Source of the DNA: Arthrobacter zhaoxinii
Lineage (GTDB): Bacteria; Actinomycetota; Actinomycetes; Actinomycetales; Micrococcaceae
NCBI RefSeq assembly: GCF_024385505.1
Contig: NZ_JANFLT010000001.1
Coordinates: 1-64,000 of the forward strand
Reading direction: 5' to 3'
Length of the DNA stretch: 64,000 bases
Part shown: one piece after another, positions 1-64,000 of the stretch
Layout of the letters: the number at the start of each line of letters is the position of its first letter
Numbering within the stretch: the first letter of the stretch is position 1
Notes under the pieces: model-generated
What the model was told of the DNA's origin: nothing
The model's input: only the letters and a program-made list of their open reading frames with translations
The model's database searches: none
Program-made: the position numbers and the translations under genes

Positions 1-74
<74 letters not shown>

Positions 75-227
75 TGTGTTACAGACACAGACCGGGGACC
101 AAGGAAAATTGGTCGACCGTCCTGCACGAAATTCGAAACCGGCTAAAAAAACCGTCCCATACCCACGGGGTGGGCGGAAACGGCCTGTTCAACCAATCAA
201 TATAAATAAATTGGTATCAATAAACTT

Positions 228-254
228 GGCACACTATTGAGTTCTCAAACAACA
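228..254 (-). promoter_or_regulatory. Conserved rrn leader element
   Basis: The reverse strand reads TGTTTGAGAACTCAATAGTGTGCC, a block commonly seen in actinobacterial rRNA leaders and spacers. It contains the inverted repeat TTGAGAACTCAA. It lies about 155 bases upstream of the mature 16S end, inside the transcribed leader, where antitermination or RNase III processing signals are expected. The exact role is inferred. Confidence 0.6.
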
Positions 255-317
255 GACGCAATCCGAAAATACTCGGGAAAACAATGTTTTCCTTTTCTTC
301 TTCGCTGCAGGTTTTAT

Positions 318-346
318 ATCTTATTTCATTCCGGCGTTATTTGCAA
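318..346 (-). promoter_or_regulatory. Probable rrn promoter
   Basis: On the reverse strand TTGCAA (346-341) is followed after exactly 17 bases by TAAGAT (323-318). This is a good sigma-70-type pair, giving a leader of roughly 230 nt before 16S. A second TA-rich hexamer (TATAAA) overlaps it directly downstream. It is the best promoter match in the region. Confidence 0.55.
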
Positions 347-716
347 TTCGCGGTTTCCCTCGTCGGGACCCCGTGAAAAGCGTTCTCCGCCGTTCCGGAC
401 CCAGCATCAACCGGAGTCTTTTCCATCGGCCCTGCGAAGGGCACGCACTGGTTGGACTCTGTTTTTTGTTGGGGTTTGGCCGCCATGCTCGGGCGCTTTT
501 CCAGCGTCCCGGCCGCGGCGACTCATGCAACTTTACACATCGGTTCCGGTCCTAGCAAACCGGATCGAGGTGATCCGCCGCACAGGCTTCGGGACCCTTT
601 TTCCAATCCCCGCCCGGCGGCCGATAAGTCCATTTTAGGACTCCCCCGCATCCTCGATGCAAGCCCGCCGCCGGTTGTCCTCGTCACAGATTTCCCGTAG
701 TGCGGGTTGAGCGTCC
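347..716. other. Non-coding region upstream of the rrn promoter
   Basis: About 370 bases lie between the rrn promoter and the 3' end of the MBL hydrolase gene. I see no supported gene. The open frames present overlap one another in several frames, lack ribosome binding sites and have no recognisable motifs. Further rrn promoters or upstream activating sequence could sit here, but I cannot point to a clear one. Confidence 0.5.
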
Positions 717-1505
717 CTAACCCTCGCCGCGGAGATACGCCAGCTGCGCGCCCACCGACAGCTCGGCGGCGGAACGGACGTTTGCCGGTACATCTGAATA
801 GACCAGATCGGCTATCTCGGCGGACCCGGCGTGGGGTCCGGTCTGTGCCAACGCTGCCCGGATCTGTTCCAGCCGCTCTTCGCGGTGGTCCCGGTAGGTC
901 AGGACCAGGGAGCTGAGGTCCGGCTGGACCGGGCCGTGGCCGGGAAGGACCGTGGCCGGGCCCAGTTCGGAGAGCCTGTCCAGGGTGTCCAGATAATCGC
1001 CGAGGGTTCCGTCCGGGTAATCCAGCACGGTGGTCCCCCGGCCCAGGATGGTGTCCCCCGTGAGAATGGAACCGTTGGGGCCGTCGTCGGGAAGCCAGAA
1101 GCAGACCGAATCCGAGGTGTGGCCCGGTGCTGCCAGCACACGGATGGTCACGCCGGCCGCGGAGATTTCCTCATCGGCCCTCAGGGGCACCCCCGCCACG
1201 CAGTAGGTGGGATCGAACGCCCGCACCGGCGCCCCGGTTAGTTCTGCGAACCGCCGGCTGGCCTCCGTATGGTCCCAGTGCCGGTGCGTGATGAGGACCA
1301 GCTCCACGGTTCCGGCATCCGCCAGGGCCTGCAGGTGCCCTTCATCCTCGGGCCCCGGGTCTACCACCACCGTGCTTCCGGATCCGGGCGCAGCCACAAC
1401 GTAGCTGTTGGTCCCGTCCAGCGACATGGGACCCGGGTTCGGCGCGAGCCGTACGCGGGTCAGGTCACTGCTGCGGACCAGTCCGGATTCCGGAAGCATG
1501 GACAT
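717..1505 (-). CDS. MBL-fold metallo-hydrolase (LACTB2/glyoxalase II-like)
   Basis: Predicted 262-residue Zn-dependent hydrolase. The metal-binding signature HRHWDH is at residues 74-79. It is followed by the downstream ligands in APGHTSDS, SILTGDTILG and LPGHGP, in the order typical of the glyoxalase II/LACTB2-type beta-lactamase fold. The C-terminal region after LPGHGP matches the helical extension seen in LACTB2-like proteins. The ATG lies 7 bases after the ilvE stop codon, so it is probably co-transcribed with leuB-ilvE. The substrate is unknown; a thioester, a nucleic acid end or a detoxification product are all possible. Confidence 0.85.
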   Translation of the reverse strand: MSMLPESGLVRSSDLTRVRLAPNPGPMSLDGTNSYVVAAPGSGSTVVVDPGPEDEGHLQALADAGTVELVLITHRHWDHTEASRRFAELTGAPVRAFDPTYCVAGVPLRADEEISAAGVTIRVLAAPGHTSDSVCFWLPDDGPNGSILTGDTILGRGTTVLDYPDGTLGDYLDTLDRLSELGPATVLPGHGPVQPDLSSLVLTYRDHREERLEQIRAALAQTGPHAGSAEIADLVYSDVPANVRSAAELSVGAQLAYLRGEG

Positions 1506-1512
1506 GATCTGC

Positions 1513-2619
1513 CTAGGCCAGTCGGGTCAGCCAGCCGTGGGTATCCTCCACGGTGCCGGTCTGGATGCCGAGCAGCTGCTCGCGGATGGACATGGTCACT
1601 TCGCCGGGCTTGGCGTCGGCCGAGCCGATGACCTCGTCCTCGGTCTTCAGCTGGCCGATCGGAGTGATGACGGCGGCCGTGCCGCAGGCGAACACCTCGG
1701 TGATGTCACCGGAGGCAATGCCGTCGCGCCATTCGTCCAGGGTGATCTTGCGTTCCTGGACATCCATGCCGCGGTCGCGGCCCAGCTGCAGCACCGAAGA
1801 GCGGGTGATGCCGTGCAGGATGGTGCCGGACAGTGCGGGGGTGACCAGGCGGCCGTCCTTGAAGACGAAGAAGACATTCATGCCGCCGAGTTCTTCAACG
1901 GCGTTGTCATTGAATTCGTCCAGGAACAGTACCTGCTTGCAGCCGTTCGCTTCGCCTTCCATCTGGGCAATGAGCGACGCCGCGTAGTTGCCTCCGCACT
2001 TGGCTTCCCCGGTGCCGCCGCGGCCTGCGCGGGCGTACTTGGTGGAGAGCCAGATGGATACGGGCTTCAGTTCCCCGCCGAAGTAGTTTCCGGCCGGGGA
2101 CGCAATGACCCGGTAGGACACTTCACGGGCCGGGCGGACACCCAGGAACGCCTCGGTGGCGATCATGAACGGGCGCAGGTACAGGGCAGCGCCTTCGCCG
2201 TCCGGGATCCAGTCCTGGTCCAGTGCCACCAGCCGGCGGATGGACTCCATGAAGAGCTCCTCGGGCAGCTCCGGCAGGGCAAGCCGGCGGGCCGAGAGGT
2301 TCAGGCGGGCAGCGTTGGCCTCCGGACGGAAACTCACCACCGAGCCGTCTGCGTGGCGGTAGACCTTCAGGCCCTCGAAAATCTCCTGGCCGTAATGAAG
2401 CACTCCGGCGGCCGGATCAATGGAGATGGGGCCGTAGGGCTCGATGCGGGCGTTCTGCCACTCCTGCTCCCCGGACTCCCCCGCCTTCCAGTCAATGACG
2501 GCGGTGTGGTCGGTGAAGTAGTCGCCGAACCCGGGGTTCGCCAGGATGGCTGCGCGCTCGGCGGCGGGCTTGGGATTGGTGGAAAGCTCCTGGGAAAATT
2601 CCAGTGCGCTGACGGTCAT
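1513..2619 (-). CDS. ilvE: Branched-chain amino acid aminotransferase
   Basis: A 368-residue class IV PLP aminotransferase that interconverts Leu/Ile/Val and their 2-oxo acids, the last step of branched-chain synthesis. The PLP-lysine context GEAKCGGNYAAS is present, as are LFLDE and the GTAAVITPIG block. The start is taken as the ATG at 2619 because GGAGGAATC directly precedes it and the protein then begins MTVSALEF. An in-frame extension to 2751 lacks conserved residues and would run into leuB. It lies 61 bases downstream of leuB on the same strand, and the MBL hydrolase gene follows 7 bases later. Confidence 0.95.
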   Translation of the reverse strand: MTVSALEFSQELSTNPKPAAERAAILANPGFGDYFTDHTAVIDWKAGESGEQEWQNARIEPYGPISIDPAAGVLHYGQEIFEGLKVYRHADGSVVSFRPEANAARLNLSARRLALPELPEELFMESIRRLVALDQDWIPDGEGAALYLRPFMIATEAFLGVRPAREVSYRVIASPAGNYFGGELKPVSIWLSTKYARAGRGGTGEAKCGGNYAASLIAQMEGEANGCKQVLFLDEFNDNAVEELGGMNVFFVFKDGRLVTPALSGTILHGITRSSVLQLGRDRGMDVQERKITLDEWRDGIASGDITEVFACGTAAVITPIGQLKTEDEVIGSADAKPGEVTMSIREQLLGIQTGTVEDTHGWLTRLA

Positions 2620-2680
2620 GATTCCTCCACTGTGAACGGCAAAAACCCGTTCTATGACTACTTGTTGGCTATGAACGAGC

Positions 2681-3745
2681 TTATGACACCGCGGCGGCGA
2701 TGGCATTGCCGACCTCAGCGGTGGTACGCCGCGTTCCGTCCCTGCCGGCAAGATCCTCGGCTACCGCGGACTCCACCCGGCCGGCTTCTTCGTCCAAGCC
2801 CAGGTGTCGAAGCAGAAGCGCCGCCGAAAGGATGGCTGCGGTGGGATCGGCCTTTTGCTGCCCGGCAATATCGGGAGCTGACCCGTGGACCGGCTCGAAC
2901 ATCGAGGGGAAGGTGTGGTCCATGTTGATGTTTCCGGAGGCCGCCAGACCGATCCCGCCGGTGATCGCCGCGGCAAGATCCGTAATGATGTCTCCGAACA
3001 GATTGTCGGTGACAATCACGTCGAAGCGTGACGGATCGCTCACCATAAAGATGGTCGCTGCGTCTACGTGCAGATAGTCATGGGTGATGTCGGGGAACTC
3101 CTGCGCCATCTTCTCCACCGTGCGCTTCCAGAGCCGGCCGGCGTTCACCAGGACGTTGTGCTTGTGGACCAGGGTCACATGGCGGCGCGGCCGGGCGGCG
3201 GCCCGGACGAAGGCGTCGCGCACCACTCGTTCCACGCCGTACGCAGTGTTCAGGGATACCTCGGTGGCGATTTCCTGCGGGGTGCCTTCCCGCAGCACTC
3301 CTCCGTTTCCGGCGTAGGGACCTTCGGTTCCCTCCCGGACCACGATGAAGTCGACGTCGCCGGGTGCAGCAAGCGGGCTGTCGACGCCCGGATAGAGACG
3401 CGAGGGCCGCAGGTTGACGTAATGGTCCAGGCTGAAGCGCAGCTTCAGCAGCAGTTCCCGTTCGATCAGCCCGGAAGGGATCTGGGTGTCTCCGGGTGCC
3501 GCACCTACGGCACCGAACAGGATGGCGTCGTGTCCCTTGAGTGCTTCCAGGGTTTTTTCCGGAAGGGTCTCCCCGGTTGCCAGCCAGTGCTCCGCCCCCA
3601 GCGGATACTCTGTCAGATCAAACTCGACGGGGCTGGAACCCGTAACCGCCAGCAGCACCTTTACGGCTTCGGCGGTGACTTCGGGGCCGATCCCGTCTCC
3701 GGGGATGACGGCCAGGGAAATAGTTCGGGGTGTTTCGTCGCTCAT
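2681..3745 (-). CDS. leuB: 3-isopropylmalate dehydrogenase
   Basis: A 354-residue NAD-dependent beta-decarboxylating dehydrogenase that converts 3-isopropylmalate to 2-oxoisocaproate in leucine synthesis. It opens with the family block [11 protein letters not shown] and has the substrate-arginine region [19 protein letters not shown]. Further on are [17 protein letters not shown], the catalytic region around VHKHNVL, and the metal-ligand segment [25 protein letters not shown] binds the NAD adenine. The start at MSDET (3745) was chosen over a frame-internal ATG nine bases upstream; both are possible. ilvE follows on the same strand. Confidence 0.95.
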
Positions 3746-3878
3746 GCTGCCCATCCTAGGAAGTCGGTCCAGATACCGGGCAACCCGTCCCGCATCGTGG
3801 ACATCCGGGATGGCCGCCCCGGGAATTCAACCCGCAGTATGACGCGCGGACGCCCGAACACCCCTAAAGTTTGGTTCC

Positions 3879-5069
3879 ATGCTTGTGCACCGACGACTCT
3901 ATGCCTGGCTGCAGGCGAACTCCGGGAAAGTGAACTTCTGGCAGGCAATCGCTGCCACGCTCATCTTCGCCGTCCCCTTCCTGCTCACGCGCGGCGGACA
4001 ATACGTCGAGTTCGTCCTCTCTGCGGCCATCTGCATGAGCCTCGGCTGGCGCCGCAGCCGCCCGGTGGCGGCAGCCGCCGTCCAGGCCGCCGCCTGCGTC
4101 CTCCAGCTCTTCCTGGTCCCGGTCACCGGCCTGCCGGCAGACATCTTCGTGCTGGTCACCGTGTACTCCCTGGCCGCCTTCGCCCCTCGCTGGGCGAGTA
4201 TTGCCGGCCTGGCCCTGGCCGTCGTCGGCGGGGCACTCTTTTTGCTCCGGTACATCTTCCCCGACATCGCCGGGGCGAGCATTTCCGTCATCGCCTTCAT
4301 CGACCTCGTCGCCATCGAAGCGGTGGTCCTGGTGGCGTGGACATTCGGCGACCTGACCCGCACCCGGCGGCTGGCCGTGCAGGCCCTCGAGGACCGCGCA
4401 CACCGGCTCGAAGTGGAACACCAGCAGGAACGTGAGCTCGCCGCCGCCGATGAACGCAGCCACATTGCCCGCGAAATGCATGACATCGTGGCGCACTCAC
4501 TCTCGGTGATCATCACCCAGGCCGACGGCGCCCGGTATGCGAGCGCAGCGGACCCGGATATCGCGCCGAAGACTCTGGGAGTCATTGCGGAAACCGGCCG
4601 CAGTTCCCTGCGGGAGATGCGCCGCCTGCTCGGCGTCCTGCGCGGCGACGAAGCCGCCTCCACCCGTCCCCTCCCTTCCCTGGCCGACGTCGAGGAACTA
4701 CTGGGCACGGTCAAGCGCAGCGGATTGGAAGCCGCCTTCAGCGTCACGGGCACGCCGCGGCGCCCCCTGCCGCCCGGTGCGGAGCTGACCGCCTACCGCG
4801 TGATCCAGGAATCCCTCACGAACGTGCTCAAACACGCAGGACCGGATGCGAGCGCCAAGATAGCCCTGCAGTGGACGTCGGCGGGCCTGGAACTCGGCGT
4901 CAATGACAACGGTCTGGGCGCGGCCTCGGCCCTGCACGACGACGGCGCCGGGCAGGGCATCAAGGGCATGGCCGAGCGGCTGTCCCTCTACGATGGAACG
5001 TTGACGGCCGCCCCTGCGGTCGGCGGAGGATTCCGCGTTAAAGCATTCATTCCCTACACGGAGGCCTAG
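3879..5069 (+). CDS. Sensor histidine kinase, NarL/DesK class
   Basis: A 396-residue membrane sensor kinase. Residues 20-160 hold several hydrophobic segments, probably five or six. A short coiled stretch follows, then the HisKA_3 dimerisation domain with phospho-acceptor His201 in AREMHDIVAHSLS. The HATPase_c domain shows the N box in YRVIQESLTNVLKHA and the G boxes DNGLGA and GQGIKGMAERL. No large extracellular sensor domain is visible, so the signal may be membrane-borne. The response regulator gene starts five bases after the stop. The ABC exporter genes just downstream are possible targets, by analogy with cell-envelope-stress systems. Confidence 0.92.
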   Translation: MLVHRRLYAWLQANSGKVNFWQAIAATLIFAVPFLLTRGGQYVEFVLSAAICMSLGWRRSRPVAAAAVQAAACVLQLFLVPVTGLPADIFVLVTVYSLAAFAPRWASIAGLALAVVGGALFLLRYIFPDIAGASISVIAFIDLVAIEAVVLVAWTFGDLTRTRRLAVQALEDRAHRLEVEHQQERELAAADERSHIAREMHDIVAHSLSVIITQADGARYASAADPDIAPKTLGVIAETGRSSLREMRRLLGVLRGDEAASTRPLPSLADVEELLGTVKRSGLEAAFSVTGTPRRPLPPGAELTAYRVIQESLTNVLKHAGPDASAKIALQWTSAGLELGVNDNGLGAASALHDDGAGQGIKGMAERLSLYDGTLTAAPAVGGGFRVKAFIPYTEA

Positions 5070-5074
5070 CACCA

Positions 5075-5797
5075 GTGCCGGATTCCCCCTGGACAGCAGC
5101 GTCCGACCCGTCCGCCCAGCCCGCGGAACCTATCCGGGTACTCCTCGTTGATGACCAGCAGCTGGTACGCGGCGGCTTCCGGATGCTGATCAATTCCCAG
5201 CCGGACCTCAGGGTTGTTGCCGAAGCCGGCAACGGACGCGAGGCCCTGGCAGCGCTGGCAGCCGTGTCCGCCGACGTCGTCCTCATGGACGTGCGTATGC
5301 CCGGGATGGACGGCATCGAAGCCACAGCCCGGATCCTGGACGGAAGCAGCGGCGGCGGGCCGAAGGTCGTAGTCCTGACCACCTTCGACCTGGACGAATA
5401 CGCGCTCTCCGCCATCCACGCCGGCGCCAGCGGTTTCCTGCTCAAGGACGCACCACCTGAGGAACTGCTGGAGGCCATCCGGACGGTGTACCGCGGGGAC
5501 GCCGTCATCGCTCCCTCCACCACGCGCCGGCTGCTGGAGCACGTCGCTCCCCTGCTGCGCCCGGCCGGCGCCCCGGGCAGCCGGCACGCCGACGCCGTCG
5601 CCTCCCTGACCCCGCGCGAACACGAGGTATTCACCCTGATTGCGCAGGGCCTGTCCAATCCGGAGATAGCGGCGAAGCTGTACCTGTCCGAAGCCACCGT
5701 GAAAACCCACGTGGGCCATATCCTGGCCAAGCTGGAGGCCCGGGACCGGGTGCAGGCCGTGGTCATTGCCTACGAGACGGGGATTGTCGCACCCTAG
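5075..5797 (+). CDS. Response regulator, NarL/LuxR family
   Basis: A 240-residue response regulator: receiver domain at about residues 20-140 with VLLVDDQ, phospho-acceptor Asp72 in VVLMDVRMPG, and the conserved Lys in GFLLKDAPP. A C-terminal LuxR helix-turn-helix follows (LTPREHEVFTLIAQG, then NPEIAAKLYLSEATVKTHV). It starts with GTG, using the GGAGG that overlaps the end of the kinase gene, so the two are translationally linked. It is the cognate partner of the upstream histidine kinase. Target genes are not known. Confidence 0.94.
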   Translation: MPDSPWTAASDPSAQPAEPIRVLLVDDQQLVRGGFRMLINSQPDLRVVAEAGNGREALAALAAVSADVVLMDVRMPGMDGIEATARILDGSSGGGPKVVVLTTFDLDEYALSAIHAGASGFLLKDAPPEELLEAIRTVYRGDAVIAPSTTRRLLEHVAPLLRPAGAPGSRHADAVASLTPREHEVFTLIAQGLSNPEIAAKLYLSEATVKTHVGHILAKLEARDRVQAVVIAYETGIVAP

Positions 5798-5801
5798 GGA
5801 C

Positions 5802-6116
5802 ATGGTGACCGTCGACGACGTCCGCTCCATCTGCCTCTCCCTCCCCGGCGTGACGGAACGCCTCAGCTGGAAGCAGCCAGCCTGGTTCGCCCGTACCCTG
5901 ATGGCACGGATGTGGGAGGACAACGTCCTGACCGTGAAGAGCGCCGAACGCGAGGCGCTGGCGGGGCTGCAGCCGGACCTATTCTATTGGACGCCGCACC
6001 ACGACCGGTCCCCGCTGCTCCTCCTGGCCCGGCTGGAGCATCTGCCTCCGGATGAACTGTCCGAGCTGCTCCAGGAGTCCTACCGGCTGGCCGGGCCGCT
6101 TCCACCCACGGTATGA
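5802..6116 (+). CDS. MmcQ/YjbR-family protein
   Basis: A 104-residue protein of the MmcQ/YjbR (CyaY-like fold) family. The start at 5802 gives MVTVDDVRSICLSLPG, the usual N-terminus, followed by WKQPAWFAR, the acidic/hydrophobic middle and FYWTPHHDRSP. The ending LQESYRLAG is the typical terminal helix. The ATG lies 4 bases after the response regulator stop, so it is part of the same transcript. The family is often annotated as DNA-binding, but its molecular role is not established. Confidence 0.8.
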   Translation: MVTVDDVRSICLSLPGVTERLSWKQPAWFARTLMARMWEDNVLTVKSAEREALAGLQPDLFYWTPHHDRSPLLLLARLEHLPPDELSELLQESYRLAGPLPPTV

Positions 6117-6183
6117 GACACGGAGGAAAAGACCCGTCCGCCCTCCGATGTGGGCACCCCTGGCTGGTCCATACTCTGGCGGT

Positions 6184-6954
6184 ATGACATCACTTGCACA
6201 GCATTCCCCTGCGGCCGGCGCCGGAAAACCGCGTCTCGCCGCCGCCGCCCAGCTCCTGAACAAGACGTACGGAACCGGCGACACCCGCGTCCATGCGCTG
6301 AAGGACGTGGACGTCAGCTTCGAAACCGGGACCTTCACCGCCATCATGGGCCCCTCCGGCTCCGGCAAATCCACCTTGATGCACTGCCTCGCAGGCCTGG
6401 ACACCACCGACTCGGGACGCATCTGGGTAGGCGGGACCGAAATCACCGGGCTGAAGGACGCCGAGCTCACCCGCCTGCGCCGCGACAGCGTCGGGTTCGT
6501 TTTCCAGTCCTTCAACCTGGTGCCCACACTGACCGCGGAGCAGAACATTACGCTGCCGGTGTCCCTGGCCAACGGCACCGTGGACCGCGAATGGCTGGAC
6601 TTCATCACGGAGACCCTCGGCCTCCGGGACCGGCTCCGGCACCGCCCGCATGAGCTTTCCGGCGGACAGCAGCAGCGCGTGGCCGTGGCCCGTGCCCTGC
6701 TGACCCGCCCGCACGTGCTCTTCGGCGATGAACCCACCGGCAACCTGGACTCCAGGTCCGGTGCCGAAGTGCTCTCACTCCTTCGCCGCTCCACCAAAGA
6801 GTTCGGCCAGAGCATCATCATGGTCACCCACGACCCCGTGGCTGCTTCCTACGCGGACCGCGTGGTCCTGATGAACGACGGCGAGCTGGTCGGGGAACTG
6901 GCGCAGCCGACTCCCGAATCCGTGCTCGCCGCCCTCACCCAGCTGGGGGCGTAA
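6184..6954 (+). CDS. ABC transporter ATP-binding protein (LolD/MacB/YknY type)
   Basis: A 256-residue ATPase with Walker A GPSGSGKST at residues 56-64, Q loop FVFQSFNLVPTLTAEQN, signature LSGGQQQRVAVARALL, Walker B VLFGDEPTGNLD and H-loop MVTHD. The NLVPTLTA and GNLDS features are characteristic of the MacB/LolD subfamily, which pairs with FtsX-like permeases. The permease gene follows after two bases, confirming the pair. The first about 20 residues are a low-complexity Ala-rich extension. The likely role is mechanotransmission-type export of peptides, antibiotics or lipids at the membrane. Confidence 0.94.
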   Translation: MTSLAQHSPAAGAGKPRLAAAAQLLNKTYGTGDTRVHALKDVDVSFETGTFTAIMGPSGSGKSTLMHCLAGLDTTDSGRIWVGGTEITGLKDAELTRLRRDSVGFVFQSFNLVPTLTAEQNITLPVSLANGTVDREWLDFITETLGLRDRLRHRPHELSGGQQQRVAVARALLTRPHVLFGDEPTGNLDSRSGAEVLSLLRRSTKEFGQSIIMVTHDPVAASYADRVVLMNDGELVGELAQPTPESVLAALTQLGA

Positions 6955-6956
6955 AC

Positions 6957-9464
6957 ATGCTGCAGGTAGCCTTGGCGCAGGTGCGCCTGAATGCCCGGCG
7001 GTTCATCGCCGTTTCCCTGGCGGTGCTGATTGCCGTCGGCTTCCTCACCGCAACCCTCATCATCAATTCCTCGTCCAAGGCCTCGCTGACGCAGAGCGTC
7101 GGCGAGGCATACCGGAACGCCGATCTGCTTGTCACCAGCGATATGTACAGCGCGGACTCGGCCGTATTGGATGAAGACACCGCCGCCCTGGTCCGGGACA
7201 CCCCCGGCGTCGACGGTGTCTATGCGGCCCGGCAGGCCTACGTCACTTTCGGCGAGGGCCGGGACAACGTTTTCGCCCAGCTGGCCAACACCTCCGACTA
7301 CGCGGATCTCTTCCCCGTGGAAGTGCTGCAGGGCACGCTGCCCGCTGCCGACAACGAATTAGCCGTGGACAAGCAGACGGCCGAGCTCCACGAGCTGTCA
7401 GAGGGATCGGTCTTGCCCCTCACCTCCTTTATCGCTGACCCGACGGGTGAACAGCAGACGGCGGAGTTCACAGTCACGGCACTGGTTTCCGACTCCAACG
7501 ACCCCCAGGCCATGGGCACCCCGCAGCTGTATTCGACCTCTGCCGCGGTGGATGGGTTCGCCGAACCGGAGACCGGTTTCAGGAGTATCCAGGTGGCACT
7601 GGCAGACGGGGCCGCGCTGGAAGACGTCCGCGCGGCACTGCAGGAAGACGTCAGCGGTATGGCAGGTGTCTCCGTCCGGACCGCGCAGGAGCAGACAGAC
7701 GAAATGGTTGCTTCCATGACCGGCGGGAAGGACATCCTCACCACCATCCTGCTCGCCTTCGCTGCCGTGGCCCTGTTGGTCTGCGCCCTGGTGGTCTCCA
7801 ATACCTTCTCGGTATTGGTGGCCCAACGCACCCGCGAACTCGCCCTGCTTCGGTGCATTGGTGCAGCCCGCTCACAGATCCGCCGCGCCGTCATTGTGGA
7901 AGCGCTGGTTGTGGGCATCGTGGCCTCGATTGCGGGAGTCCTTGCGGCCGTCGCACTGATGGGCGGAATTATCGCTTATCTGAAAACCATCCCGGAGAGC
8001 GGCTTCGCGACGCTGGCGGTCTCCCCGCTGGCTGTGATGGTCGGCCTGGTGGTGGGCGTCGCGATGACAGTGCTGGCAGCATTGGTTCCGGCACGCGCTG
8101 CAACGGCCGTCGCGCCTTTGGCAGCCCTGCGTCCCGCCGACGACGTCCGCGCCGGCACAAAACGCGGCCGGGTCCGCCTGTCCATCGGCATGGTGCTGCT
8201 GGCTGCCGGTGCCGCCCTGCTGGCCGTCGGCACGGCAACGAATAACCTGCTCGTGGCTTTGCCCGGCGGCATGCTCAGCTTCATCGGTGTGCTGATGTGC
8301 GCCACCCTCTTTGTTCCTTTCCTGGTCCGTACCGTCGGCAGGATTGCTGCGCCTCTGGGAGTGCCGGGCAAACTGGCGGCACTCAACGCCGTCCGCAACC
8401 CCCAGCGCACCTCCGCCACGTCCTCGGCCCTGCTGATCGGCGTCACCCTGGTCACCATGATGATGACCGGTGCGGCAACCGTCCGGACTTCCCTGGACGG
8501 CGTGCTGGCCGCCGGGTACCCGGTGGATGTCAGCATCAGCGGCGCCACCGACAAGTCGCCGTTCACCTCGGCCGATGCCGACGCAGCGCGTGCCGTGGAG
8601 GGTGTGCGGGAAGCTGTGCTGGTACCTTCGGCCGGAATGGCCGAGACCGAAAACGGACCGTACGGTGTTTATGCCCTGACCCCTGAGGACGCCGCGAAGG
8701 TAGTGCGGGACTCCGCATTGGAACTGGATGACGGCATCATCCTGATGCCGAAGGGAACCGCAGACAAGACGGTCACGGTGCAGGGGGCTTCCGGGAGCGT
8801 CGAGCTGAAGGTTGTGGTTTCGGAAAGCCAGGCGCTGCAGCCGCTGATCACTGCCCGGACCGCCGAAACCCTCGGCGGCCTGCCCGCCGCAACGGCGGAC
8901 ACCTACATTCCGCAGCCGGAGCTGTGGCTGTCCGTTGTGGACGGCCTGAACACCAACGAGCTGATGGACCTGCGCACCGACCTCGCCGCGGCGGTGGACG
9001 TGGAGGACTACGCCGTCTCGGGTTCGGCCATCGAGCGGGGGGCCTATGAACAGGTCATCGACGTTCTGCTTCTGGTGGTTACCGGCCTGCTGGGAGTGGC
9101 AGTGGTTATTGCCCTGGTGGGTGTGGCCAACACACTCTCCCTCTCCGTACTGGAACGCACCCGGGAATCCTCGCTGCTGCGCGCCCTCGGTCTCACCCGC
9201 GGCCAACTGCGCGGCATGCTCGCGCTCGAAGCCGTGCTGATTGCCGGCGTGGCGGCCCTGATGGGCAGCGTGCTGGGGTCGCTCTACGGCTGGCTGGGGG
9301 TGGAATCAGCGCTGGGGGCCTTCGCTGCCGTCGCGCCGTCGCTCCCCTGGCTGCAGTTGACTGCTGTCCTGGCCGTAGCGATCCTGGCGGGTCTGGGGGC
9401 GTCCGTGCTTCCGGCCCGGCGTGCGGCCCGGCTCTCCCCCGTGGCAGGCCTGGCCGCGGACTAG
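6957..9464 (+). CDS. ABC transporter permease, FtsX/MacB-like
   Basis: An 835-residue membrane protein with two FtsX domains. An N-terminal helix (residues 12-32) is followed by a long extracellular domain of about 230 residues. A three-helix core follows (TILLAFAAVALLVCALVVSN; VIVEALVVGIVASIAGVLA; AVMVGLVVGVAMTVLAALVPARAA), then two linker helices, a second extracellular domain and a second core ending in LPARRAARLSPVAGLA. The LALLRCIGA and SSLLRALGL motifs at the cytoplasmic coupling helices are typical. It forms an exporter with the preceding ATPase. The two-component system upstream may control it. Confidence 0.92.
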   Translation: MLQVALAQVRLNARRFIAVSLAVLIAVGFLTATLIINSSSKASLTQSVGEAYRNADLLVTSDMYSADSAVLDEDTAALVRDTPGVDGVYAARQAYVTFGEGRDNVFAQLANTSDYADLFPVEVLQGTLPAADNELAVDKQTAELHELSEGSVLPLTSFIADPTGEQQTAEFTVTALVSDSNDPQAMGTPQLYSTSAAVDGFAEPETGFRSIQVALADGAALEDVRAALQEDVSGMAGVSVRTAQEQTDEMVASMTGGKDILTTILLAFAAVALLVCALVVSNTFSVLVAQRTRELALLRCIGAARSQIRRAVIVEALVVGIVASIAGVLAAVALMGGIIAYLKTIPESGFATLAVSPLAVMVGLVVGVAMTVLAALVPARAATAVAPLAALRPADDVRAGTKRGRVRLSIGMVLLAAGAALLAVGTATNNLLVALPGGMLSFIGVLMCATLFVPFLVRTVGRIAAPLGVPGKLAALNAVRNPQRTSATSSALLIGVTLVTMMMTGAATVRTSLDGVLAAGYPVDVSISGATDKSPFTSADADAARAVEGVREAVLVPSAGMAETENGPYGVYALTPEDAAKVVRDSALELDDGIILMPKGTADKTVTVQGASGSVELKVVVSESQALQPLITARTAETLGGLPAATADTYIPQPELWLSVVDGLNTNELMDLRTDLAAAVDVEDYAVSGSAIERGAYEQVIDVLLLVVTGLLGVAVVIALVGVANTLSLSVLERTRESSLLRALGLTRGQLRGMLALEAVLIAGVAALMGSVLGSLYGWLGVESALGAFAAVAPSLPWLQLTAVLAVAILAGLGASVLPARRAARLSPVAGLAAD

Positions 9465-9575
9465 CTCCTCGCGGTCCGGGCGCGGATCTGCAAGGATACT
9501 GAACAGGATGAATTACTAAGCAGGCTGATTTCAGCCGGCACTACGAGATACATCCGGACAACGTGAGGAGAGCAC

Positions 9576-10088
9576 ATGCAGCAGTCCCAGACGGAACACG
9601 AATCATTGGCCGCCTACCTGGACGACCATCTGGTCGGGGCAGAGACGGGCGTCCGCCTTTTCACCGCCGCGCAGCGCACCTGGGAAGGATCTCCCTATGA
9701 GGAAACCTTCGCCCGGCTCGCGGAGGAAATCTCGGACGAACGCGACGAACTGGAATCCCTGATCCACGCGCTGGGTTATTCGCGCAGCAAGGTCAAGGCT
9801 GCGGCCGCCATGGTGGGCGCGGCAGCCGGAAAGCTGGGACCGCTCAATCCGCTCAGCACCGGCGGCGGCGCCACGGGGCAGCTGGAACTGGAATCCCTGC
9901 AGTCCCTGGTGCGGATGAAGGAATCCCTGTGGCGGACCCTGCTGGTGCTGTCCGCCACGGATCACCGGTTCAACACGGCCCGCCTGCAGGAGCTCACCGA
10001 AACCGCCCGGCGTCAGCAGGAAGAAGTCGCCGGCGTGATGGAACGGACGGCCGCGCAGCGGTTCCTCGGCTCAGCCGAATCCGTCTGA
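9576..10088 (+). CDS. Hypothetical helical protein, ferritin-like
   Basis: A 170-residue protein with no identified catalytic motif. The pattern is of long amphipathic helices: residues 8-35, 40-70 (rich in E, D and R), a Gly/Ala stretch around 80-100, then helices at 105-130 and 133-160. This resembles a four-helix bundle; a DUF892-like or ferritin-like fold is a guess. A strong ribosome site (GTGAGGAGAGC) precedes the ATG. It stands alone between the ABC permease gene and a terminator. No signal peptide or membrane segment is seen. Confidence 0.6.
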   Translation: MQQSQTEHESLAAYLDDHLVGAETGVRLFTAAQRTWEGSPYEETFARLAEEISDERDELESLIHALGYSRSKVKAAAAMVGAAAGKLGPLNPLSTGGGATGQLELESLQSLVRMKESLWRTLLVLSATDHRFNTARLQELTETARRQQEEVAGVMERTAAQRFLGSAESV

Positions 10089-10102
10089 CCTCCGCAGGAT
10101 CC

Positions 10103-10138
10103 AAAAACACCCCCGGCAGTCTGCCGGGGGTGTTTTTT
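10103..10138. terminator. Bidirectional intrinsic terminator
   Basis: The arms AACACCCCCGGCAG and CTGCCGGGGGTGTT are separated by one base, with T-runs on the right and A-runs on the left. It sits between convergent genes, the helical protein (+) and metG (-), and can serve both. Confidence 0.85.
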
Positions 10139-10148
10139 GCTGCCGGGC

Positions 10149-11708
10149 CTATTCGGCCGGTTCTTCGTACTTCGGGAAGATAGGCGCCGGGGCCGGCAGT
10201 TCGGTGCCCGGCACCAGCGGGGTGCCGATGGCGCTGAACAGGCGGGCATCGCCGTCGGGCTGGCCCAGGACAGTAAGCAGCTTACCCGCGCTCTGGGGCA
10301 TGACCGGCTGGATCAGGATCGCCACGATGCGCAGCACCTCCAGCGTCACGTAGAGCACGGTGGACATGCGCTCGACGTCGGTCTTCCGCAGCACCCACGG
10401 TGCCTGGTCGGCGAAGTAGGCGTTGGTGTCGCCGAGGACCTTCCACGTGGCTTCCAGTGCGCCGTGGAAATCCTGGACGTCGTAGGCCTCGCGGGAAAGC
10501 TGCAGCAGGTTCCCGGCCGCTTCCAGCAGCGCAGTGTCCTCGGGGGCGAACGCCCCGGGCTGCGGTACCGCCGCGCCGCAGTTCTTGGCCACCATGGACA
10601 GCGAACGCTGGGCGAGGTTGCCCAGGTTGTTGGCGAGGTCGGAGTTCATCCGGCCGACGACGGCGTCGTGGTTGTAGGAGCCGTCCGCGCCGAAGGGTAC
10701 TTCGCGCAGCAGGAAGAACCGGACCGAGTCCAGCCCGTACTGTTCGGCCCATGCTTTCGGCGCCACCACGTTGCCCAGGGACTTGGACATCTTGACGCCC
10801 TTGTTGTGCAGGAAGCCGTGGATCATGATGCGCTTCGGCAGTTCCAGCTTCGCGGACATCAGGAATGCCGGCCAGAAGATGGCGTGGAAACGGGAGATGT
10901 CCTTGCCGATCACGTGCACATCGGCCGGCCAGTACTTCTTAAAGGCTTCGCTCTCCGTATCGGGGAAGCCGACGCCGGTGAGGTAGTTGGTCAGGGCGTC
11001 CACCCAGACGTACATCACGTGGTCCGGGTTGCCCGGCACCGGGACACCCCAGTCAAAGGTGGTGCGGGAAATGGAGAGGTCTTCCAGGCCGCCCTTGACG
11101 AAGCTGATGACTTCGTTGAACCGCGAGCGCGGCGCGGCGAAGTCCGGCTGGGACTCGTACAGGGCCAGCAGCCGGTCCTGGTAGGCGGAGAGACGGAAGA
11201 AGTAGCTTTCCTCTTCCGTCCAGGTCACCTCGGTGTCCGTCTCCTTGGAGTAGCGGACACCGTCCTCGCGGACTTCGGTTTCGTCTTCGGTGTAGTAGGC
11301 CTCGTCCCGGACGGAGTACCAGCCGGCGTACTTGGAGAGGTAGATGTCGCCGTTCTCCTCCATCCGCTTCCAGATGGCCTGCGCGGCGGCGTAGTGGTCC
11401 GCGTCGGTGGTGCGGATGAAGCGGTCATAGGAGGTTCCCATGTCCGCTTCCATCTGCAGAAAGGCGGCTGAGTTGCGGTCCGCGAGTTCCTTGGCGGTAA
11501 CGCCTTCCTTATCCGCGGACTGCTGCATCTTCAGGCCGTGCTCGTCCGTGCCCGTCATAAAGAACACGTCGTAGCCGTCGAGGCGCTTGAAGCGGGCCAT
11601 GGCGTCGGTGGCGATGTGCTCGTAGGCGTGCCCGATGTGGGGTTCGCCGTTCGGGTAGGAGATGGCCGTGGTGATGTAGAACGGGGTCTTGGAATCGGAA
11701 GAAGTCAC
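10149..11708 (-). CDS. metG: Methionyl-tRNA synthetase
   Basis: A 519-residue class Ia synthetase that charges tRNA-Met. The HIGH-type motif PHIGHAYEH follows an [10 protein letters not shown]-like start. WYSVRDEAY lies in the connective-peptide region, and the KMSKS loop appears intact as [11 protein letters not shown]. The anticodon-binding helical domain makes up the last about 150 residues. The connective peptide lacks a CxxC zinc knuckle, fitting the short metal-free class of many actinobacteria. No C-terminal dimerisation domain is present. It lies downstream of serA in the same direction, separated by 109 bases. Confidence 0.97.
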
Positions 11709-11817
11709 ATAAGAAAATTACCCTGTTTTGCCCGCCGGTGTCGCACTGCGACGGCGCCGGCCCCGCTGTTGCGGAAACCGGCGCCGGATCGGCGGACTGA
11801 TCGGCGGCGTGTTCCTG

Positions 11818-13413
11818 CTAGTCCTGCAGGTCCACTTCCCGGGCCACGGTGGCACCGATTTCGACCTTCAGCGCTTCCAGCACGTCCTGCGGCACCGAGG
11901 AGTCCACGGTCAGCAGGGACAGGGCCTGGCCGCCCTCGGAGTTGCGGGCCACCTGCATGCCGGCAATGTTGATGTCCTTTTCACCCAGGACCCGGCCCAG
12001 GGCGCCGATGACGCCGGGACGGTCCTGGTAGATCAGCACAATGAGGTGCTCGCTGATGGGGATTTCCAGGTCGTACCCGTTCACGCCCACGAGCTTCTGG
12101 ATCTGCTTCGGGCCGGTGAGGGTGCCGGAAACCTCCAGCCGGGTGCCGTCGGACAGGGCGCCGCGGATGGTGAGCAGGTTTCGGTAGTCGTCCACATCCG
12201 GAGTGGTCAGCAGCCGGACCTCGATGCCGCGCTGCTCAGCCAGGACCGGAGCATTCACGTAGGAGACCTGCTCCGACACGATGTCGGTGAAGATGCCCTT
12301 CAGCGCTGCCAGTTCCAGGGCCTTTACGTCGAGGGCGGCAATTTCTCCGGCTACCTCGATGTCGATGGCGGTCACTGAGTCCGAGGCCAGGGCAGTGAAG
12401 ATCCGGCCCAGCTTTTCGATCAGCGGGATGCCCGGGCGGACGTCCTCGGCGATGACGCCGCCTGCCACGTTCACGGCGTCGGGCACCAGTTCCCCGGCCA
12501 GGGCCAGGCGGACGGACTTCGCGACCGAGATACCGGCCTTTTCCTGGGCTTCGGCGGTAGAGGCGCCCAGGTGCGGGGTCACCACCACGTTGTCCAGGGC
12601 GAAGAAGGGCAGGTCGGTGCTGGGTTCCTTCACGAATACGTCGACGCCGGCGCCGGCGATCTTTCCTGCCTGCAGCGCCTCGAACAGGGCTGCTTCATCC
12701 ACGAGGCCGCCGCGGGCCACGTTCACCACGTAGGCGGTGTCCTTCATCTTCTCGAACGCCTCGGCGCCGAGCATCCCCAGCGTTTCCGGGGTCTTGGGCA
12801 TGTGGATGGTGACGAAGTCGGACTCCGCCAGCAGCTCATCCAGGGACACCAGCCGGACGTTCAGCTGCGCAGCGCGGGCGGAGGTGACGTACGGGTCATA
12901 GGCGAGGATCTCGGTGCCGAAGCCCTGCATGCGTGCGGCCACCAAAGCGCCGATGCGGCCCAGCCCGATGATGCCGATCTTCTTTTCGAACAGTTCGGTG
13001 CCGCTGTACTTGGAGCGCTTCCATTCGCCGTTCTTCAGGGCGGCGCTGGCCTGCGGGATATTCCGGGCCAGGGACACGATGTGGCCCACCGTCAGTTCGG
13101 CCGCGGAGATGATGTTCGACGTCGGCGCGTTGACCACCATCACGCCCGCGTGGGTGGCGGCCTTGATGTCCACGTTGTCCAGGCCCACGCCGGCCCGGGC
13201 AATGACCTTGAGGTTCTTCGCTGCGGCGATGGCTTCCGCGTCCACCTGCGTGGCGGAGCGCACGAGGATGGCGTCGACGTCGGCAATCGCGGACAGGAGC
13301 TGGGAGCGGTCGGCGCCGTCCGTGGTACGGATGTCAAAGTCGGGGCCCAGGGCCTCAACAGTGGCGGGCGAGAGTTCCTCCGCAAGGAGTACGACTGGTT
13401 TGGTGGCAGACAC
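11818..13413 (-). CDS. serA: D-3-phosphoglycerate dehydrogenase
   Basis: A 531-residue enzyme for the first step of serine synthesis. The substrate domain starts VVLLAEELSPATVEAL. The NAD-binding fold has GLGRIGALVA, the catalytic Arg in VNVARGGLVDE, Glu in KEPSTDLP, and His in VVTPHLGAST. After it comes the intervening (ASB) domain and a C-terminal ACT domain (PGVIGALGRVLGEKDINIAG), the long form typical of actinobacteria, with serine feedback control likely. The GTG at 13413 is preferred because AGAGG lies six bases before it; a further GTG lies at 13428. Confidence 0.96.
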   Translation of the reverse strand: MSATKPVVLLAEELSPATVEALGPDFDIRTTDGADRSQLLSAIADVDAILVRSATQVDAEAIAAAKNLKVIARAGVGLDNVDIKAATHAGVMVVNAPTSNIISAAELTVGHIVSLARNIPQASAALKNGEWKRSKYSGTELFEKKIGIIGLGRIGALVAARMQGFGTEILAYDPYVTSARAAQLNVRLVSLDELLAESDFVTIHMPKTPETLGMLGAEAFEKMKDTAYVVNVARGGLVDEAALFEALQAGKIAGAGVDVFVKEPSTDLPFFALDNVVVTPHLGASTAEAQEKAGISVAKSVRLALAGELVPDAVNVAGGVIAEDVRPGIPLIEKLGRIFTALASDSVTAIDIEVAGEIAALDVKALELAALKGIFTDIVSEQVSYVNAPVLAEQRGIEVRLLTTPDVDDYRNLLTIRGALSDGTRLEVSGTLTGPKQIQKLVGVNGYDLEIPISEHLIVLIYQDRPGVIGALGRVLGEKDINIAGMQVARNSEGGQALSLLTVDSSVPQDVLEALKVEIGATVAREVDLQD

Positions 13414-13454
13414 CGGTGACCTCTTCACTTTGGATGTACTGGGGCTTTTCGCGC

Positions 13455-13484
13455 AGGAGGCCGGACCCGCGGGCCCGGCCTCCT
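13455..13484 (-). terminator. GC-rich stem-loop after ilvC
   Basis: Perfect 10-bp arms AGGAGGCCGG and CCGGCCTCCT, with a GC-rich loop, lie between the ilvC stop and the serA start. No T-run follows, so it may end transcription only partly or stabilise the ilv mRNA 3' end. Confidence 0.5.
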
Positions 13485-13562
13485 TGCCGATTCGGCTTGC
13501 TTTTCGAGCTTATCGCGCAGGTGCGCGGGCCGGTCGAATCGGCGCCGGACGTTACGGTCCGG

Positions 13563-14600
<1,038 letters not shown>

Positions 14601-14637
14601 CTACTGGTTTCTGAGGACAAGGGTCGGTGGTGGGAAC

Positions 14638-15150
14638 TCAGGCGCTGCGCAGCGCGCGGTCACTCATGGATTTTGAGCCGCGGGCAACGGCCAGGGTTCC
14701 GGATTGGACTATTTCGCGGATGCCGAAGGGCTCAAGCACTGCAAGCAGTGCGGTGAGCTTCTCGGCGGTTCCGGTTGCCTCGACGATGACTGAGTCGGTG
14801 GAGACGTCCACTATCGAGGCGCGGAACAGCTCGGCTGCCTGGGTTACCTGCAGCCGTGTTGCGGCGTCCGCGCGGACCTTGACCAGGATGTGGTCCCGCT
14901 GCACGGAGGAATCGGGAACCAGCTCGACAATCTTGATGACGTTGACGAGCTTGTTCAGCTGTTTGGTGACCTGTTCGAGCAGGTCACCCTCGGCGTCGAC
15001 CACCACGGTGATGCGGGACATGCCCGGCACCTCCGAGGGGCCCACAGCCAGGGAGTTGATGTTGAAGGCCCGGCGGGCAAACAGCGAGGCGACACGGGTG
15101 AGCACGCCGGGAACATCTTCTACCAGCACGGAAAGGGTGTGGCGGGCCAT
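14638..15150 (-). CDS. ilvN: Acetolactate synthase, small regulatory subunit
   Basis: A 170-residue regulatory subunit that binds valine and activates the large subunit. The N-terminal ACT domain begins LSVLVEDVPGVLTRVASLFARR, with the NINSLAVGPSE strand. The C-terminal ALS_ss_C domain contains FRASIVDVSTDSVIVEATG and PFGIREIVQSG. The ATG is three bases after the ilvB stop, so translation is coupled and the two subunits are made together. Confidence 0.97.
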   Translation of the reverse strand: MARHTLSVLVEDVPGVLTRVASLFARRAFNINSLAVGPSEVPGMSRITVVVDAEGDLLEQVTKQLNKLVNVIKIVELVPDSSVQRDHILVKVRADAATRLQVTQAAELFRASIVDVSTDSVIVEATGTAEKLTALLAVLEPFGIREIVQSGTLAVARGSKSMSDRALRSA

Positions 15151-15153
15151 GTC

Positions 15154-17058
15154 CTAGTCCTCCTCTTCCCAGGTGGGAGTCATGTTGCGGGCAATCTGGA
15201 TCAGGTCGTTGCTGACACCGGTGGGGACCATCGGCCACACCATGGAGTCGCGGCTGACCACGAAGTCGATGACGACGGGCCGGTCATTGATCTCCAGTGC
15301 CTGCGCGATGGTCGCGTCAATGTCCTCGTCGCGTTCGCAGCGCAGCCCCACGCAGCCGTACGCTTCGGCGAGCTTCACGAAGTCCGGGATCCGCACGGTG
15401 TCATGCCCGGTGTTGAGGTCCGTGTTGGAGTAGCGGGACTCGTAGAAGAGGGTCTGCCACTGCCGGACCATGCCCAGCGAGGAGTTGTTGATGATGGCGA
15501 CCTTGATCGGGATGTTGTTGATCAGGCAGGTGGCCAGTTCCTGGTTGGTCATCTGGAAGCAGCCGTCGCCGTCGATGGCCCAGACCACCCGGTCCGGTGC
15601 GCCGACCTTGGCGCCCATGGCCGCCGGCACCGAATAGCCCATGGTGCCCAGGCCGCCGGAGTTCAACCAGGCCCGCGGGCGTTCGTACTTGATGAACTGG
15701 GCGGACCACATCTGGTGCTGGCCCACGCCGGCCACGTACACGCCTTCGGGTCCGGTCATCGCACCGATGCGCTCGATGACCTTCTGCGGGGCAATCAGCC
15801 CGTCTTCGGGAGTGGCGTAGCCGATGGGGTAGGTTTCGCGCAGCCGGTCCAGCACGGCCCACCACGCGGAGATGTCCGGTTTCCCGGTTTCGAACTGTCC
15901 GCGCACGGCGTCGGCCAGCTCGGGCATGATTTCCTTCACCGAGCCGACAATCGGCACATCCGCCGGACGGTTCTTGGAGATCTCCGCCGGGTCGATGTCC
16001 GCGTGGATGACCTTGGCGGCGGGCGCGAAGGAGCTCAACACGCCGGTCACCCGGTCATCGAAGCGGGCGCCGAGCGTGATCAGCAGGTCGGACTGCTGCA
16101 GGGCGGTCACTGCGGATACCGAGCCGTGCATGCCCGGCATGCCGACGTGCTGCTGGTGCGAGTCGGGGAAAACGCCGCGGGCCATCAGGGTCGTGACCAC
16201 CGGAGCGCCCACCAGTTCGGCCAGCTCGAGGAGTTCGGCGGATGCGTTGGCTTTGAGCACGCCGCCGCCCACGTAGAACACCGGCCGGTGTGCGGCCGCG
16301 ATGAGGCGGGCAGCTTCGCGCACCTGCTTGGAATGTCCGCGGACCACGGTCCGGTAGCCCTGCAGATCGATCTTCGGCGGCCAGGAGAAAGTGGTCTTTG
16401 CCTGCTGCGCGTCCTTGGCAATGTCGACGAGGACCGGACCGGGCCGTCCCGACGTCGCAATATGGAAGGCCTCGGCCAGCACGCGGGGAATGTCGGCGGC
16501 ATCCGTCACCAGGTAGGAGTGCTTGGTGATGGGCATCGTGATGCCCACGATGTCGGCTTCCTGGAAGGCGTCGGAGCCGATGAAGGCGCTGGAGACCTGC
16601 CCGGTGATGGCAACCATCGGGACGGAGTCCATGTGGGCGTCGGCAATAGCGGTGACGAGGTTGGTGGCACCGGGCCCCGACGTCACGATGCAGACACCGG
16701 CGCGTCCGGTCACCATGGCGTAGCCCTCGGCTGCGTGGCCGGCGCCCTGCTCATGGCGCACCAGGATGTGGCGGATCTTCGTGGAGTCCATCAGCGGATC
16801 ATAGGTGGGCAGGATGGCGCCGCCGGGAAGTCCGAAGACTTCGTCGACGCCGAGTTCCTCAAGCGAGCGGACAATGGCCTGCGAGCCGGTCATCTCGGTG
16901 GGCGGAACAAGGTTGTTGGGCCCCTGGATACGCTCATCCGCGGCGGTGGAGGCAGACGCGGAACCGGCTACGTCCTTGGTTTTGGCGGCCGCCGCGCGTG
17001 CAGCGGCGTGTGCCTTTGAGGCCATCAGCGAAGGGCTGATTGGCGATCCCTTACTCAT
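15154..17058 (-). CDS. ilvB: Acetolactate synthase, large catalytic subunit
   Basis: A 634-residue ThDP-dependent enzyme that makes acetolactate and acetohydroxybutyrate. After an Ala/Lys-rich N-terminal extension of about 40 residues come VFGLPGG, the catalytic Glu in [13 protein letters not shown], the central FAD-binding domain ([10 protein letters not shown]) and the ThDP motif GDGCF with downstream NN ([15 protein letters not shown]). The start ATG has AAAGGAAG upstream. The leader peptide and attenuator lie 180-220 bases upstream. The first gene of ilvBNC, feeding ilvD and ilvE, which flank the block. Confidence 0.97.
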
Positions 17059-17171
17059 CGGAACTTCCTTTGCGGATGCTAATCCATGGTCAATGCGGTC
17101 ATGCGACGGCCGGCCCGGGTGGTGCCCGGTACGGCTTCTGTGTTCAGCGAAGCCAAAACTGACGATGCCAA

Positions 17172-17209
17172 TAAAAAAACCCCTCGTGCCTGTGGGCTCC
17201 GTAGGGGTT
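17172..17209 (-). terminator. ilvB attenuator: intrinsic terminator in the leader
   Basis: The transcript reads AACCCCT ... AGGGGTT (7-bp arms with an inner GCC/GGC pair) followed by seven U. It ends 31 bases after the leader-peptide stop and 113 bases before the ilvB start, the classical position of an attenuator. A GCGTAAC/GTTACGC pairing (17246-17240 with 17219-17213) could form the preceding hairpin. Confidence 0.8.
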
Positions 17210-17239
17210 CGCGCGTAACGTCTTAGACAAGTCGGGCTG

Positions 17240-17281
17240 TTACGCCACGCGCTTGATAAGGACGACGGGTACGATCTGCAT
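17240..17281 (-). CDS. ilv leader peptide [13 protein letters not shown]
   Basis: A 13-residue frame with seven branched-chain codons (I, V, V, V, L, I, V) lies immediately before an intrinsic terminator upstream of ilvB. This is the hallmark of translation-coupled attenuation of ilv operons, known for example from enterobacteria and Corynebacterium. Stalling at scarce charged Ile, Leu or Val tRNA would let transcription continue into ilvBNC. No ribosome site is obvious before the ATG. The upstream promoter candidate would place the transcript start at or near the A of this ATG, so the leader may be translated from a leaderless RNA. Confidence 0.8.
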
Positions 17282-17288
17282 ACCGTTC

Positions 17289-17317
17289 AGTCTCGCGTTC
17301 CCCTACAGGGGTGTCAA
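17289..17317 (-). promoter_or_regulatory. Candidate ilvBNC promoter with embedded repeats
   Basis: The reverse strand has a perfect TTGACA (17317-17312), a 17-base spacer and a weak GAGACT (17294-17289). The spacer contains the dyad CCCCT-GT-AGGGG. A second GAGACTGA copy and the dyad GAGAC-TGAC-GTCTC lie at 17337-17324, next to CATAAT, an alternative -10. If transcription starts there instead, bases 17308-17294 can pair at 12 of 15 positions with 17213-17199 and disrupt the terminator. Confidence 0.5.
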
Positions 17318-17355
17318 TTACCTGAGACGTCAGTCTCATTATGTGGACTGGGGCA

Positions 17356-17394
17356 CCCCTGGGCGGAAGGCACTCCGGAGCCTTCCGCCTGGGG
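17356..17394 (-). terminator. Stem-loop after ilvD
   Basis: GGCGGAAGGC and GCCTTCCGCC are perfect 10-bp arms around an 8-base loop, with outer CCCC/GGGG pairs. It begins a few bases after the ilvD stop codon. There is no clear U-run, so it is a putative terminator or 3'-end stabiliser that separates ilvD from the ilvB promoter. Confidence 0.55.
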
Positions 17395-17402
17395 GAGGCC
17401 TA

Positions 17403-19106
17403 TCAGCCGCAGTAGGCCCCGGTGGACGCGGAGTTGACCAGTTTGGTGTACTTGCCCAGGACCCCGGTGGTGAATTTTCCGGGCAGCGGCTGCCAGCCGA
17501 TTCTGCGGGCTTCCAGCTCCTCCGGCTCCACCAGCAGGTCGAAGCTGCGCGCGGCGATGTCCACGCGGATCCTGTCACCGTCCTTCACAAAGGCGATGGG
17601 GCCGCCGTCGACCGCTTCGGGTGCCACGTGGCCGATGCATAGGCCCGTGGTGCCGCCGGAGAACCGGCCGTCAGTGAGCAGCAGGACGTCCTTGCCCAAG
17701 CCGGCGCCCTTGATGGCGCCGGTGATGGCGAGCATTTCGCGCATTCCCGGTCCGCCCTTGGGGCCTTCGTAGCGGATGACGACGACGTCGCCGGCGTGGA
17801 TTTCTCCGGCGTCGAGGGCATCGAGGGCACCCTGTTCACGCTCAAAGACACGGGCGGTGCCTTCAAAGATGTCGGCGTCGAAGCCTGCACTCTTTACGAC
17901 GGCGCCCTCCGGGGCCATCGAGCCGTGCAGGATGGTGATACCGCCGGTCTTGTGGATGGGGTTGTCCATGGCGCGCAGGACCTTCCCGTCGGGGTCCGGC
18001 GGGTTGATGGCGGCCAGGTTCTCCGCCACGGTCTTGCCGGTGACGGTGAGGCAGTCGCCGTGGATCAGGCCGGCGTCGAGCAGGGCCTTCATGATGACGG
18101 GCACGCCGCCGATCTTGTCGACGTCGAACATGACGTAGCGGCCGAACGGCTTCAGGTCGCCGAGGTGCGGGATGGTGTCGCCGATCCGGTTGAAGTCCTC
18201 GAGGGTGAGGTCCACTTCGGCTTCGCGGGCGATGGCGAGCAGGTGCAGCACGGCGTTGGTGGACCCGCCGAAGGCCATGGTCACGGCAATGGCGTTTTCG
18301 AAGGCCTTCTTGGTCATGATGTCCCGGGCGGTGATGCCCTTGCGCAGCAGGTTGACCACTGCCTCGCCGGACTTGCGGGCGAACTCGTCGCGGCGCCGGT
18401 CGGCGGAGGGCGGGGCGGCCGAGCCCGGCAGCGACATGCCCAGGGCTTCACCGATGCAGGCCATGGTGTTGGCGGTGTACATCCCGCCGCAGGCACCTTC
18501 GCCCGGACAGATGGCCCGCTCAATCGAGTCCAGGTCCTTCAGGCTCATCTTGCCGGCGGCGCAGGCGCCCACGGCTTCGAAGGCGTCGATCAGGGTGACT
18601 TCCCGTTCGCTGCCGTCCTCCATTTTGGCGAAGCCGGGCATGATCGATCCGGCGTAGAGGAAGACGCTGGCCAGGTCCAGGCGCGCGGCCGCCATCAGCA
18701 TGCCGGGCAGGGACTTGTCACAGCCGGCCAGCAGCACCGAGCCGTCCAGGCGTTCGGCCATCATCACCGTCTCCACCGAGTCCGCAATCACTTCGCGGGA
18801 CACCAGGGAGAAGTGCATGCCCTCGTGGCCCATGGAAATACCGTCCGAGACGGAAATGGTGCCGAACTGCATGGGGAAGCCGCCGCCCGCGTGGATGCCT
18901 TCCTTGGCACCGGTGGCGAGGCGGTTCAGGGAAAGGTTGCAGGGAGTGATCTCGTTCCAGGAACTCGCGACTCCGATCTGCGGCTTGGCAAAGTCGTCGT
19001 CGCCCATCCCCACGGCGCGGAACATGCCGCGGGCAGGAGCCGCGTGTATGCCGTCCGTGACTACTCGGCTGCGGGGTTTGATGTCCGGTGTGTTGTCTCC
19101 GCTCAT
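17403..19106 (-). CDS. ilvD: Dihydroxy-acid dehydratase
   Basis: A 567-residue Fe-S enzyme that forms 2-oxoisovalerate and 2-oxo-3-methylvalerate. The first cluster cysteine is in SWNEITPCN, the second in [11 protein letters not shown] and the third in [14 protein letters not shown]. Further family blocks are [13 protein letters not shown]-like ([10 protein letters not shown]) and GHVAPEA. It is transcribed in the same direction as ilvBNC but ends upstream of the ilvB promoter, so it is likely a separate unit. Confidence 0.96.
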
Positions 19107-19255
19107 GGGTTGATCGTAGGACTTAAGCCGTCAGTGTTCGCCCTTATGACGGACATCCGCAGCTCTTGTTACGGCCTGTGAACGGCAGATGAAGTTCTGG
19201 CACGGAGCGGGGCCGGGCTTCCCGAATAGGGGGACGGTGTTCATAGACTGGGGGT

Positions 19256-19735
19256 ATGACATCGGATACAGGATTTCCCCATCCGGACGCAGCTACTGTC
19301 CCGGGCACAGACGCCGGCACCCCCACCAGCGACCAGCTGAAGCGGGTACTGCGGCGCGTCTTCGAATCCCAGATCCCCAATTACGGTGACTACAACCTGG
19401 TGCTGGCCACCCCGGGACTCGACGGCGAAACCGGCTTCTATGTGCTGGGTTACCGGTGGCGTCCGGCCGAGGTGGTGTTCGCTCCGTTCGACGCCGCCAC
19501 CCTGGCCGGGCTGGAAGTGCCCACGTCCGTGAACACCACCAACCTCAGCCATACGGATGAACTGGACGCGGATGCCTATGAGGTGGGCACCAGCACCGGG
19601 CGCATCTTCCAGTTCGCCGTCGAGCCGCAGGCCGTCCTTCCGGCCGCCGGCGCAGAAGGTGGGCGCCTGCTGGAGCAGGCCGCCGACTGGGAGGATTTCC
19701 GCTCCTTCGTGGACTCCTACCTGGAACTGGCCTAA
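19256..19735 (+). CDS. Hypothetical protein, 159 aa
   Basis: I do not recognise the family. The first about 25 residues are Thr/Pro/Asp-rich and probably disordered. A compact alpha/beta domain follows: LKRVLRRVFESQIPNYGDYN, FYVLGYRWRPAEVVFAPFD, then alternating strands and an acidic final helix WEDFRSFVDSYLELA. There is no signal peptide or membrane segment and no catalytic motif. The coding bias fits the neighbours and the frame is undisturbed, so it is probably real. It faces the hydroxyacid dehydrogenase gene convergently with an 18-base gap. Confidence 0.65.
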   Translation: MTSDTGFPHPDAATVPGTDAGTPTSDQLKRVLRRVFESQIPNYGDYNLVLATPGLDGETGFYVLGYRWRPAEVVFAPFDAATLAGLEVPTSVNTTNLSHTDELDADAYEVGTSTGRIFQFAVEPQAVLPAAGAEGGRLLEQAADWEDFRSFVDSYLELA

Positions 19736-19752
19736 CGCCCCGGTCCCGCTGG

Positions 19753-20718
19753 CTACGCCCAGGGGCCCGGGCGGACCAGATTCAAGGGTTCTTTTCCTGC
19801 CGCCAGCCGGGCCACCTGCTCGCGCAGCAGGGCCTTGATCCGCGGCTCGAACGCTGCGGTGTTCCCACCCCAGTGCGGGGTAATGATTGCCCCGGGCGCC
19901 TGCCGCAGGGGGTGTCCGGCGGGCAGCGGCTCCGGGTCGAAGACGTCCAGGGCAGCACGCAGCCTGCCGGACACCACTTCCTTGGTCAGGGCCTCGCTGT
20001 CCACCACCGCACCCCGAGCCACGTTGACCACCAGCGCCCCATCCGGCAGCGCGGCGAGGACACGGGCGTCGATCAGGTGCCGGGTCTGCTCGTTCAGCGG
20101 AGTGATCACCACCAGGATTTCTGCACGGGGGGCCAGATCTGCCAGTTCCCCCGTGCCGTGCACGGCACCGTCGTCGTCCGTCCGGGCCGTGCTGCCCACC
20201 CGGGTGAGTTCGACGTCGAAGGGCCGCAGCCGTGCGGCAATCTCGCGGCCGATTCCGCCCACCCCCACCAGGAGGACGCGCCGGTCCGCCAGACCGGGGT
20301 ACCGGAGCGCTTCCCACCGGCCCTCATGCTGGGCGCTCAGCGCAGTGTCGATCCCCCGCTGTGCGGCAAGGATCAGGGTGAGGGCCATTTCCGCCGTGGC
20401 AGCCGCGTGGACTCCGGCAGCGCTGGCAATGGCCGTTTGATCGCCCACCAGTTCGGGCAGCCCGTCGTAGCCGGTGGACTGTGCCTGCAGAAGCAGCAGG
20501 TTCGGCACCCGGTCCAGTGCATCTCCGTAGTCGGCGCCATTGGCGTAGGGCAGCACCACCGCGTCGATCGCCTCGTATGCCACTCCTTCCGGCTCGCCTG
20601 TCAGATCCCAGAGGACGGCGTTCATGCCTTCGGGCAGCGGCTGCAGGGCGTCGAGGAGCTCGGGGGTGGGCACGGTCAGGGTGCGTACCGGGACCTTGCG
20701 GGAGTCAATGTCGGCCAT
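19753..20718 (-). CDS. D-isomer-specific 2-hydroxyacid dehydrogenase
   Basis: A 321-residue NAD(P)-dependent dehydrogenase. The NAD fold carries VLLVGVGGIGREIAARL. The catalytic residues are Arg in VNVARGAVVDSEAL, Glu in DVFDPEPLPAGHPL and His in ITPHWGGNT. It is shorter than SerA and lacks an ACT domain, so a role as hydroxypyruvate, glyoxylate or 2-oxoacid reductase is likely. A Trp follows His where most relatives have Ile or Leu. No operon partner is evident. The substrate cannot be read from the sequence. Confidence 0.88.
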   Translation of the reverse strand: MADIDSRKVPVRTLTVPTPELLDALQPLPEGMNAVLWDLTGEPEGVAYEAIDAVVLPYANGADYGDALDRVPNLLLLQAQSTGYDGLPELVGDQTAIASAAGVHAAATAEMALTLILAAQRGIDTALSAQHEGRWEALRYPGLADRRVLLVGVGGIGREIAARLRPFDVELTRVGSTARTDDDGAVHGTGELADLAPRAEILVVITPLNEQTRHLIDARVLAALPDGALVVNVARGAVVDSEALTKEVVSGRLRAALDVFDPEPLPAGHPLRQAPGAIITPHWGGNTAAFEPRIKALLREQVARLAAGKEPLNLVRPGPWA

Positions 20719-20852
20719 GGCAGCCAGCGTAACCGGTGTCGCCCCGGGAGGCGGGACGGCGTCGGGAGGCCGGCCGGGGTCCGCAGCTATGGACAGCGGC
20801 AGGTACCCGCCGTAACGTGAAATGTGCCTTCCGCCGACCGAAGGATGCCGCC

Positions 20853-21170
20853 GTGACTCGAAAGTCCTTGCTCTTCACAGCCCTCGGGGTGGGATCCGCT
20901 GCAGCGGTCCTCGCGGCGGTGGAGCGGATGCTGGGGCACGGCGTGGTCCGGCTTGCGGCAGGAATCGACACCGCCGGCGTGCCGGATCCGGACCTGCCGG
21001 TCACCCCGGTCCCCCGCGATGCTGTCACGACCGTGACCACAGGCGACCTGGCGTCGAACCTACCTTCCCGGACCTGGGTGGTGGACAACGGCAGCGAATG
21101 GGAGGGAACTCCGGGTGAACTGGTGGTCCTCCCCTATTCCGGCAGTACCCCGGACCGGGATGCAACGTGA
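20853..21170 (+). CDS. Small membrane-anchored hypothetical protein
   Basis: A 105-residue protein taken from the GTG at 20853, because AAGGA lies eight bases upstream and the protein then opens with a positive start and a hydrophobic segment (LLFTALGVGSAAAVLAAVERML), a likely N-terminal anchor. The remainder is hydrophilic with a Pro/Asp/Thr-rich middle and ends GELVVLPYSGSTPDRDAT. No conserved domain is recognised. A longer frame starting at 20736 would add 39 Arg-rich residues that look non-coding. Confidence 0.5.
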   Translation: MTRKSLLFTALGVGSAAAVLAAVERMLGHGVVRLAAGIDTAGVPDPDLPVTPVPRDAVTTVTTGDLASNLPSRTWVVDNGSEWEGTPGELVVLPYSGSTPDRDAT

Positions 21171-21194
21171 AACGGAACACAAAACCCCGGAAAA

Positions 21195-21238
21195 TTTCGT
21201 CCTCCGGCGAAACTGCTGGTAGTGTTTCATGTCGTTGC
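21195..21238 (+). promoter_or_regulatory. tRNA-Lys promoter box, copy 1
   Basis: TTTCGT, 19 bases, then TAGTGT and the block TTCATGTCGTTGC. The same arrangement recurs at 25822-25865 with the same distance (62 bases from the -10-like hexamer) to the tRNA. Bases between the boxes differ in the two copies, which argues that the shared blocks are functional. The -35 assignment is uncertain because the spacing is long. Confidence 0.5.
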
Positions 21239-21287
21239 TGATGGCAAGTGCGCAAGAGATACTGCCGGTTTCCATCACCTCGAATGC

Positions 21288-21360
21288 GCACCTCTAGCTC
21301 AATTGGCAGAGCAATTGACTCTTAATCAATGGGTTCCGGGTTCAAGTCCCGGGGGGTGCA
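21288..21360 (+). tRNA. tRNA-Lys (anticodon CTT), copy 1
   Basis: A full cloverleaf: acceptor GCACCTC/GGGGTGC, D-arm GCTC...GAGC, anticodon arm ATTGA-CTCTTAA-TCAAT, T-arm CCGGG-TTCAAGT-CCCGG and discriminator A. CCA is not encoded. It is identical over all 73 bases to the copy at 25915. Confidence 0.97.
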
Positions 21361-21366
21361 CAAATC

Positions 21367-21411
21367 AAAACCCCGTCCGATCAGGTTCATCGCCTGAACG
21401 GGCGGGGTTTT
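21367..21411 (+). terminator. Terminator of tRNA-Lys copy 1
   Basis: AAAACCCCGTCCG ... CGGGCGGGGTTTT forms a long, slightly interrupted stem followed by T residues, starting six bases after the tRNA. The second tRNA copy has a homologous terminator with a diverged loop. Confidence 0.85.
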
Positions 21412-21472
21412 TGTTTACAAGAGGTCGATCAAGGTCTGCTAGGGGCTCCCCTAGTGCATTAGGGTAAATGGC

Positions 21473-22384
21473 ATGACAACCATCCCTATAGAGGACCTTG
21501 ATGAAGCCGGGCTGAACCCGCCTCTAATGACGGTCGAGACCCTGGACGATTTCAAGCCTTCCCCGGATGCGGGCGCGAGCCGTTACCGGCACGTAATTGC
21601 GTCTGGCGAGCCCTTTGATGCGCTCCTCGTGAACAAGGAAACCGATGTACTCGTCGTCAGCCTGCACGGGGCTCTGGACCGCCGGAAGTACACGCTGCCG
21701 CGTTTTGAACGTATGCGGACCATCATCAGCAACGACGTTTCCAGCATGTACTTTGCTGACCCGGCCCTGACTCGGGAGGACAATATCCAGCTCGCCTGGT
21801 ACACGGGCTGGGACGGGTTCGACGCGCAGCAGGCCGTAGCGGACTGGTCCGTCACGGCAGCGAAGTCTATCGGAGCAACCCGGATCATGTTTGCCGGATC
21901 CTCAGGAGGGGGCTTCGCGTCCCTGCAGATATCCGCGCTTGTCCCGGGCAGCGTGTGCTTGTCCTTTAACCCACAGACATCAGTCCATGGTTACCTAACG
22001 AGGGGTGAGGCCAAGGGCGTCGACGCGCAGCGCAAATACCTGGAGGTCGTCCGCCCGGACCTTGCGACCGACAGTATCTGGAAGATGGACTATGAGCCGG
22101 ACTGGAGTCTCCCCGCCGGCGACAGAATGTCGGCTCTCCGCCGGTACTCACACCCGTTGGAAAACTATGTCTACACGGTCCAGAACGTGAACGATTTTCA
22201 CTACCGGGACCACTACTATCCGTTCCTCGGCGCCTGCGCGAGGGGCGGGAACCTGCCCCGGGTCAGAGCGGCCGAGTACGAGGGTGGCCATCTGCACGAT
22301 TCGCCGCCTCCAGCGGTGGTCTTGAGCGCACTGGCGGCTGCTCTTGAATGGACACGTGAGCTACCCCCGGCCAACTTCCAGTAA
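21473..22384 (+). CDS. Uncharacterised alpha/beta-hydrolase-like protein
   Basis: A 303-residue soluble protein. A strand ending VLVVSLHGA (His65-Gly66) suggests an oxyanion-hole element. The nucleophile elbow looks like AGSSGGGF (Ser144), and a late His in EGGHLHDSP is a candidate catalytic base. Similar proteins, by my recollection, occur in glycan and surface-polysaccharide clusters, but I cannot name the family with certainty. A 16-base dyad (CTAGGGG-CT-CCCCTAG, 21439-21454) lies just upstream. It converges with the acyltransferase gene across a shared terminator. A serine hydrolase acting on acylated or polymeric substrates is an inference. Confidence 0.65.
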   Translation: MTTIPIEDLDEAGLNPPLMTVETLDDFKPSPDAGASRYRHVIASGEPFDALLVNKETDVLVVSLHGALDRRKYTLPRFERMRTIISNDVSSMYFADPALTREDNIQLAWYTGWDGFDAQQAVADWSVTAAKSIGATRIMFAGSSGGGFASLQISALVPGSVCLSFNPQTSVHGYLTRGEAKGVDAQRKYLEVVRPDLATDSIWKMDYEPDWSLPAGDRMSALRRYSHPLENYVYTVQNVNDFHYRDHYYPFLGACARGGNLPRVRAAEYEGGHLHDSPPPAVVLSALAAALEWTRELPPANFQ

Positions 22385-22413
22385 AGACGGCCTCTGCCCA
22401 GATTTAGCGCAAG

Positions 22414-22443
22414 AAGCGCCCGCGTTAACGTGGGCGCTTTTTC
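22414..22443. terminator. Bidirectional terminator
   Basis: AAGCGCCC and GGGCGCTT enclose a second dyad CGTTAACG, with T residues on the right and A residues on the left. It lies between the convergent hydrolase and acyltransferase genes. Confidence 0.8.
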
Positions 22444-22452
22444 TATTGCAGG

Positions 22453-23064
22453 CTAAAGGGCGGACGCCCCGACATCCTTGAACTCCGGCTGGTCAGGCGC
22501 TGTCAGAGTAGCCCCGTTCTCACCGTCTGCGATCCTGCGGATGAGGCGGGCGGGAACACCTGCCACCAGGACATTGTCCGGAACATCCTCCGTTACGACC
22601 GCACCTGCCGCGATAATCGATCGCTGCCCCACGGTAACCCCGCCCATGACGGTGGCACCTGCACCGATCCACGTCCCTGCCCCGATCACGATGGGGTCCT
22701 TGCGGGGAGTGCCTGTCCGCCGCTGACCTGCACTGATGTCGTGAGTATCGCTGATGATGCGGACGAAGGGTCCAATGGAAACCCTGTCTTCGATAGTCAC
22801 GTATGGGCGAATGTAGCTGCCTTGGTTGACGAATACGTGGCTCCCGACGGTGATCGGACCGTCCCACTGGGCATTTGGCCATATCACCGTGTCATTGCCT
22901 ACGCTGATTTTGCCCTTCAGCACGGATCCGTGATGCACCTGGACGCGCTCGCCGAGTTCGCAGCTCGTTCCAATTGACGGCCCGATATCTACCTTTTGGC
23001 CGATCGTGTCCCGCAGTTCGGCGACCTCGCGACTAAGTTTGTCTATTTGGTCCTGTGTATCCAT
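22453..23064 (-). CDS. Hexapeptide-repeat acyltransferase (LbH family)
   Basis: A 203-residue left-handed beta-helix protein. A short N-terminal helix (QIDKLSREVAELRDTIGQK, coiled-coil-like) precedes hexapeptide turns such as VGNDTVIWPNAQ, ITVGSHVFVNQG, VTIEDRVSIGPF, IVIGAGTWIGAGATVMGG and VTVGQRSIIAAGAVVTEDV. The active-site-type His is in IISDTHDI. It ends PARLIRRIADGE and a short tail. It resembles sugar O-acetyltransferases (WbbJ/maltose acetyltransferase-like). The start could be the ATG at 23064 or GTG at 23067; neither has a clear ribosome site. The partner hydrolase on the opposite strand suggests glycan or surface modification. Confidence 0.85.
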   Translation of the reverse strand: MDTQDQIDKLSREVAELRDTIGQKVDIGPSIGTSCELGERVQVHHGSVLKGKISVGNDTVIWPNAQWDGPITVGSHVFVNQGSYIRPYVTIEDRVSIGPFVRIISDTHDISAGQRRTGTPRKDPIVIGAGTWIGAGATVMGGVTVGQRSIIAAGAVVTEDVPDNVLVAGVPARLIRRIADGENGATLTAPDQPEFKDVGASAL

Positions 23065-23067
23065 CAC

Positions 23068-23551
23068 GCAATTCTAAGGCGCGGTTGGGGTGGCACGCAC
23101 GCCGCAGACGATTAGCAACTCTGGGGCGACGGTCCTAGGCGTCCCGCCGGATACCTCCACCGGCCTCACCCTTCGGGGTGGGGCCTGCCCAGTAACTGAG
23201 ACGTTGCCCGCCAAAGTACGGCATCGGCCTGTTGGTGACTCTCAGGTACTGCCAACCCTGCCACGCAACGCGGCAACACCACGCAATCCGCCAGAAGCCC
23301 GCCAGAACGCATCCGCGCCACGCACACGGGAGACGCCCCGTGGCATACATATTTAACAAAATTTTCGCAGCCGACCGGCCCAGTCCGAGCAACGTCGCAG
23401 CAAACGGTGTCGCAACCATTTTCCCCCCGGGACACCTCCCAAACGCCGCTGCGTTTGACCACGGTGGAGTGATTGATGCTGGCCCACCCAATAGGTAAAT
23501 GCACAAGGCTTCGGCCCTGCCTTTCATGTACCCAACACTCGACCGTGTTGC
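23068..23551. other. No recognisable gene
   Basis: About 480 bases upstream of the acyltransferase gene. No frame combines a start, ribosome site and recognisable protein. Short overlapping frames in both directions are Cys/Arg/Trp-rich and look non-coding. The region probably holds the acyltransferase promoter and decayed sequence. Confidence 0.45.
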
Positions 23552-23907
23552 GTGGACCGGACCGGCTTCACTTTATTCTTCACCTCATACGAAGGGGTGA
23601 AAGAAGAAGCAGTGGCAGCACTAGTGGTTGCTGAGCAAGCACCACTGTCCGCCACCGCCGCGGCCACCAACGCGTCCGTGTCCGCGCCCGCGCCCGCGCA
23701 GGAAGCTATCATCCAAGCACTCACCTCGGATGGGCTCGTCCGAGACGCCGTCGAAAATGCTGCCGGCCTTACCTGGCCTCCAATGACGCCGTGACCGCCG
23801 CAGCTGCCATAGCCGCAGAGTAGGCATAAACGAAAGCAACGAACGGTCTCGACCTGGTCCGTGGATCCAGCCAGCATCTATTGCGGGCAGTGGAATCCGC
23901 CGCGTAA
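23552..23907 (+). pseudogene. Remnant of a phage tail-fibre-like gene (5' part)
   Basis: The frame from the GTG at 23552 reads an Ala-rich, repetitive sequence (ALVVAEQAPLSATAAATNA, then DGLVRDAVENAAGL) typical of tail-fibre coiled segments. The continuation (LASNDAVTAAAAIAAE) lies in the next frame, which then meets stops at 23821, 23827 and 23905. Beyond the last stop that same frame runs into the SGNH protein. A frameshift near 23765 plus three stops therefore separates the two halves of what was probably one gene. Confidence 0.55.
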
Positions 23908-23991
23908 GCTGTCCGCTTCACAGATCAGGACGGGTACACCTCTGGGGGATTACAGATTGACGGCGTCTGGAACTTCGAAAAGGAACCGACG

Positions 23992-25065
23992 GTGAAGGGC
24001 GACGAATCGGTTTCCCTGCGTCCTACCAGTTCAACACGAAACGGATGGGCGATACCGTTCGCAGACCAGAACGGTTACGTGGGCGGCGGAATACGGCTCG
24101 AGGGAATATCCGCATTTGAAAAGCTCCACCTCAGCCCAGAATCGGCGTGCTCTGTCGCTGATGAAGCAATCGGATACACCCGATCATCAAGCACGAGAGT
24201 GTCCTGCATCGGAGACTCACTCTCCGCCGGATATTACCCCAACACCACCGTGAACTGGACGGAATCTGCCTACCCCTACATACTTTCCAAGCTGGCTCCG
24301 GCCGGCGTTGAGGTCTTCAACCTGGCAATCTCCGGATACACCGTAGATGAGGCAGCCGTCCGGATAGGGGCCTTCCCGTTGCCACTGGTCGTCATGGGTG
24401 GCTCGCTCCCCGCTACGGGTCCCATATCGGTCTCCACCACCGCTGCCATCGGCTGGCGGCCTACAGGCACGGAGCGGAACATGAAAGGCACTCTGGCAGG
24501 GGTGCCCGGAACATTGATCCGCACCACCAGCAACACCACATTCACGTTCACACGCACCGCGCCCGGCATCGCCACCCCCGTTCCTCCCGGGACACTGTTC
24601 AAGCCTGAAAGTGCCGGACATGAAGCAGACACAGTTGTGATCATGTTGGGGCGCAACAACATCCCCGGCATTGCCGGCGGCGACAACCGAGCCGAAGACA
24701 ATGTCGTGAACGGCATCAAGCGCATCGTGGACTGGCTGAGCCCCCAGCTCAAACAGGCACTCATACTTTCCACCACAACCAACACTCTCGAAAAGCGCGG
24801 CACCTCCGGATACCTGTCGATACTAGAAATCAACGCCCGTCTCCAGCAGATGTATCCGAACAAGTTTCTGGATATTCGCTCCTACTTGGTGCACCAGGCA
24901 ATTTACGACCTCGGCGTGACTCCGACCAGTGATGACCTCGCCAATATGGAGTGCGACGCTCTGCCGCCCTCCATCATGCTCGACACCACGCACTACAAGC
25001 CGGAGACCGCTGCGCTCGTTGCACGGCAGGTTCACGCATACCTGACAATGAGAGGTTGGATCTAG
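23992..25065 (+). CDS. SGNH/GDSL hydrolase, probable C-terminal part of a phage tail protein
   Basis: A 357-residue frame from a GTG (AAGGA eight bases upstream). It is open back to 23908, where a stop cuts it off from the tail-fibre-like remnant. Two degenerate repeats precede the enzyme domain: FTDQDGYTSGGLQIDGVWNFEK (upstream of the GTG) and FADQNGYVGGGIRLEGISAFEK. The SGNH signature is complete: GDSL (residues 74-77), FNLAISGY, MLGRNN, and DTTHYKP for the Asp-His pair. Such modules are frequent in actinophage tail proteins and may deacetylate or de-esterify cell-surface polymers. It may be expressed as a separate protein or be a relic. Confidence 0.6.
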   Translation: MKGDESVSLRPTSSTRNGWAIPFADQNGYVGGGIRLEGISAFEKLHLSPESACSVADEAIGYTRSSSTRVSCIGDSLSAGYYPNTTVNWTESAYPYILSKLAPAGVEVFNLAISGYTVDEAAVRIGAFPLPLVVMGGSLPATGPISVSTTAAIGWRPTGTERNMKGTLAGVPGTLIRTTSNTTFTFTRTAPGIATPVPPGTLFKPESAGHEADTVVIMLGRNNIPGIAGGDNRAEDNVVNGIKRIVDWLSPQLKQALILSTTTNTLEKRGTSGYLSILEINARLQQMYPNKFLDIRSYLVHQAIYDLGVTPTSDDLANMECDALPPSIMLDTTHYKPETAALVARQVHAYLTMRGWI

Positions 25066-25820
25066 CCGGACGTGCCGTCATAGCCCCCGTTAGCTTCGGG
25101 GACACATTCCTAACGAAGATCGACATCATCTACGCTCCGAAATCACGGGAGCCACTGAAGACTTCGCGGTGGACGAGGTGCCGTTCGGGGACTTGTGTGT
25201 CGGGGAATCCCAGATGGACGCATCAACACTCGTGGCGGCCGGACCGACTCGCCCCAGGTCATGATGGACACCGCGGGCGGGAAAGTGGTGCGCTTCTACG
25301 GCACGACCGCCCGGATGATCGCAGCCAGCGCCCAGATAGGGTTTCACACTGCTGTTGAGGGATGGCGCTACCGTCCATAGTTGGCGGCGGGGTCGTGTAT
25401 GGGGGCGATAGAGCCAGCGCTACAATCCACGGCGCGCGGCGGGCGATGACAACTTGGGGATAAGCTCCGCGGCAAAGTGTTACTGCAAATCCAAAAGTCG
25501 CAGCGGGAAAGGGCTGGCACATCACCGTCGCTTCCTTCAATCAATGGCGAGGCTTCCGCACTGAACCGCGACGGCATCGAGTACGCGGGGCCATTGTCCC
25601 CCGACTCGCACGGACCCAGCTCATCCTCGGATTCGAACCCACTGCCACCCGGTTACCGCACGGCATCCACTGAAACGCATCGCAGTCATCCCCGGCAATA
25701 TGTTGATGTCATGATCGTCCCGCACACCCAGCAGAAGTGGGGCATCTACGCAACGAACGGATCCGTTGACCGGGGCCGGACCCTCCGGATGGTTCCTGAT
25801 CCGCTCCCAGCACGGCCCGG
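25066..25820. other. Decayed sequence, no intact gene
   Basis: About 750 bases following the SGNH gene. Fragments such as MMDTAGGKVVRFYGTTARMI in one frame and GKGWHITVASFNQWRG in another look like pieces of former structural-protein genes, but none is complete or preceded by a ribosome site. It ends at the promoter box of the second tRNA-Lys. Confidence 0.45.
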
Positions 25821-25821
25821 A

Positions 25822-25865
25822 TTTCGTACACCCTGCCGTGACGTGGTAATGTTTCATGTCGTTGC
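25822..25865 (+). promoter_or_regulatory. tRNA-Lys promoter box, copy 2
   Basis: TTTCGT, 19 bases, TAATGT and the block TTCATGTCGTTGC, matching copy 1. Over the 21 bases from GGTA to GTTGC, 20 are identical. The TAATGT here is closer to the -10 consensus than the TAGTGT of copy 1. Confidence 0.5.
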
Positions 25866-25914
25866 GGAGAACGAACCGCGCCTCACGGCGTAGGTCTTCC
25901 TTCCAGCAAAGTGC

Positions 25915-25987
25915 GCACCTCTAGCTCAATTGGCAGAGCAATTGACTCTTAATCAATGGGTTCCGGGTTCAAGTCCCGGGGGGTGCA
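25915..25987 (+). tRNA. tRNA-Lys (anticodon CTT), copy 2
   Basis: The same 73-base tRNA as at 21288, with no difference. The 49 bases between the shared promoter block and the tRNA differ in the two copies, so the identity of the tRNA itself reflects selection or gene conversion rather than a very recent duplication. Confidence 0.97.
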
Positions 25988-25993
25988 CAAAAC

Positions 25994-26047
25994 AAAACCC
26001 CGTTCGATTCGGCATTATACCGGGTCGGGCGGGGTTTTCTTTTTTTG
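25994..26047 (+). terminator. Terminator of tRNA-Lys copy 2
   Basis: AAAACCCCG ... CGGGGTTTT with an interrupted inner stem (TTCGATTCGG/CCGGGTCGGG), followed by CTTTTTTT. It is homologous to the copy-1 terminator but has a diverged loop. Confidence 0.85.
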
Positions 26048-26251
26048 CCGAAACGGCCGCTCATAGTTTGTTCAGCAGCTACACCGCTCCCCTGACCTAT
26101 AAGAATCACTGGCATGGGCCGGGACTTCGCCCTCCCCTCCCCCTTCCCCAGCCAAAGGGGAACCCGGCCCGGGCTACAAGTGGCTGGGCTCCAGGCTCTA
26201 CTAATCCGGCAGCATCACGAGTCAGTGCTCCGGGAACGGCTGATGAATCCC

Positions 26252-27445
26252 TCAGTTCCCCTTCACGTTCACAATCTGCCGCAGCACGTGCTTCACCGTG
26301 ACCAGATCCTTCGCATCCGCCATGACGGCGTCGATGTCCTTGTACGCCGCCGGGATCTCGTCAATGAAGGCCGCGGTGTCGCGGAACTCGATCCCCTTCA
26401 TGGCCCTGCGCAGCTGCTCCTGACTGAAGGTCCTGCGTGCCTTGGTCCGGGAATACTCCCGCCCGGCCCCGTGCGGAGCGGAGTTCAGCGACGGCGCGTA
26501 CCCCTTGCCTTCCACCACGTACGACGCCGTGCCCATGGATCCCGGAATCAGTCCGGGCCGTCCCGGCGAGGCGTCAATGGCGCCCTTGCGGGAAAGCCAC
26601 ACGTCCCTGCCGTAGTGGTGCTCCACCGCGGTGTAGTTATGGTGGCAGTTGATCCGCTCCCGCTCCTGCACGGGCTCGCCCGTCCACGCGCTGAAGCAGG
26701 CCACCACTCGGTCCATCATTTCCTCACGGTTCAGCAGCGCGAACTTCTGCGCCCACATGAGTTCAGCAATGTACCGGTCAAACTCCGCGGTCCCTTCCTC
26801 CAGGTAGGCCAGGTCCCGGTCCGGCAGGTCGATCGACCGCTTCCCGCAGTAGTTCTGCGCGGCCCAGATGTGCTGCTGGGCGATCTTGTTTCCGACACCG
26901 CGTGAGCCCGAATGCAGGAACAGCCAGACGGCGCGCTCCTCGTCCAGGGACACTTCGATGAAGTGGTTCCCCGAGCCCAGCGTGCCCAGCTGGAGCCGCC
27001 AGCCCAACAGGTAGGCGGCGGGATCAAAGCCGGCGGCAGCGGCGTCGTCGGCCAGCTCCTCGACGCGGAGGCGGGCCGAGTCGGTGAGGCTGCGGTTGTT
27101 GTTGCCGGCCGAAAGCGGAATGGCGTGTTCAATCGCTTCGCGGAGAACCCGGCGGTTTTTCCCGGCAATATCCGCCGCGGAATTCTGGGTGCGGACGGCA
27201 ATCATGCCGCAGCCAATATCGACGCCGACTGCCGCGGGGATAATCGCCCCCAGGGTGGGAATGACGGAGCCCACCGCCGCACCCTTCCCCAGATGGGCAT
27301 CCGGCATCGAAGCGAGGTGCGGATAAATGAAGGGCATCCGGGAGGTCCTGGTGTTCTGTTCCAGAGTTCCGTCGTCAATCACACTGGCGAAATTAATGTA
27401 CCTTTCGTTGACCTTCTGCTCCACGGCCACCCTTTCAAAGTTCAC
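26252..27445 (-). CDS. rtcB: RtcB-family RNA ligase
   Basis: A 397-residue GTP/Mn-dependent ligase joining 2',3'-cyclic phosphate or 3'-phosphate ends to 5'-OH ends, as in tRNA repair. Conserved blocks are MPDAHLGKGAAVGSVIPT, VGVDIGCGM (Asp76 and Cys79, metal ligands), LGSGNHFIE, HSGSRGVG and APHGAGRE, whose His accepts GMP. The length is close to E. coli RtcB. It starts with GTG after GAGGGCAA. The gene lies 264 bases past the second tRNA-Lys, in the opposite direction. No archease, RtcA or RtcR is nearby. Confidence 0.93.
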   Translation of the reverse strand: MNFERVAVEQKVNERYINFASVIDDGTLEQNTRTSRMPFIYPHLASMPDAHLGKGAAVGSVIPTLGAIIPAAVGVDIGCGMIAVRTQNSAADIAGKNRRVLREAIEHAIPLSAGNNNRSLTDSARLRVEELADDAAAAGFDPAAYLLGWRLQLGTLGSGNHFIEVSLDEERAVWLFLHSGSRGVGNKIAQQHIWAAQNYCGKRSIDLPDRDLAYLEEGTAEFDRYIAELMWAQKFALLNREEMMDRVVACFSAWTGEPVQERERINCHHNYTAVEHHYGRDVWLSRKGAIDASPGRPGLIPGSMGTASYVVEGKGYAPSLNSAPHGAGREYSRTKARRTFSQEQLRRAMKGIEFRDTAAFIDEIPAAYKDIDAVMADAKDLVTVKHVLRQIVNVKGN

Positions 27446-27473
27446 TTGCCCTCGAAGTTAGCGGGCTTAACAC

Positions 27474-27508
27474 AGAAAGAGGCACATCCCGTGGATGTGC
27501 CTCTTTCT
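27474..27508 (-). terminator. Terminator after the MarR gene
   Basis: AGAAAGAGGCACATCC and GGATGTGCCTCTTTCT form a 16-bp perfect stem with a 3-base loop. It lies downstream of the leftward marR-type gene and upstream of rtcB, insulating rtcB from read-through. Confidence 0.8.
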
Positions 27509-27540
27509 TATTTCTTACGTTCGTGCGTGCACCGCAGCAG

Positions 27541-28059
27541 TCAGCGGCTCTCCGCCGCGGCTTCCGTTGCTTCCGCCGGCTCCGGCAGAATCATGCTTTC
27601 GGGCGGAATCGGGAGGCCCGGCACGTCGACGGCAACCTGCCAGCGCGGGCTGCCCAGCTCGCTGATGACCTTCCGCAGCTGGCTTCGAAGCGCCTCGGAC
27701 AGCAGCTCACCGCCGTCAAGCAGTGTCCGCTCAATGTTCTGCGCTTCGTGCAGGGCCTCGGTGCCCTGAGCGGTGATGGTCACCATGTGGCTGCGCTTGT
27801 CCAGATCATTACGCACCCGGCTGACGTGCCCGTGGGTTTCGAGGCGGGCCAGGGTTTTGCCCATGGTCTGCGCCTGAACGCGCACAAGCTGGGCCAGGCG
27901 GGCCTGCGTCATGGGTCCCTGCGTTTCCAGGACGCCCAACGCGATGACGCCTGCGTGGGTCAGCCCAATACTGACTAACCGCTCGTTCCAGGCGTGCTCT
28001 ACAAGGCGGGCGGCTGTCGACAACAGGCGACCGGTGGGCCAGCGCTCCATATCCGGCAT
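27541..28059 (-). CDS. MarR-family transcriptional regulator
   Basis: A 172-residue winged-helix regulator. The helix-turn-helix region is MTQARLAQLVRVQAQTMGKTLARLETHG and the wing VSRVRNDLDKRSHMVTIT. The start at 28059 (MPDMERWP) is chosen because GAGGAAGAG precedes it and upstream residues are not conserved-looking. The C-terminus carries a Glu/Ala/Pro-rich tail. It is divergent from the BCP peroxiredoxin gene, 151 bases apart, so redox-linked control of that gene is possible but unproven. Confidence 0.88.
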   Translation of the reverse strand: MPDMERWPTGRLLSTAARLVEHAWNERLVSIGLTHAGVIALGVLETQGPMTQARLAQLVRVQAQTMGKTLARLETHGHVSRVRNDLDKRSHMVTITAQGTEALHEAQNIERTLLDGGELLSEALRSQLRKVISELGSPRWQVAVDVPGLPIPPESMILPEPAEATEAAAESR

Positions 28060-28210
28060 AAAATAAAACTCTTCCTCTAGGCTTCGGATCCCGCGCAAAC
28101 AGTAAGTTTGCTGATTGCGTGCCGATCCACAGTCTAGGATAGCCACCGCGCGTGGGAATGTCGCGTTTTGACGCACCCGGCCGCGAAATCGAGACCAAGG
28201 AGAGACCTTC

Positions 28211-28678
28211 ATGCCCCGCCTTAGCCCAGACGAAACCGCACCGGAATTCGTCCTTCCCGCCGCAGACGGAACGAGCGTGTCATTGGCGGTTCTGCGCGGC
28301 AGCAGCACCATCGTCTACTTCTACCCGGCGGCGGCCACCCCCGGCTGCACCAAGGAGGCCTGCGACTTCCGTGACAACCTGAACAGCCTCAAAGGCGCCG
28401 GCTACACCGTCCTGGGCATCTCCCCCGACCCGGTGGAAAAGCTGGAAAAGTTCGCGGCCTCCGAAAACCTGAACTTCCCGCTGCTCTCCGACGCGGACCA
28501 CGCGGTGGCCGAGGCCTATGGCGCGTGGGGCGAGAAGAAGAACTACGGCCGCACCTATGAAGGACTGATCCGATCCACCGTGGTGGTGGACCCCGAGGGC
28601 AAGGTCTCCGTCGCCCAGTACAACGTCAAAGCCACCGGGCACGTGGCCAAGCTCCGTCGTGATCTGGGGCTTGACTAA
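28211..28678 (+). CDS. bcp: Thioredoxin-dependent peroxiredoxin (BCP type)
   Basis: A 155-residue atypical two-Cys or one-Cys peroxiredoxin. The peroxidatic Cys is in TPGCTKEACDF, which also holds the second Cys five residues later, the arrangement of BCP/PrxQ enzymes. Further blocks are LGISPDPVEKLEKF, FPLLSDADHAVAEAYGAWGEKKNYG and RSTVVVDPEGKV. It reduces H2O2 and lipid hydroperoxides with thioredoxin. GGAGAG precedes the ATG. tRNA-Leu follows 58 bases downstream. Confidence 0.95.
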   Translation: MPRLSPDETAPEFVLPAADGTSVSLAVLRGSSTIVYFYPAAATPGCTKEACDFRDNLNSLKGAGYTVLGISPDPVEKLEKFAASENLNFPLLSDADHAVAEAYGAWGEKKNYGRTYEGLIRSTVVVDPEGKVSVAQYNVKATGHVAKLRRDLGLD

Positions 28679-28736
28679 CCTCGGGTAGACTAAAACCGGT
28701 TTCCCGCACCCGGCCGAAAAGCCGGCAGGGAAAACG

Positions 28737-28818
<82 letters not shown>

Positions 28819-28826
28819 CTGAATAG

Positions 28827-28859
28827 TAAAAGCCCCGGTCTTCGGACCGGGGCTTTTTT
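28827..28859 (+). terminator. Terminator of tRNA-Leu
   Basis: AAAAGCCCCGGTC-TTCG-GACCGGGGCTTTTTT: a strong stem with a TTCG tetraloop and T-run. Confidence 0.93.
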
Positions 28860-28918
28860 CATGCCCGGATAAATCACCTCCCGCCCGGGGACGTGACCAA
28901 ATCGTGACCACGCCGACG

Positions 28919-28932
28919 GTGATCAATGTCAC
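28919..28932. promoter_or_regulatory. Candidate Crp/GlxR-type operator
   Basis: GTGA-TCAATG-TCAC matches the half-sites and 6-base spacing of Crp-family sites. It lies 128 bases upstream of the oligopeptide-binding protein start. Two direct CGTGACCA copies (28892 and 28903) lie just upstream. Control by a Crp/GlxR-like regulator is inferred from the pattern only. Confidence 0.4.
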
Positions 28933-29059
28933 GTAACAGAAACACTTCCCCATTAGGCTCTGTCCATACGTTTGTGTCCAAAGGACGCATCCGGGCCGGC
29001 TTTCCGGCCGCAGGCACCACTCGCTTAGCGTTCATCCGCCCTTGAGGAGTACCCAAAAC

Positions 29060-30754
29060 ATGTTCCCAGCAGACAGCGTCCGGAAAGGCCGGTCCGCGAA
29101 AAAGCGCGCGTCCGCCCTTACCGCCGGCCTTGCCCTGAGCGCACTCGTGCTCTCCGGCTGTGCCCAAAGCAACCGCGAGGAAGGGGCCGACAGCGGCTCC
29201 GAGGGCGTGGACGGCACCTTTGTGTTTGCCGCCTCGTCCGACCCGAAGTCCCTTGACCCGGCCTTCGCCTCCGACGGCGAAACCTTCCGCGTCAGCCGCC
29301 AGATGTTCGAGGGCCTGGTCGGCACCGAGCCCGGCACCGCGGACCCGGCACCCCTGCTGGCGAAGTCATGGGAGTCTTCCGAAGACGGCATGACCTACAC
29401 CTTCGAGCTCGAAGAAGGCGTCAAGTTCCATGACGGCACCGATTTCAACGCCGAAGCCGTCTGCGCCAACTTCGACCGCTGGTACAACTTCAGCGGCATC
29501 CAGCAGGCCGAAAGCCAGGCCTACTACTACGGCATGCTCTTCAAGGGATTCTCCGACAACCCCGAAGCCGCCACCTACAAGTCCTGCGAAGCCTCCTCGG
29601 ATTCCCAGGCCGTGGTCACCCTGAACAAGCCGTTCGCCGGCTTCGTTGCAGCCCTCTCGCTGCCCGCCTTCAGCATGCAGAGCCCTTCTGCCCTGGAGGA
29701 ATTCGGCGCCAACGAGTCTTCCGGCACGGCCGAAGCCCCGGAGCTGACCGAATACGCCAAGGGCCACCCGACCGGCACCGGTCCCTACAAGTTCGACGGC
29801 TGGGATGTGGGCAACCAGATCACCCTCTCGGCGAACGAGGACTACTGGGGCGGCGGCGAACCCCAGGTCACCGACATCATCTTCCGCGTGATCGACGATC
29901 CGCAGGCCCGCCGCCAGTCCCTGGAATCCGGCGACATTGACGGCTACGACCTCGTGGCCCCGGCCGACACCCAGTCCCTGGCCGACGCCGGGTTCAACGT
30001 GGTCCCCCGCGATCCCTTCACCATCCTCTATCTGGGCATGAACCAGCAGGTGAAGGAGCTGGCTGATCCCAAGGTCCGCCAGGCCATCGCCCATGCCATC
30101 GACAAGGAAGCCCTGGTCAGCCAGACCCTGCCCGAGGGCACCAAGGTGGCCACCCAGTTCATTCCCGACGTCGTCAACGGCTACAACGAAGACGTCACCA
30201 CGTATGAGTACGACCCCGAGAAGGCCAAGGCACTGCTGGCAGAGGCCGGCTACCCGGACGGCTTCAGCGTGGACTTCAACTACCCCACCGGCGTTTCCCG
30301 TCCGTACATGCCCACCCCCGAGCAGGTCTTCACCAACCTGAGCGCCCAGCTGGGCGAGGTAGGCATCACGGTCAACGAGCAGCCGAACAAGTGGTCCCCG
30401 GATTATCTGGACCGGGTCCAGGCAGGGTCGGACCACGGCCTGCACCTGCTGGGCTGGACGGGTGACTACAACGACACGGACAACTTCGTAGGCGTGTTCT
30501 TCGGTCAGGAAAAGCCGGAGTTCGGCTTCAACAACCCGGAGATCTTCGCGGCCCTCGAAGAGGCCCGCCAGGTTTCCACCCTCGAAGAGCAGACCCCGCT
30601 CTACGAGCAGATCAATGAGGACATCGCCAAGTTCGTGCCGGCCGTTCCGCTGGCCCACCCGGCGCCGTCGCTCGCGTTCTCCGAACGGGTGGAGTCCTAC
30701 CCGGCCAGCCCGGTGAGCGACGAAGTCTTCAGCGACATCAAGCTCACCAAGTAA
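29060..30754 (+). CDS. Oligopeptide ABC transporter substrate-binding lipoprotein
   Basis: A 564-residue family-5 extracellular solute-binding protein (OppA/DppA type). It has a Sec lipoprotein signal peptide with lipobox LSGC (Cys34). Typical blocks are SLDPAFASDGETFRVSRQMFEGL, VKFHDGTDFNAEAV, GTGPYKFDGW, FTILYLGMNQ and VRQAIAHAIDKEALV. The ATG at 29060 has GAGGAG nine bases upstream; a TTG at 29042 overlaps that site and is unlikely. Two permease genes follow. The ligand is probably a peptide or a nickel/sugar-type small molecule and cannot be specified. Confidence 0.93.
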   Translation: MFPADSVRKGRSAKKRASALTAGLALSALVLSGCAQSNREEGADSGSEGVDGTFVFAASSDPKSLDPAFASDGETFRVSRQMFEGLVGTEPGTADPAPLLAKSWESSEDGMTYTFELEEGVKFHDGTDFNAEAVCANFDRWYNFSGIQQAESQAYYYGMLFKGFSDNPEAATYKSCEASSDSQAVVTLNKPFAGFVAALSLPAFSMQSPSALEEFGANESSGTAEAPELTEYAKGHPTGTGPYKFDGWDVGNQITLSANEDYWGGGEPQVTDIIFRVIDDPQARRQSLESGDIDGYDLVAPADTQSLADAGFNVVPRDPFTILYLGMNQQVKELADPKVRQAIAHAIDKEALVSQTLPEGTKVATQFIPDVVNGYNEDVTTYEYDPEKAKALLAEAGYPDGFSVDFNYPTGVSRPYMPTPEQVFTNLSAQLGEVGITVNEQPNKWSPDYLDRVQAGSDHGLHLLGWTGDYNDTDNFVGVFFGQEKPEFGFNNPEIFAALEEARQVSTLEEQTPLYEQINEDIAKFVPAVPLAHPAPSLAFSERVESYPASPVSDEVFSDIKLTK

Positions 30755-30855
30755 CCCCTGAGTTGAGGCCGGGAACCCCGCGGGGTTCCCGGCCTCCAAC
30801 GCGCCTCGTCTTTTCCTCCCCAGATCCTCCAGCCTCCCGCTGGGAAAGGACACTC

Positions 30856-31860
30856 GTGCTACGAGTCATCGGCAAACGCCTTCTTATGCTGATCCCCACC
30901 CTGATCGGCCTCTCGATCCTGCTGTTCCTGTGGGTCCGCAACCTGCCCGGCGGCCCGGCAACCGCGCTGCTCGGCGACAAGGCATCCCCGGAAGCCATCG
31001 CCAACATCAACAAGGCCTACGGATTCGACCGCCCCCTGATCGAGCAGTACTTCACCTACGTCGGCAAACTCCTCCAGGGAGACTTCGGCACCTCCATCGT
31101 CACCGGACGCCCCGTGCTCGAGGAGTTCGCCACCCGCTTCCCCGCCACCGTGGAGCTCGCCGTTGTCGCCCTCATTTTCGCGATCGGCATCGGCATTCCG
31201 CTGGGTTATCTCGCAGCCAGCCACTACGGGCGCTTCTGGGACCACTCCTCCGTGGTGCTGTCCCTGATCGGCATCACCGTCCCCGTGTTCTTCCTCGCCT
31301 TCATCCTCAAGTGGGTACTGGCCATCCAGCTGGGCTGGTTCCCCACCGACGGGCGCCAGGATCCACGCATCAACGCCACACACGTCACCGACTTCTACGT
31401 CCTGGACGGGCTCCTCACCCGGGAATGGGACGCTTCCTGGGACGCCATCCTGCACCTGGTGCTTCCCGCCATCGCGCTGGGCACCATTCCGCTGGCAATC
31501 ATCGTGCGCATCACCCGGGCCTCGGTCCTGGAGGTCCAGGGCGCTGACTACGTCCGCACCGCCCGGGCCAAGGGCCTGATGGAAAAAACCATCCGCGGCC
31601 GGTTTGTGCTGCGCAACGCCATGCTGCCCGTGACCACCACCATCGGCCTGCAGACCGGCCTGCTGATTTCCGGTGCAGTGCTGACGGAGACGGTCTTCGC
31701 CTTCAGCGGCATCGGGAGGTTCCTGAGGGACGCGATCTTCGCCCTCGACTATCCCGTCCTGCAGGGATTCATTGTCTTCATCGCCGTGGCCTACTCACTG
31801 ATCAACCTGATCGTTGATGTGTCCTACGGTTTCATCGATCCAAGGGTGCGTGTCCAGTGA
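30856..31860 (+). CDS. Oligopeptide ABC transporter permease (DppB type)
   Basis: A 334-residue inner-membrane permease with about six helices. It opens VIGKRLLMLIPTLIGLSILLF, the usual first helix of DppB. The EAA-type loop is in DYVRTARAKGLMEKTIRGRFVLRNAMLP. GTG at 30856 with AAAGGA upstream is chosen as the start; an in-frame extension to 30763 encodes a Pro/Arg-rich stretch that is not membrane-like. The stop overlaps the next permease start. Confidence 0.93.
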   Translation: MLRVIGKRLLMLIPTLIGLSILLFLWVRNLPGGPATALLGDKASPEAIANINKAYGFDRPLIEQYFTYVGKLLQGDFGTSIVTGRPVLEEFATRFPATVELAVVALIFAIGIGIPLGYLAASHYGRFWDHSSVVLSLIGITVPVFFLAFILKWVLAIQLGWFPTDGRQDPRINATHVTDFYVLDGLLTREWDASWDAILHLVLPAIALGTIPLAIIVRITRASVLEVQGADYVRTARAKGLMEKTIRGRFVLRNAMLPVTTTIGLQTGLLISGAVLTETVFAFSGIGRFLRDAIFALDYPVLQGFIVFIAVAYSLINLIVDVSYGFIDPRVRVQ

Positions 31861-32801
31861 GTACTACTCTGCCTCCCGCAGCGGGCGGGTCCGTCCTCCC
31901 CGAAGGGGCTCCCACAGCGAAGCCAGCCACCGGCAGCGGCATGTGGAAAGACGCCTTCCGCCGGCTGCGCCGCAACCCGGCGGCCATTGCCGGCGCCGTC
32001 ATTGTGGGCCTGTTCATCCTGGTCTCCATCCTCGCCCCGCTGCTTGCCCCCTACGGCGGCAACGACCTGCCCGGCCGCACCAACATCACCCCGACCAGCA
32101 TTCCCGGTCCGGGCGACATTGACGGCTATCCCCTGGGCCTGGACCGGTTCGGCGGCGACGTCCTTTCCAAACTTCTCTGGGGTGCACGCGCGTCCCTGAT
32201 CATCGGTGTTGTCTCCACCGCTCTCGGCCTGGCCGGCGGCGTGCTGCTCGGCGTCATTGCCGGCGGCCTGGGCGGCTGGGTGGACAGCGTGATCATGCGC
32301 TTCGTCGACATCCTGCTCTCGGTTCCGAACCTGCTGCTGGCCGTGAGCATCGCGGCCCTGCTGGGACAGAATGCCGCCGCCGTCATGATCGCCATCGGTG
32401 TCTCGCAGGTGCCCATCTTTGCCCGGCTCCTGCGCTCGTCGATGATTTCCCAGCGCAGCGCGGACTACATCCTGTCCGCCCAGACGCTGGGGCTGAGCCG
32501 GCGCACCATCACCATGAGCCACCTGCTGCCCAACAGCATGGGCCCGGTGATTGTCCAGGCGACCCTGACCCTGGCGACGGCGGTCATTGACGCCGCTGCG
32601 CTGTCCTTCCTGGGGCTCGGCGGCGGCCTGCCGCAGACCGCCGAGTGGGGCCGGATGCTGACCTACGCCCAGGCCGAACTGGGTGTGGCTCCACAGCTGG
32701 CCTTCCTGCCGGGTATCTGTATTGCGGTGACCGCGCTTGGCTTCACCCTGCTGGGCGAGTCCCTGCGCGAGGCGCTGGATCCCAAGACCCGGCGGAAGTA
32801 A
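31857..32801 (+). CDS. Oligopeptide ABC transporter permease (DppC type)
   Basis: A 314-residue permease. The N-terminal Ala/Pro/Gly-rich stretch is cytosolic. It is followed by the DppC-type first helix and AAIAGAVIVGLFILVSILAPLLAPY, a periplasmic segment with the PLGLDRFGGDVLSKLLWGAR block, and five further helices. The EAA loop is in YILSAQTLGLSRRTITMSHLLPNSMGP. The GTG start overlaps the preceding TGA by four bases, so the two permeases are coupled. The ATPase is encoded on the other strand downstream rather than next in line. Confidence 0.93.
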   Translation: MSTTLPPAAGGSVLPEGAPTAKPATGSGMWKDAFRRLRRNPAAIAGAVIVGLFILVSILAPLLAPYGGNDLPGRTNITPTSIPGPGDIDGYPLGLDRFGGDVLSKLLWGARASLIIGVVSTALGLAGGVLLGVIAGGLGGWVDSVIMRFVDILLSVPNLLLAVSIAALLGQNAAAVMIAIGVSQVPIFARLLRSSMISQRSADYILSAQTLGLSRRTITMSHLLPNSMGPVIVQATLTLATAVIDAAALSFLGLGGGLPQTAEWGRMLTYAQAELGVAPQLAFLPGICIAVTALGFTLLGESLREALDPKTRRK

Positions 32802-32827
32802 CCGGGAGCGGCATACCGCTGCAAACA

Positions 32828-32869
32828 ACAGAAGGGCCTTCCCTGGAATTCCAGGGAAGGCCCTTCTGT
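32828..32869. terminator. 42-bp perfect palindrome between convergent genes
   Basis: Bases 32828-32869 are a perfect inverted repeat without a spacer (arms begin ACAGAAGGGCCTTCC). As RNA it would form a long hairpin from either strand. It lies between the permease gene (+) and the TPR gene (-) and probably ends both transcripts, although no T-run follows. Confidence 0.6.
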
Positions 32870-32914
32870 GTTGGTGCACCAGGCGTTTCCGGCCCGGCAG
32901 CTATTCTGCGCGGC

Positions 32915-33469
32915 TCAAGCGCGACCGGTACCGCCGTCGTCGCCGTCCCCGTCGAGTGACGCCAGGTAATCCGCGTTGCCGTGCAGTGCCGGCAGATACC
33001 GCTCCAGGTCCTCCGAGGAGACATTCTCCGCGAGCAGGACCAGCAGACCGGCGAGCGCCGCGTTCGCCTTGCCCGCGGCATGCAGGCTAAGCGCCTCGAA
33101 GACACCCAGCGACACCGACCCGGGGAAGGCACGCCGGGCGCCGGCAAACACCGCCAGGGACTCCTCGGTGCGGCCGAGCAGCCGGAGAGTGCTGCCGTAC
33201 TGGAGGTAGCAGCGACGCAGCACGTCCCCCTCCAGCCCCAGCGCCAGCGCCTGTTCGTAGAATCCCGCAGCCGTTTCCTCTTCGCCTGCAGTGTCATAGG
33301 CGCCGCCCACTTCATAGAGCACTCGGGGATTGCCCGGGTGCCGGTGATGGACCTCGAGCAGCGCAGCAATGGTCGGCGCCATGTCCTCCCGGTTCCGGAC
33401 GGACAGCAGCTCCCGCAGTTCGGCATCCAGTTCCGCTTCTGCGCCCGCCTGCACGGCGCCGCCCGTCAT
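32915..33469 (-). CDS. TPR-repeat protein
   Basis: A 184-residue protein of paired helices fitting tetratricopeptide repeats: APTIAALLEVHHRHPGNPRVLYEVGGAYDTAGEEETAAGFYEQALALG, then CYLQYGSTLRLLGRTEESLAVFAGARRAFPG, and a third repeat before an acidic Gly/Asp tail. No signal peptide is seen. Its ATG overlaps the stop of the double-ATPase gene (TAATG), so it is translated by coupling. Proteins of this type occur as unassigned companions in actinobacteria. A scaffold or assembly role is an inference. Confidence 0.75.
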   Translation of the reverse strand: MTGGAVQAGAEAELDAELRELLSVRNREDMAPTIAALLEVHHRHPGNPRVLYEVGGAYDTAGEEETAAGFYEQALALGLEGDVLRRCYLQYGSTLRLLGRTEESLAVFAGARRAFPGSVSLGVFEALSLHAAGKANAALAGLLVLLAENVSSEDLERYLPALHGNADYLASLDGDGDDGGTGRA

Positions 33470-35178
33470 TAGGAGGCCAGCTCGCTGTCGATGTTGAGCT
33501 CGTTGCCCGGGATGGATGCCAGGAGCTTCCGCGTGTAGGGGTGGCGCGGGTTGGAGAAGACTTCCTCCGAGGTGGCGGCCTCCACCAGTTCGCCGTCCTT
33601 CATAACGCACACGTAGTCGGAGATCAGCCGGACCACTGCCAGGTCATGGGAGATAAAGAGGTAGCTGAGACCGAACTCGCGCTGCAGGTCCCCGAGCAGC
33701 TGGAGGATCTGCGCCTGTACCAGGACGTCCAGGGCCGAGACCGGCTCGTCGCAGACAATCAGCTCCGGCTTCAGCGCCAGGGCACGGGCGATGGCCACAC
33801 GCTGCCGCTGCCCGCCCGAGAGCTCCGCAGGGTAGCGGTGCAGCATCTCCGGCGGCAGCGCCACCTGCTCCATCAGTTCAAGCACACGACGGCGGCGCTC
33901 TGCCTTGTCGCCGCGGCGGTAAGTCTTGAGTGGTTCCTCCAGGATCCGTTCGATGGTGTACATCGGGTCCAGCGAGGAATAGGGGTCCTGGAAGATCGGC
34001 TGCACCCGCTGCCGGAACTCGCGCAGCTGGACCTTGTCCAGGGTCGCGACGTCCATGCCGTCAAAGGTCATGGTTCCGCTGGTGGGTTCAATCAGCTTCA
34101 GCAGCATCCGCGCGGTAGTGGTCTTGCCGGAACCGGACTCCCCCACAATCGCCACGGTGCGGCCGCGCGGAATGTCCAGGGTGACATTCTTCGCGGCATA
34201 GAAATCATCGGAACGGCCGCGGATCTTGAAGACCTTGGTGAGGTCGCGGAACTCCACGATGTTGTCCGGCTCCGCCGCGGCGGGCTCGGCAGCCAGGGTC
34301 TTCGACGGTCCGGCGGTCGCCGCGCCCTTCGGCGCGGCATGCCCGGCAAAGGCACCGGGGCTGAGCCGCACGGCCGCCACACTGGGGGCGGCACGGACCA
34401 GGGACTGGGTGTACGGGTGCTGCGGATCCTCCAGCAGCTGGCGGGCGGGACCGGTTTCCACCACCTCGCCGCGGTGCATCACCACCAGTTCGGAGGCACG
34501 CTCGGCGGCGAGCCCCAGGTCATGGGTAATCAGCAGGACGGAAGACCCGAGCTCCTCCGTCATCCGGTCAATCTGGTCCAGAATGGTCCGCTGGACCGTG
34601 ACGTCCAGGGCGCTGGTGGGTTCGTCGGCGATCAGCAGCCGGGGGCGGCACGCCAGCCCAATGGCAATCAGGGCACGCTGGCGCATGCCGCCGGAGAACT
34701 CATGCGGGTACTGCTTGGCACGTTCGGCGGCATTGGGAAGCCCCGCCGCGGTGAGGACCTCCACGACCTTCCGGTCAACGTCCTTGGACGTCGCCATCCC
34801 GTGGACCAGCAGGGTTTCGGCAACCTGGGTGCCGATCTTGGTGACCGGGTTGAGGTTGGACATGGGATCCTGCGGAACCAGTCCGATGGAACGCCCGCGG
34901 ATAGCCCGAATCTTGGACTCCGGAAGACCCACCAGTTCCTGGCCGTCGAAGCGGATGCTGCCCGAGGCGACCTTGCCGTTACCCGGCAGCAGCCCGATGA
35001 CGGCCATTGCGGTAGTGGACTTTCCGGACCCGGACTCCCCCACAATGGCCAGCGTCTTGCCTGCCGGGAGAGAAAAACCGGCATTGCGGACGGCGGGGAC
35101 TTCTCCGTCCATGGTCCGGAAATTAACGGCGAGGTTGCTCACCTCGAGCAGGGGCGAATCAGTGGTCAAATCAGTCAT
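33469..35178 (-). CDS. Oligopeptide ABC transporter, fused double ATPase (DppD-DppF)
   Basis: A 569-residue protein joining two ABC ATPases. Domain 1 has Walker A GESGSGKST (residues 47-55), signature FSGGMRQRALIAIGLA and Walker B LLIADEPTSALD. Domain 2 has GESGSGKTT, signature LSGGQRQRVAIARALA and LIVCDEPVSALD. An Ala/Pro-rich linker of about 60 residues connects them. Both halves appear active. The ATG at 35178 (MTDLTTDSP) is chosen over an in-frame upstream start. It most likely powers the permeases encoded opposite, since no other ATPase for them is present. Confidence 0.93.
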   Translation of the reverse strand: MTDLTTDSPLLEVSNLAVNFRTMDGEVPAVRNAGFSLPAGKTLAIVGESGSGKSTTAMAVIGLLPGNGKVASGSIRFDGQELVGLPESKIRAIRGRSIGLVPQDPMSNLNPVTKIGTQVAETLLVHGMATSKDVDRKVVEVLTAAGLPNAAERAKQYPHEFSGGMRQRALIAIGLACRPRLLIADEPTSALDVTVQRTILDQIDRMTEELGSSVLLITHDLGLAAERASELVVMHRGEVVETGPARQLLEDPQHPYTQSLVRAAPSVAAVRLSPGAFAGHAAPKGAATAGPSKTLAAEPAAAEPDNIVEFRDLTKVFKIRGRSDDFYAAKNVTLDIPRGRTVAIVGESGSGKTTTARMLLKLIEPTSGTMTFDGMDVATLDKVQLREFRQRVQPIFQDPYSSLDPMYTIERILEEPLKTYRRGDKAERRRRVLELMEQVALPPEMLHRYPAELSGGQRQRVAIARALALKPELIVCDEPVSALDVLVQAQILQLLGDLQREFGLSYLFISHDLAVVRLISDYVCVMKDGELVEAATSEEVFSNPRHPYTRKLLASIPGNELNIDSELAS

Positions 35179-35303
35179 TTCCCCATCCTGCCCCACTCTT
35201 GCCCCTTGTGACGCGTGTCTCACAGCTGTTTACCGGTTTTTAATCATTTAGAATGAAGAATCACCGAAATATGAGGGATGGAGCGTCCCGGAGGAGTATC
35301 ACC

Positions 35304-37064
35304 GTGACCAAATCCGGCAGAGGCAAATCCGGCAGCGCCGAATCCGGCAGCGCCCAGCACGGCACTATTATCTCCGGCCCTGCTGATCCCGGCACCGGCA
35401 CCCCCGCCCTTTCCCGCCGCTCGGTTATCCGTGCGAGCGCCGTGGCCGCGGCCTTTATGCTCGCCGGCTGCACGGCGGAGGCAGCGGATGATTCCCCGTC
35501 CCCGGCCCCTGCGGCCACCGGACCGGCCGGTCCCCGGGGCCGGTTCGTCTTTGCGGCGGCGGCACGCCCGGTAACCCTGGACCCCGCCCTGGCCACGGAC
35601 ACCGAGTCCTACCGCGTCACGCGCCAGGTGCTGGAAGGACTGGTGGGCGTGGACCCCCTGACCTCCGCCCCGACGCCGCTGCTGGCCAAGAGCTGGACCA
35701 AGTCCGAGGACCGCAGGACATATACCTTTGAACTGCGCCGCGACGTCACCTTCCACGACGGCGAGCCGTTCAACGCCGAGGCCGTACGCCGGAACTTCGA
35801 GCGCTGGTACACCCTGCCGGAATCCGTGCGCAGCGATTCCCTGATGTACCGGTCGGTTTTCCGCGGATTCTCGGACACCCCGAAGACCGCGGTCTACCGG
35901 GAATGCGTGGTTGAGGACGAATACACGGTGCGGGTGGAGCTCACCGAGCCGCTGAACAGCTTCATCCCCGCCCTTGCCGCTCCGGCCTTCGCCATGTCGT
36001 CGCCGAAGGCCCTCACGGACGCCGCCGCCGATGCCCTGACCCAGGAACGCAACGGGCGGAAGGTCTCCGGCTACGGTGTCGCCCCGGTGGGCACCGGTCC
36101 GTTCCGTTTTGTCGGCTGGAACGAGGACACCGTTGAGCTGGCCGCCTACCCGGAGTACTGGGGCGAGGCCGGACAGATCGGAACCGTCGTCTTCCGGACC
36201 ATCTCCAGCCCCGAAGGCCGGCTTCGTGCCCTGAAGAAGGGGGACGTGGACGGTTACGACCTGGTGACCGTCAACGACGTCGGCGACCTGGCCCGCAACG
36301 GCCTGCAGATCCAGCAGCGGGACCCGTATTCCATCCTTTATCTGGGCATCAACACCAATTTCCCCGGTCTGGACAACGTCCTGATCCGCCGAGCGGTTGC
36401 CCACGCCATCGACAAGCCGGCCGTCCTGGAGGGTCTGTTCCTGAACGGCACCAAGGCCGCCAACCAGTTCCTTCCGGAAAAGCTCGGCCTGACCTCCGAC
36501 AGCATTACCAGCTACGGGTACGACGTCGACAAGGCCCGCGAGCTGCTCAAGGAAGCCGGCTACGACGGCCGTGAACTGCCGTTCTACTACCCGCGCCGCG
36601 TGACCCGCAGCTACCTGCCCACACCGGAAAAGGTCTACGCCCGGCTCAGCAGCCAGCTCACCGCCGCCGGATTCAACATCCGCCCGGTCCCCGTGGACTG
36701 GTCCCAGGGCTACCTCGACAGGGTGCAGGGCAAGGAGGACCGGGCCTTCCACCTGCTCGGACTTGCCGGAAGCTACGAGGCCGGGGACAACTTTGTAGGA
36801 ACCCTGTTCGGCCGCTATACCGCCGAATTTTCCTACAACGACCCCGAGGTCTTCACCGGCATCGAAAAAGCACGGACCCTCGCCGAGGGCCAGGAACAGA
36901 CGGACGCCTACCAAGCGATCTCCGACCGGCTTTCCGAGCGGGTGCCGGCTGTCCCCCTCGCTTTCCCCATCTCCGCCTTGGCGCTGTCCCCCCGGGTGGG
37001 CGGCTATCCCACCAGCCCCGTCCTGCACGAAGTCTTCAACCGGATCACCCTGACGGACAGCTGA
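35304..37064 (+). CDS. Second oligopeptide-binding lipoprotein, twin-arginine signal
   Basis: A 586-residue family-5 solute-binding protein. The start is the GTG at 35304 with GGAGGAG seven bases upstream. About 35 Gly/Ser-rich residues precede a Tat-like signal [20 protein letters not shown], with the lipobox Cys at 56. The mature part parallels the first binding protein: [57 protein letters not shown] and [14 protein letters not shown]. It is divergent from the ATPase gene (125-base shared region). Probably an alternative receptor for the same transporter. Confidence 0.92.
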
Positions 37065-37195
37065 GGCCGCCCGTCCCCGGTCAGCGGTTGGCAGCTCCCC
37101 CTCCCGCCGGGACGCCGGGGCAAGCGATAATTTTAGGAAGACATGTGGTCGGGGATACGCTTCTAGGGCTAGCGCCCACGCGACTGGAGAACAAG

Positions 37196-38686
37196 TTGAC
37201 TGCTAATAGCCCGGCGGATAAGTCCGCAACGAAAACTGATGTACTGCTGATCGGCGGCGGCATCATGAGCGCGACCCTCGGGGCGTTCCTGAAGCAGCTC
37301 CAGCCAGACTGGGACATCTCCCTCTACGAGCGCCTCGACCGCGCGGGGCTGGAAAGCTCCGACCCGTGGAACAACGCGGGAACCGGCCATGCCGCACTCT
37401 GCGAGCTCAACTACAGCCCGGCCTCGGCCGACGGCTCCGTTGACCCGGCAAAGGCGGTGGGCATCAACGAGCAGTTCCAGGTTTCCCGGCAGTTCTGGTC
37501 GCATCTGGTGTCTTCCGGCCACATCTCCAACAGCTTCATCAATCCGCTGCCGCACATGAGCTTCGTCTGGGGTGACGCGCATTCGGAGTACCTGCGCCGC
37601 CGCTACGAGTCGCTGAGCGCCCAGCCCCTGTTCAAGACCATGGAGTTCTCCGAGGACCCGGCCAAGCTGGCCGAATGGGCCCCCCTGATCATGGAAGGGC
37701 GCGACCCGTCCCAGCGCGTTGCCGCCTCGCGCGTTGCCGGCGGCACCGACGTCGACTTCGGTGCGCTGACCCGCGAACTGACCAACTACCTTGGCGCCAA
37801 CGGCGTGAACATGCACTTCCGCCACGAGGTCGGCAATGTGTCGCGTTCCTCCACCGGCGGCTGGGAGGTCAAGGTCAAGGACCTGGCTGCCGGCACCACC
37901 AGCACCGTTTCCGCCCGCTTCGTCTTCATCGGCGGCGGCGGCGGAGCCCTGCACCTGCTCCAGGCCTCCGGCATCCCCGAGGGCAAGGGCTTCGGCGGCT
38001 TCCCCGTCTCCGGCCAGTTCCTGCGCTCCACGGACGAATCCATCATTTCGCGCCACAACGCGAAGGTGTACGGGCAGGCCTCCGTCGGTGCACCGCCCAT
38101 GTCGGTCCCGCACCTGGACACCCGCTTCGTCAATGGCCAGCGTTCCCTGCTGTTCGGCCCGTACGGCGGCTTCTCCCCGAAGTTCCTGAAGACCGGTTCC
38201 TACCTGGACCTGCCGCTTTCGGTCCGCCCGTCCAACCTCGTGCCGATGCTGGGCGTGGCCAAGGACAACATGAGCCTGGTCAAGTACCTCGTCACCGAGG
38301 TGATGAAGACCCGTGAAGGCAAAACGCAGGCGCTGCAGGAATTCATGCCGTCCGCGAAGACCGAAGGCTGGGACCTCATCACCGCGGGCCAGCGTGTCCA
38401 GGTCATCAAGAAGGACCCGAAGAAGGGCGGCGTGCTGCAGTTCGGCACCGAACTCATCACCGCCGCGGACGGCTCCATCGGCGCCCTGCTCGGGGCTTCC
38501 CCCGGCGCTTCCACGGCACCGCCCATCATGATCAACCTGCTCAAGCGCGCCTTCCCCCGCCAGTTCGGCGGCTGGGAACCGAAGATCAAGGAAATGATCC
38601 CGGGCTACGGCGTGAAGCTCAACGAGAACGAGCAGCTGGCGGCGGAGATCGAAGCCGACACCACCAAGGTCCTGGGACTTTCCTAG
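37196..38686 (+). CDS. mqo: Malate:quinone oxidoreductase
   Basis: A 496-residue FAD-dependent, membrane-associated enzyme that oxidises malate to oxaloacetate and passes electrons to quinones. The FAD motif [13 protein letters not shown] lies at residues 17-29. The Mqo blocks [45 protein letters not shown] and [13 protein letters not shown] are all present. The start is TTG, judged from GGAGA five bases upstream and the usual Mqo length; the frame further upstream is not family-like. Mqo replaces or supplements soluble malate dehydrogenase in many actinobacteria. Confidence 0.95.
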
Positions 38687-38700
38687 CACCTGCTGTAGCC

Positions 38701-38736
38701 GCGGCGCAGGTTCCCCTTTCGGCGGGCCTGCGCCGC
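38701..38736 (+). terminator. Stem-loop after mqo
   Basis: GCGGCGCAGG and CCTGCGCCGC are perfect 10-bp arms around a 16-base loop, starting 14 bases after the mqo stop. No T-run follows. Confidence 0.55.
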
Positions 38737-38804
38737 GACAGGCTTTACGACGCCGGCGCTGCGGGCGTTTTCCAACTCCAGTTCGCCCTTCCTAAGGCAG
38801 GATC

Positions 38805-41800
38805 ATGGACCGTTTGGCCAAGCTGTCCCTCTCCAACCGGGCGCTCATTGCCCTGATCACGGTTTTCGTGGCGGTTTTCGGGGTCATTTCAATGAGCTCC
38901 CTGAAGCAGGAACTGATCCCGTCACTGGAGTTTCCGCAGATCAGCGTCATCACGGCCCTGCCCGGGGCTTCCCCCGAGGTAGTGGATGCCCAGATCAGCG
39001 AACCGCTGGAAGGCGCCCTCACCGCCGTCGAAGGCCTCGAGTCCTCCTCGGCGACGTCCCGGTCCGGGATCTCCACGATCAGCCTGACCTTCGCCTACGG
39101 AACCGACCTGGACCGGGCACGCGGGCAGGTGGACCGGGCCATTTCCAACTCCCGCCAGCTGCTTCCCGACGATGCCAATCCGCAGTCGCTGGCCGGAAGC
39201 ATCAGCGATTTCCCGATTGTCTACCTTGCGGTGTCCTCGGATGAACCGCTGGCCGAGCTCAACGCGGATCTGCAGCGACTGACGGTTCCGCGCCTGCAGA
39301 AGATCGAAGGTGTCCGCACGGCCGAGGTGACGGGCGGCTCCACCCGCCACGTGGCCATCCTGCCCGACAACGCAGCCCTGGCCGCCGCCGGCGTCACCCC
39401 CACGGCCATCGTCGACGCACTGGAGAACAGCGGAGACCTGCTGCCTGCCGGCACGGTCGAGGAAGGCAGCCGCACCCTGTCGATCCAGGTGGGCGCACCG
39501 CTGGACAGCCTCGAGAAGATTTCCGGCCTGCCGGTCGAATCCAGCCAGTCGACTCCGGGCAGCACGCCGGTCACCATCGGCGACGTGGCATCGGTGGACA
39601 TCACCGAGGATGAATCCAGCTCCATCACCCGTACCAACGGCGAAGCCACCCTGGCTGTGTCCATCACCAAGACCCCGGCCGGGGATACGGTCGGCATTTC
39701 CCACGAAGTCATGGACCTGCTGCCCGCACTCCAGGATGAACTGGGCAACGGCGCCGTCTTCACGGTCATCTTCGACCAGGCCCCGTTCATTGAAAAATCC
39801 ATTTCCGACCTCACCACGGAGGGACTGCTCGGCCTCGGCTTCGCAGTCCTGGTGATCCTGGTCTTCCTGCTCTCGCTGCGCTCCACGCTGGTCACGGCCG
39901 TGTCCATTCCGCTGTCGCTGCTGGTGACCTTCATCGGGCTGCTCGCCTTCGGGTACTCCCTGAACATCCTCACCCTCGGTGCGCTGACCATCGCCATCGG
40001 CCGCGTCGTGGATGACTCCATTGTGGTGATCGAGAACATCAAGCGGCACCTCGGCTACGGCGAGGACAAACGCAGTGCCATCCTGACCGCCGTCCGCGAG
40101 GTCGCCGGCGCCGTAACGGCGTCGACCCTCACCACTGTGGCGGTGTTTGCACCCATCGCCTTTGTCGGCGGCCTGGCGGGCGAGCTGTTCCGCCCCTTCG
40201 CAGTGACCACAACGCTCGCCCTGCTGGCCTCCCTGCTGGTGTCGCTGACGATTGTCCCGGTGCTGGCCTACTGGTTCCTAAAGTCCTCCCCGCCGGTCGC
40301 CGATCCGGCGGCCTACCGTGCCGAGGCCGAGGAACGCGAATCGCGGACCCTCCTGCAGCGCGGCTACCTGCCGCTCCTGCGCACCACCCAGCGCCACCCC
40401 GTCTACACGGTGACCGCCGGGCTGATCATCCTCGCCGCGACCGCGGCAATGACCCCGCTGCTGCCCACCAACCTGCTGGGCGACACGGGACAGAACACCT
40501 TCAGCGTGCGGCAGGAGCTGCCGGCGGGCACCTCCCTCGAACGGACCTCCGAGGCCGCCGCCGAGGTGGAGGACATCCTCGGCGGCACCGAGGGCGTCAA
40601 GGACGTCCAGGTCACCATGGGCACCTCCACGTCCGGGCTCGGAGCCTTCACCGGCGGCGGCTCCTCGGTGGCGAATTTCACCGTCATCACCGAGGAAGGC
40701 GTGGACCAGGTGGCACTGCGGGACACCGTGCGGTCCGCGCTTGAGGACGTCGACGACGACGCCGGCGTTCTCACCCTGGGCAGCACCGGCGGCGGCTTCG
40801 GGACCTCCAACACGGTGGACATTTCCCTCTCAGCCGGGGATCCGGCCGACCTGCAGCCGGCCAGTGACGCCTTGGTGGAGGCCATGTCCGATCTGCCGGG
40901 CGTCGCGGAGGCGAGCAGCAACCTGTCCTCCTCCCAGCCCGTGGTGCAGATCAGCATCGACCGGGCCAAGGCAGTTGCCGCCGGCCTGAACGAGCAGCAG
41001 ATTGCCGGCCTGGTGGCTTCCACCATCAGCCCGCTGCCGGCCGGATCGGTGCGGCTGGGCACCGATGACCTCCAGGTACTCATCGGCGAGGGCACCCCCA
41101 TCACGTCGCTGGAGCAGCTGAACAGCATTTCGGTGCCCGCCGGCACCGGAGCCGTGCCGCTGAGCTCCCTGGCCACGGTGGAAGAGGTGGAGGTCCCGAC
41201 GTCGGTCTCCTCGTCCGGCGGCGAGCGCACCGCCGTCGTCTCCGTCTCCCCGGACGGGGACAACCTGGGCGCGACCATCACCGAAGTCCAGAACCGCCTG
41301 GCCGAGGTGGACCTGCCCGCCAGCGTGACCGCAGAACTCAGCGGCGCCGCCACCCAGCAGAACGAGTCCTTCACCCAGCTCGGCCTGGCCCTGCTGGCGG
41401 CCATTGCCATCGTCTACGTGATCATGGTCGCCACCTTCAAGTCCCTGCTGCAGCCGCTGATCCTGCTGGTCTCCATCCCGTTTGCGGCCACCGGCGCCGT
41501 CCTGCTGCTGCTGCTCACCGGGGTTCCGCTGGGCCTGCCGTCCCTGGTCGGCATGCTTATGCTGGTGGGCATTGTGGTGACCAACGCCATTGTCCTGATG
41601 GACCTGATCAACCAGTACCGGCAGCCGCGGGGCAGCGAACCGGGCATGAATGTGGAGGACGCCATCTTCCGCGGCGCCCGCCAGCGCCTGCGCCCCATCC
41701 TCATGACCGCGCTGGCCACCGTCTTCGCCCTCACCCCGATGGCGCTGGGCATAACCGGGGAGGGCGGCTTCATCTCCCGTCCGCTGGCCATTGTGGTGAT

Positions 41801-41927
41801 CGGCGGGCTGATCTCCTCCACCGCCCTGACGCTGATCCTGGTACCGGTGCTTTACCGCCTGGTGGAGGGGGCCCGCGAGAAGCGGCAGCAGCGGAAGGAA
41901 ACTGCCGGGGCGGCTGCCGGGGCCTAG
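38805..41927 (+). CDS. RND-family efflux transporter, HAE/AcrB-like
   Basis: A 1040-residue proton-driven exporter with the AcrB/HAE layout: helix 1 (ALIALITVFVAVFGVISMSSL), a large extracytoplasmic domain, helices 2-6 with VVDDSIVVIENIKRHL (the proton-relay Asp pair in helix 4) and the second half ending RPLAIVVIGGLISSTALTLILVPVLYRLVEG. PGASPEVVDAQISEPLE and the GTSTSG-type loops are typical. The C-terminus is short and basic. No membrane-fusion protein or outer channel is encoded nearby, as expected for a single-membrane cell. The substrate is unknown; drugs, lipids or metals are possible. Confidence 0.92.
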   Translation: MDRLAKLSLSNRALIALITVFVAVFGVISMSSLKQELIPSLEFPQISVITALPGASPEVVDAQISEPLEGALTAVEGLESSSATSRSGISTISLTFAYGTDLDRARGQVDRAISNSRQLLPDDANPQSLAGSISDFPIVYLAVSSDEPLAELNADLQRLTVPRLQKIEGVRTAEVTGGSTRHVAILPDNAALAAAGVTPTAIVDALENSGDLLPAGTVEEGSRTLSIQVGAPLDSLEKISGLPVESSQSTPGSTPVTIGDVASVDITEDESSSITRTNGEATLAVSITKTPAGDTVGISHEVMDLLPALQDELGNGAVFTVIFDQAPFIEKSISDLTTEGLLGLGFAVLVILVFLLSLRSTLVTAVSIPLSLLVTFIGLLAFGYSLNILTLGALTIAIGRVVDDSIVVIENIKRHLGYGEDKRSAILTAVREVAGAVTASTLTTVAVFAPIAFVGGLAGELFRPFAVTTTLALLASLLVSLTIVPVLAYWFLKSSPPVADPAAYRAEAEERESRTLLQRGYLPLLRTTQRHPVYTVTAGLIILAATAAMTPLLPTNLLGDTGQNTFSVRQELPAGTSLERTSEAAAEVEDILGGTEGVKDVQVTMGTSTSGLGAFTGGGSSVANFTVITEEGVDQVALRDTVRSALEDVDDDAGVLTLGSTGGGFGTSNTVDISLSAGDPADLQPASDALVEAMSDLPGVAEASSNLSSSQPVVQISIDRAKAVAAGLNEQQIAGLVASTISPLPAGSVRLGTDDLQVLIGEGTPITSLEQLNSISVPAGTGAVPLSSLATVEEVEVPTSVSSSGGERTAVVSVSPDGDNLGATITEVQNRLAEVDLPASVTAELSGAATQQNESFTQLGLALLAAIAIVYVIMVATFKSLLQPLILLVSIPFAATGAVLLLLLTGVPLGLPSLVGMLMLVGIVVTNAIVLMDLINQYRQPRGSEPGMNVEDAIFRGARQRLRPILMTALATVFALTPMALGITGEGGFISRPLAIVVIGGLISSTALTLILVPVLYRLVEGAREKRQQRKETAGAAAGA

Positions 41928-41996
41928 CAGGCCCCGGCAGCCCCGGGCGGGGCCGCCGGCGGGAATGAAAGAATGCCGGCGCCCGTTGAAGGGGAA

Positions 41997-42012
41997 ATGC
42001 ATGCGTATGCAT
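41997..42012. promoter_or_regulatory. Candidate MarR operator overlapping a -10 box
   Basis: ATGCATGCGTATGCAT is a near-perfect dyad (14 of 16 positions) and overlaps TATACT (42012-42017), a likely -10 box, 37-52 bases before the LLM oxidoreductase gene. The MarR gene lies directly downstream in the same operon, so autoregulation is plausible. Confidence 0.5.
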
Positions 42013-42048
42013 ATACTTTAAGAAACACCCGAACGTCCGGAGGACACC

Positions 42049-43149
42049 ATGCAGATCGGCGTATTCAGCGTCAGCGACATCACCCGGGACCCCGTCACCG
42101 GGAAACTCCCCACGGAAGCTGAGCGGATCAAGGCAGCGGTGGCCATCGCCCGCAAGGTCGAAGAGATCGGCATGGACGTCTACGCCACCGGCGAGCACCA
42201 CAACCCGCCCTTCTACGCCAGCTCCCCCACCACGCTGCTGGGCTACATCGCCGCGCAGACCGAGCGGATCATCCTCTCCACCACCACCACGCTGATCACC
42301 ACGAATGACCCGGTGAAGATTGCCGAGGACTTCGCCATGCTCCAGCACCTGGCCGACGGCCGGGTGGACCTGGTGCTGGGACGCGGCAATACCGCCCCGG
42401 TCTACCCCTGGTTCGGCAAGGATCCGCAGGACTCGGTGGAACTGACCGTGGAGAACTACAACCTCCTGCGCCAGCTCTGGGACAAGGAGACGGTGAACTG
42501 GGAGGGCAAGTTCCGCACCCCGCTGCACAACTTCACGGCCACGCCCCGGCCGCTCGACGGCGTGGCCCCCTTTGTCTGGCACGGTTCCATCCGCACGCCG
42601 CAGGTGGCGGAGATTGCCGCGTACTTCGGGGACGGCTTCTTCGCCAACAACATCTTCTGGCCGAAGGAGCACTACATGCAGCTGATCGGCCTGTACCGCG
42701 AGCGCTACGAACACTACGGCCACGGCCGCGCCGACCAGGCCGTAGTGGGACTGGGCGGACAGTTCTTTATGCGGAAGAACTCCCAGGACGCTGTCAACGA
42801 GTTCCGTCCGTACTTCGACAACGCCCCCGTCTACGGCCACGGTCCGTCCATGGAGGACTTCACCGCCCAGACACCGCTGACCGTCGGCAGCCCGCAGGAG
42901 GTGCTGGAGAAGACCCTGAGTTTCCAGGAGTACTTCGGCGACTACCAGCGCCAGCTGTTCCTGATCGACCACGCCGGGCTGCCGCTGAAGACGGTCCTGG
43001 AGCAGCTGGACCTCTTCGGCGAATACGTGCTGCCGGAACTGCGGAAGGAATTCGATGCCCGCCGCCCGGCGGACGTTCCCGAGGGCCCCACCCACGCCGC
43101 GCGCGTGGCGGCGCGGGATGCTGCCGCGTCGACCCCCGCGGTTCAGTAG
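42049..43149 (+). CDS. LLM-class flavin-dependent oxidoreductase
   Basis: A 366-residue luciferase-like (FMN or F420) monooxygenase. It begins QIGVFSVSD, with EEIGMDVYATGEHHNPPF, LSTTTTLITTNDPVKIAEDFAMLQHLADGRVDLVLGRGN and the FADGFFANNIFWP-type block. The substrate is unknown; many relatives oxidise aromatic or long-chain compounds. The MarR regulator follows after nine bases and shares the promoter. A strong ribosome site (GTCCGGAGGACACC) precedes the ATG. The last about 20 residues are an Ala-rich tail. Confidence 0.9.
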   Translation: MQIGVFSVSDITRDPVTGKLPTEAERIKAAVAIARKVEEIGMDVYATGEHHNPPFYASSPTTLLGYIAAQTERIILSTTTTLITTNDPVKIAEDFAMLQHLADGRVDLVLGRGNTAPVYPWFGKDPQDSVELTVENYNLLRQLWDKETVNWEGKFRTPLHNFTATPRPLDGVAPFVWHGSIRTPQVAEIAAYFGDGFFANNIFWPKEHYMQLIGLYRERYEHYGHGRADQAVVGLGGQFFMRKNSQDAVNEFRPYFDNAPVYGHGPSMEDFTAQTPLTVGSPQEVLEKTLSFQEYFGDYQRQLFLIDHAGLPLKTVLEQLDLFGEYVLPELRKEFDARRPADVPEGPTHAARVAARDAAASTPAVQ

Positions 43150-43158
43150 GCTGGAACA

Positions 43159-43614
43159 ATGCACTCAACGAATGACGCCACGGCGAAACAGGCAGCGGAA
43201 GCGTGGGAATCGCTGTTCCGCGTCCAGGTAGGCGTTATGCGTCGGCTGCAGCGGGATCCGGAGTTCCGGGACCTGACCATGCGGGAGTACGACGTCCTGT
43301 TCAACCTGACGCGCTGCCCCGGCGGCTGGATCCGGCTCAATGAGCTCAACGAACACCTGCTCATCAGCCAGCCCAGCCTGAGCCGGATGGTGGACCGGCT
43401 CCAGGCCCGCGGCCTGGTGCAGCGCCGGCCCGCCGAGAACGACCAGCGAGGTGTTGAACTCTCACTGACCGAGGAGGGACGGGCGGTCCAGCGCCGCCTG
43501 GGCCGCATCCACGTGCGCGGGATCCATGAGCTGCTGACCCCGGCCCTGGACAGCGCGGAACTGGAACAGCTGAAGGAACTGACGGACAAGGTCCTGGCCA
43601 GCCTGGAGGACTAA
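43159..43614 (+). CDS. MarR-family transcriptional regulator
   Basis: A 151-residue winged-helix repressor. The DNA-binding region is IRLNELNEHLLISQPSLSRMVDRLQARGLV, with wing RRPAENDQRGVELSLTEEG. A long C-terminal dimer helix follows. It is co-transcribed with the LLM oxidoreductase. The dyad at 41997-42012 is its best candidate operator. No Cys is seen at a redox-sensing position, so a small-molecule ligand is more likely. Confidence 0.9.
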   Translation: MHSTNDATAKQAAEAWESLFRVQVGVMRRLQRDPEFRDLTMREYDVLFNLTRCPGGWIRLNELNEHLLISQPSLSRMVDRLQARGLVQRRPAENDQRGVELSLTEEGRAVQRRLGRIHVRGIHELLTPALDSAELEQLKELTDKVLASLED

Positions 43615-43622
43615 GCCGCAGC

Positions 43623-44099
43623 TCACATCCCGGTGTCCGCGGCAGCCAGCAGCAGCGGCAGCATCCGTCCCTGGAAATGCGTGTTCAGCACAATCACGGA
43701 TGAGGTCCGCAGGACGGTGTTGGTGAAGACAATGGCGTCGATGACCCGCTGCAGATCCGAATTGGACCGCGCTGCCACCCGGGCCAGCAGGTCGCTCTCT
43801 CCCGAGACGGTGTGGACCTCCTGGATTTCCGGAATGCGGGACAGCGCTGCGACCACCGCGTCGTGGCCGGTGTCCTGGCGGATGGTGAGCGAGCAGTACG
43901 CCACGACGTCGTACCCCAGGGCCTCGGCGTCGATCCGCGGACCCCATCCGGCAATCACTCCGGTCTCCTGCATCCGGTCCAGGCGTGCCTGCACGGTGGC
44001 CCGGGCAACGGACAGCCGGCGCGAGGCCTCCAGCACCGACATCCGGGGGTTGTCGGTGAACAGGGTGACAATACGGGCGTCCAGCGCGTCGGTGGGCAT
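43623..44099 (-). CDS. Lrp/AsnC-family transcriptional regulator
   Basis: A 158-residue regulator with an N-terminal helix-turn-helix (ALDARIVTLFTDNPRMSVLEASRRLSVARATVQARLDRM) and a C-terminal RAM/ligand-binding domain (VAALSRIPEIQEVHTVSGESDLLARVAAR). AAAGGA precedes its ATG. It is divergent from the amino-acid permease gene, 185 bases apart. The 2-oxoacid dehydrogenase operon follows the permease. In other bacteria Lrp relatives control permeases and branched-chain oxoacid dehydrogenases, so this one is a good candidate controller of both. Confidence 0.92.
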   Translation of the reverse strand: MPTDALDARIVTLFTDNPRMSVLEASRRLSVARATVQARLDRMQETGVIAGWGPRIDAEALGYDVVAYCSLTIRQDTGHDAVVAALSRIPEIQEVHTVSGESDLLARVAARSNSDLQRVIDAIVFTNTVLRTSSVIVLNTHFQGRMLPLLLAAADTGM

Positions 44100-44132
44100 G
44101 GGGTCCTTTCAGGGGACTAAGCACAGGCAGTG

Positions 44133-44143
44133 TACAAATTGTA
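44133..44143. promoter_or_regulatory. Candidate Lrp operator
   Basis: TACAA-A-TTGTA is a perfect AT-rich dyad, 34 bases upstream of the Lrp-type gene and within the divergent promoter region. Lrp-family sites are often AT-rich short dyads of this kind. The assignment is an inference. Confidence 0.4.
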
Positions 44144-44284
44144 GAGCCAACGGTGCAGCCGGCCGGAACCGGGCACACACAAACGGCCTTAAGATGGAAT
44201 CCGGTATACAGTTCCGCGGCGGCTTCTCTGCCAGCCGGCGGCTGTACAGCCAGCCAATCCGTTCGTTCTAAGGCCCCTCCCGCT

Positions 44285-45712
44285 ATGCCCAGTTCCGCCC
44301 GCCCGTCCAGCACTGATACTGCACTTCCGGCCGGGGAACCGTCCGGCGCGAAGAAGATGCAGCCCAGGCACCTCGTCCTGATGAGCCTGGGCAGTGCCAT
44401 CGGCACCGGCCTCTTCGTAGGCTCCGGCGAAGGCATCGCGGCGGCCGGACCCGCGGTGCTGATTTCCTTCCTGATCGCCGGAACCATGGTGATCCTCATC
44501 ATGCGCATGATGGGAGAAATGGCGGCGGCCGACCCCAGCAGCGGCGCGTTTTCCGTGTATGCGGAGAAAGCCCTGGGGCGCACGGCCGGCACCACGGTCG
44601 GCTGGATGTGGTGGTTCCAGATAGTCATCGTCATTGCCGCCGAAGCCACGGCGGCCGCGGCCATCGTGGCCTCCCTGGTTCCCGGCGTCGAGCAGTGGAT
44701 GCTGGCGCTGGCGTTCATCATCGTGTTCACCGGGGTCAACCTGGCCGGAGCTGCCAGCCTGGGCGAATTCGAGTACTGGTTCGCCATCCTGAAGGTCGCG
44801 GCCATCATCATCTTCCTGGGCGTCGGCGTCGCCTTCGTGGCCGGCCTGCTTCCCGGCGTCGAGTCCCCCGGCACCTCCAACCTCTTCCACAACGGCGGCT
44901 TTATGCCCAACGGACTGACCGGCGTGGCCTCCGGACTGCTGCTGGTGGTGTTCGCCTTCGGCGGCACCGAGATCATCACCATCGCCGCCGCGGACACCGA
45001 GGAGCCGTCCAAGAACATTGCCGGGGCCATCAACTCGGTGATCTGGCGGATCCTGGTCTTCTACATCGGTTCGGTCCTGGTGATGGTCACCGTCCTGCCC
45101 TGGGACAGCGAAGCACTCAGCACCGGGCCGTTCGTGGCCGTCCTGCACGCAGCGCAGGTGCCCGGCGCGGACACCGTCATGGCGGTGGTCATTGTCATCG
45201 CCCTGCTGTCCGCCATGAACGCCAACCTGTACGGCGCCTCCCGGATGATCTACTCCCTGGCCGAGCGCGGCCGGGCACCGGGGGCCCTGGGCCGGCTGGG
45301 CTCCGGCGGAGTGCCGAGGCGGGCGGTGCTGGCCTCCGTGGTGTTCGGCTTCATTGCCGTGGTGCTGAACTACCTCTACCCCGACACCGTGCTGATGATC
45401 CTGCTCAACACGGTCGGCTCCACCTGCCTGGTGGTCTGGGGCATTTCCATCGTTTCGCAGATCATCCTGCGGCGGCGCGCGGAGGCCGCCGGCGTCGAAC
45501 TCACGTTCAAGATGTGGGCCTTCCCCTGGCTCTCCTACTTCGCGCTGGCGCTGCTGGCGGGCATCGTGGTCCTCGGGTTCTTCGACCCCGACGTCCGCGT
45601 CCAGCTGCTGGCGACGGCGGCCCTCAGCACCGTACTGGTGCTGCTGGCCTGGTCCTTCGAGCGGCGCACCGCCGCCAAGGGGCGTGCAGCGTCCGGCACA
45701 CTGGCCGAATAG
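44285..45712 (+). CDS. Amino-acid permease (APC superfamily)
   Basis: A 475-residue proton symporter of the amino-acid transporter (AAT) group, with 12 predicted helices. The first helix carries the unwound substrate motif GSAIGTGLFVGSGEGIAAAGP. Helix 3 contains MWWFQIVIVIAAEATAAA, and the helix-6 region FAFGGTEIITIAAADTEEPSKNI is typical of AAT permeases. The ATG at 44285 (MPSSARPS) removes a non-conserved extension; the ribosome site is weak. It is divergent from the Lrp regulator. Substrates may be neutral or branched-chain amino acids, given the neighbouring oxoacid dehydrogenase. Confidence 0.92.
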   Translation: MPSSARPSSTDTALPAGEPSGAKKMQPRHLVLMSLGSAIGTGLFVGSGEGIAAAGPAVLISFLIAGTMVILIMRMMGEMAAADPSSGAFSVYAEKALGRTAGTTVGWMWWFQIVIVIAAEATAAAAIVASLVPGVEQWMLALAFIIVFTGVNLAGAASLGEFEYWFAILKVAAIIIFLGVGVAFVAGLLPGVESPGTSNLFHNGGFMPNGLTGVASGLLLVVFAFGGTEIITIAAADTEEPSKNIAGAINSVIWRILVFYIGSVLVMVTVLPWDSEALSTGPFVAVLHAAQVPGADTVMAVVIVIALLSAMNANLYGASRMIYSLAERGRAPGALGRLGSGGVPRRAVLASVVFGFIAVVLNYLYPDTVLMILLNTVGSTCLVVWGISIVSQIILRRRAEAAGVELTFKMWAFPWLSYFALALLAGIVVLGFFDPDVRVQLLATAALSTVLVLLAWSFERRTAAKGRAASGTLAE

Positions 45713-45779
45713 GCATACCGGGTCCCGGCCGGACCCTTCCCCGGATGCGCAAACTGCATAGCAGAGAGTGTGGATGACC

Positions 45780-45802
45780 GACACATTTGCACAGAATGTG
45801 TC
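45780..45802. promoter_or_regulatory. Candidate operator of the 2-oxoacid dehydrogenase operon
   Basis: GACACATT-TGCACAG-AATGTGTC is a perfect 8-bp inverted repeat, 53 bases before the E1 alpha start. The position suits a promoter-proximal operator. The Lrp regulator two genes upstream is one candidate binder. Confidence 0.45.
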
Positions 45803-45854
45803 ATGTTCTGCACGCTGTTTGCCCACTGTGGCGTGAAGCACTAAATTGCGGACT

Positions 45855-46874
45855 ATGGACAATAATCTGCAATCTGCGGCCCTGCCGGCGGAGGAACTCC
45901 GGGAGCTGTACCGCCTGGTCACCGCCGTCCGGCAGCTGGACCTCGCCGCGATCGCCTGGCAGCGCCAGGGCATCATCCCCGGTTACGCCCCGGAACTGGG
46001 CCAGGAGGCCGCCCAGGTGGGCAGCGCCTTCGCCATGGATCCCGAGCACGACTTCGTTTTCCCCACCTACCGGGAAATGGGCGTGGCACTGACCATGGGC
46101 GTGGACATGACCGCCTACATGTCCACCCACAAGGCCAGCTGGCACGGCGGCCTCTACAACCCGGTGCAGACCCGGCTCGCACCCATCCAGGCAGTGGTCG
46201 GTGGGTCCGTGCTGCACGCCGTCGGCTGGGCGCACGGACAGACCCTCGCCGGGAACCCCGGCGTGGCCCTGACCTACTTCGGCGACGGCGCCAGCTCCCA
46301 GGGCGACGTCCATGAGGCCATGAACTTCGCCGGAGTCCTGAAGGCGCCGGTCATCTTCTTCGTCCAGAACAACGGCTGGGCCATCTCGCTGCCCACCGAG
46401 GCCCAGGTGGCCGGCGGCACCGTCGCCGCCCGCGCAGCCGGGTACGGCATCAAGGCCATCACGGTCGACGGCAACGACGCCGCCGCCGTCGTCCAGGCCA
46501 CCCGCGAAGCCGCCGCGCACGCCCGGTCCGGACACGGACCGGTGCTGATCGAGGCCATGACCTACCGCCGCGGCCCGCACTCCACCAGCGATGATCCCGG
46601 CAGGTACCGCAGCCTGGCGGAGGAACGCCGGGACGAGGGCGCAGACCCCGTCCGGCTGCTGGCGGACCGGCTGCTCGCCGACGGGATAGCCGACGCCGCG
46701 TTCCTGGACTCCGCGCTGCAGGACGCCAACGCCAACGCAGACCGTATCCGCGAGGGGGTTCTGGCGCTCGGCCCGCGCCCCGGATCCGAAATGTTCGACT
46801 TCGTTTTTGCCGAGCCCACCGACGCACTTCAAGCCCAGGCACGCGCCTGGCGGGAGGAATCCGAACATGTCTAA
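45855..46874 (+). CDS. 2-oxoacid (probably branched-chain) dehydrogenase E1 alpha
   Basis: A 339-residue ThDP-dependent subunit. The thiamine motif runs from GDG (143-145) to NN (172-173). Conserved blocks include GYAPELGQEAAQVG, FPTYREMGVAL and HEAMNFAGVLKAPV. Near the C-terminus TYRRGPHSTSDDP matches the loop of branched-chain and pyruvate E1 alpha. The ATG at 45855 is used; an in-frame TTG lies nine bases before. The neighbours support branched-chain oxoacids, but pyruvate or acetoin-derived substrates are not excluded. First gene of a four-gene operon. Confidence 0.9.
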   Translation: MDNNLQSAALPAEELRELYRLVTAVRQLDLAAIAWQRQGIIPGYAPELGQEAAQVGSAFAMDPEHDFVFPTYREMGVALTMGVDMTAYMSTHKASWHGGLYNPVQTRLAPIQAVVGGSVLHAVGWAHGQTLAGNPGVALTYFGDGASSQGDVHEAMNFAGVLKAPVIFFVQNNGWAISLPTEAQVAGGTVAARAAGYGIKAITVDGNDAAAVVQATREAAAHARSGHGPVLIEAMTYRRGPHSTSDDPGRYRSLAEERRDEGADPVRLLADRLLADGIADAAFLDSALQDANANADRIREGVLALGPRPGSEMFDFVFAEPTDALQAQARAWREESEHV

Positions 46875-47973
46875 GCAGCTCAGCGACGCCGTGGCGTCCT
46901 CCGATCTGGAAGCGGCTGCCCGGAACACCGGCGAAACCGCCGCGCAGGAACAGTCCGCGGCGGTTTTGTCCCCGGCGACGGGCGAAGGCCGGGTGGAAAA
47001 CCTCTCGATGCAGGGTGCCCTGAACCGTGCCCTGGCCGAAACCCTGGCGGAGGATCCCCGGGCGGTGGTCCTTGGCGAGGACGTGGGGCGCCTCGGCGGC
47101 GTCTTCCGCATCACGGACGGCCTGCAGCAGCGCTTCGGCGCCGACCGCGTCTTCGATACCCCGCTGGCGGAATCCGGCATCCTTGGGATGTCCGTGGGGC
47201 TGGCCATGGCCGGGTTCCGTCCGATCCCCGAGGTGCAGTTTGACGGCTTCGCCTACCCCGCCGTGAACCAGATTGTCACCCAGCTGGCCCGGATGAACTA
47301 CCGCAGCCGCGGCACCATGCCCATGCCGGTCACCCTGCGCGTACCGAGCTTCGGCGGCATCCGCGCCCCCGAGCACCACGGGGAGTCGCTGGAGGCGCTG
47401 TTCGCGCACGTGCCGGGCCTGAAAGTGGTTTCCCCGTCCAGCCCGCACGAGGCCTACCACCTGCTGAAACACGCCGTAGCCGTTCCGGATCCGGTGATCT
47501 TCATGGAACCGAAGTCCCGCTACTGGCAGAAGGGCGATGTGTTCCTGGACGACGCCGGCCCCCTGCAGGGTGCCAAGGTGGTCCGTCCGGGCAGGCACGT
47601 CACGCTGGTGGCGTGGGGTGCCATGGTGGCCCGCTGCCTGCAGGTGGCCGAGCTGGCCGCTGAGGACGGCATCGAGGTGGAGGTCCTGGACCTGCGCTGG
47701 CTCAAGCCGATCGACGCCGAGGGCCTGGCTGCCTCCGTGGCCCGGACCCGGCGCGCCGTCGTCGTCCATGAAGCGCCGCTGACCTCCGGTCTCGGCGCCG
47801 AAGTGGCCGCCCTGATCACGGAGCGCTGCTTCGATACCCTGCGCGCTCCGGTTGGGCGGGTCACGGGATTCGACGTACCGTATCCCTCAGGCGACCTTGA
47901 AGATGAATACATCCCGAACATCGACCGCATCCTGTTCGGGATCCAGCGAGTATTGGAGTACCGGCGTGGCTGA
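46867..47973 (+). CDS. 2-oxoacid dehydrogenase E1 beta
   Basis: A 368-residue partner subunit that completes the ThDP site. After a 55-residue polar N-terminal extension it shows MQGALNRALAETL, VVLGEDVGRLGGVFRIT, DTPLAESGILGMSVGLAMAG, RPIPEVQFDGFAYPA and the C-terminal transketolase-C region with VVVHEAPLTSGLGAEVAA. It overlaps the E1 alpha stop by eight bases and the lipoyl gene start by eight bases, so the products are coupled. Confidence 0.92.
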   Translation: MSKQLSDAVASSDLEAAARNTGETAAQEQSAAVLSPATGEGRVENLSMQGALNRALAETLAEDPRAVVLGEDVGRLGGVFRITDGLQQRFGADRVFDTPLAESGILGMSVGLAMAGFRPIPEVQFDGFAYPAVNQIVTQLARMNYRSRGTMPMPVTLRVPSFGGIRAPEHHGESLEALFAHVPGLKVVSPSSPHEAYHLLKHAVAVPDPVIFMEPKSRYWQKGDVFLDDAGPLQGAKVVRPGRHVTLVAWGAMVARCLQVAELAAEDGIEVEVLDLRWLKPIDAEGLAASVARTRRAVVVHEAPLTSGLGAEVAALITERCFDTLRAPVGRVTGFDVPYPSGDLEDEYIPNIDRILFGIQRVLEYRRG

Positions 47974-48295
47974 AATCCCCTTCCCCCTTCCCGACCTCGG
48001 CGAAGGCCTGATCGAAGCCACCGTGCTGGAGTGGCTGGTGTCCGTGGGCGACCAGGTGGAACGCAACCAGCCGCTGGTCGAGGTGGAAACCACCAAATCA
48101 GCGGTGGAGCTGCCCTCCCCGCAGGCCGGACGCGTGGCCCGCACCTACGGCGAGCCGGGTGAAACCATCAACGTGGGTGAACCGCTCATCGTCTTCGAGG
48201 TTCCGGACAACACCGCCGGCATCGTGGGCACCGTGCCGCAGGAGGCTCCGGCACGCCGCCGGGTCCGCCTGACCGCTGCACTGGACGAGGACTAA
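47966..48295 (+). CDS. Free-standing lipoyl-domain protein in place of E2
   Basis: A 109-residue protein made of one lipoyl domain (FPLPDLGEGLIEATVLEW at the start, lipoyl Lys44 in ETTKSAVELPSP, VGEPLIVFEV at the end) plus about 25 further residues. A normal E2 has over 400 residues with an E3-binding domain and a catalytic acyltransferase domain carrying HxxxDG. Neither is present. It begins with GTG inside the E1 beta end, and the next gene starts 3 bases after its stop, so it is a compact functional gene and not a broken E2. Confidence 0.85.
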   Translation: MAEIPFPLPDLGEGLIEATVLEWLVSVGDQVERNQPLVEVETTKSAVELPSPQAGRVARTYGEPGETINVGEPLIVFEVPDNTAGIVGTVPQEAPARRRVRLTAALDED

Positions 48296-48298
48296 ACA

Positions 48299-49117
48299 GT
48301 GGCCGACTACGGCTCCCTGGTGGAGGGCACCGATCCGCGCCTGCAGGTCGAGGTGACCGATCCCGACGGCGGAACGGGCGCCGCGGCGGGCGCCGGAGCG
48401 CTGCGCCCGGTGCTACTGCTGCACGGCTTTGCCTCCAGCTCGCAGCTGAACTGGCACGATTCGGGCTGGATCACGGCGCTGACCGCCGCCGGCCGCCGGG
48501 TCATCGCCGTGGACCTGCCCGGCCACGGCGGCAGTGCCGCCCCGGCGGACCGCGGCTCCTACCGCCCCAGCCGCATCCGCGCGGACCTGCTGCAGGTCCT
48601 CCAGGACGCCGGCGTCGTTCCGCTTGCCGACGGCGACCCGGCCAGCGGCCTGGACATTGTGGGGTACTCCCTCGGTTCCCGCCTCGCCTGGGAATTCGGG
48701 GCGACCCAGCCCGAGCTCGTGCACCGCATGGTGCTGGGAGGGCCCGGAAGCGGGGACCCGCTGGCGGAGTTCGACCTGGACGCCGCCCGGGAGGCAGCTG
48801 CGGGCGGGGCACCCGTGGAGGACCCGCGCACCGCCGAACTGCTGCGGATGGCACAGCTGGTCCCCGGAAATGACCTGGCCGCCCTGTTCCGGATGATCGA
48901 AGCCATCAAGGAGGAGCCCTTCTCCCCCGCAGCTGCGGTTCCGGCCATGCCGCTGCTCCTGGTGGCCGGAGACCGGGACGACTTGGCGGTGACGGCACCG
49001 GATCTGGCGGCCCTGAGCGGGCAGGCCGAGCTCCTCTCGCTGCCGGCCCGCACCCACACCAACGCCGTGACGTCGCGGGCGTTCAAGACCGCTGCCGTGG
49101 AATTCCTGGGCCGGTAG
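48299..49117 (+). CDS. Alpha/beta hydrolase linked to the lipoyl protein
   Basis: A 272-residue soluble alpha/beta hydrolase. The catalytic set looks complete: oxyanion HGF (42-44), nucleophile elbow GYSLG (Ser124), an acid in AGDRDD (225-228) and His253 in ARTHTNAV. The GTG lies 3 bases after the lipoyl gene stop. Acetoin-dehydrogenase E2 proteins are described with a lipoyl domain fused to an alpha/beta hydrolase; here the same two modules are separate genes. It may act on the acyl-lipoyl intermediate, or have an independent ester or thioester substrate. Confidence 0.85.
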   Translation: MADYGSLVEGTDPRLQVEVTDPDGGTGAAAGAGALRPVLLLHGFASSSQLNWHDSGWITALTAAGRRVIAVDLPGHGGSAAPADRGSYRPSRIRADLLQVLQDAGVVPLADGDPASGLDIVGYSLGSRLAWEFGATQPELVHRMVLGGPGSGDPLAEFDLDAAREAAAGGAPVEDPRTAELLRMAQLVPGNDLAALFRMIEAIKEEPFSPAAAVPAMPLLLVAGDRDDLAVTAPDLAALSGQAELLSLPARTHTNAVTSRAFKTAAVEFLGR

Positions 49118-49210
49118 CCCTCCCTGCACGGGTTACAGCTTCATCACAGAGCCGGACTGTCCCGCCGACACGCATCTGCGCGGGCTACGATGGAAGGGTC
49201 GGCGGGCTAG

Positions 49211-49228
49211 CAATCAGCCTGCTGATTG
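49211..49228 (+). promoter_or_regulatory. Hairpin in the kinase 5' region
   Basis: CAATCAG-CCTG-CTGATTG is a perfect 7-bp dyad, 40 bases before the kinase start codon. It may be an operator or an RNA hairpin in the untranslated leader. Confidence 0.35.
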
Positions 49229-49268
49229 TTTCGGCTTGAGATCATTTACCCCCCAAGGGAGGACACCC

Positions 49269-50228
49269 GTGGATGTACTCCTGGGCCACCGCTACCGCAC
49301 CACCGAACTCATCGGATCCGGCGGTACTGCCGCGGTCTACCGGGCGGTGGATGAGAACCTTGGCCGGGAAGTAGCCGTCAAGCTTTTCAGCGTGGGGATC
49401 AGCGAGGACGACGAAGACCGCCGCCAGCAAACCGAGATGCAGCTGCTGGCTACGCTGAACCATCCCGGACTGGTCACCCTGCTGGATGCCGGTGTCACCG
49501 TGGACGACGAGGGACGCAGCTCCAGCTTCCTGGTGATGGAACTCGTGGACGGACCCGACCTGCGCGGGACGCTCAAGGAAGGTCCGCTCTCCTCCTCGGC
49601 AACGGCAGCACTGGGTGCCGACCTGGCGGACGCCCTGAACTACATCCACAGCAACGGGGTCATCCACCGCGATGTGAAACCCGCGAACATCCTGCTGTTC
49701 CCGCAGGAGGATATGGATACCCGCCTGTATCCGCGGCTCACGGACTTCGGGATTGCCCGGATGATGGAAGCCACCATGGCGACCGCCCACGGTGCCACCA
49801 TCGGGACCGCGAATTACCTGAGCCCGGAACAGGCCCAGGGCTCCGCCGTGGATCCGCGCACCGATGTCTACTCCCTCGGCCTGGTGCTCCTGGAGTGCCT
49901 CACCGGGGAAAAGGCGTTCCCCGGACCGATCGTGGAATCGGCCGTGGCACGGCTGCTCCGCGACCCCGAGATTCCGGAGTGGGTCGGTGCCGACTGGACC
50001 GCCGTCCTGCGTGCCATGACCTCCCGCCTGGTGGACGCCCGCCCCGAGGCCCACGAAGCAGCGGTGGCGCTGCGCTCCCTGGCGTCCGAAGCGATGGTGC
50101 TGGACGGACCCGGCACCGCCCCGTCGTCGGACGCGTTTCCGGCCAATGACCCCGTCACCGGCGAAGGCGTCACCACGGGCAACATCTACATTCCGGCGCC
50201 GCCGCAGCACGCACCCAGCCTCGGCTAA
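49269..50228 (+). CDS. Soluble Ser/Thr protein kinase
   Basis: A 319-residue Hanks-type kinase. The Gly loop is GSGGTAAVY (from residue 17), with ATP Lys38 in EVAVKLF, catalytic HRDVKPANILL (Asp135), DFG (159-161), an activation segment with several Thr (TMATAHGATIGTANYLSPEQAQG) and DVYSLGLVLLECLTG. The catalytic domain fills about 275 residues, and a disordered Pro/Thr-rich tail ends at 319. No transmembrane or PASTA segment is present, unlike PknB. The GTG start follows GGGAGGAC. No phosphatase gene is adjacent. Confidence 0.92.
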   Translation: MDVLLGHRYRTTELIGSGGTAAVYRAVDENLGREVAVKLFSVGISEDDEDRRQQTEMQLLATLNHPGLVTLLDAGVTVDDEGRSSSFLVMELVDGPDLRGTLKEGPLSSSATAALGADLADALNYIHSNGVIHRDVKPANILLFPQEDMDTRLYPRLTDFGIARMMEATMATAHGATIGTANYLSPEQAQGSAVDPRTDVYSLGLVLLECLTGEKAFPGPIVESAVARLLRDPEIPEWVGADWTAVLRAMTSRLVDARPEAHEAAVALRSLASEAMVLDGPGTAPSSDAFPANDPVTGEGVTTGNIYIPAPPQHAPSLG

Positions 50229-50245
50229 GCAGGCATGGATTAACC

Positions 50246-50279
50246 AAAAAGGATCGGTCCCGCGGGACCGATCCTTTTT
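50246..50279. terminator. Bidirectional terminator
   Basis: AAAAAGGATCGGTCCCG and CGGGACCGATCCTTTTT form a perfect palindrome with A and T runs on either side, between the kinase (+) and the small acidic gene (-). Confidence 0.92.
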
Positions 50280-50295
50280 GTTAAGCCAGGGAAGG

Positions 50296-50466
50296 CTACT
50301 TGCCGTCGTCGGCCGCTTCATCCTCTTCGGGTTCAAAGTTCGAGGCTTCTTCGGTGCTCGCGGCAGCGATACCGTCCTCGCTCTGGGGGATGGTGCCTTC
50401 GGGGCCGCCCTGCGAACCTGTCTTCGACTGGTCCCCCTGGCCGGCTTCCTTTTCGGTATTTCCCAT
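50296..50466 (-). CDS. Small acidic hypothetical protein, 56 aa
   Basis: A short frame from an ATG with a near-ideal ribosome site (AAAGGAGAT, six bases upstream) to TAG. The product begins MGNTEKEAGQGDQSK and ends EPEEDEAADDGK. It is rich in Glu, Asp, Gly and Ser with almost no large hydrophobic residues, so it is probably disordered and strongly acidic. It ends next to a shared intrinsic terminator and lies downstream of the MFS gene. The function is unknown; stress-type small disordered proteins are one possibility. Confidence 0.7.
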   Translation of the reverse strand: MGNTEKEAGQGDQSKTGSQGGPEGTIPQSEDGIAAASTEEASNFEPEEDEAADDGK

Positions 50467-50554
50467 GGTGTATCTCCTTTGTCATGCTCTGGCCTGCTTA
50501 TTCGATACTAGGCCAACCGTGGCCCAGCCAACACCTGCGAGCCGTTCCGGCTAC

Positions 50555-50603
50555 CGTTGGCTCAGGCGGCCGGGGTTCAGGCGGCCGTTGGCTCAGGCGG
50601 CCG
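50555..50603. repeat. Short direct repeats at the MFS 3' end
   Basis: CGTTGGCTCAGGCGGCCG occurs at 50555-50572 and 50586-50603 (period 31), with a third partial copy (TTCAGGCGGCCG) between them. The MFS stop codon lies in the right copy. Confidence 0.75.
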
Positions 50604-51927
50604 TCCGCTTCCGGGCGGCGCGGACCGCGAACAGGCTCAGCAGCAGCAGTGCTGCCGCCGAGGCGGCCGGAACGATGAAGGCGTGGCTGTAGCCGTAGGA
50701 GTCCGCCAGCCGGCCGGCGACGGAGGAACCCAGCGCCGTGCCGGTGACGACGCCGCTGGCCAGCATGGTCATCACGGTACCCATCAGTTCGCGCGGGGCC
50801 ACAATGGCGCCGATGCCGAAAATGCTGACCATGGTCGGCCCCACGGGGAGGCCCAGGACCATCAGCACCACAACCATGGTGCCGATGCTGGAGGGCAGGA
50901 ACAGGAGCAGGGTAAATGCCAGCATCGCCGCGGCGCACAGGACCCAGCGGCCGGCGGTGCCGAAACGCTCGGGCCAGAAGGCGACGGACAGGGCGGCAAC
51001 GGCGGAACTCAAAGCCATGGCCGCGTAGATCAGGCCGGCGGACGTGGCCATGTCGAAGCTGCCGGCAAACGCCGTGAGACTGGTCTGCGTGGACCCGAAG
51101 AACGAGCCCATGGCCACCATGCCGAGCACCGGGACCATGATCAACAGCCACTGCGGACGTACCTGCGGGGCCGGTGCTTCCGGTACCGGAGCGCCCTGTA
51201 CTGCTCCCTTGCGGGAGAGCTTCCGGCGGCGTGAGGTGGGGACAACGTGGTCCACAGTGTGGTGGACGGCAAAGGCGGTCACCATGCTCGCGGTCAGCAC
51301 TGCCGCCAGCGCAAGCGGCAGCCAGGGGGCGACGGCGGCGGCAAGCAGACCCACGAGGGCCGGGCCGAGCACGAAGGTCAATTCGTCCGCGGTGCCTTCG
51401 TAGGCCAGGGCGGTGTCCATCTCGCGGCCCTGCGGACGGCGGGAGGTCATGGCCATCCAGCGGACTCGCGCCATGGGGCCGACCTGCGGGCAGGAAGCGC
51501 CCATGAACAGTGCGGCCGCAAGCATCCAGAACGGCGCGTCGGACGGGTCCAGGAGCGCCGCGGACAGGAGGAACAGGCCGATGGCGACGGGGTTCAGGAC
51601 GGCGGTGCCCAGGAGAACCGGACGCTGTCCGATCCGGTCCGCCAGGTACCCGAGCAGCGGGGCACCGATCGCGGACCCGATGCCCACGCCGCCGGCGGCG
51701 AAGCCGCCCAGCGCGTAGGACCCGGAAACTTCGGTAATGAGGGTGAGCGCCCCGACCGTGAGCATGGCCAGGGGCAGCCGTGCGAGGAAGGCAATGGGGA
51801 AGAAGGATTTGCCGGCCAGCGCGAAGATCGCCTGGTAACGGCCGCCGGGACCCGGACTTTTCGCCGGGTCGGCAGGGATGGGATCAAGGCTTGGCGCCTG
51901 AGCGGGGGTGGAGGTGTCTTGGGTCAT
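50593..51927 (-). CDS. MFS transporter
   Basis: A 444-residue major facilitator with 12 hydrophobic segments. The loop 2-3 motif is seen as GYLADRIGQRPVLLG. A central basic loop follows helix 6 (VVPTSRRRKLSRKG). The start at 51927 (MTQDTSTPA) gives a Pro-rich cytosolic tail before helix 1. The export substrate is unknown; drug or sugar efflux is plausible. Its gene ends in short repeats, and the acidic 56-residue protein is encoded downstream on the same strand. Confidence 0.88.
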   Translation of the reverse strand: MTQDTSTPAQAPSLDPIPADPAKSPGPGGRYQAIFALAGKSFFPIAFLARLPLAMLTVGALTLITEVSGSYALGGFAAGGVGIGSAIGAPLLGYLADRIGQRPVLLGTAVLNPVAIGLFLLSAALLDPSDAPFWMLAAALFMGASCPQVGPMARVRWMAMTSRRPQGREMDTALAYEGTADELTFVLGPALVGLLAAAVAPWLPLALAAVLTASMVTAFAVHHTVDHVVPTSRRRKLSRKGAVQGAPVPEAPAPQVRPQWLLIMVPVLGMVAMGSFFGSTQTSLTAFAGSFDMATSAGLIYAAMALSSAVAALSVAFWPERFGTAGRWVLCAAAMLAFTLLLFLPSSIGTMVVVLMVLGLPVGPTMVSIFGIGAIVAPRELMGTVMTMLASGVVTGTALGSSVAGRLADSYGYSHAFIVPAASAAALLLLSLFAVRAARKRTAA

Positions 51928-52041
51928 GGTGCGGTATCCAGGTACGTCGAACCGCACACCGTCCCCCCTCCCGGTGTGCCCGACCCTTGTTCGGAGTCGA
52001 TTTTACCCACGCCGGGCCGGTGGACCTAACCGGTCAGCGCA

Positions 52042-55000
52042 TCACCTGCTGAGGAGGTCCCCGGCGCTGTAGCGGACCGAGGAACCGTTGCGCCCCTTGA
52101 TGATCTGGAGCTGCGCCGGGATCCGCTGTTTCATTTCCGCCACGTGGCTGACCAGCCCGACCACACGCCCGCCGTCGCGCAGGCCTTCCAGGGCATCCAT
52201 AACCTCTTCCAGGGACTGCTCGTCAAGGCTGCCGAACCCTTCATCCACGAACAGCGTTTCAATGTTCACGCCGCCGGCCTCCTGCTGGACGACGTCGGCC
52301 AGGCCCAGGGCGAGGGCCAGCGACGCCATGAAGCTTTCCCCGCCGGAGAGGGTGGAGGTGTCCCGGCGCTGTCCGGTCCATTCGTCGGTGACGTGCAGGC
52401 CCAGTCCTGCCTTGCGGTTGCCGGACTTCGAATCACTGTGGACCAGGGCATACCGGCCGCCGGTCATGGCGGCGAGCCGCTCCGTGGCTGCCGCCGCGAC
52501 CTGTTCCAGCCGGGCGGCCAGGACGTAGGTGCTCAGCGTCATCTTGTATTCGTTTTCACCTCCGCCGCGGGCAGTATCCGCAACCGACTGCAGCAGGTCC
52601 CGGCGGGCGCGCAGGGGCGCGGTGCGTTCGAGCGCCTCTTCCAGTTCGGCGGAGTATTCCGCGAGCCGGACGGCCGAGTCTTCGAGCAGGCGGACCAGCA
52701 GCCCCGCTTCCTCCTGGGCCCTGCGCGCCTCCGCTGCCTGCTCTGCGGCTTCTGCCACGTCTTCCTCGTTCGGCACTGCGAGCGGCTCCCCCGATGCATC
52801 TTCCGGATCCGCCGCAGACTGGGCTTCCCGGCGCACCAGCAGCCGGCGGCCCTGCTCTTCCCAGTCCGAGACCGCCTTGGCGTAGGCGTCGGCAGTGCCG
52901 GCATCCACCAAAGCGGCGGTGACCTCGGCAGCCGTGGCAAAGGACGTTCCGGCCAGTGCCGCATCCAGTTCCGCCCCCACGCGTTCCGACTCGTCGTCGG
53001 CCGCGGCTGCGGCACCGGCCGCTTCCCGTGCTGCAGCGGCAAGCTCCGCGAATGCGGTGAGGGACCGGACCCGTTCGCTGATGCTGTCAAACCCCTGCAA
53101 CGCCGCGGCAATGCGGTCCGAGAGTTCTGCTGCCTGTTCCCGTGCCGCGGCGGCACGGGAATCCGCCTGTGCGGCGGAAATGAGCGCTTCGGAACGTGTG
53201 CTCTCCGCTGCTGCCAGCTCCGCCCCGATGTCGGCCAGTCGGCGTTCGGCCTCTGCCAGCGCCCGGACGGCGCCGCGGGCCTGCTCCAAATCGGCTCGGG
53301 CCGCATCCAGTTGTTCCTGCGCAGACTCAGGGTCTCCCGCTCCGCCGCGGGCACGAAGCGCCGCAGCTTCCTCGGCAGCTGTGCCGGCCAGGTGCCTTGC
53401 CTCGTCGTAGGCGGCCTCCGCCTTGGCCGCACGCTTCTTCGCTTCCTGCTCGGCCTCCCGGGTTGCCGGTGCCTCACCGTCCGGCAGCGCCGCCGGATGC
53501 GGGTGCTCCAGTCCCCCGCAGACCGGGCACGGCGCACCGTCTGCGAGTTCCTGGGCCAGCTCGGCAGCGGCCTGGTCCAGTCTTGCCTGCAGCAGGTCCT
53601 GCCACGCCTGGCGCAGGTCCTGGTAGTCCTGGCGGGCGTCCGCTGCGGCCTTGCCGGCAACCTCCGCGCGGGTGCTTGCGGCGGCGTAGCTGCTTATGGT
53701 TGCCACCAGCTCTTCGGCCGCGGACAGGGCGGTTTCGGCCCGGGTTTCCCCCTCCGCCAGGCGTGCCAGCCCGGCTGCTTCCCCGCCCAGCCCGGTCTCC
53801 TCCGCCCGCAGCGACGTCAGTGCCGTCACTGCCTCGGCGGCCTGCGCCCGGTACCCCTCGGCGGCTTCCATCTCCGCCGCGGCGCGGGTGAGCAGGGCGG
53901 AAGCGCGCTCCTCGTCTTCGAGGGCTGCACGGGCAGCCGCGAGGTCCGTACCGACCCGTGCCGGCAGGCCGTCCGGCAGTGCCTTTCCGGCGTCCGGGAG
54001 GACGTTGTAGGCCGGAGCGAGGGTATGGGCGGCCAGATCCTGCAGGGCATCGGCGGCTTCCGCCCGGCGGGTTGCCGCCCGCTGCGCGGCCGTCTCCGCC
54101 GTCCGGACGGTGCCTGCCAGCACGGACGCAGCGGCGTGGGTCTGAAGCGCTGCCCGCTGCGGTTCAATCTCCGCTTCAGCCCGGGCATGTTCGGCTTCCT
54201 CCCGGATCAGCTGCTGCAGCGCCAGCCCGCGGGCACGCCGGTGCTCGAACTCCTGCAGGTGCTTCTCGGCGCGTTCGCGTGCCGTCCGCAGTTCCGTGAG
54301 TTCCTTCCGGGCCGAAGCGCTGCGGAATTCCAGCTCCGCCCGGAACTGTTCAAGTTCCGCCTCTCCCTCATCGGGCCCGACGGCGCCGTCCCCGGCCCCG
54401 CTGCCGGCTGCCAATTCATCGCGGTAACGGCGGATTTCATCCCGTGCACGCAGCAGCACATGCTCGGACCGGGACTGCGCTGCCTCAAAGCGGTCCGTGG
54501 CTTCGACCAGCTCGGCCTTAAGCCGGCGTTCAATGTCTTCGAACCTGGAGGTGCCGAACAGCTGCTGCAGCAACTGCTCGCGGGAGGCCGCATCGGCACG
54601 CAGGAAAGCGGCAAAATCGCCCTGGGGCAGCATCACCACCTTGGTGAACTGCTCCCTGTTCATCCCGAGCAGTTCGGTGATTTCCGCGCCGGCTTCATCG
54701 TTGCGGGAAGACTTTTCCACCCATGCCCCGTCAACGAATTCCCGCAGCAGTGTCTTGGCCTGCTCGGTCACGGTGCTTTTCCCGCCGGCACGCTTGGCGG
54801 GGCGTTCCCACTGCGGGCTCCGGGCCACGTCAAAGCGCCGGACTCCTGAACTGAATTCCAGGACCACCTCGGGGGCGGTGTCCTGGTCGGCGTGGTCGCT
54901 GCGCAGCCGCCGTCCCTGCTGCCGGGCTCCCGGCACACTGCCGTAGAGGGCGAAGCAGATGGCGTCGAGCACGCTGGTCTTGCCGGCGCCCGTGGGTCCG

Positions 55001-55101
55001 TTCAGCAGGAAGAGCCCGTGGGCGCCGAGCTCGTCGAAGTCGATGGTCTGGCGGTCCGCGAAGGGGCCGAAAGCCTGCATTTCCAGGCGGTGGATTCTCA
55101 C
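52042..55101 (-). CDS. sbcC: Exonuclease subunit SbcC
   Basis: A 1019-residue SMC-like ATPase, the partner of SbcD in cutting hairpins and DNA ends. It starts IHRLEMQAFGPFADRQTIDF with Walker A NGPTGAGKTS. Long coiled coils rich in Ala/Glu/Arg surround the zinc hook CPVCGG near the middle. The C-terminal lobe has the signature TLSGGESFMASLALALGLAD and Walker B ETLFVDEGFGSLD. Its ATG overlaps the sbcD stop (ATGA). Confidence 0.95.
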   Translation of the reverse strand: MRIHRLEMQAFGPFADRQTIDFDELGAHGLFLLNGPTGAGKTSVLDAICFALYGSVPGARQQGRRLRSDHADQDTAPEVVLEFSSGVRRFDVARSPQWERPAKRAGGKSTVTEQAKTLLREFVDGAWVEKSSRNDEAGAEITELLGMNREQFTKVVMLPQGDFAAFLRADAASREQLLQQLFGTSRFEDIERRLKAELVEATDRFEAAQSRSEHVLLRARDEIRRYRDELAAGSGAGDGAVGPDEGEAELEQFRAELEFRSASARKELTELRTARERAEKHLQEFEHRRARGLALQQLIREEAEHARAEAEIEPQRAALQTHAAASVLAGTVRTAETAAQRAATRRAEAADALQDLAAHTLAPAYNVLPDAGKALPDGLPARVGTDLAAARAALEDEERASALLTRAAAEMEAAEGYRAQAAEAVTALTSLRAEETGLGGEAAGLARLAEGETRAETALSAAEELVATISSYAAASTRAEVAGKAAADARQDYQDLRQAWQDLLQARLDQAAAELAQELADGAPCPVCGGLEHPHPAALPDGEAPATREAEQEAKKRAAKAEAAYDEARHLAGTAAEEAAALRARGGAGDPESAQEQLDAARADLEQARGAVRALAEAERRLADIGAELAAAESTRSEALISAAQADSRAAAAREQAAELSDRIAAALQGFDSISERVRSLTAFAELAAAAREAAGAAAAADDESERVGAELDAALAGTSFATAAEVTAALVDAGTADAYAKAVSDWEEQGRRLLVRREAQSAADPEDASGEPLAVPNEEDVAEAAEQAAEARRAQEEAGLLVRLLEDSAVRLAEYSAELEEALERTAPLRARRDLLQSVADTARGGGENEYKMTLSTYVLAARLEQVAAAATERLAAMTGGRYALVHSDSKSGNRKAGLGLHVTDEWTGQRRDTSTLSGGESFMASLALALGLADVVQQEAGGVNIETLFVDEGFGSLDEQSLEEVMDALEGLRDGGRVVGLVSHVAEMKQRIPAQLQIIKGRNGSSVRYSAGDLLSR

Positions 55102-56261
55102 TTTGCTACCTCTGCTTGGCGGACCTTGTCCAGGATTTCGATGAAGAGGTCCTTTTCCTCATCCGCCGCGCTGCGTGACCGGACATGCTCGAGGAAACCG
55201 CAGCAGATGTCGAGGTCGTCGGTGGCCTTGGCCAGCCGCTGGCTGTAGGTCTGGGCGGGCCCCCGGGCGCCGCCCTCCGGGTCGAAAGCGAGCACCAGGG
55301 TGTCCGGGAACCTGGTCCGGAGCCGCTCCATGGCCTTGGCGGGCCGCTGGCTGTCGGTGAGGGTGACCTGGCAGTAGGCGTCCTGGGCATCGGTGAGCGC
55401 CGGGTCCGCCAGGAGGTCGTCGAGCTTGCCGCGCAGCACCGCCAGCCGGCGGGGGGCCGGCCAGGTGACCGGCTCCACGGACGCGAGGCCGCCGCCGTCG
55501 AACTCCAGCAGCCACCCGCCCTTCGCCTGCCGGGCTTCGGAGAACGAATACGGGAGCGGGGAACCGCTGTAGCGGACCGTGGTGCTGAGCTGCTGGCGGC
55601 CGTGCAGGTGGCCCAGGGCCGTGTAGGAAAACTGCTCGAACAGATCCAGCGGAACGGCGCCCAGGCCGCCTACGGCGAGGTCGCGTTCGCTGTCGCTGCT
55701 GATGCCTCCGCTGGCAAAGGTGTGCGCCATGACCACGGACGCAACCGGCTGGCCCGACTCCTCGCGGGCAAGGATGTCCGCGCGGATCCGCTGCAGGGCG
55801 GCGTCGGTGACGGTGAAGTGGCTGGGGGTTTGTACCCCCAGGTCCGCGGCGGCGAGCCTCGGCTCCAGGTACGGGATGCCGTAAACGGCCACCGGCCGGC
55901 CCTCGACGGGCAGGATCACCGGGCGGCCGATGTCCTCGTAGCGGGTGCGAAGATGCACGCCTGCGCGCTCAAACAATGCACTGCCGAAGCCCAGCCGCGC
56001 GGCGGAATCATGGTTGCCGCTGGACAGCACCACCACGGCGCCCGCCCCCGTGATACGCTCCAGCGCCGAATCCAGCAGGCGCACGGTGTCCACCGCCGGC
56101 AGCGCACGGTCATAGACATCGCCGGATATCAGTACGGCATCCACCCCCTGTTCGCGGACGGTGTCCACGAGCCGGTCGATGAAGTCCGCCTGGGCGTCGA
56201 GCATTCCCACGCCGTGGAAGGAGCGGCCCAGGTGCCAGTCTGAAGTGTGCAGTAAACGCAT
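55098..56261 (-). CDS. sbcD: Exonuclease subunit SbcD
   Basis: A 387-residue Mre11-type nuclease. The metallophosphoesterase motifs are in order: LLHTSDWHLGR, ISGDVYD, SSGNHDSAARL, VVMAHTF and ALGHLHGRQ. The C-terminal capping domain follows. It is translated first and coupled to sbcC, giving a 1:1 nuclease-ATPase complex. Confidence 0.96.
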   Translation of the reverse strand: MRLLHTSDWHLGRSFHGVGMLDAQADFIDRLVDTVREQGVDAVLISGDVYDRALPAVDTVRLLDSALERITGAGAVVVLSSGNHDSAARLGFGSALFERAGVHLRTRYEDIGRPVILPVEGRPVAVYGIPYLEPRLAAADLGVQTPSHFTVTDAALQRIRADILAREESGQPVASVVMAHTFASGGISSDSERDLAVGGLGAVPLDLFEQFSYTALGHLHGRQQLSTTVRYSGSPLPYSFSEARQAKGGWLLEFDGGGLASVEPVTWPAPRRLAVLRGKLDDLLADPALTDAQDAYCQVTLTDSQRPAKAMERLRTRFPDTLVLAFDPEGGARGPAQTYSQRLAKATDDLDICCGFLEHVRSRSAADEEKDLFIEILDKVRQAEVAK

Positions 56262-56301
56262 GTCTTAAAAAGTACAGGCCGGGTCCGACAGTTAACGGAT
56301 C

Positions 56302-56329
56302 GGGGGCAGCGGCGCCTGCCGCTGCCCCC
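56302..56329 (-). terminator. Stem-loop after the aquaporin gene
   Basis: GGGGGCAGCGGC and GCCGCTGCCCCC are perfect 12-bp arms with a 4-base loop, 31 bases after the aquaporin stop. There is no T-run. Confidence 0.6.
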
Positions 56330-56359
56330 GTGGGGTGTTCGAACTTTATCCGGACTGCG

Positions 56360-57373
56360 CTACGGGCGGCTGCCCGGCGTGCCGTCCTCCGGACGCGTGG
56401 TACCGGTGCCGTTGGCGGGCTTGTCGAAGAAGCCGCGGGCTTCCTCGTCCACTACCGGCGCGGTGCTGCCGGCGCCGGAAACCGGCTTGGCGGATGCCGG
56501 CTTGGTAGCCGCCTCATCCCCGGCCGCGTGCGTGTCTTCCTCCACGGAGGAAGCTGCGTCACTGCGGTGGGAATCAATGGTCATGTCGACGCTGCGGAAG
56601 ATGAGGCCGGCAATCACTGCGCCGAGCAGCGGTGCAACCCAGAACAGCCAGAGCTGCTCCAGAGCCCAGCCTTCGGAGAAGATGGCGACCGCGGTGGAAC
56701 GGGCCGGGTTGATGCCGCCGTTGGTGACGGGGACAAGCACGGTCAGCAGGACCGCGTAGGTCACGCCCACGGCGAACGCGCCCTTGGCCGCGGAGGACCG
56801 GTGGGACTGTGCGGTTGCCCGGCGGGATGCTGCGCCCAGGAAGACGGCGGTCAGGAGGGCACCGGCAATGACCTCCATCAGCAGTGCGCTGGCAAGCGGG
56901 AAGCGGGTCGCCGAGTGCTCGCCGTAACCGTTGGCCGTAGCGCTCATGAACTCCCGTACCTGCTCACCAAGCTGGTCGTGGCCGGTGATGACCACCCAGA
57001 GGATCGCGACGCCGAGCACGGCGCCTACCAGCTGGGCCAGGATGTACGGCAGGACGAGCTTCCAGGCCGTGCGTCCGGCAACTGCGCTGCCGAGGGTGAT
57101 GGCGGGGTTGAAGTGGCCGCCGGAAATGTAGCCGAACGCCACCATGGCCCCGGCAAGGACCAGGCCGAAGGCCAGCGGTGACGTGATGCCGCCGCCGGTG
57201 CTGTTGCCGAAGATCGCAATCCCGATGCCGCCGAAGAGCAGCAGGAAGGAGCCGATAGCCTCGGCTACCGTCCGTCCGACCAGCCCGTAGGTGTAGCCAC
57301 CGTTTACAGGCGTCCGATCGCGGGCGGGCGCTGCGGCGCGGGCTCCGCTGAGTGGTGTGGACTCAGATGACAT
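56360..57373 (-). CDS. Aquaporin / MIP-family channel
   Basis: A 337-residue water or small-solute channel. The two half-helix motifs are SGGHFNPAITLG and NGGINPARSTAVA, and six membrane helices are visible. The selectivity-filter residues could not be assigned securely, but the length and lack of GlpF-type DPA/NPD changes suggest AqpZ-like water conduction. The C-terminus carries a long polar tail of about 80 residues (Ala/Ser/Thr/Pro-rich), not found in compact AqpZ proteins. Confidence 0.9.
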   Translation of the reverse strand: MSSESTPLSGARAAAPARDRTPVNGGYTYGLVGRTVAEAIGSFLLLFGGIGIAIFGNSTGGGITSPLAFGLVLAGAMVAFGYISGGHFNPAITLGSAVAGRTAWKLVLPYILAQLVGAVLGVAILWVVITGHDQLGEQVREFMSATANGYGEHSATRFPLASALLMEVIAGALLTAVFLGAASRRATAQSHRSSAAKGAFAVGVTYAVLLTVLVPVTNGGINPARSTAVAIFSEGWALEQLWLFWVAPLLGAVIAGLIFRSVDMTIDSHRSDAASSVEEDTHAAGDEAATKPASAKPVSGAGSTAPVVDEEARGFFDKPANGTGTTRPEDGTPGSRP

Positions 57374-57764
57374 GAAAGAGGAATTCCTAACGTGTGGGTG
57401 GGCGGCACTGGATTCACGGCCGCCGGTAAAGAGCAGAAGCGGTACTGCGACATGGCCCGCACCGGAAGTGCCGGTGCCCGGGAGATGCGCGAACTCACTA
57501 CAAACTACCCCACCGTGTCAGCGCAGCCTGTTAACTTCCTGAATTTGCCCTGTGTACCGCGTGGATGCCGGGTGCCGGGATTTCCGGCGGGAAGGCGTGT
57601 ACCGGCTCCGCCCCGGACACAGCACACCATCCCACCAGGTGGTGCCCCTGTTGCTGGTGGGGTCCCAGAAAGAAACTCTCGCCCCACCCGGTGGGATGCC
57701 GTGCGGCCCCGGCCTCAGAAACCGCCCGCCGGACCGTCCCGGACCCAGCGCCTATGCTGGAGAA
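57374..57764. promoter_or_regulatory. Divergent intergenic region with two phased palindromes
   Basis: The 391 bases between the aquaporin and ADP-ribosylglycohydrolase-like genes contain no supported gene. Two similar dyads are present: CCACC-A-GGTGG (57632-57642) and CCCACC-C-GGTGGG (57683-57695). Their centres are 52 bases apart, close to five helical turns. They could bind one regulator cooperatively. Together they also allow CATCCCACC (57628) to pair with GGTGGGATG (57690). Confidence 0.45.
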
Positions 57765-58799
57765 GTGATCCCCGAACCCGATTCCGCCCCTGTTTTCCTT
57801 TCCTCCGCTGCTCTGTCGGCAAAGATCCGAGGCTGCCTGCTCGGCGGTGCACTGGGTGATGCTGCCGCCGGTGCTGCCGCGGGAACCCAGTCCGGGTCCG
57901 GTATGTCGATCTCCGCGAACTCCCAGCTGGCCCTGTACTCGCTGGACGGCCTGCTTGAGGCCATCGAATGGGCAAACGAGGGAGTGGGCGCGGACGAGAC
58001 GGCGTGCGTCTGGCTGGCCTACCTCCGCTGGATGCGCGGCCAGGGCCTGCCGCTTCCCGAGGCCGGTCCGTCACCGCTGCCCCGGCCCATCGATGCCGAG
58101 CCGCTGCTGCGGCCGGAGGGAACCGGGGCCGGCGATCCCGATGTGCTGTCGGCACTCTCGACAGGGGAAATGGGCACCCGGCAGCGCCCGCTCAACACCG
58201 GCGTCGACACTCCTGCCGCACTGGTGCGTTCGGCTCCGTTCGGCCTGCTCCCCTACGTTGCAACCGAAACGGTCTACAAGCTCGCACTCGACGCCGCCTC
58301 GCTGACCCACGGACATCCTTCGGCCCGGCACAGCGCCGCAGTCTTCGCCTCCATGGTCCACGGCCTGCTCGCACCCGGGGCAACGCTCCACAGCGCCGCA
58401 GCGTCGGCACTGGCGCAGGCCCGGGAAAACGGGGTCCCCGACTTCAGCGACCGGCTGCAGGCACTACTGGCCGACGACGGCGGTACGGACCCGGCAGGGA
58501 CCGGCACCGACGGCCGGACGCCCACGGCGGAAGAAGCCCTAGCCATCGGGCTGCGCGCCGCTCTGGCTGTGGAAGACGCAGCAGACGCTGCCGCGGAAGA
58601 TACGGACCTCGGTGCCGCAACGGCCGCTGCCCTCCGGGATGCCGCAGCCGCGGGCGGTGCCTCCGCTGCCGTCGTCGCCGGCAGCCTGCTGGGGACCCGG
58701 TACGAGGCACTGCCGGACACCGACGTCGAGGCACTGCGGGAACGCAGCGTCATTGAGAAGCTCGCCGCGGGATTCATCGCCGCCACGATCGCGCCCTAG
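57765..58799 (+). CDS. ADP-ribosylglycohydrolase-fold protein, probably inactive
   Basis: A 344-residue all-helical protein of the ADP-ribosylglycohydrolase (DraG/ARH) fold. The N-terminal family block IRGCLLGGALGDA (residues 21-33) is clear. In active enzymes the next block carries the metal ligands as T/S-D-D-T; here it reads SANSQLALYSLDG, without either Asp. The C-terminal D-x-D-T segment is replaced by GGASAAVVAGSLLGTRY. Both metal sites therefore look lost. It starts with GTG shortly after GGAGA. It may bind ADP-ribose-like ligands without hydrolysis. Confidence 0.75.
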   Translation: MIPEPDSAPVFLSSAALSAKIRGCLLGGALGDAAAGAAAGTQSGSGMSISANSQLALYSLDGLLEAIEWANEGVGADETACVWLAYLRWMRGQGLPLPEAGPSPLPRPIDAEPLLRPEGTGAGDPDVLSALSTGEMGTRQRPLNTGVDTPAALVRSAPFGLLPYVATETVYKLALDAASLTHGHPSARHSAAVFASMVHGLLAPGATLHSAAASALAQARENGVPDFSDRLQALLADDGGTDPAGTGTDGRTPTAEEALAIGLRAALAVEDAADAAAEDTDLGAATAAALRDAAAAGGASAAVVAGSLLGTRYEALPDTDVEALRERSVIEKLAAGFIAATIAP

Positions 58800-58809
58800 C
58801 TCGGACGGA

Positions 58810-59838
58810 CTACTGCGAGGCCTTCGGCCAGATCCCGCCCAGGGTCTGCAGGAACTCGGCTTCCGACAGGACTTCAATGCGCTGGCCGCGCTCGTGCAGG
58901 TCCAGCACCCGCCGTGCCTTGCCAGTCAGGCGCCCGCTGCGCAGGTCCCCCGGCTCGAAGCCGTCGCCGACCACCAGCACGCTGGTGGCACGCGTGACGT
59001 TGCTGGCCGTGCGGGCACCCACCTCGGCGGCCCGGTCCTTGGCGGTCTGCCGTGCCATGCCCAGGTTGCCGGTGAAGACAACGGTCTGGCCGAACAGCGG
59101 ATGGGCCGGATCGGCGAACGGATTCGGCGGCGGGTTATCCCCCTCGGACGGCCAGCCCTGCCAGCCTGCGCCGGCGCTTGCGCCGGCCGCAGCAGCGGTG
59201 CCGGTCCCCCGAGCCAGGGCGTCCCGCGTGGCTTTGGAGAGCGGGTGCTGCCCGGGCACATAGGCCGGCAGGTGGGAAGCCGGCCGGCCGTCCCGCAGGA
59301 AGAACTCCGGCATGGACCCGGCACCGCTGCGCCGGGCAATATCAATCATGATCCCGGCGCAGGCGCGGGCGTCCTCGGTGGCATCGTGGTGGTTCAGCAG
59401 GGGAACCCCGGCGGCCTCGGCAGCGAAGGGCAGCGAATGGGAAGGCAGCTGGTAGGTGCGGCGGGAATGCACCACGGTGCAGGTGTAGTCGTAGGCCGGC
59501 CCGGCCAGCTCGGAGACCTCCAGTGCGGAGCGGATGACACCCAGGTCGAAAGCGGCATTGTGCGCCACCAGCAGGTCGCCGCCGATAAAGGCGCCGATCT
59601 CCGGGAAGAGGTCGCCGAACCTCGGCGCACCGGCCACCATCTCCGGTTCGATACCGTGGATCCGGACGTTGCGCGGGTCGAAGTAGTCGTGTCCCTCCGG
59701 GGGCCGCATCAGCCAGGACGCTTCCTCCACAACCTGGCCGCCGCGGACCCGGACCAGTCCCACCGAGCACGGCGAACCGCGGAAACCATTGGCCGTTTCA
59801 AAATCTATTGCGGTAAAGCTGAGTCCTGCATCAGGCAT
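58810..59838 (-). CDS. DEDDh exonuclease with C-terminal BRCT domain
   Basis: A 342-residue protein. Residues 8-175 form a DnaQ-like 3'-5' exonuclease: Exo I FTAIDFETANG, Exo II VAHNAAFDLGV and Exo III with NHHDATEDARA (His and Asp). A linker rich in Ala/Gly/Pro follows, then a BRCT domain (LFGQTVVFTGNLGMARQTAKDRAAEVGARTA with VLVVGD). This is the usual DNA polymerase III epsilon-like actinobacterial arrangement, likely working in repair rather than replication. It overlaps the DedA gene by eight bases. Confidence 0.9.
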   Translation of the reverse strand: MPDAGLSFTAIDFETANGFRGSPCSVGLVRVRGGQVVEEASWLMRPPEGHDYFDPRNVRIHGIEPEMVAGAPRFGDLFPEIGAFIGGDLLVAHNAAFDLGVIRSALEVSELAGPAYDYTCTVVHSRRTYQLPSHSLPFAAEAAGVPLLNHHDATEDARACAGIMIDIARRSGAGSMPEFFLRDGRPASHLPAYVPGQHPLSKATRDALARGTGTAAAAGASAGAGWQGWPSEGDNPPPNPFADPAHPLFGQTVVFTGNLGMARQTAKDRAAEVGARTASNVTRATSVLVVGDGFEPGDLRSGRLTGKARRVLDLHERGQRIEVLSEAEFLQTLGGIWPKASQ

Positions 59839-60535
59839 TTTCGCTGGCCGCGCGCTTCCGCCGGGAACTGCGGACCTTGGCGGTCACGAACCATACGGCC
59901 GCAGCAATCACTGCCACGATGACGATCTTCTGGAACACGCCGGCGTACTGTTCCACGATGTGCCAGCTTTCGCCCAGGTAGTAGCCGGCGACGATGAAGA
60001 TTGCGTTCCAGATCAGGCTGCCGGCTGTCGTCAGGGCCAAAAAGGTCGGCAGGTGCATCCGCTCGATCCCCGCGGGGATCGAGATGAGGCTGCGGAACAG
60101 CGGAATCATCCGGCCGAAGAACACCGCTTTGTTCCCGTGCCGCTCGAACCAGGCCTCCACCTTGTCCACGTCCTCCAGGTCCACGAGGGGAACCTTGGCG
60201 ACCACCTTGCGCATCCGGTCCCGGCCCAGCAGGGCGCCGATCCCGTAGAGCGCCAGGGCGCCGACGACGGACCCCAGCGTCGTCCAGAACAATGCGGCGG
60301 CAATGGAGAAGTTGCCCTGGCTGGCGGTGAACCCGGCCAGCGGAAGAATGATTTCGCTTGGCAGCGGCGGGAACAGGTTCTCCAGGGCGATGGCCAGCCC
60401 TGCGCCGGGGGCACCGATGGTTTCCATCATGCCGACCGCCCAGTCCGCCACACCCCCGAGGGCGCTTGGATCACCGGAAGCAGAAGCTTCGGCGACGACG
60501 GAGGTGGCTGGGGTAACGGCAGGTGTAATAGTCAT
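59831..60535 (-). CDS. DedA-family membrane protein
   Basis: A 234-residue membrane protein of the DedA/SNARE-associated family. The signature region ENLFPPLPSEIILPLAG is near the N-terminus, with FWTTLGSVVGALALYGIGALLGR and the FFGRMIPLFRSLISIPAGIERM motif. Family members flip phospholipids or undecaprenyl-type lipids and need proton motive force. The last helix precedes a short basic tail. It overlaps the downstream exonuclease gene by eight bases, so the two are co-translated. Confidence 0.9.
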   Translation of the reverse strand: MTITPAVTPATSVVAEASASGDPSALGGVADWAVGMMETIGAPGAGLAIALENLFPPLPSEIILPLAGFTASQGNFSIAAALFWTTLGSVVGALALYGIGALLGRDRMRKVVAKVPLVDLEDVDKVEAWFERHGNKAVFFGRMIPLFRSLISIPAGIERMHLPTFLALTTAGSLIWNAIFIVAGYYLGESWHIVEQYAGVFQKIVIVAVIAAAVWFVTAKVRSSRRKRAASENA

Positions 60536-60631
60536 CTCGCGCTCAATTCTGCCCTAGGCCCCCCGGCGGGGAAGAATCCGGGAAGCGGCGCCCGGCGCGT
60601 TTGGGACACATCACACATACTTCGGTTCGGG

Positions 60632-61276
60632 TCAGGGAGCCTCCGGAGTCCCGTTCGCGAGGGCCGCAACCAAGGCAGGCAGCAGCGCGCGGAAGGCCTG
60701 TCCGCGGTGGCTGATCGCGTTCTTTTCCGCGCTGCTCAGTTCCGCACAGCTGCGGTCCTGCCCGGACGGCTGCAGGATCGGATCGTAGCCGAAGCCGCCC
60801 GTTCCCCGGGGAGTCTTCATCAGCGTTCCCCGCAGTTCGCCGCGTTCGACGGTGTCGCCGCCGTCGGGCAGTGCCAGGGCAGCAGCGCAGACAAAGGCGG
60901 CTCCCCGGTGCTCGGCGGAAATGTCACCCAGCTGGGCCAGGAGCAGTTCCAGGTTCGCGGCGTCGTCGCCGTGCCGGCCGGACCATCGCGCCGAGAAAAT
61001 GCCCGGCGCTCCCCCCAGCACGTCCACGGCCAGCCCGGAGTCGTCCGCAACGGCGGGCAGGCCGGTGGCAGCAGCGACCGCATGGGCCTTGAGCAGTGCG
61101 TTCTCTTCAAAGGTCACACCGGTTTCGGCGACGTCGGGAACACCGGCCGCCGCGGCGTCGATCACCTGCGTGTCGACGTCGAGCCCGGGCACCTGCCCGC
61201 GCAGCAGTTCCCGCAGCTCGCGCAGCTTGCCCGTGTTGCGGGTGGCCAGGACGAGGCGAGCTGTTGCCTGCGGCAT
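60632..61276 (-). CDS. rdgB: Non-canonical purine NTP pyrophosphatase (RdgB/HAM1)
   Basis: A 214-residue ITP/XTP/dITP pyrophosphatase that cleans the nucleotide pool. The opening LVLATRNTGKLRELRELL, VTFEENALLKAHAVA, VADDSGLAVDVLGGAPG, FSARWSG and the C-terminal GFGYDPIL and SHRGQAF blocks are all typical. Its ATG immediately follows the rph stop (no gap), a very common actinobacterial pairing. Confidence 0.96.
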   Translation of the reverse strand: MPQATARLVLATRNTGKLRELRELLRGQVPGLDVDTQVIDAAAAGVPDVAETGVTFEENALLKAHAVAAATGLPAVADDSGLAVDVLGGAPGIFSARWSGRHGDDAANLELLLAQLGDISAEHRGAAFVCAAALALPDGGDTVERGELRGTLMKTPRGTGGFGYDPILQPSGQDRSCAELSSAEKNAISHRGQAFRALLPALVAALANGTPEAP

Positions 61277-62050
<774 letters not shown>

Positions 62051-62250
62051 AGGCCCAGTCTATCGGCCGCGCGGTTGCGTGCCCGGCGGACGGTCCCGGC
62101 GGACGGGCCCGCCCATAATGGGCCCTACCCTTTCTCTCCCGCGGCCCGGCTCCTAGGGTGGCGCCGTACCGTCGGACCCCCTCCCGCGCGTCCCGAACAC
62201 CGGGTGGGGAAACGACTTCCTGCAATGAGGCAGAAAGGATCGGCACGCAC

Positions 62251-63693
62251 ATGCGCAGACTTTCATCTATGGGGGTAGCCGTTTCGCTGGCCCTGGCATG
62301 GGCCCCGGCAACGGCAACAGCGGCGGAGCCCGCCGTCACGGAGCTCGGCGGGACGCTTCCCGGCGGAGCAACGTGGGCAGCACAGCTGCCGCAGGACTGG
62401 AACGGCAAGCTGGTGCTCTACAGCCACGGCTTCCGGCCCGGCCCCGACAATCCGGCGGAGGACCCGGGCTTCGAATCCACTGCCCAGGCGCTGACCGCGC
62501 GGGGATTCGCCGTGGCATCCTCGTCCTATGCAGACACCGGCTGGGCACTGGGAACAGCGGTGGAGGACCAGCTGGGCACCCTGGCCGCCTTCTCGGCCTC
62601 GGCCGGCGAGCCGGTCCGGACCATCGCCTTCGGCACCTCGATGGGCGGCCTGGTCAGCAGCCTCATAGCCGAAACCCCGGACAGCGGCGTGGACGGAGCG
62701 GTGAGCACCTGCGGGCTGCTGGGCGGCGGAATCAACCTGAACAACTACCAGCTGGACGGCATCCACGCGCTCGCCGAACTGCTCCTGCCCGGAGCGGAGC
62801 TGCAGTTGACGGGATTCCGCACCGCGGAGGAAGCCGGCGTCACCATCAACGCCCTGATGGGTGCCGTGGAGCAGGCACAGGCGACGCCGGAGGGCCGGGC
62901 CCGGCTGGCCCTGGCGGGAGCCCTGATGAACACGCCCACCTGGTTCAGCGGAGACACGGAGCCGGGCCGGAACGATTACGCCGCCCAGCAGGAGGCGCAG
63001 TACAACTGGCTGCTGCAGACCATCCCGTTTGTGGTCGGCTCGCGTGCCTCGATTGTCAACGCCGCCGACGGTGACAGCGGCTGGAACCAGGGGGTGGACT
63101 ACCGCGCCCTGCTGCGGGACTCGGAGCAGCGGCAGCAGGTCAAGGCGCTCTACCGCAGTGCCGGCCTGGACCTGCGCCGGGATCTGCGCACCATCACCTC
63201 GACCGCAGACATCGCACCGGATCCGGAAGCCCTGGACTGGATGGACCGCACCTCGACCCCGCACGGGAATCTCCTGATGCCGGTGCTGACCATGCATACC
63301 CTGGCCGACATCCTGGCACCGGTGGAGTACATGGAGGAGTATGCGGAGACGGTCCGGGACGCCGGCGCCGGTCCGCTGCTGCGCCAGTCCTACGTGGAGC
63401 GGACCGGGCACTGCACCTTCACCGACGCGGAGCGGGTCGGCGCGGTGCTGGCTATGGACGAACGCCTGGATACCGGACGCTGGGGGAACCTGGCCGATCC
63501 CCGGCGGCTTGACCGGGCCGCCGAATCACTGGGACTGGGCGAGGCGGACTTCATCAGATACCGTCCCGCAGAGTTCGTCAACGACCGCAGCTACCCGCAG
63601 GACCCGGGCCACGGACACGGCCACGGACACGGGCCCGGGAAAGGACACGGCCACGGGGACGGCCACGGACACGGCCCCGGGAAGGGCCGCTGA
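62251..63693 (+). CDS. Secreted alpha/beta hydrolase with Gly-His-rich tail
   Basis: A 480-residue exported protein. The signal peptide (MRRLSSMGVAVSLALAWAPA) ends in ATATAAEP, cleavage near residue 25. Catalytic features are SHGF (58-61), the nucleophile elbow FGTSMGG (Ser130) and a late His in RTGHCTF; the Asp is probably in MHTLADILAP. The start ATG at 62251 has AAAGGA 13 bases upstream. The C-terminus is a low-complexity Gly-His-Pro-Lys stretch of about 30 residues with 8 His, a likely metal-binding tail. An esterase, lipase or peptidase role is possible. Confidence 0.82.
   Translation: MRRLSSMGVAVSLALAWAPATATAAEPAVTELGGTLPGGATWAAQLPQDWNGKLVLYSHGFRPGPDNPAEDPGFESTAQALTARGFAVASSSYADTGWALGTAVEDQLGTLAAFSASAGEPVRTIAFGTSMGGLVSSLIAETPDSGVDGAVSTCGLLGGGINLNNYQLDGIHALAELLLPGAELQLTGFRTAEEAGVTINALMGAVEQAQATPEGRARLALAGALMNTPTWFSGDTEPGRNDYAAQQEAQYNWLLQTIPFVVGSRASIVNAADGDSGWNQGVDYRALLRDSEQRQQVKALYRSAGLDLRRDLRTITSTADIAPDPEALDWMDRTSTPHGNLLMPVLTMHTLADILAPVEYMEEYAETVRDAGAGPLLRQSYVERTGHCTFTDAERVGAVLAMDERLDTGRWGNLADPRRLDRAAESLGLGEADFIRYRPAEFVNDRSYPQDPGHGHGHGHGPGKGHGHGDGHGHGPGKGR
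63606..63690 (+). repeat. DNA repeats encoding the Gly-His tail
   Basis: GGACACGGCCACGG-type 6-base units are repeated with a Pro-Gly-Lys interruption (GGGCCCGGGAAAGGACACGG and relatives). Such tracts vary readily in length by slippage. The unit structure reflects the protein repeat and is not a CRISPR array. Confidence 0.8.
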
Positions 63694-63701
63694 CCGAGGG
63701 G

Positions 63702-64000
63702 CTATCCCGCCGGCCGGACCCCGCCCGGCACTGCGAGCGGTGCGGTGAAGGGGCTGCCGACGTCGTAGGAGACACCGGCGACGGCGACCGCCAGGTCCCC
63801 GGCATAGGTTTCGCGTGCCTCGGAAACGCTGACGCTGGCATCGTTCCAGACCGGCAGATGTGTGAGCAGCAGCCGCCGGGCGTTTGCTGCGGTCGACGCT
63901 TCTCCGGCGCGGCGGCCGGTCAGGTGCACCCCTTCGATCGCGTCGTCGCGGCCCTCATGGAAGGCAGCTTCGCAGAGGAAGACATCGGTGTCCCGGGCGG
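63702..64000 (-). CDS. MBL-fold hydrolase, 3' part only
   Basis: The C-terminal 98 residues of a gene that runs off the right end. They read TDVFLCEAAFHEGRDD, then GVHLTGRRAGEASTAANARRLLLTHLPVWND, matching RNase Z/PhnP-like MBL hydrolases (HLTxxxAGEIA followed by LLTHL). Such a gene commonly lies before rph-rdgB in Micrococcaceae; here the secreted hydrolase gene separates them. Confidence 0.8.
   Translation of the reverse strand, partial: ARDTDVFLCEAAFHEGRDDAIEGVHLTGRRAGEASTAANARRLLLTHLPVWNDASVSVSEARETYAGDLAVAVAGVSYDVGSPFTAPLAVPGGVRPAG

Follow-up and report, generated by a model that had tools for sequence, protein, structure and literature searches.

A conserved actinobacterial 2-oxo acid dehydrogenase cassette with a stand-alone lipoyl protein in the place of E2 and an adjoining alpha/beta hydrolase

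The window analyzed in this work is a stretch of 64,000 nucleotides from the soil bacterium Arthrobacter zhaoxinii (contig NZ_JANFLT010000001.1, positions 1 to 64,000), and four genes on its forward strand form a compact cassette. The first encodes the E1 alpha subunit of a ThDP-dependent 2-oxo acid dehydrogenase (45855..46874; 339 aa; PF00676, 255.9 bits) and overlaps by 8 bases the gene of E1 beta (46867..47973; 368 aa; PF02779 and PF02780). E1 beta overlaps, again by 8 bases, a gene with a GTG start for a stand-alone lipoyl protein of 109 aa (47966..48295; PF00364 only). The fourth gene (48299..49117) encodes an alpha/beta-hydrolase-fold enzyme of 272 aa (PF00561; AF2 pLDDT 92.9) and is in frame with the lipoyl gene: the lipoyl stop is followed by one codon and then by the GTG start of the hydrolase. 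A first-pass annotation had described complete E1 alpha and E1 beta genes at 45855-49117, a 109-residue lipoyl domain alone as E2, and an alpha/beta hydrolase 3 bases downstream. Its coordinates were correct and the hydrolase lies where it was said to be; Pfam bears out the domain content, with a full-length E1_dh match, Transket_pyr and Transketolase_C, just Biotin_lipoyl, without E3_binding or 2-oxoacid_dh, in the lipoyl protein, and Abhydrolase families in the hydrolase.

Upstream of the cassette, a divergent gene on the reverse strand encodes an Lrp/AsnC-family regulator (43623..44099), for which the NCBIfam AsnC/Lrp models gave scores below their cut-offs. An amino acid permease gene follows on the forward strand (44153..45712; start not fixed), whose best NCBIfam match, a GABA permease model, is also below cut-off. 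The hydrolase has as its neighbor a gene for a PknB-like Ser/Thr kinase (49236..50228, forward strand; start not fixed). A simple promoter and terminator scan of 45650-49300 found nothing, which carries little weight in an actinobacterium.

The GDG-X-NN (ThDP) motif of E1 alpha is intact. H121 and H242 of E1 alpha and E71 and H171 of E1 beta, which we take to be active-site residues, are invariant with nine canonical rows; most alignments with canonical E1 beta leave out about 40 residues at its N-terminus in the cassette. The closest PDB relatives of E1 alpha are pyruvate dehydrogenase (PDH) and branched-chain E1 alpha subunits, and against the PDH E1 alpha model TIGR03181 of NCBIfam it scored 382.6 bits, short of the equivalog cut-off of 411. 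Identity to the three full-E2 operons of the same genome is 39-44% for E1 alpha and 50-53% for E1 beta. In the E1 trees (46 rows offered including the window, 45 used; L277 dropped out), the cassette E1s of the two families discussed below formed one clade with support of 99/98 and 99/99, separate from the included E1s of full-E2 operons, and the reduced E2 therefore goes with a dedicated E1. The cassette E1s also contain fixed residues missing from the nine canonical rows; thus, their substrate or partner may differ.

The lipoyl protein matches PF00364 with 66.0 bits, and E2 models score highest among those of NCBIfam. Its predicted lipoylation site, Lys44 (codon 48095..48097, context VETTKSA), is invariant among the 14 rows of alignment A1, and the AF2 model consists of a beta-rich domain and a low-confidence tail. 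In Pfam, the E3-binding domain PF02817 was absent from this protein and present in all four other scanned E2s of the genome; the acyltransferase domain PF00198 was likewise absent, and none of its five places in the genome lies in the window. The tail motif GIVGTVP..RRVRL (48218..48271) resembles, when compared by eye, the VGYG..RRRR linker stretch of canonical actinobacterial E2s, and the protein is most likely an E2 cut short in the linker that follows the lipoyl domain. We checked 114 lone-lipoyl loci, which come from the two families described below and a single additional genome. The distance between the LPDLGEG motif and the stop codon was 99-107 residues in all 114 (102 in the window), and all 114 had the tail pattern.

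In the hydrolase, S124 (48668-48670), D227 (48977-48979) and H253 (49055-49057), all on the forward strand, are invariant together with R128 and R251 in the 27 aligned cassette hydrolases (alignment A2, made up of the window sequence and 26 out of 34 further ones listed). The nucleophile motif GXSXG appears as GYSLG, and position and fold class suggest that Ser124, Asp227 and His253 form the catalytic triad. By sequence and by fold, the matches indicate esterases of a general kind and not a lipoyl thioesterase; the fold search, which returned general esterases, peroxidases and other hydrolases, was uninformative on the substrate. A mixed alignment of lipoyl-only, hydrolase-only and read-through rows (A4) was set aside because its hydrolase rows were misaligned.

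The lone lipoyl protein was found in 88 of 295 Micrococcaceae genomes and in 21 of 100 genomes of a second, distant actinobacterial family (f24). Among 80 named lipoyl loci, E1 beta and the hydrolase were present in every one and E1 alpha in 79, the sole miss (L152) having only 231 bases upstream. An AsnC-type regulator lay upstream in 78 of the 80 and an amino acid permease in 62; the kinase was seen in 23, within the range searched. In f24, one search gave 20 lone-lipoyl genomes, of which 18 were fetched (G482 and G673 were left out); all 18 loci had the cassette gene order, and the hydrolase is also adjacent in L217. The lipoyl protein (E<=1e-32) and the hydrolase (E<=1e-70, a limit chosen after the score gap had been seen) share an identical set of 21 f24 genomes out of 100, in each case on one contig and within 350 bases. 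Two fetched hydrolases of the g14 group (L095 and L096), only 34-36% identical, still adjoin a lipoyl gene. The arrangement had been proposed to be a maintained one, with a comparison across Micrococcaceae as the check. Gene order was conserved in the named loci, the neighbors recur, and the lipoyl protein is constant in length and tail throughout. Conservation across genomes rules out chance or annotation error as the source of the cassette, which is a real and conserved reduced 2-oxo acid dehydrogenase arrangement.

Among the window neighbors searched, the E1 genes, the hydrolase and the divergent AsnC-type gene were the only ones seen repeatedly in both families; neighbors other than the window's own were examined in five loci. 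The Streptomyces and Nonomuraea E1 beta matches whose neighbors were read had full-length E2s. No plasmid relative of E1 beta or of the hydrolase with at least 60% identity was found. One plasmid record (H125) is 63% identical to the lipoyl protein over 65% of its length.

The hydrolase is also found beyond the trio of E1 alpha, E1 beta and lipoyl genes. A close hydrolase (E<=1e-55) occurs without a lipoyl orthologue in 95 of 295 Micrococcaceae genomes, and it is therefore not solely the servant of this lipoyl protein. In the hydrolase tree (69 rows, 68 loci on recount; seven lost as too short or unmatched, including L275), six trio-less hydrolases nest within the cassette hydrolases and several losses of the trio in Micrococcaceae are inferred; the tree does not resolve whether the Micrococcaceae and f24 hydrolases are nearest kin. 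Relatives stand alone in ten regions of f4, a family of the same order, and in six f24 genomes that lack the lipoyl gene the hydrolase search gave weaker matches. The kinase neighbors the hydrolase both with and without the E1 and lipoyl genes, and we do not count it as a component of the system. The earlier suggestion that the hydrolase might act for the lipoyl protein is supported in f24 by the matching genomes and strained by the Micrococcaceae: a strict partner is weakened by the trio-less genomes, and a mere passenger by the 21 f24 genomes.

A genome-wide search for other E2 cores and E3 genes, proposed in the first-pass annotation, revealed four complete E2s, all with E3_binding and 2-oxoacid_dh, together with Lpd and LplA/LipB-type genes. 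The genome also contains a Kgd-type fusion, a single frame of 1288 aa with PF00198 and PF00676. The possibility had been raised that a complete E2 elsewhere uses these E1 subunits. Candidates do exist; however, three of the four stand in operons with their own E1 alpha and E1 beta.

Several known systems resemble the cassette in part. A canonical branched-chain or pyruvate operon has the same gene order, E1 architecture and E1 active-site motifs, but its E2 keeps the E3-binding and acyltransferase domains that the cassette lipoyl protein lacks, and the cassette E1s form their separate clade. The likeness to AcoC, a lipoyl-hydrolase fusion of acetoin dehydrogenase systems, that had been pointed out earlier was confirmed insofar as AcoC is the top NCBIfam model for a read-through of the lipoyl and hydrolase genes. 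The score against that model (NF011457) was only 107.3 bits against a cut-off of 307, whereas an AcoC-annotated protein (L275, on the Roseateles plasmid NZ_CP084754, a record marked unverified organism) scored 455.6 bits. Like the cassette genes, this fusion is next to E1 alpha and E1 beta, combines lipoyl and alpha/beta hydrolase domains and has no 2-oxoacid_dh domain; when the cassette hydrolases were compared by profile with its hydrolase part, only 103 columns aligned. It is, however, a single chain that contains two lipoyl domains as well as an E3-binding domain, while the cassette has two proteins, one lipoyl domain and no E3-binding domain. At each of the 114 loci the lipoyl frame ends after the tail, and in the window a stop codon separates the lipoyl gene from that of the hydrolase. 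None of 197 genomes of the class passed the AcoC cut-off, and in the trees the E1s of L275 fall outside the cassette group, far away on a long branch; the cassette was therefore not filed as AcoC, and a split AcoC orthologue was rejected.

Other comparisons come from published work. In actinobacteria, OdhA relies on AceF lipoyl groups supplied in trans (PMC10415282); in that mixed PDH/ODH complex it is the acyltransferase that lacks a lipoyl domain, whereas in the cassette the lipoyl protein lacks the acyltransferase. ABHD11, a serine alpha/beta hydrolase of human mitochondria, acts on the lipoyl arms of 2-oxo acid dehydrogenases (PMC12643935 and PMC7426941) and cleaves glutaryl-lipoyl thioesters, not glutaryl-CoA (PMC12643935). 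The cassette hydrolase is of its fold class, has a GXSXG nucleophile with an Asp and a His, and is a putative enzyme of this activity. LbpA is another single-lipoyl-domain carrier outside an E2, but it is GcvH-like and accompanies sulfur-oxidation genes (PMC6067878), whereas the cassette protein is probably of E2 type and accompanies E1 genes. No sHdr genes were found among nine annotated proteins of the region. In our literature searches, this gene arrangement was not described; subscription journals lay mostly outside their coverage, so its absence from print is unproven.

The explanation that we favor, to which we give a little under an even chance, is that the four genes constitute a reduced 2-oxo acid dehydrogenase in which the hydrolase unloads a mobile acyl carrier. 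E1 alpha and E1 beta would decarboxylate a 2-oxo acid, probably derived from amino acid breakdown, and acylate the lipoyl group presumed on Lys44 of the small, linker-truncated carrier. The hydrolase would then cleave the acyl-lipoyl thioester by means of Ser124, Asp227 and His253, with water as the acceptor, giving the free acid, about twice as likely as CoA, and a shared E3 would reoxidize the dihydrolipoyl arm with NAD+. The AsnC-type gene and the amino acid permease suggest an amino-acid-derived substrate, by which the permease is perhaps tied to the cassette; literature on phenylpyruvate in Arthrobacter gave no usable lead. Consistent with the unloading scheme are the constant carrier and dedicated E1 clade, the adjacency of the hydrolase in all named loci, in all fetched f24 loci, in L217 and even in g14, the matching f24 genomes, the invariant Ser, Asp and His in all 27 sequences, the Lpd and LplA/LipB-type genes, and the precedents of L275 and ABHD11. 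The trio-less and stand-alone hydrolases, the unsettled kinship of the hydrolases of the two families, the four complete E2s at hand and the general esterase matches argue against it. In a more far-reaching and rather unlikely form of the proposal, the enzyme would be a CoA-free 2-oxo acid dehydrogenase in which a dedicated bacterial hydrolase frees the acid from the lipoyl protein, giving acid, CO2 and NADH and no acyl-CoA; the hydrolase would later have turned to maintenance of lipoyl arms and would survive alone in many Micrococcaceae.

Unlikely as well, although it fares best among the alternatives, is delivery in trans, in which the free lipoyl protein hands its acyl group to another E2 core, where acyl-CoA is made, and an ABHD11-like hydrolase removes acyl groups that are stalled or wrong from the lipoyl arms of this carrier and of other E2s. 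This would account for the hydrolase outliving the E1 and lipoyl genes in Micrococcaceae, and the four complete E2s, the Kgd-type fusion and the OdhA precedent are in its favor. The three other E2s linked to E1 alpha and E1 beta, however, sit beside their own E1 pairs, the lipoyl protein is without a peripheral-subunit-binding domain, and in the sampled f24 genomes hydrolases at E<=1e-70 never occur without the lipoyl gene, which a general lipoyl cleaner would not predict. Distinctly improbable, in our estimate, is a hydrolase that is linked but mechanistically unrelated, with a substrate of its own in the same pathway or elsewhere, while the trio uses another route: the trio-less Micrococcaceae loci, several with the kinase adjoining, the f4 relatives and the retention of the hydrolase after inferred trio loss are what one would expect of it, but adjacency in two families and the 21 matching f24 genomes are not. 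There is only a slim chance that the acyl group passes from the carrier to some third acceptor, such as an acyl carrier protein or an enzyme of biosynthesis, or that the carrier has a redox role; LbpA offers an example of a lipoyl protein that stands alone and serves a different purpose (PMC6067878), and the residues peculiar to the cassette E1s would agree, but the few genes recurring in both families include no further candidate among the window neighbors searched. A functionless remnant of a decayed canonical E2 is scarcely credible: the tail looks like an E2 linker and cassette deletion relics exist, clear in L107 and weak in L103 (E 5.5e-4), with none seen in L104, L105, L106 and L319, but the lipoyl protein is not decay because its length and tail are kept at every locus checked, the E1 active-site residues are intact, and conservation led us to reject pseudogene decay for the family as a whole.

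2-Oxo acid dehydrogenases are three-part complexes built around a large E2 core. A branch that has been conserved with nothing more than a lipoyl carrier for an E2 would demonstrate that the core, with its acyltransferase, is dispensable or can be borrowed. Should the hydrolase indeed unload the carrier, it would give ABHD11 an equivalent in bacteria and AcoC an equivalent made of two proteins; in AcoC, too, a hydrolase domain occupies the place expected of the acyltransferase. The system is small, with four or five proteins to reconstitute.

Four tightly packed genes lie on the forward strand of the window: E1 alpha (45855-46874), E1 beta (46867-47973), a lipoyl protein of 109 residues (47966-48295) and an alpha/beta hydrolase (48299-49117), together the cassette, of which the first three form the trio. 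The first-pass annotation had described a lipoyl-only E2 position between the E1 genes and a hydrolase, and this was accurate in both coordinates and Pfam content. Biotin_lipoyl is the sole Pfam domain of the 109-residue protein, with the lipoyl Lys at residue 44; lipoyl, E3_binding and 2-oxoacid_dh domains are found in all four of the other E2s scanned in this genome. In the AlphaFold2 model (mean pLDDT 76.8, pTM 0.60), the lipoyl part is beta-rich with fair confidence and the tail has low confidence. Compared by eye, the tail resembles the linker behind the lipoyl domain of canonical actinobacterial E2s (LVGYG..RRRR), and we read the protein as a putative E2 cut off in the linker.

This short form is conserved. 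Lipoyl frame lengths were counted from LPDLGEG to the stop, as the starts in a second actinobacterial family (f24) are not fixed. They come to 102-103 residues in the best 80 of 320 loci confirmed by the scan, 99-107 in the 18 loci of f24, and 101-103 both in L217, a locus from the same-order family f4, and in another 15 Micrococcaceae regions. All 114 loci, some of which are named and unnamed entries for the same genomes, have the tail GIVGTVP..RRVRL or a close variant of it. A different paralogue was met in L236 (genome G490), where a lipoyl frame of 124 residues ending in an arginine-rich linker (9852-10223) stands behind a second pair of E1 alpha/beta genes; this frame could be a further truncated E2 or the product of a frameshift.

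A gene-order comparison across Micrococcaceae, proposed in the first-pass annotation, showed that the trio and hydrolase recur. Arthrobacter supplies most of the best 80 of 320 loci; the rest come from Pseudarthrobacter, Paenarthrobacter, Sinomonas and a few others. At the distances and identity limits used, E1 beta and the hydrolase were detected in 80/80, E1 alpha in 79/80, an AsnC-type gene in 78/80, a permease in 62/80 and a kinase in 23/80. Lipoyl-protein matches (E<=1e-25) occurred in 94 of 295 Micrococcaceae genomes. Six were set aside, five having only long frames (470-662 residues), as expected of full E2s, and G217 a partial relic; the remaining 88 all match at E<=1e-44. The hydrolase (E<=1e-15) was found in 227 of the 295, including all 88. 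In a class sample of 394 genomes (E<=1e-36), the lipoyl protein was detected in the window's own genome, 20 f24 genomes and one f4 genome (G488); some weaker matches lie in frames of intermediate length. Twenty regions were fetched; with L236 left out, 18 from f24 and L217 (G488) show the order E1 alpha, E1 beta, lone lipoyl protein, hydrolase, and the f24 hydrolases are 40-45% identical. The E1s and hydrolase of G488 fall among Micrococcaceae rows in the trees, which suggests transfer. The cassette is also present (80% lipoyl identity) in L178, a contig assigned to an Acidobacteria MAG, probably by a binning error. Downstream of the hydrolase in L218 and L234 (f24) lie genes with N-termini like those of a solute-binding lipoprotein and of an ABC transporter component; judged from these N-termini only, they are perhaps a separate operon.

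Maximum-likelihood trees (45 rows each) place the cassette E1 subunits of the two families in a single clade (support 99/98 for E1 beta and 99/99 for E1 alpha), apart from L236, L275 (a Roseateles plasmid record) and eight rows of other E1 operons, a small comparison set. The ThDP motif is kept, as are E71 and H171 (beta) and H121 and H242 (alpha). Other residues fixed in the cassette, such as alpha Y88, H92 and W125 and beta F162, H244 and W278, are absent from nine canonical rows, suggesting that these E1s differ in substrate or partner. At the N-terminus of E1 beta, about 40 residues (46867-46998) extend beyond the part to which most canonical sequences align.

Among the closest known systems is AcoC, in which lipoyl and hydrolase domains adjoining E1 genes share one chain, whereas the cassette has two separate proteins. 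The likeness noted in the first-pass annotation is real: AcoC (NF011457) is the best-scoring model for the pair, but its score of 107.3 is far under the cut-off of 307. The AcoC-annotated protein of L275 contains two lipoyl stretches, E3_binding and Abhydrolase; the cassette pair, in contrast, has no E3-binding domain, and its E1s stand apart from those of L275. Searches of an open-access paper collection turned up no description of this gene arrangement.

Ser124, Asp227, His253, R128 and R251 are invariant in 27/27 aligned cassette hydrolases. The confident structure model (pLDDT 92.9) gave Foldseek matches to general esterases, peroxidases and other hydrolases. In many Micrococcaceae the gene after the hydrolase encodes a PknB-like Ser/Thr kinase (window 48299-50228; L040, L042, L043, L045, L046, L050, L319), and this includes loci that lack the E1/lipoyl genes.

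Of the 100 f24 genomes sampled, the same 21 carry both the lipoyl protein (E<=1e-32) and the hydrolase (E<=1e-70, a limit chosen after a gap in the scores was seen), on one contig and within 350 bases; another six lack the lipoyl gene and match the hydrolase less well (1e-41 to 1e-55). No probability is attached to this co-occurrence, because related species are not independent. In group g14 (L095, L096), the hydrolase is only 34-36% identical, yet adjoins the lipoyl gene in both fetched loci. Counting against the partnership, 95 of 295 Micrococcaceae genomes have the hydrolase (E<=1e-55) without a lipoyl orthologue. Surroundings were viewed at length in six of these (L103-L107, L319), whose hydrolases sit among cassette rows in the tree; the supported branches require the trio label to change six times or more, with a seventh and distant row lacking the trio (L316) included in the count. 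In L107 (8080-9681; G217), a permease frame runs without a stop into lipoyl residues 34-109, Lys included, both E1 genes are missing, and next comes a 64% hydrolase match: a deletion scar leaving a permease-lipoyl fusion. L103, of the same genus, has a weak 45-residue E1 beta relic (E 5.5e-4) ahead of the hydrolase. In these cases at least, the hydrolase was thus retained while the E1/lipoyl genes disappeared from their place beside it. Near related f4 hydrolases with a similar C-terminal RxH motif, no E1 or lipoyl gene was detected in 10 fetched regions.

The genome contains 12 Biotin_lipoyl, five acyltransferase and six E1_dh places (one weak). A search for other E2 cores and E3 genes, also proposed earlier, found both: three E2s adjoin their own E1 alpha/beta (at C6, C2 and C1:567k), a two-lipoyl E2 at C5 adjoins a lipoamide dehydrogenase, and one acyltransferase place is part of a Kgd-type fusion. 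Two lipoamide dehydrogenases above the curated cut-off and three LplA/LipB-type places indicate that E3 and lipoylation enzymes are at hand. The main rival reading is that the carrier delivers its acyl group in trans to another E2 core, for which OdhA with AceF is the actinobacterial precedent (PMC10415282). In the mechanism proposed here, E1 would load the lipoyl carrier, the hydrolase would unload it, and a shared E3 would reoxidise it. For the unloading step, hydrolysis fits better than transfer to CoA, since an enzyme clearing acyl-lipoyl would still be useful after loss of the trio and an acyl-CoA-forming partner would not. ABHD11 is a worked precedent: it strips glutaryl groups off lipoyl arms but leaves glutaryl-CoA unhydrolysed (PMC12643935), and when it is lost the 2-oxoglutarate dehydrogenase complex is impaired in its functional lipoylation (PMC7426941). 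With a divergent AsnC-type gene and an amino acid permease as neighbours, the substrate may be an amino-acid-derived 2-oxo acid.
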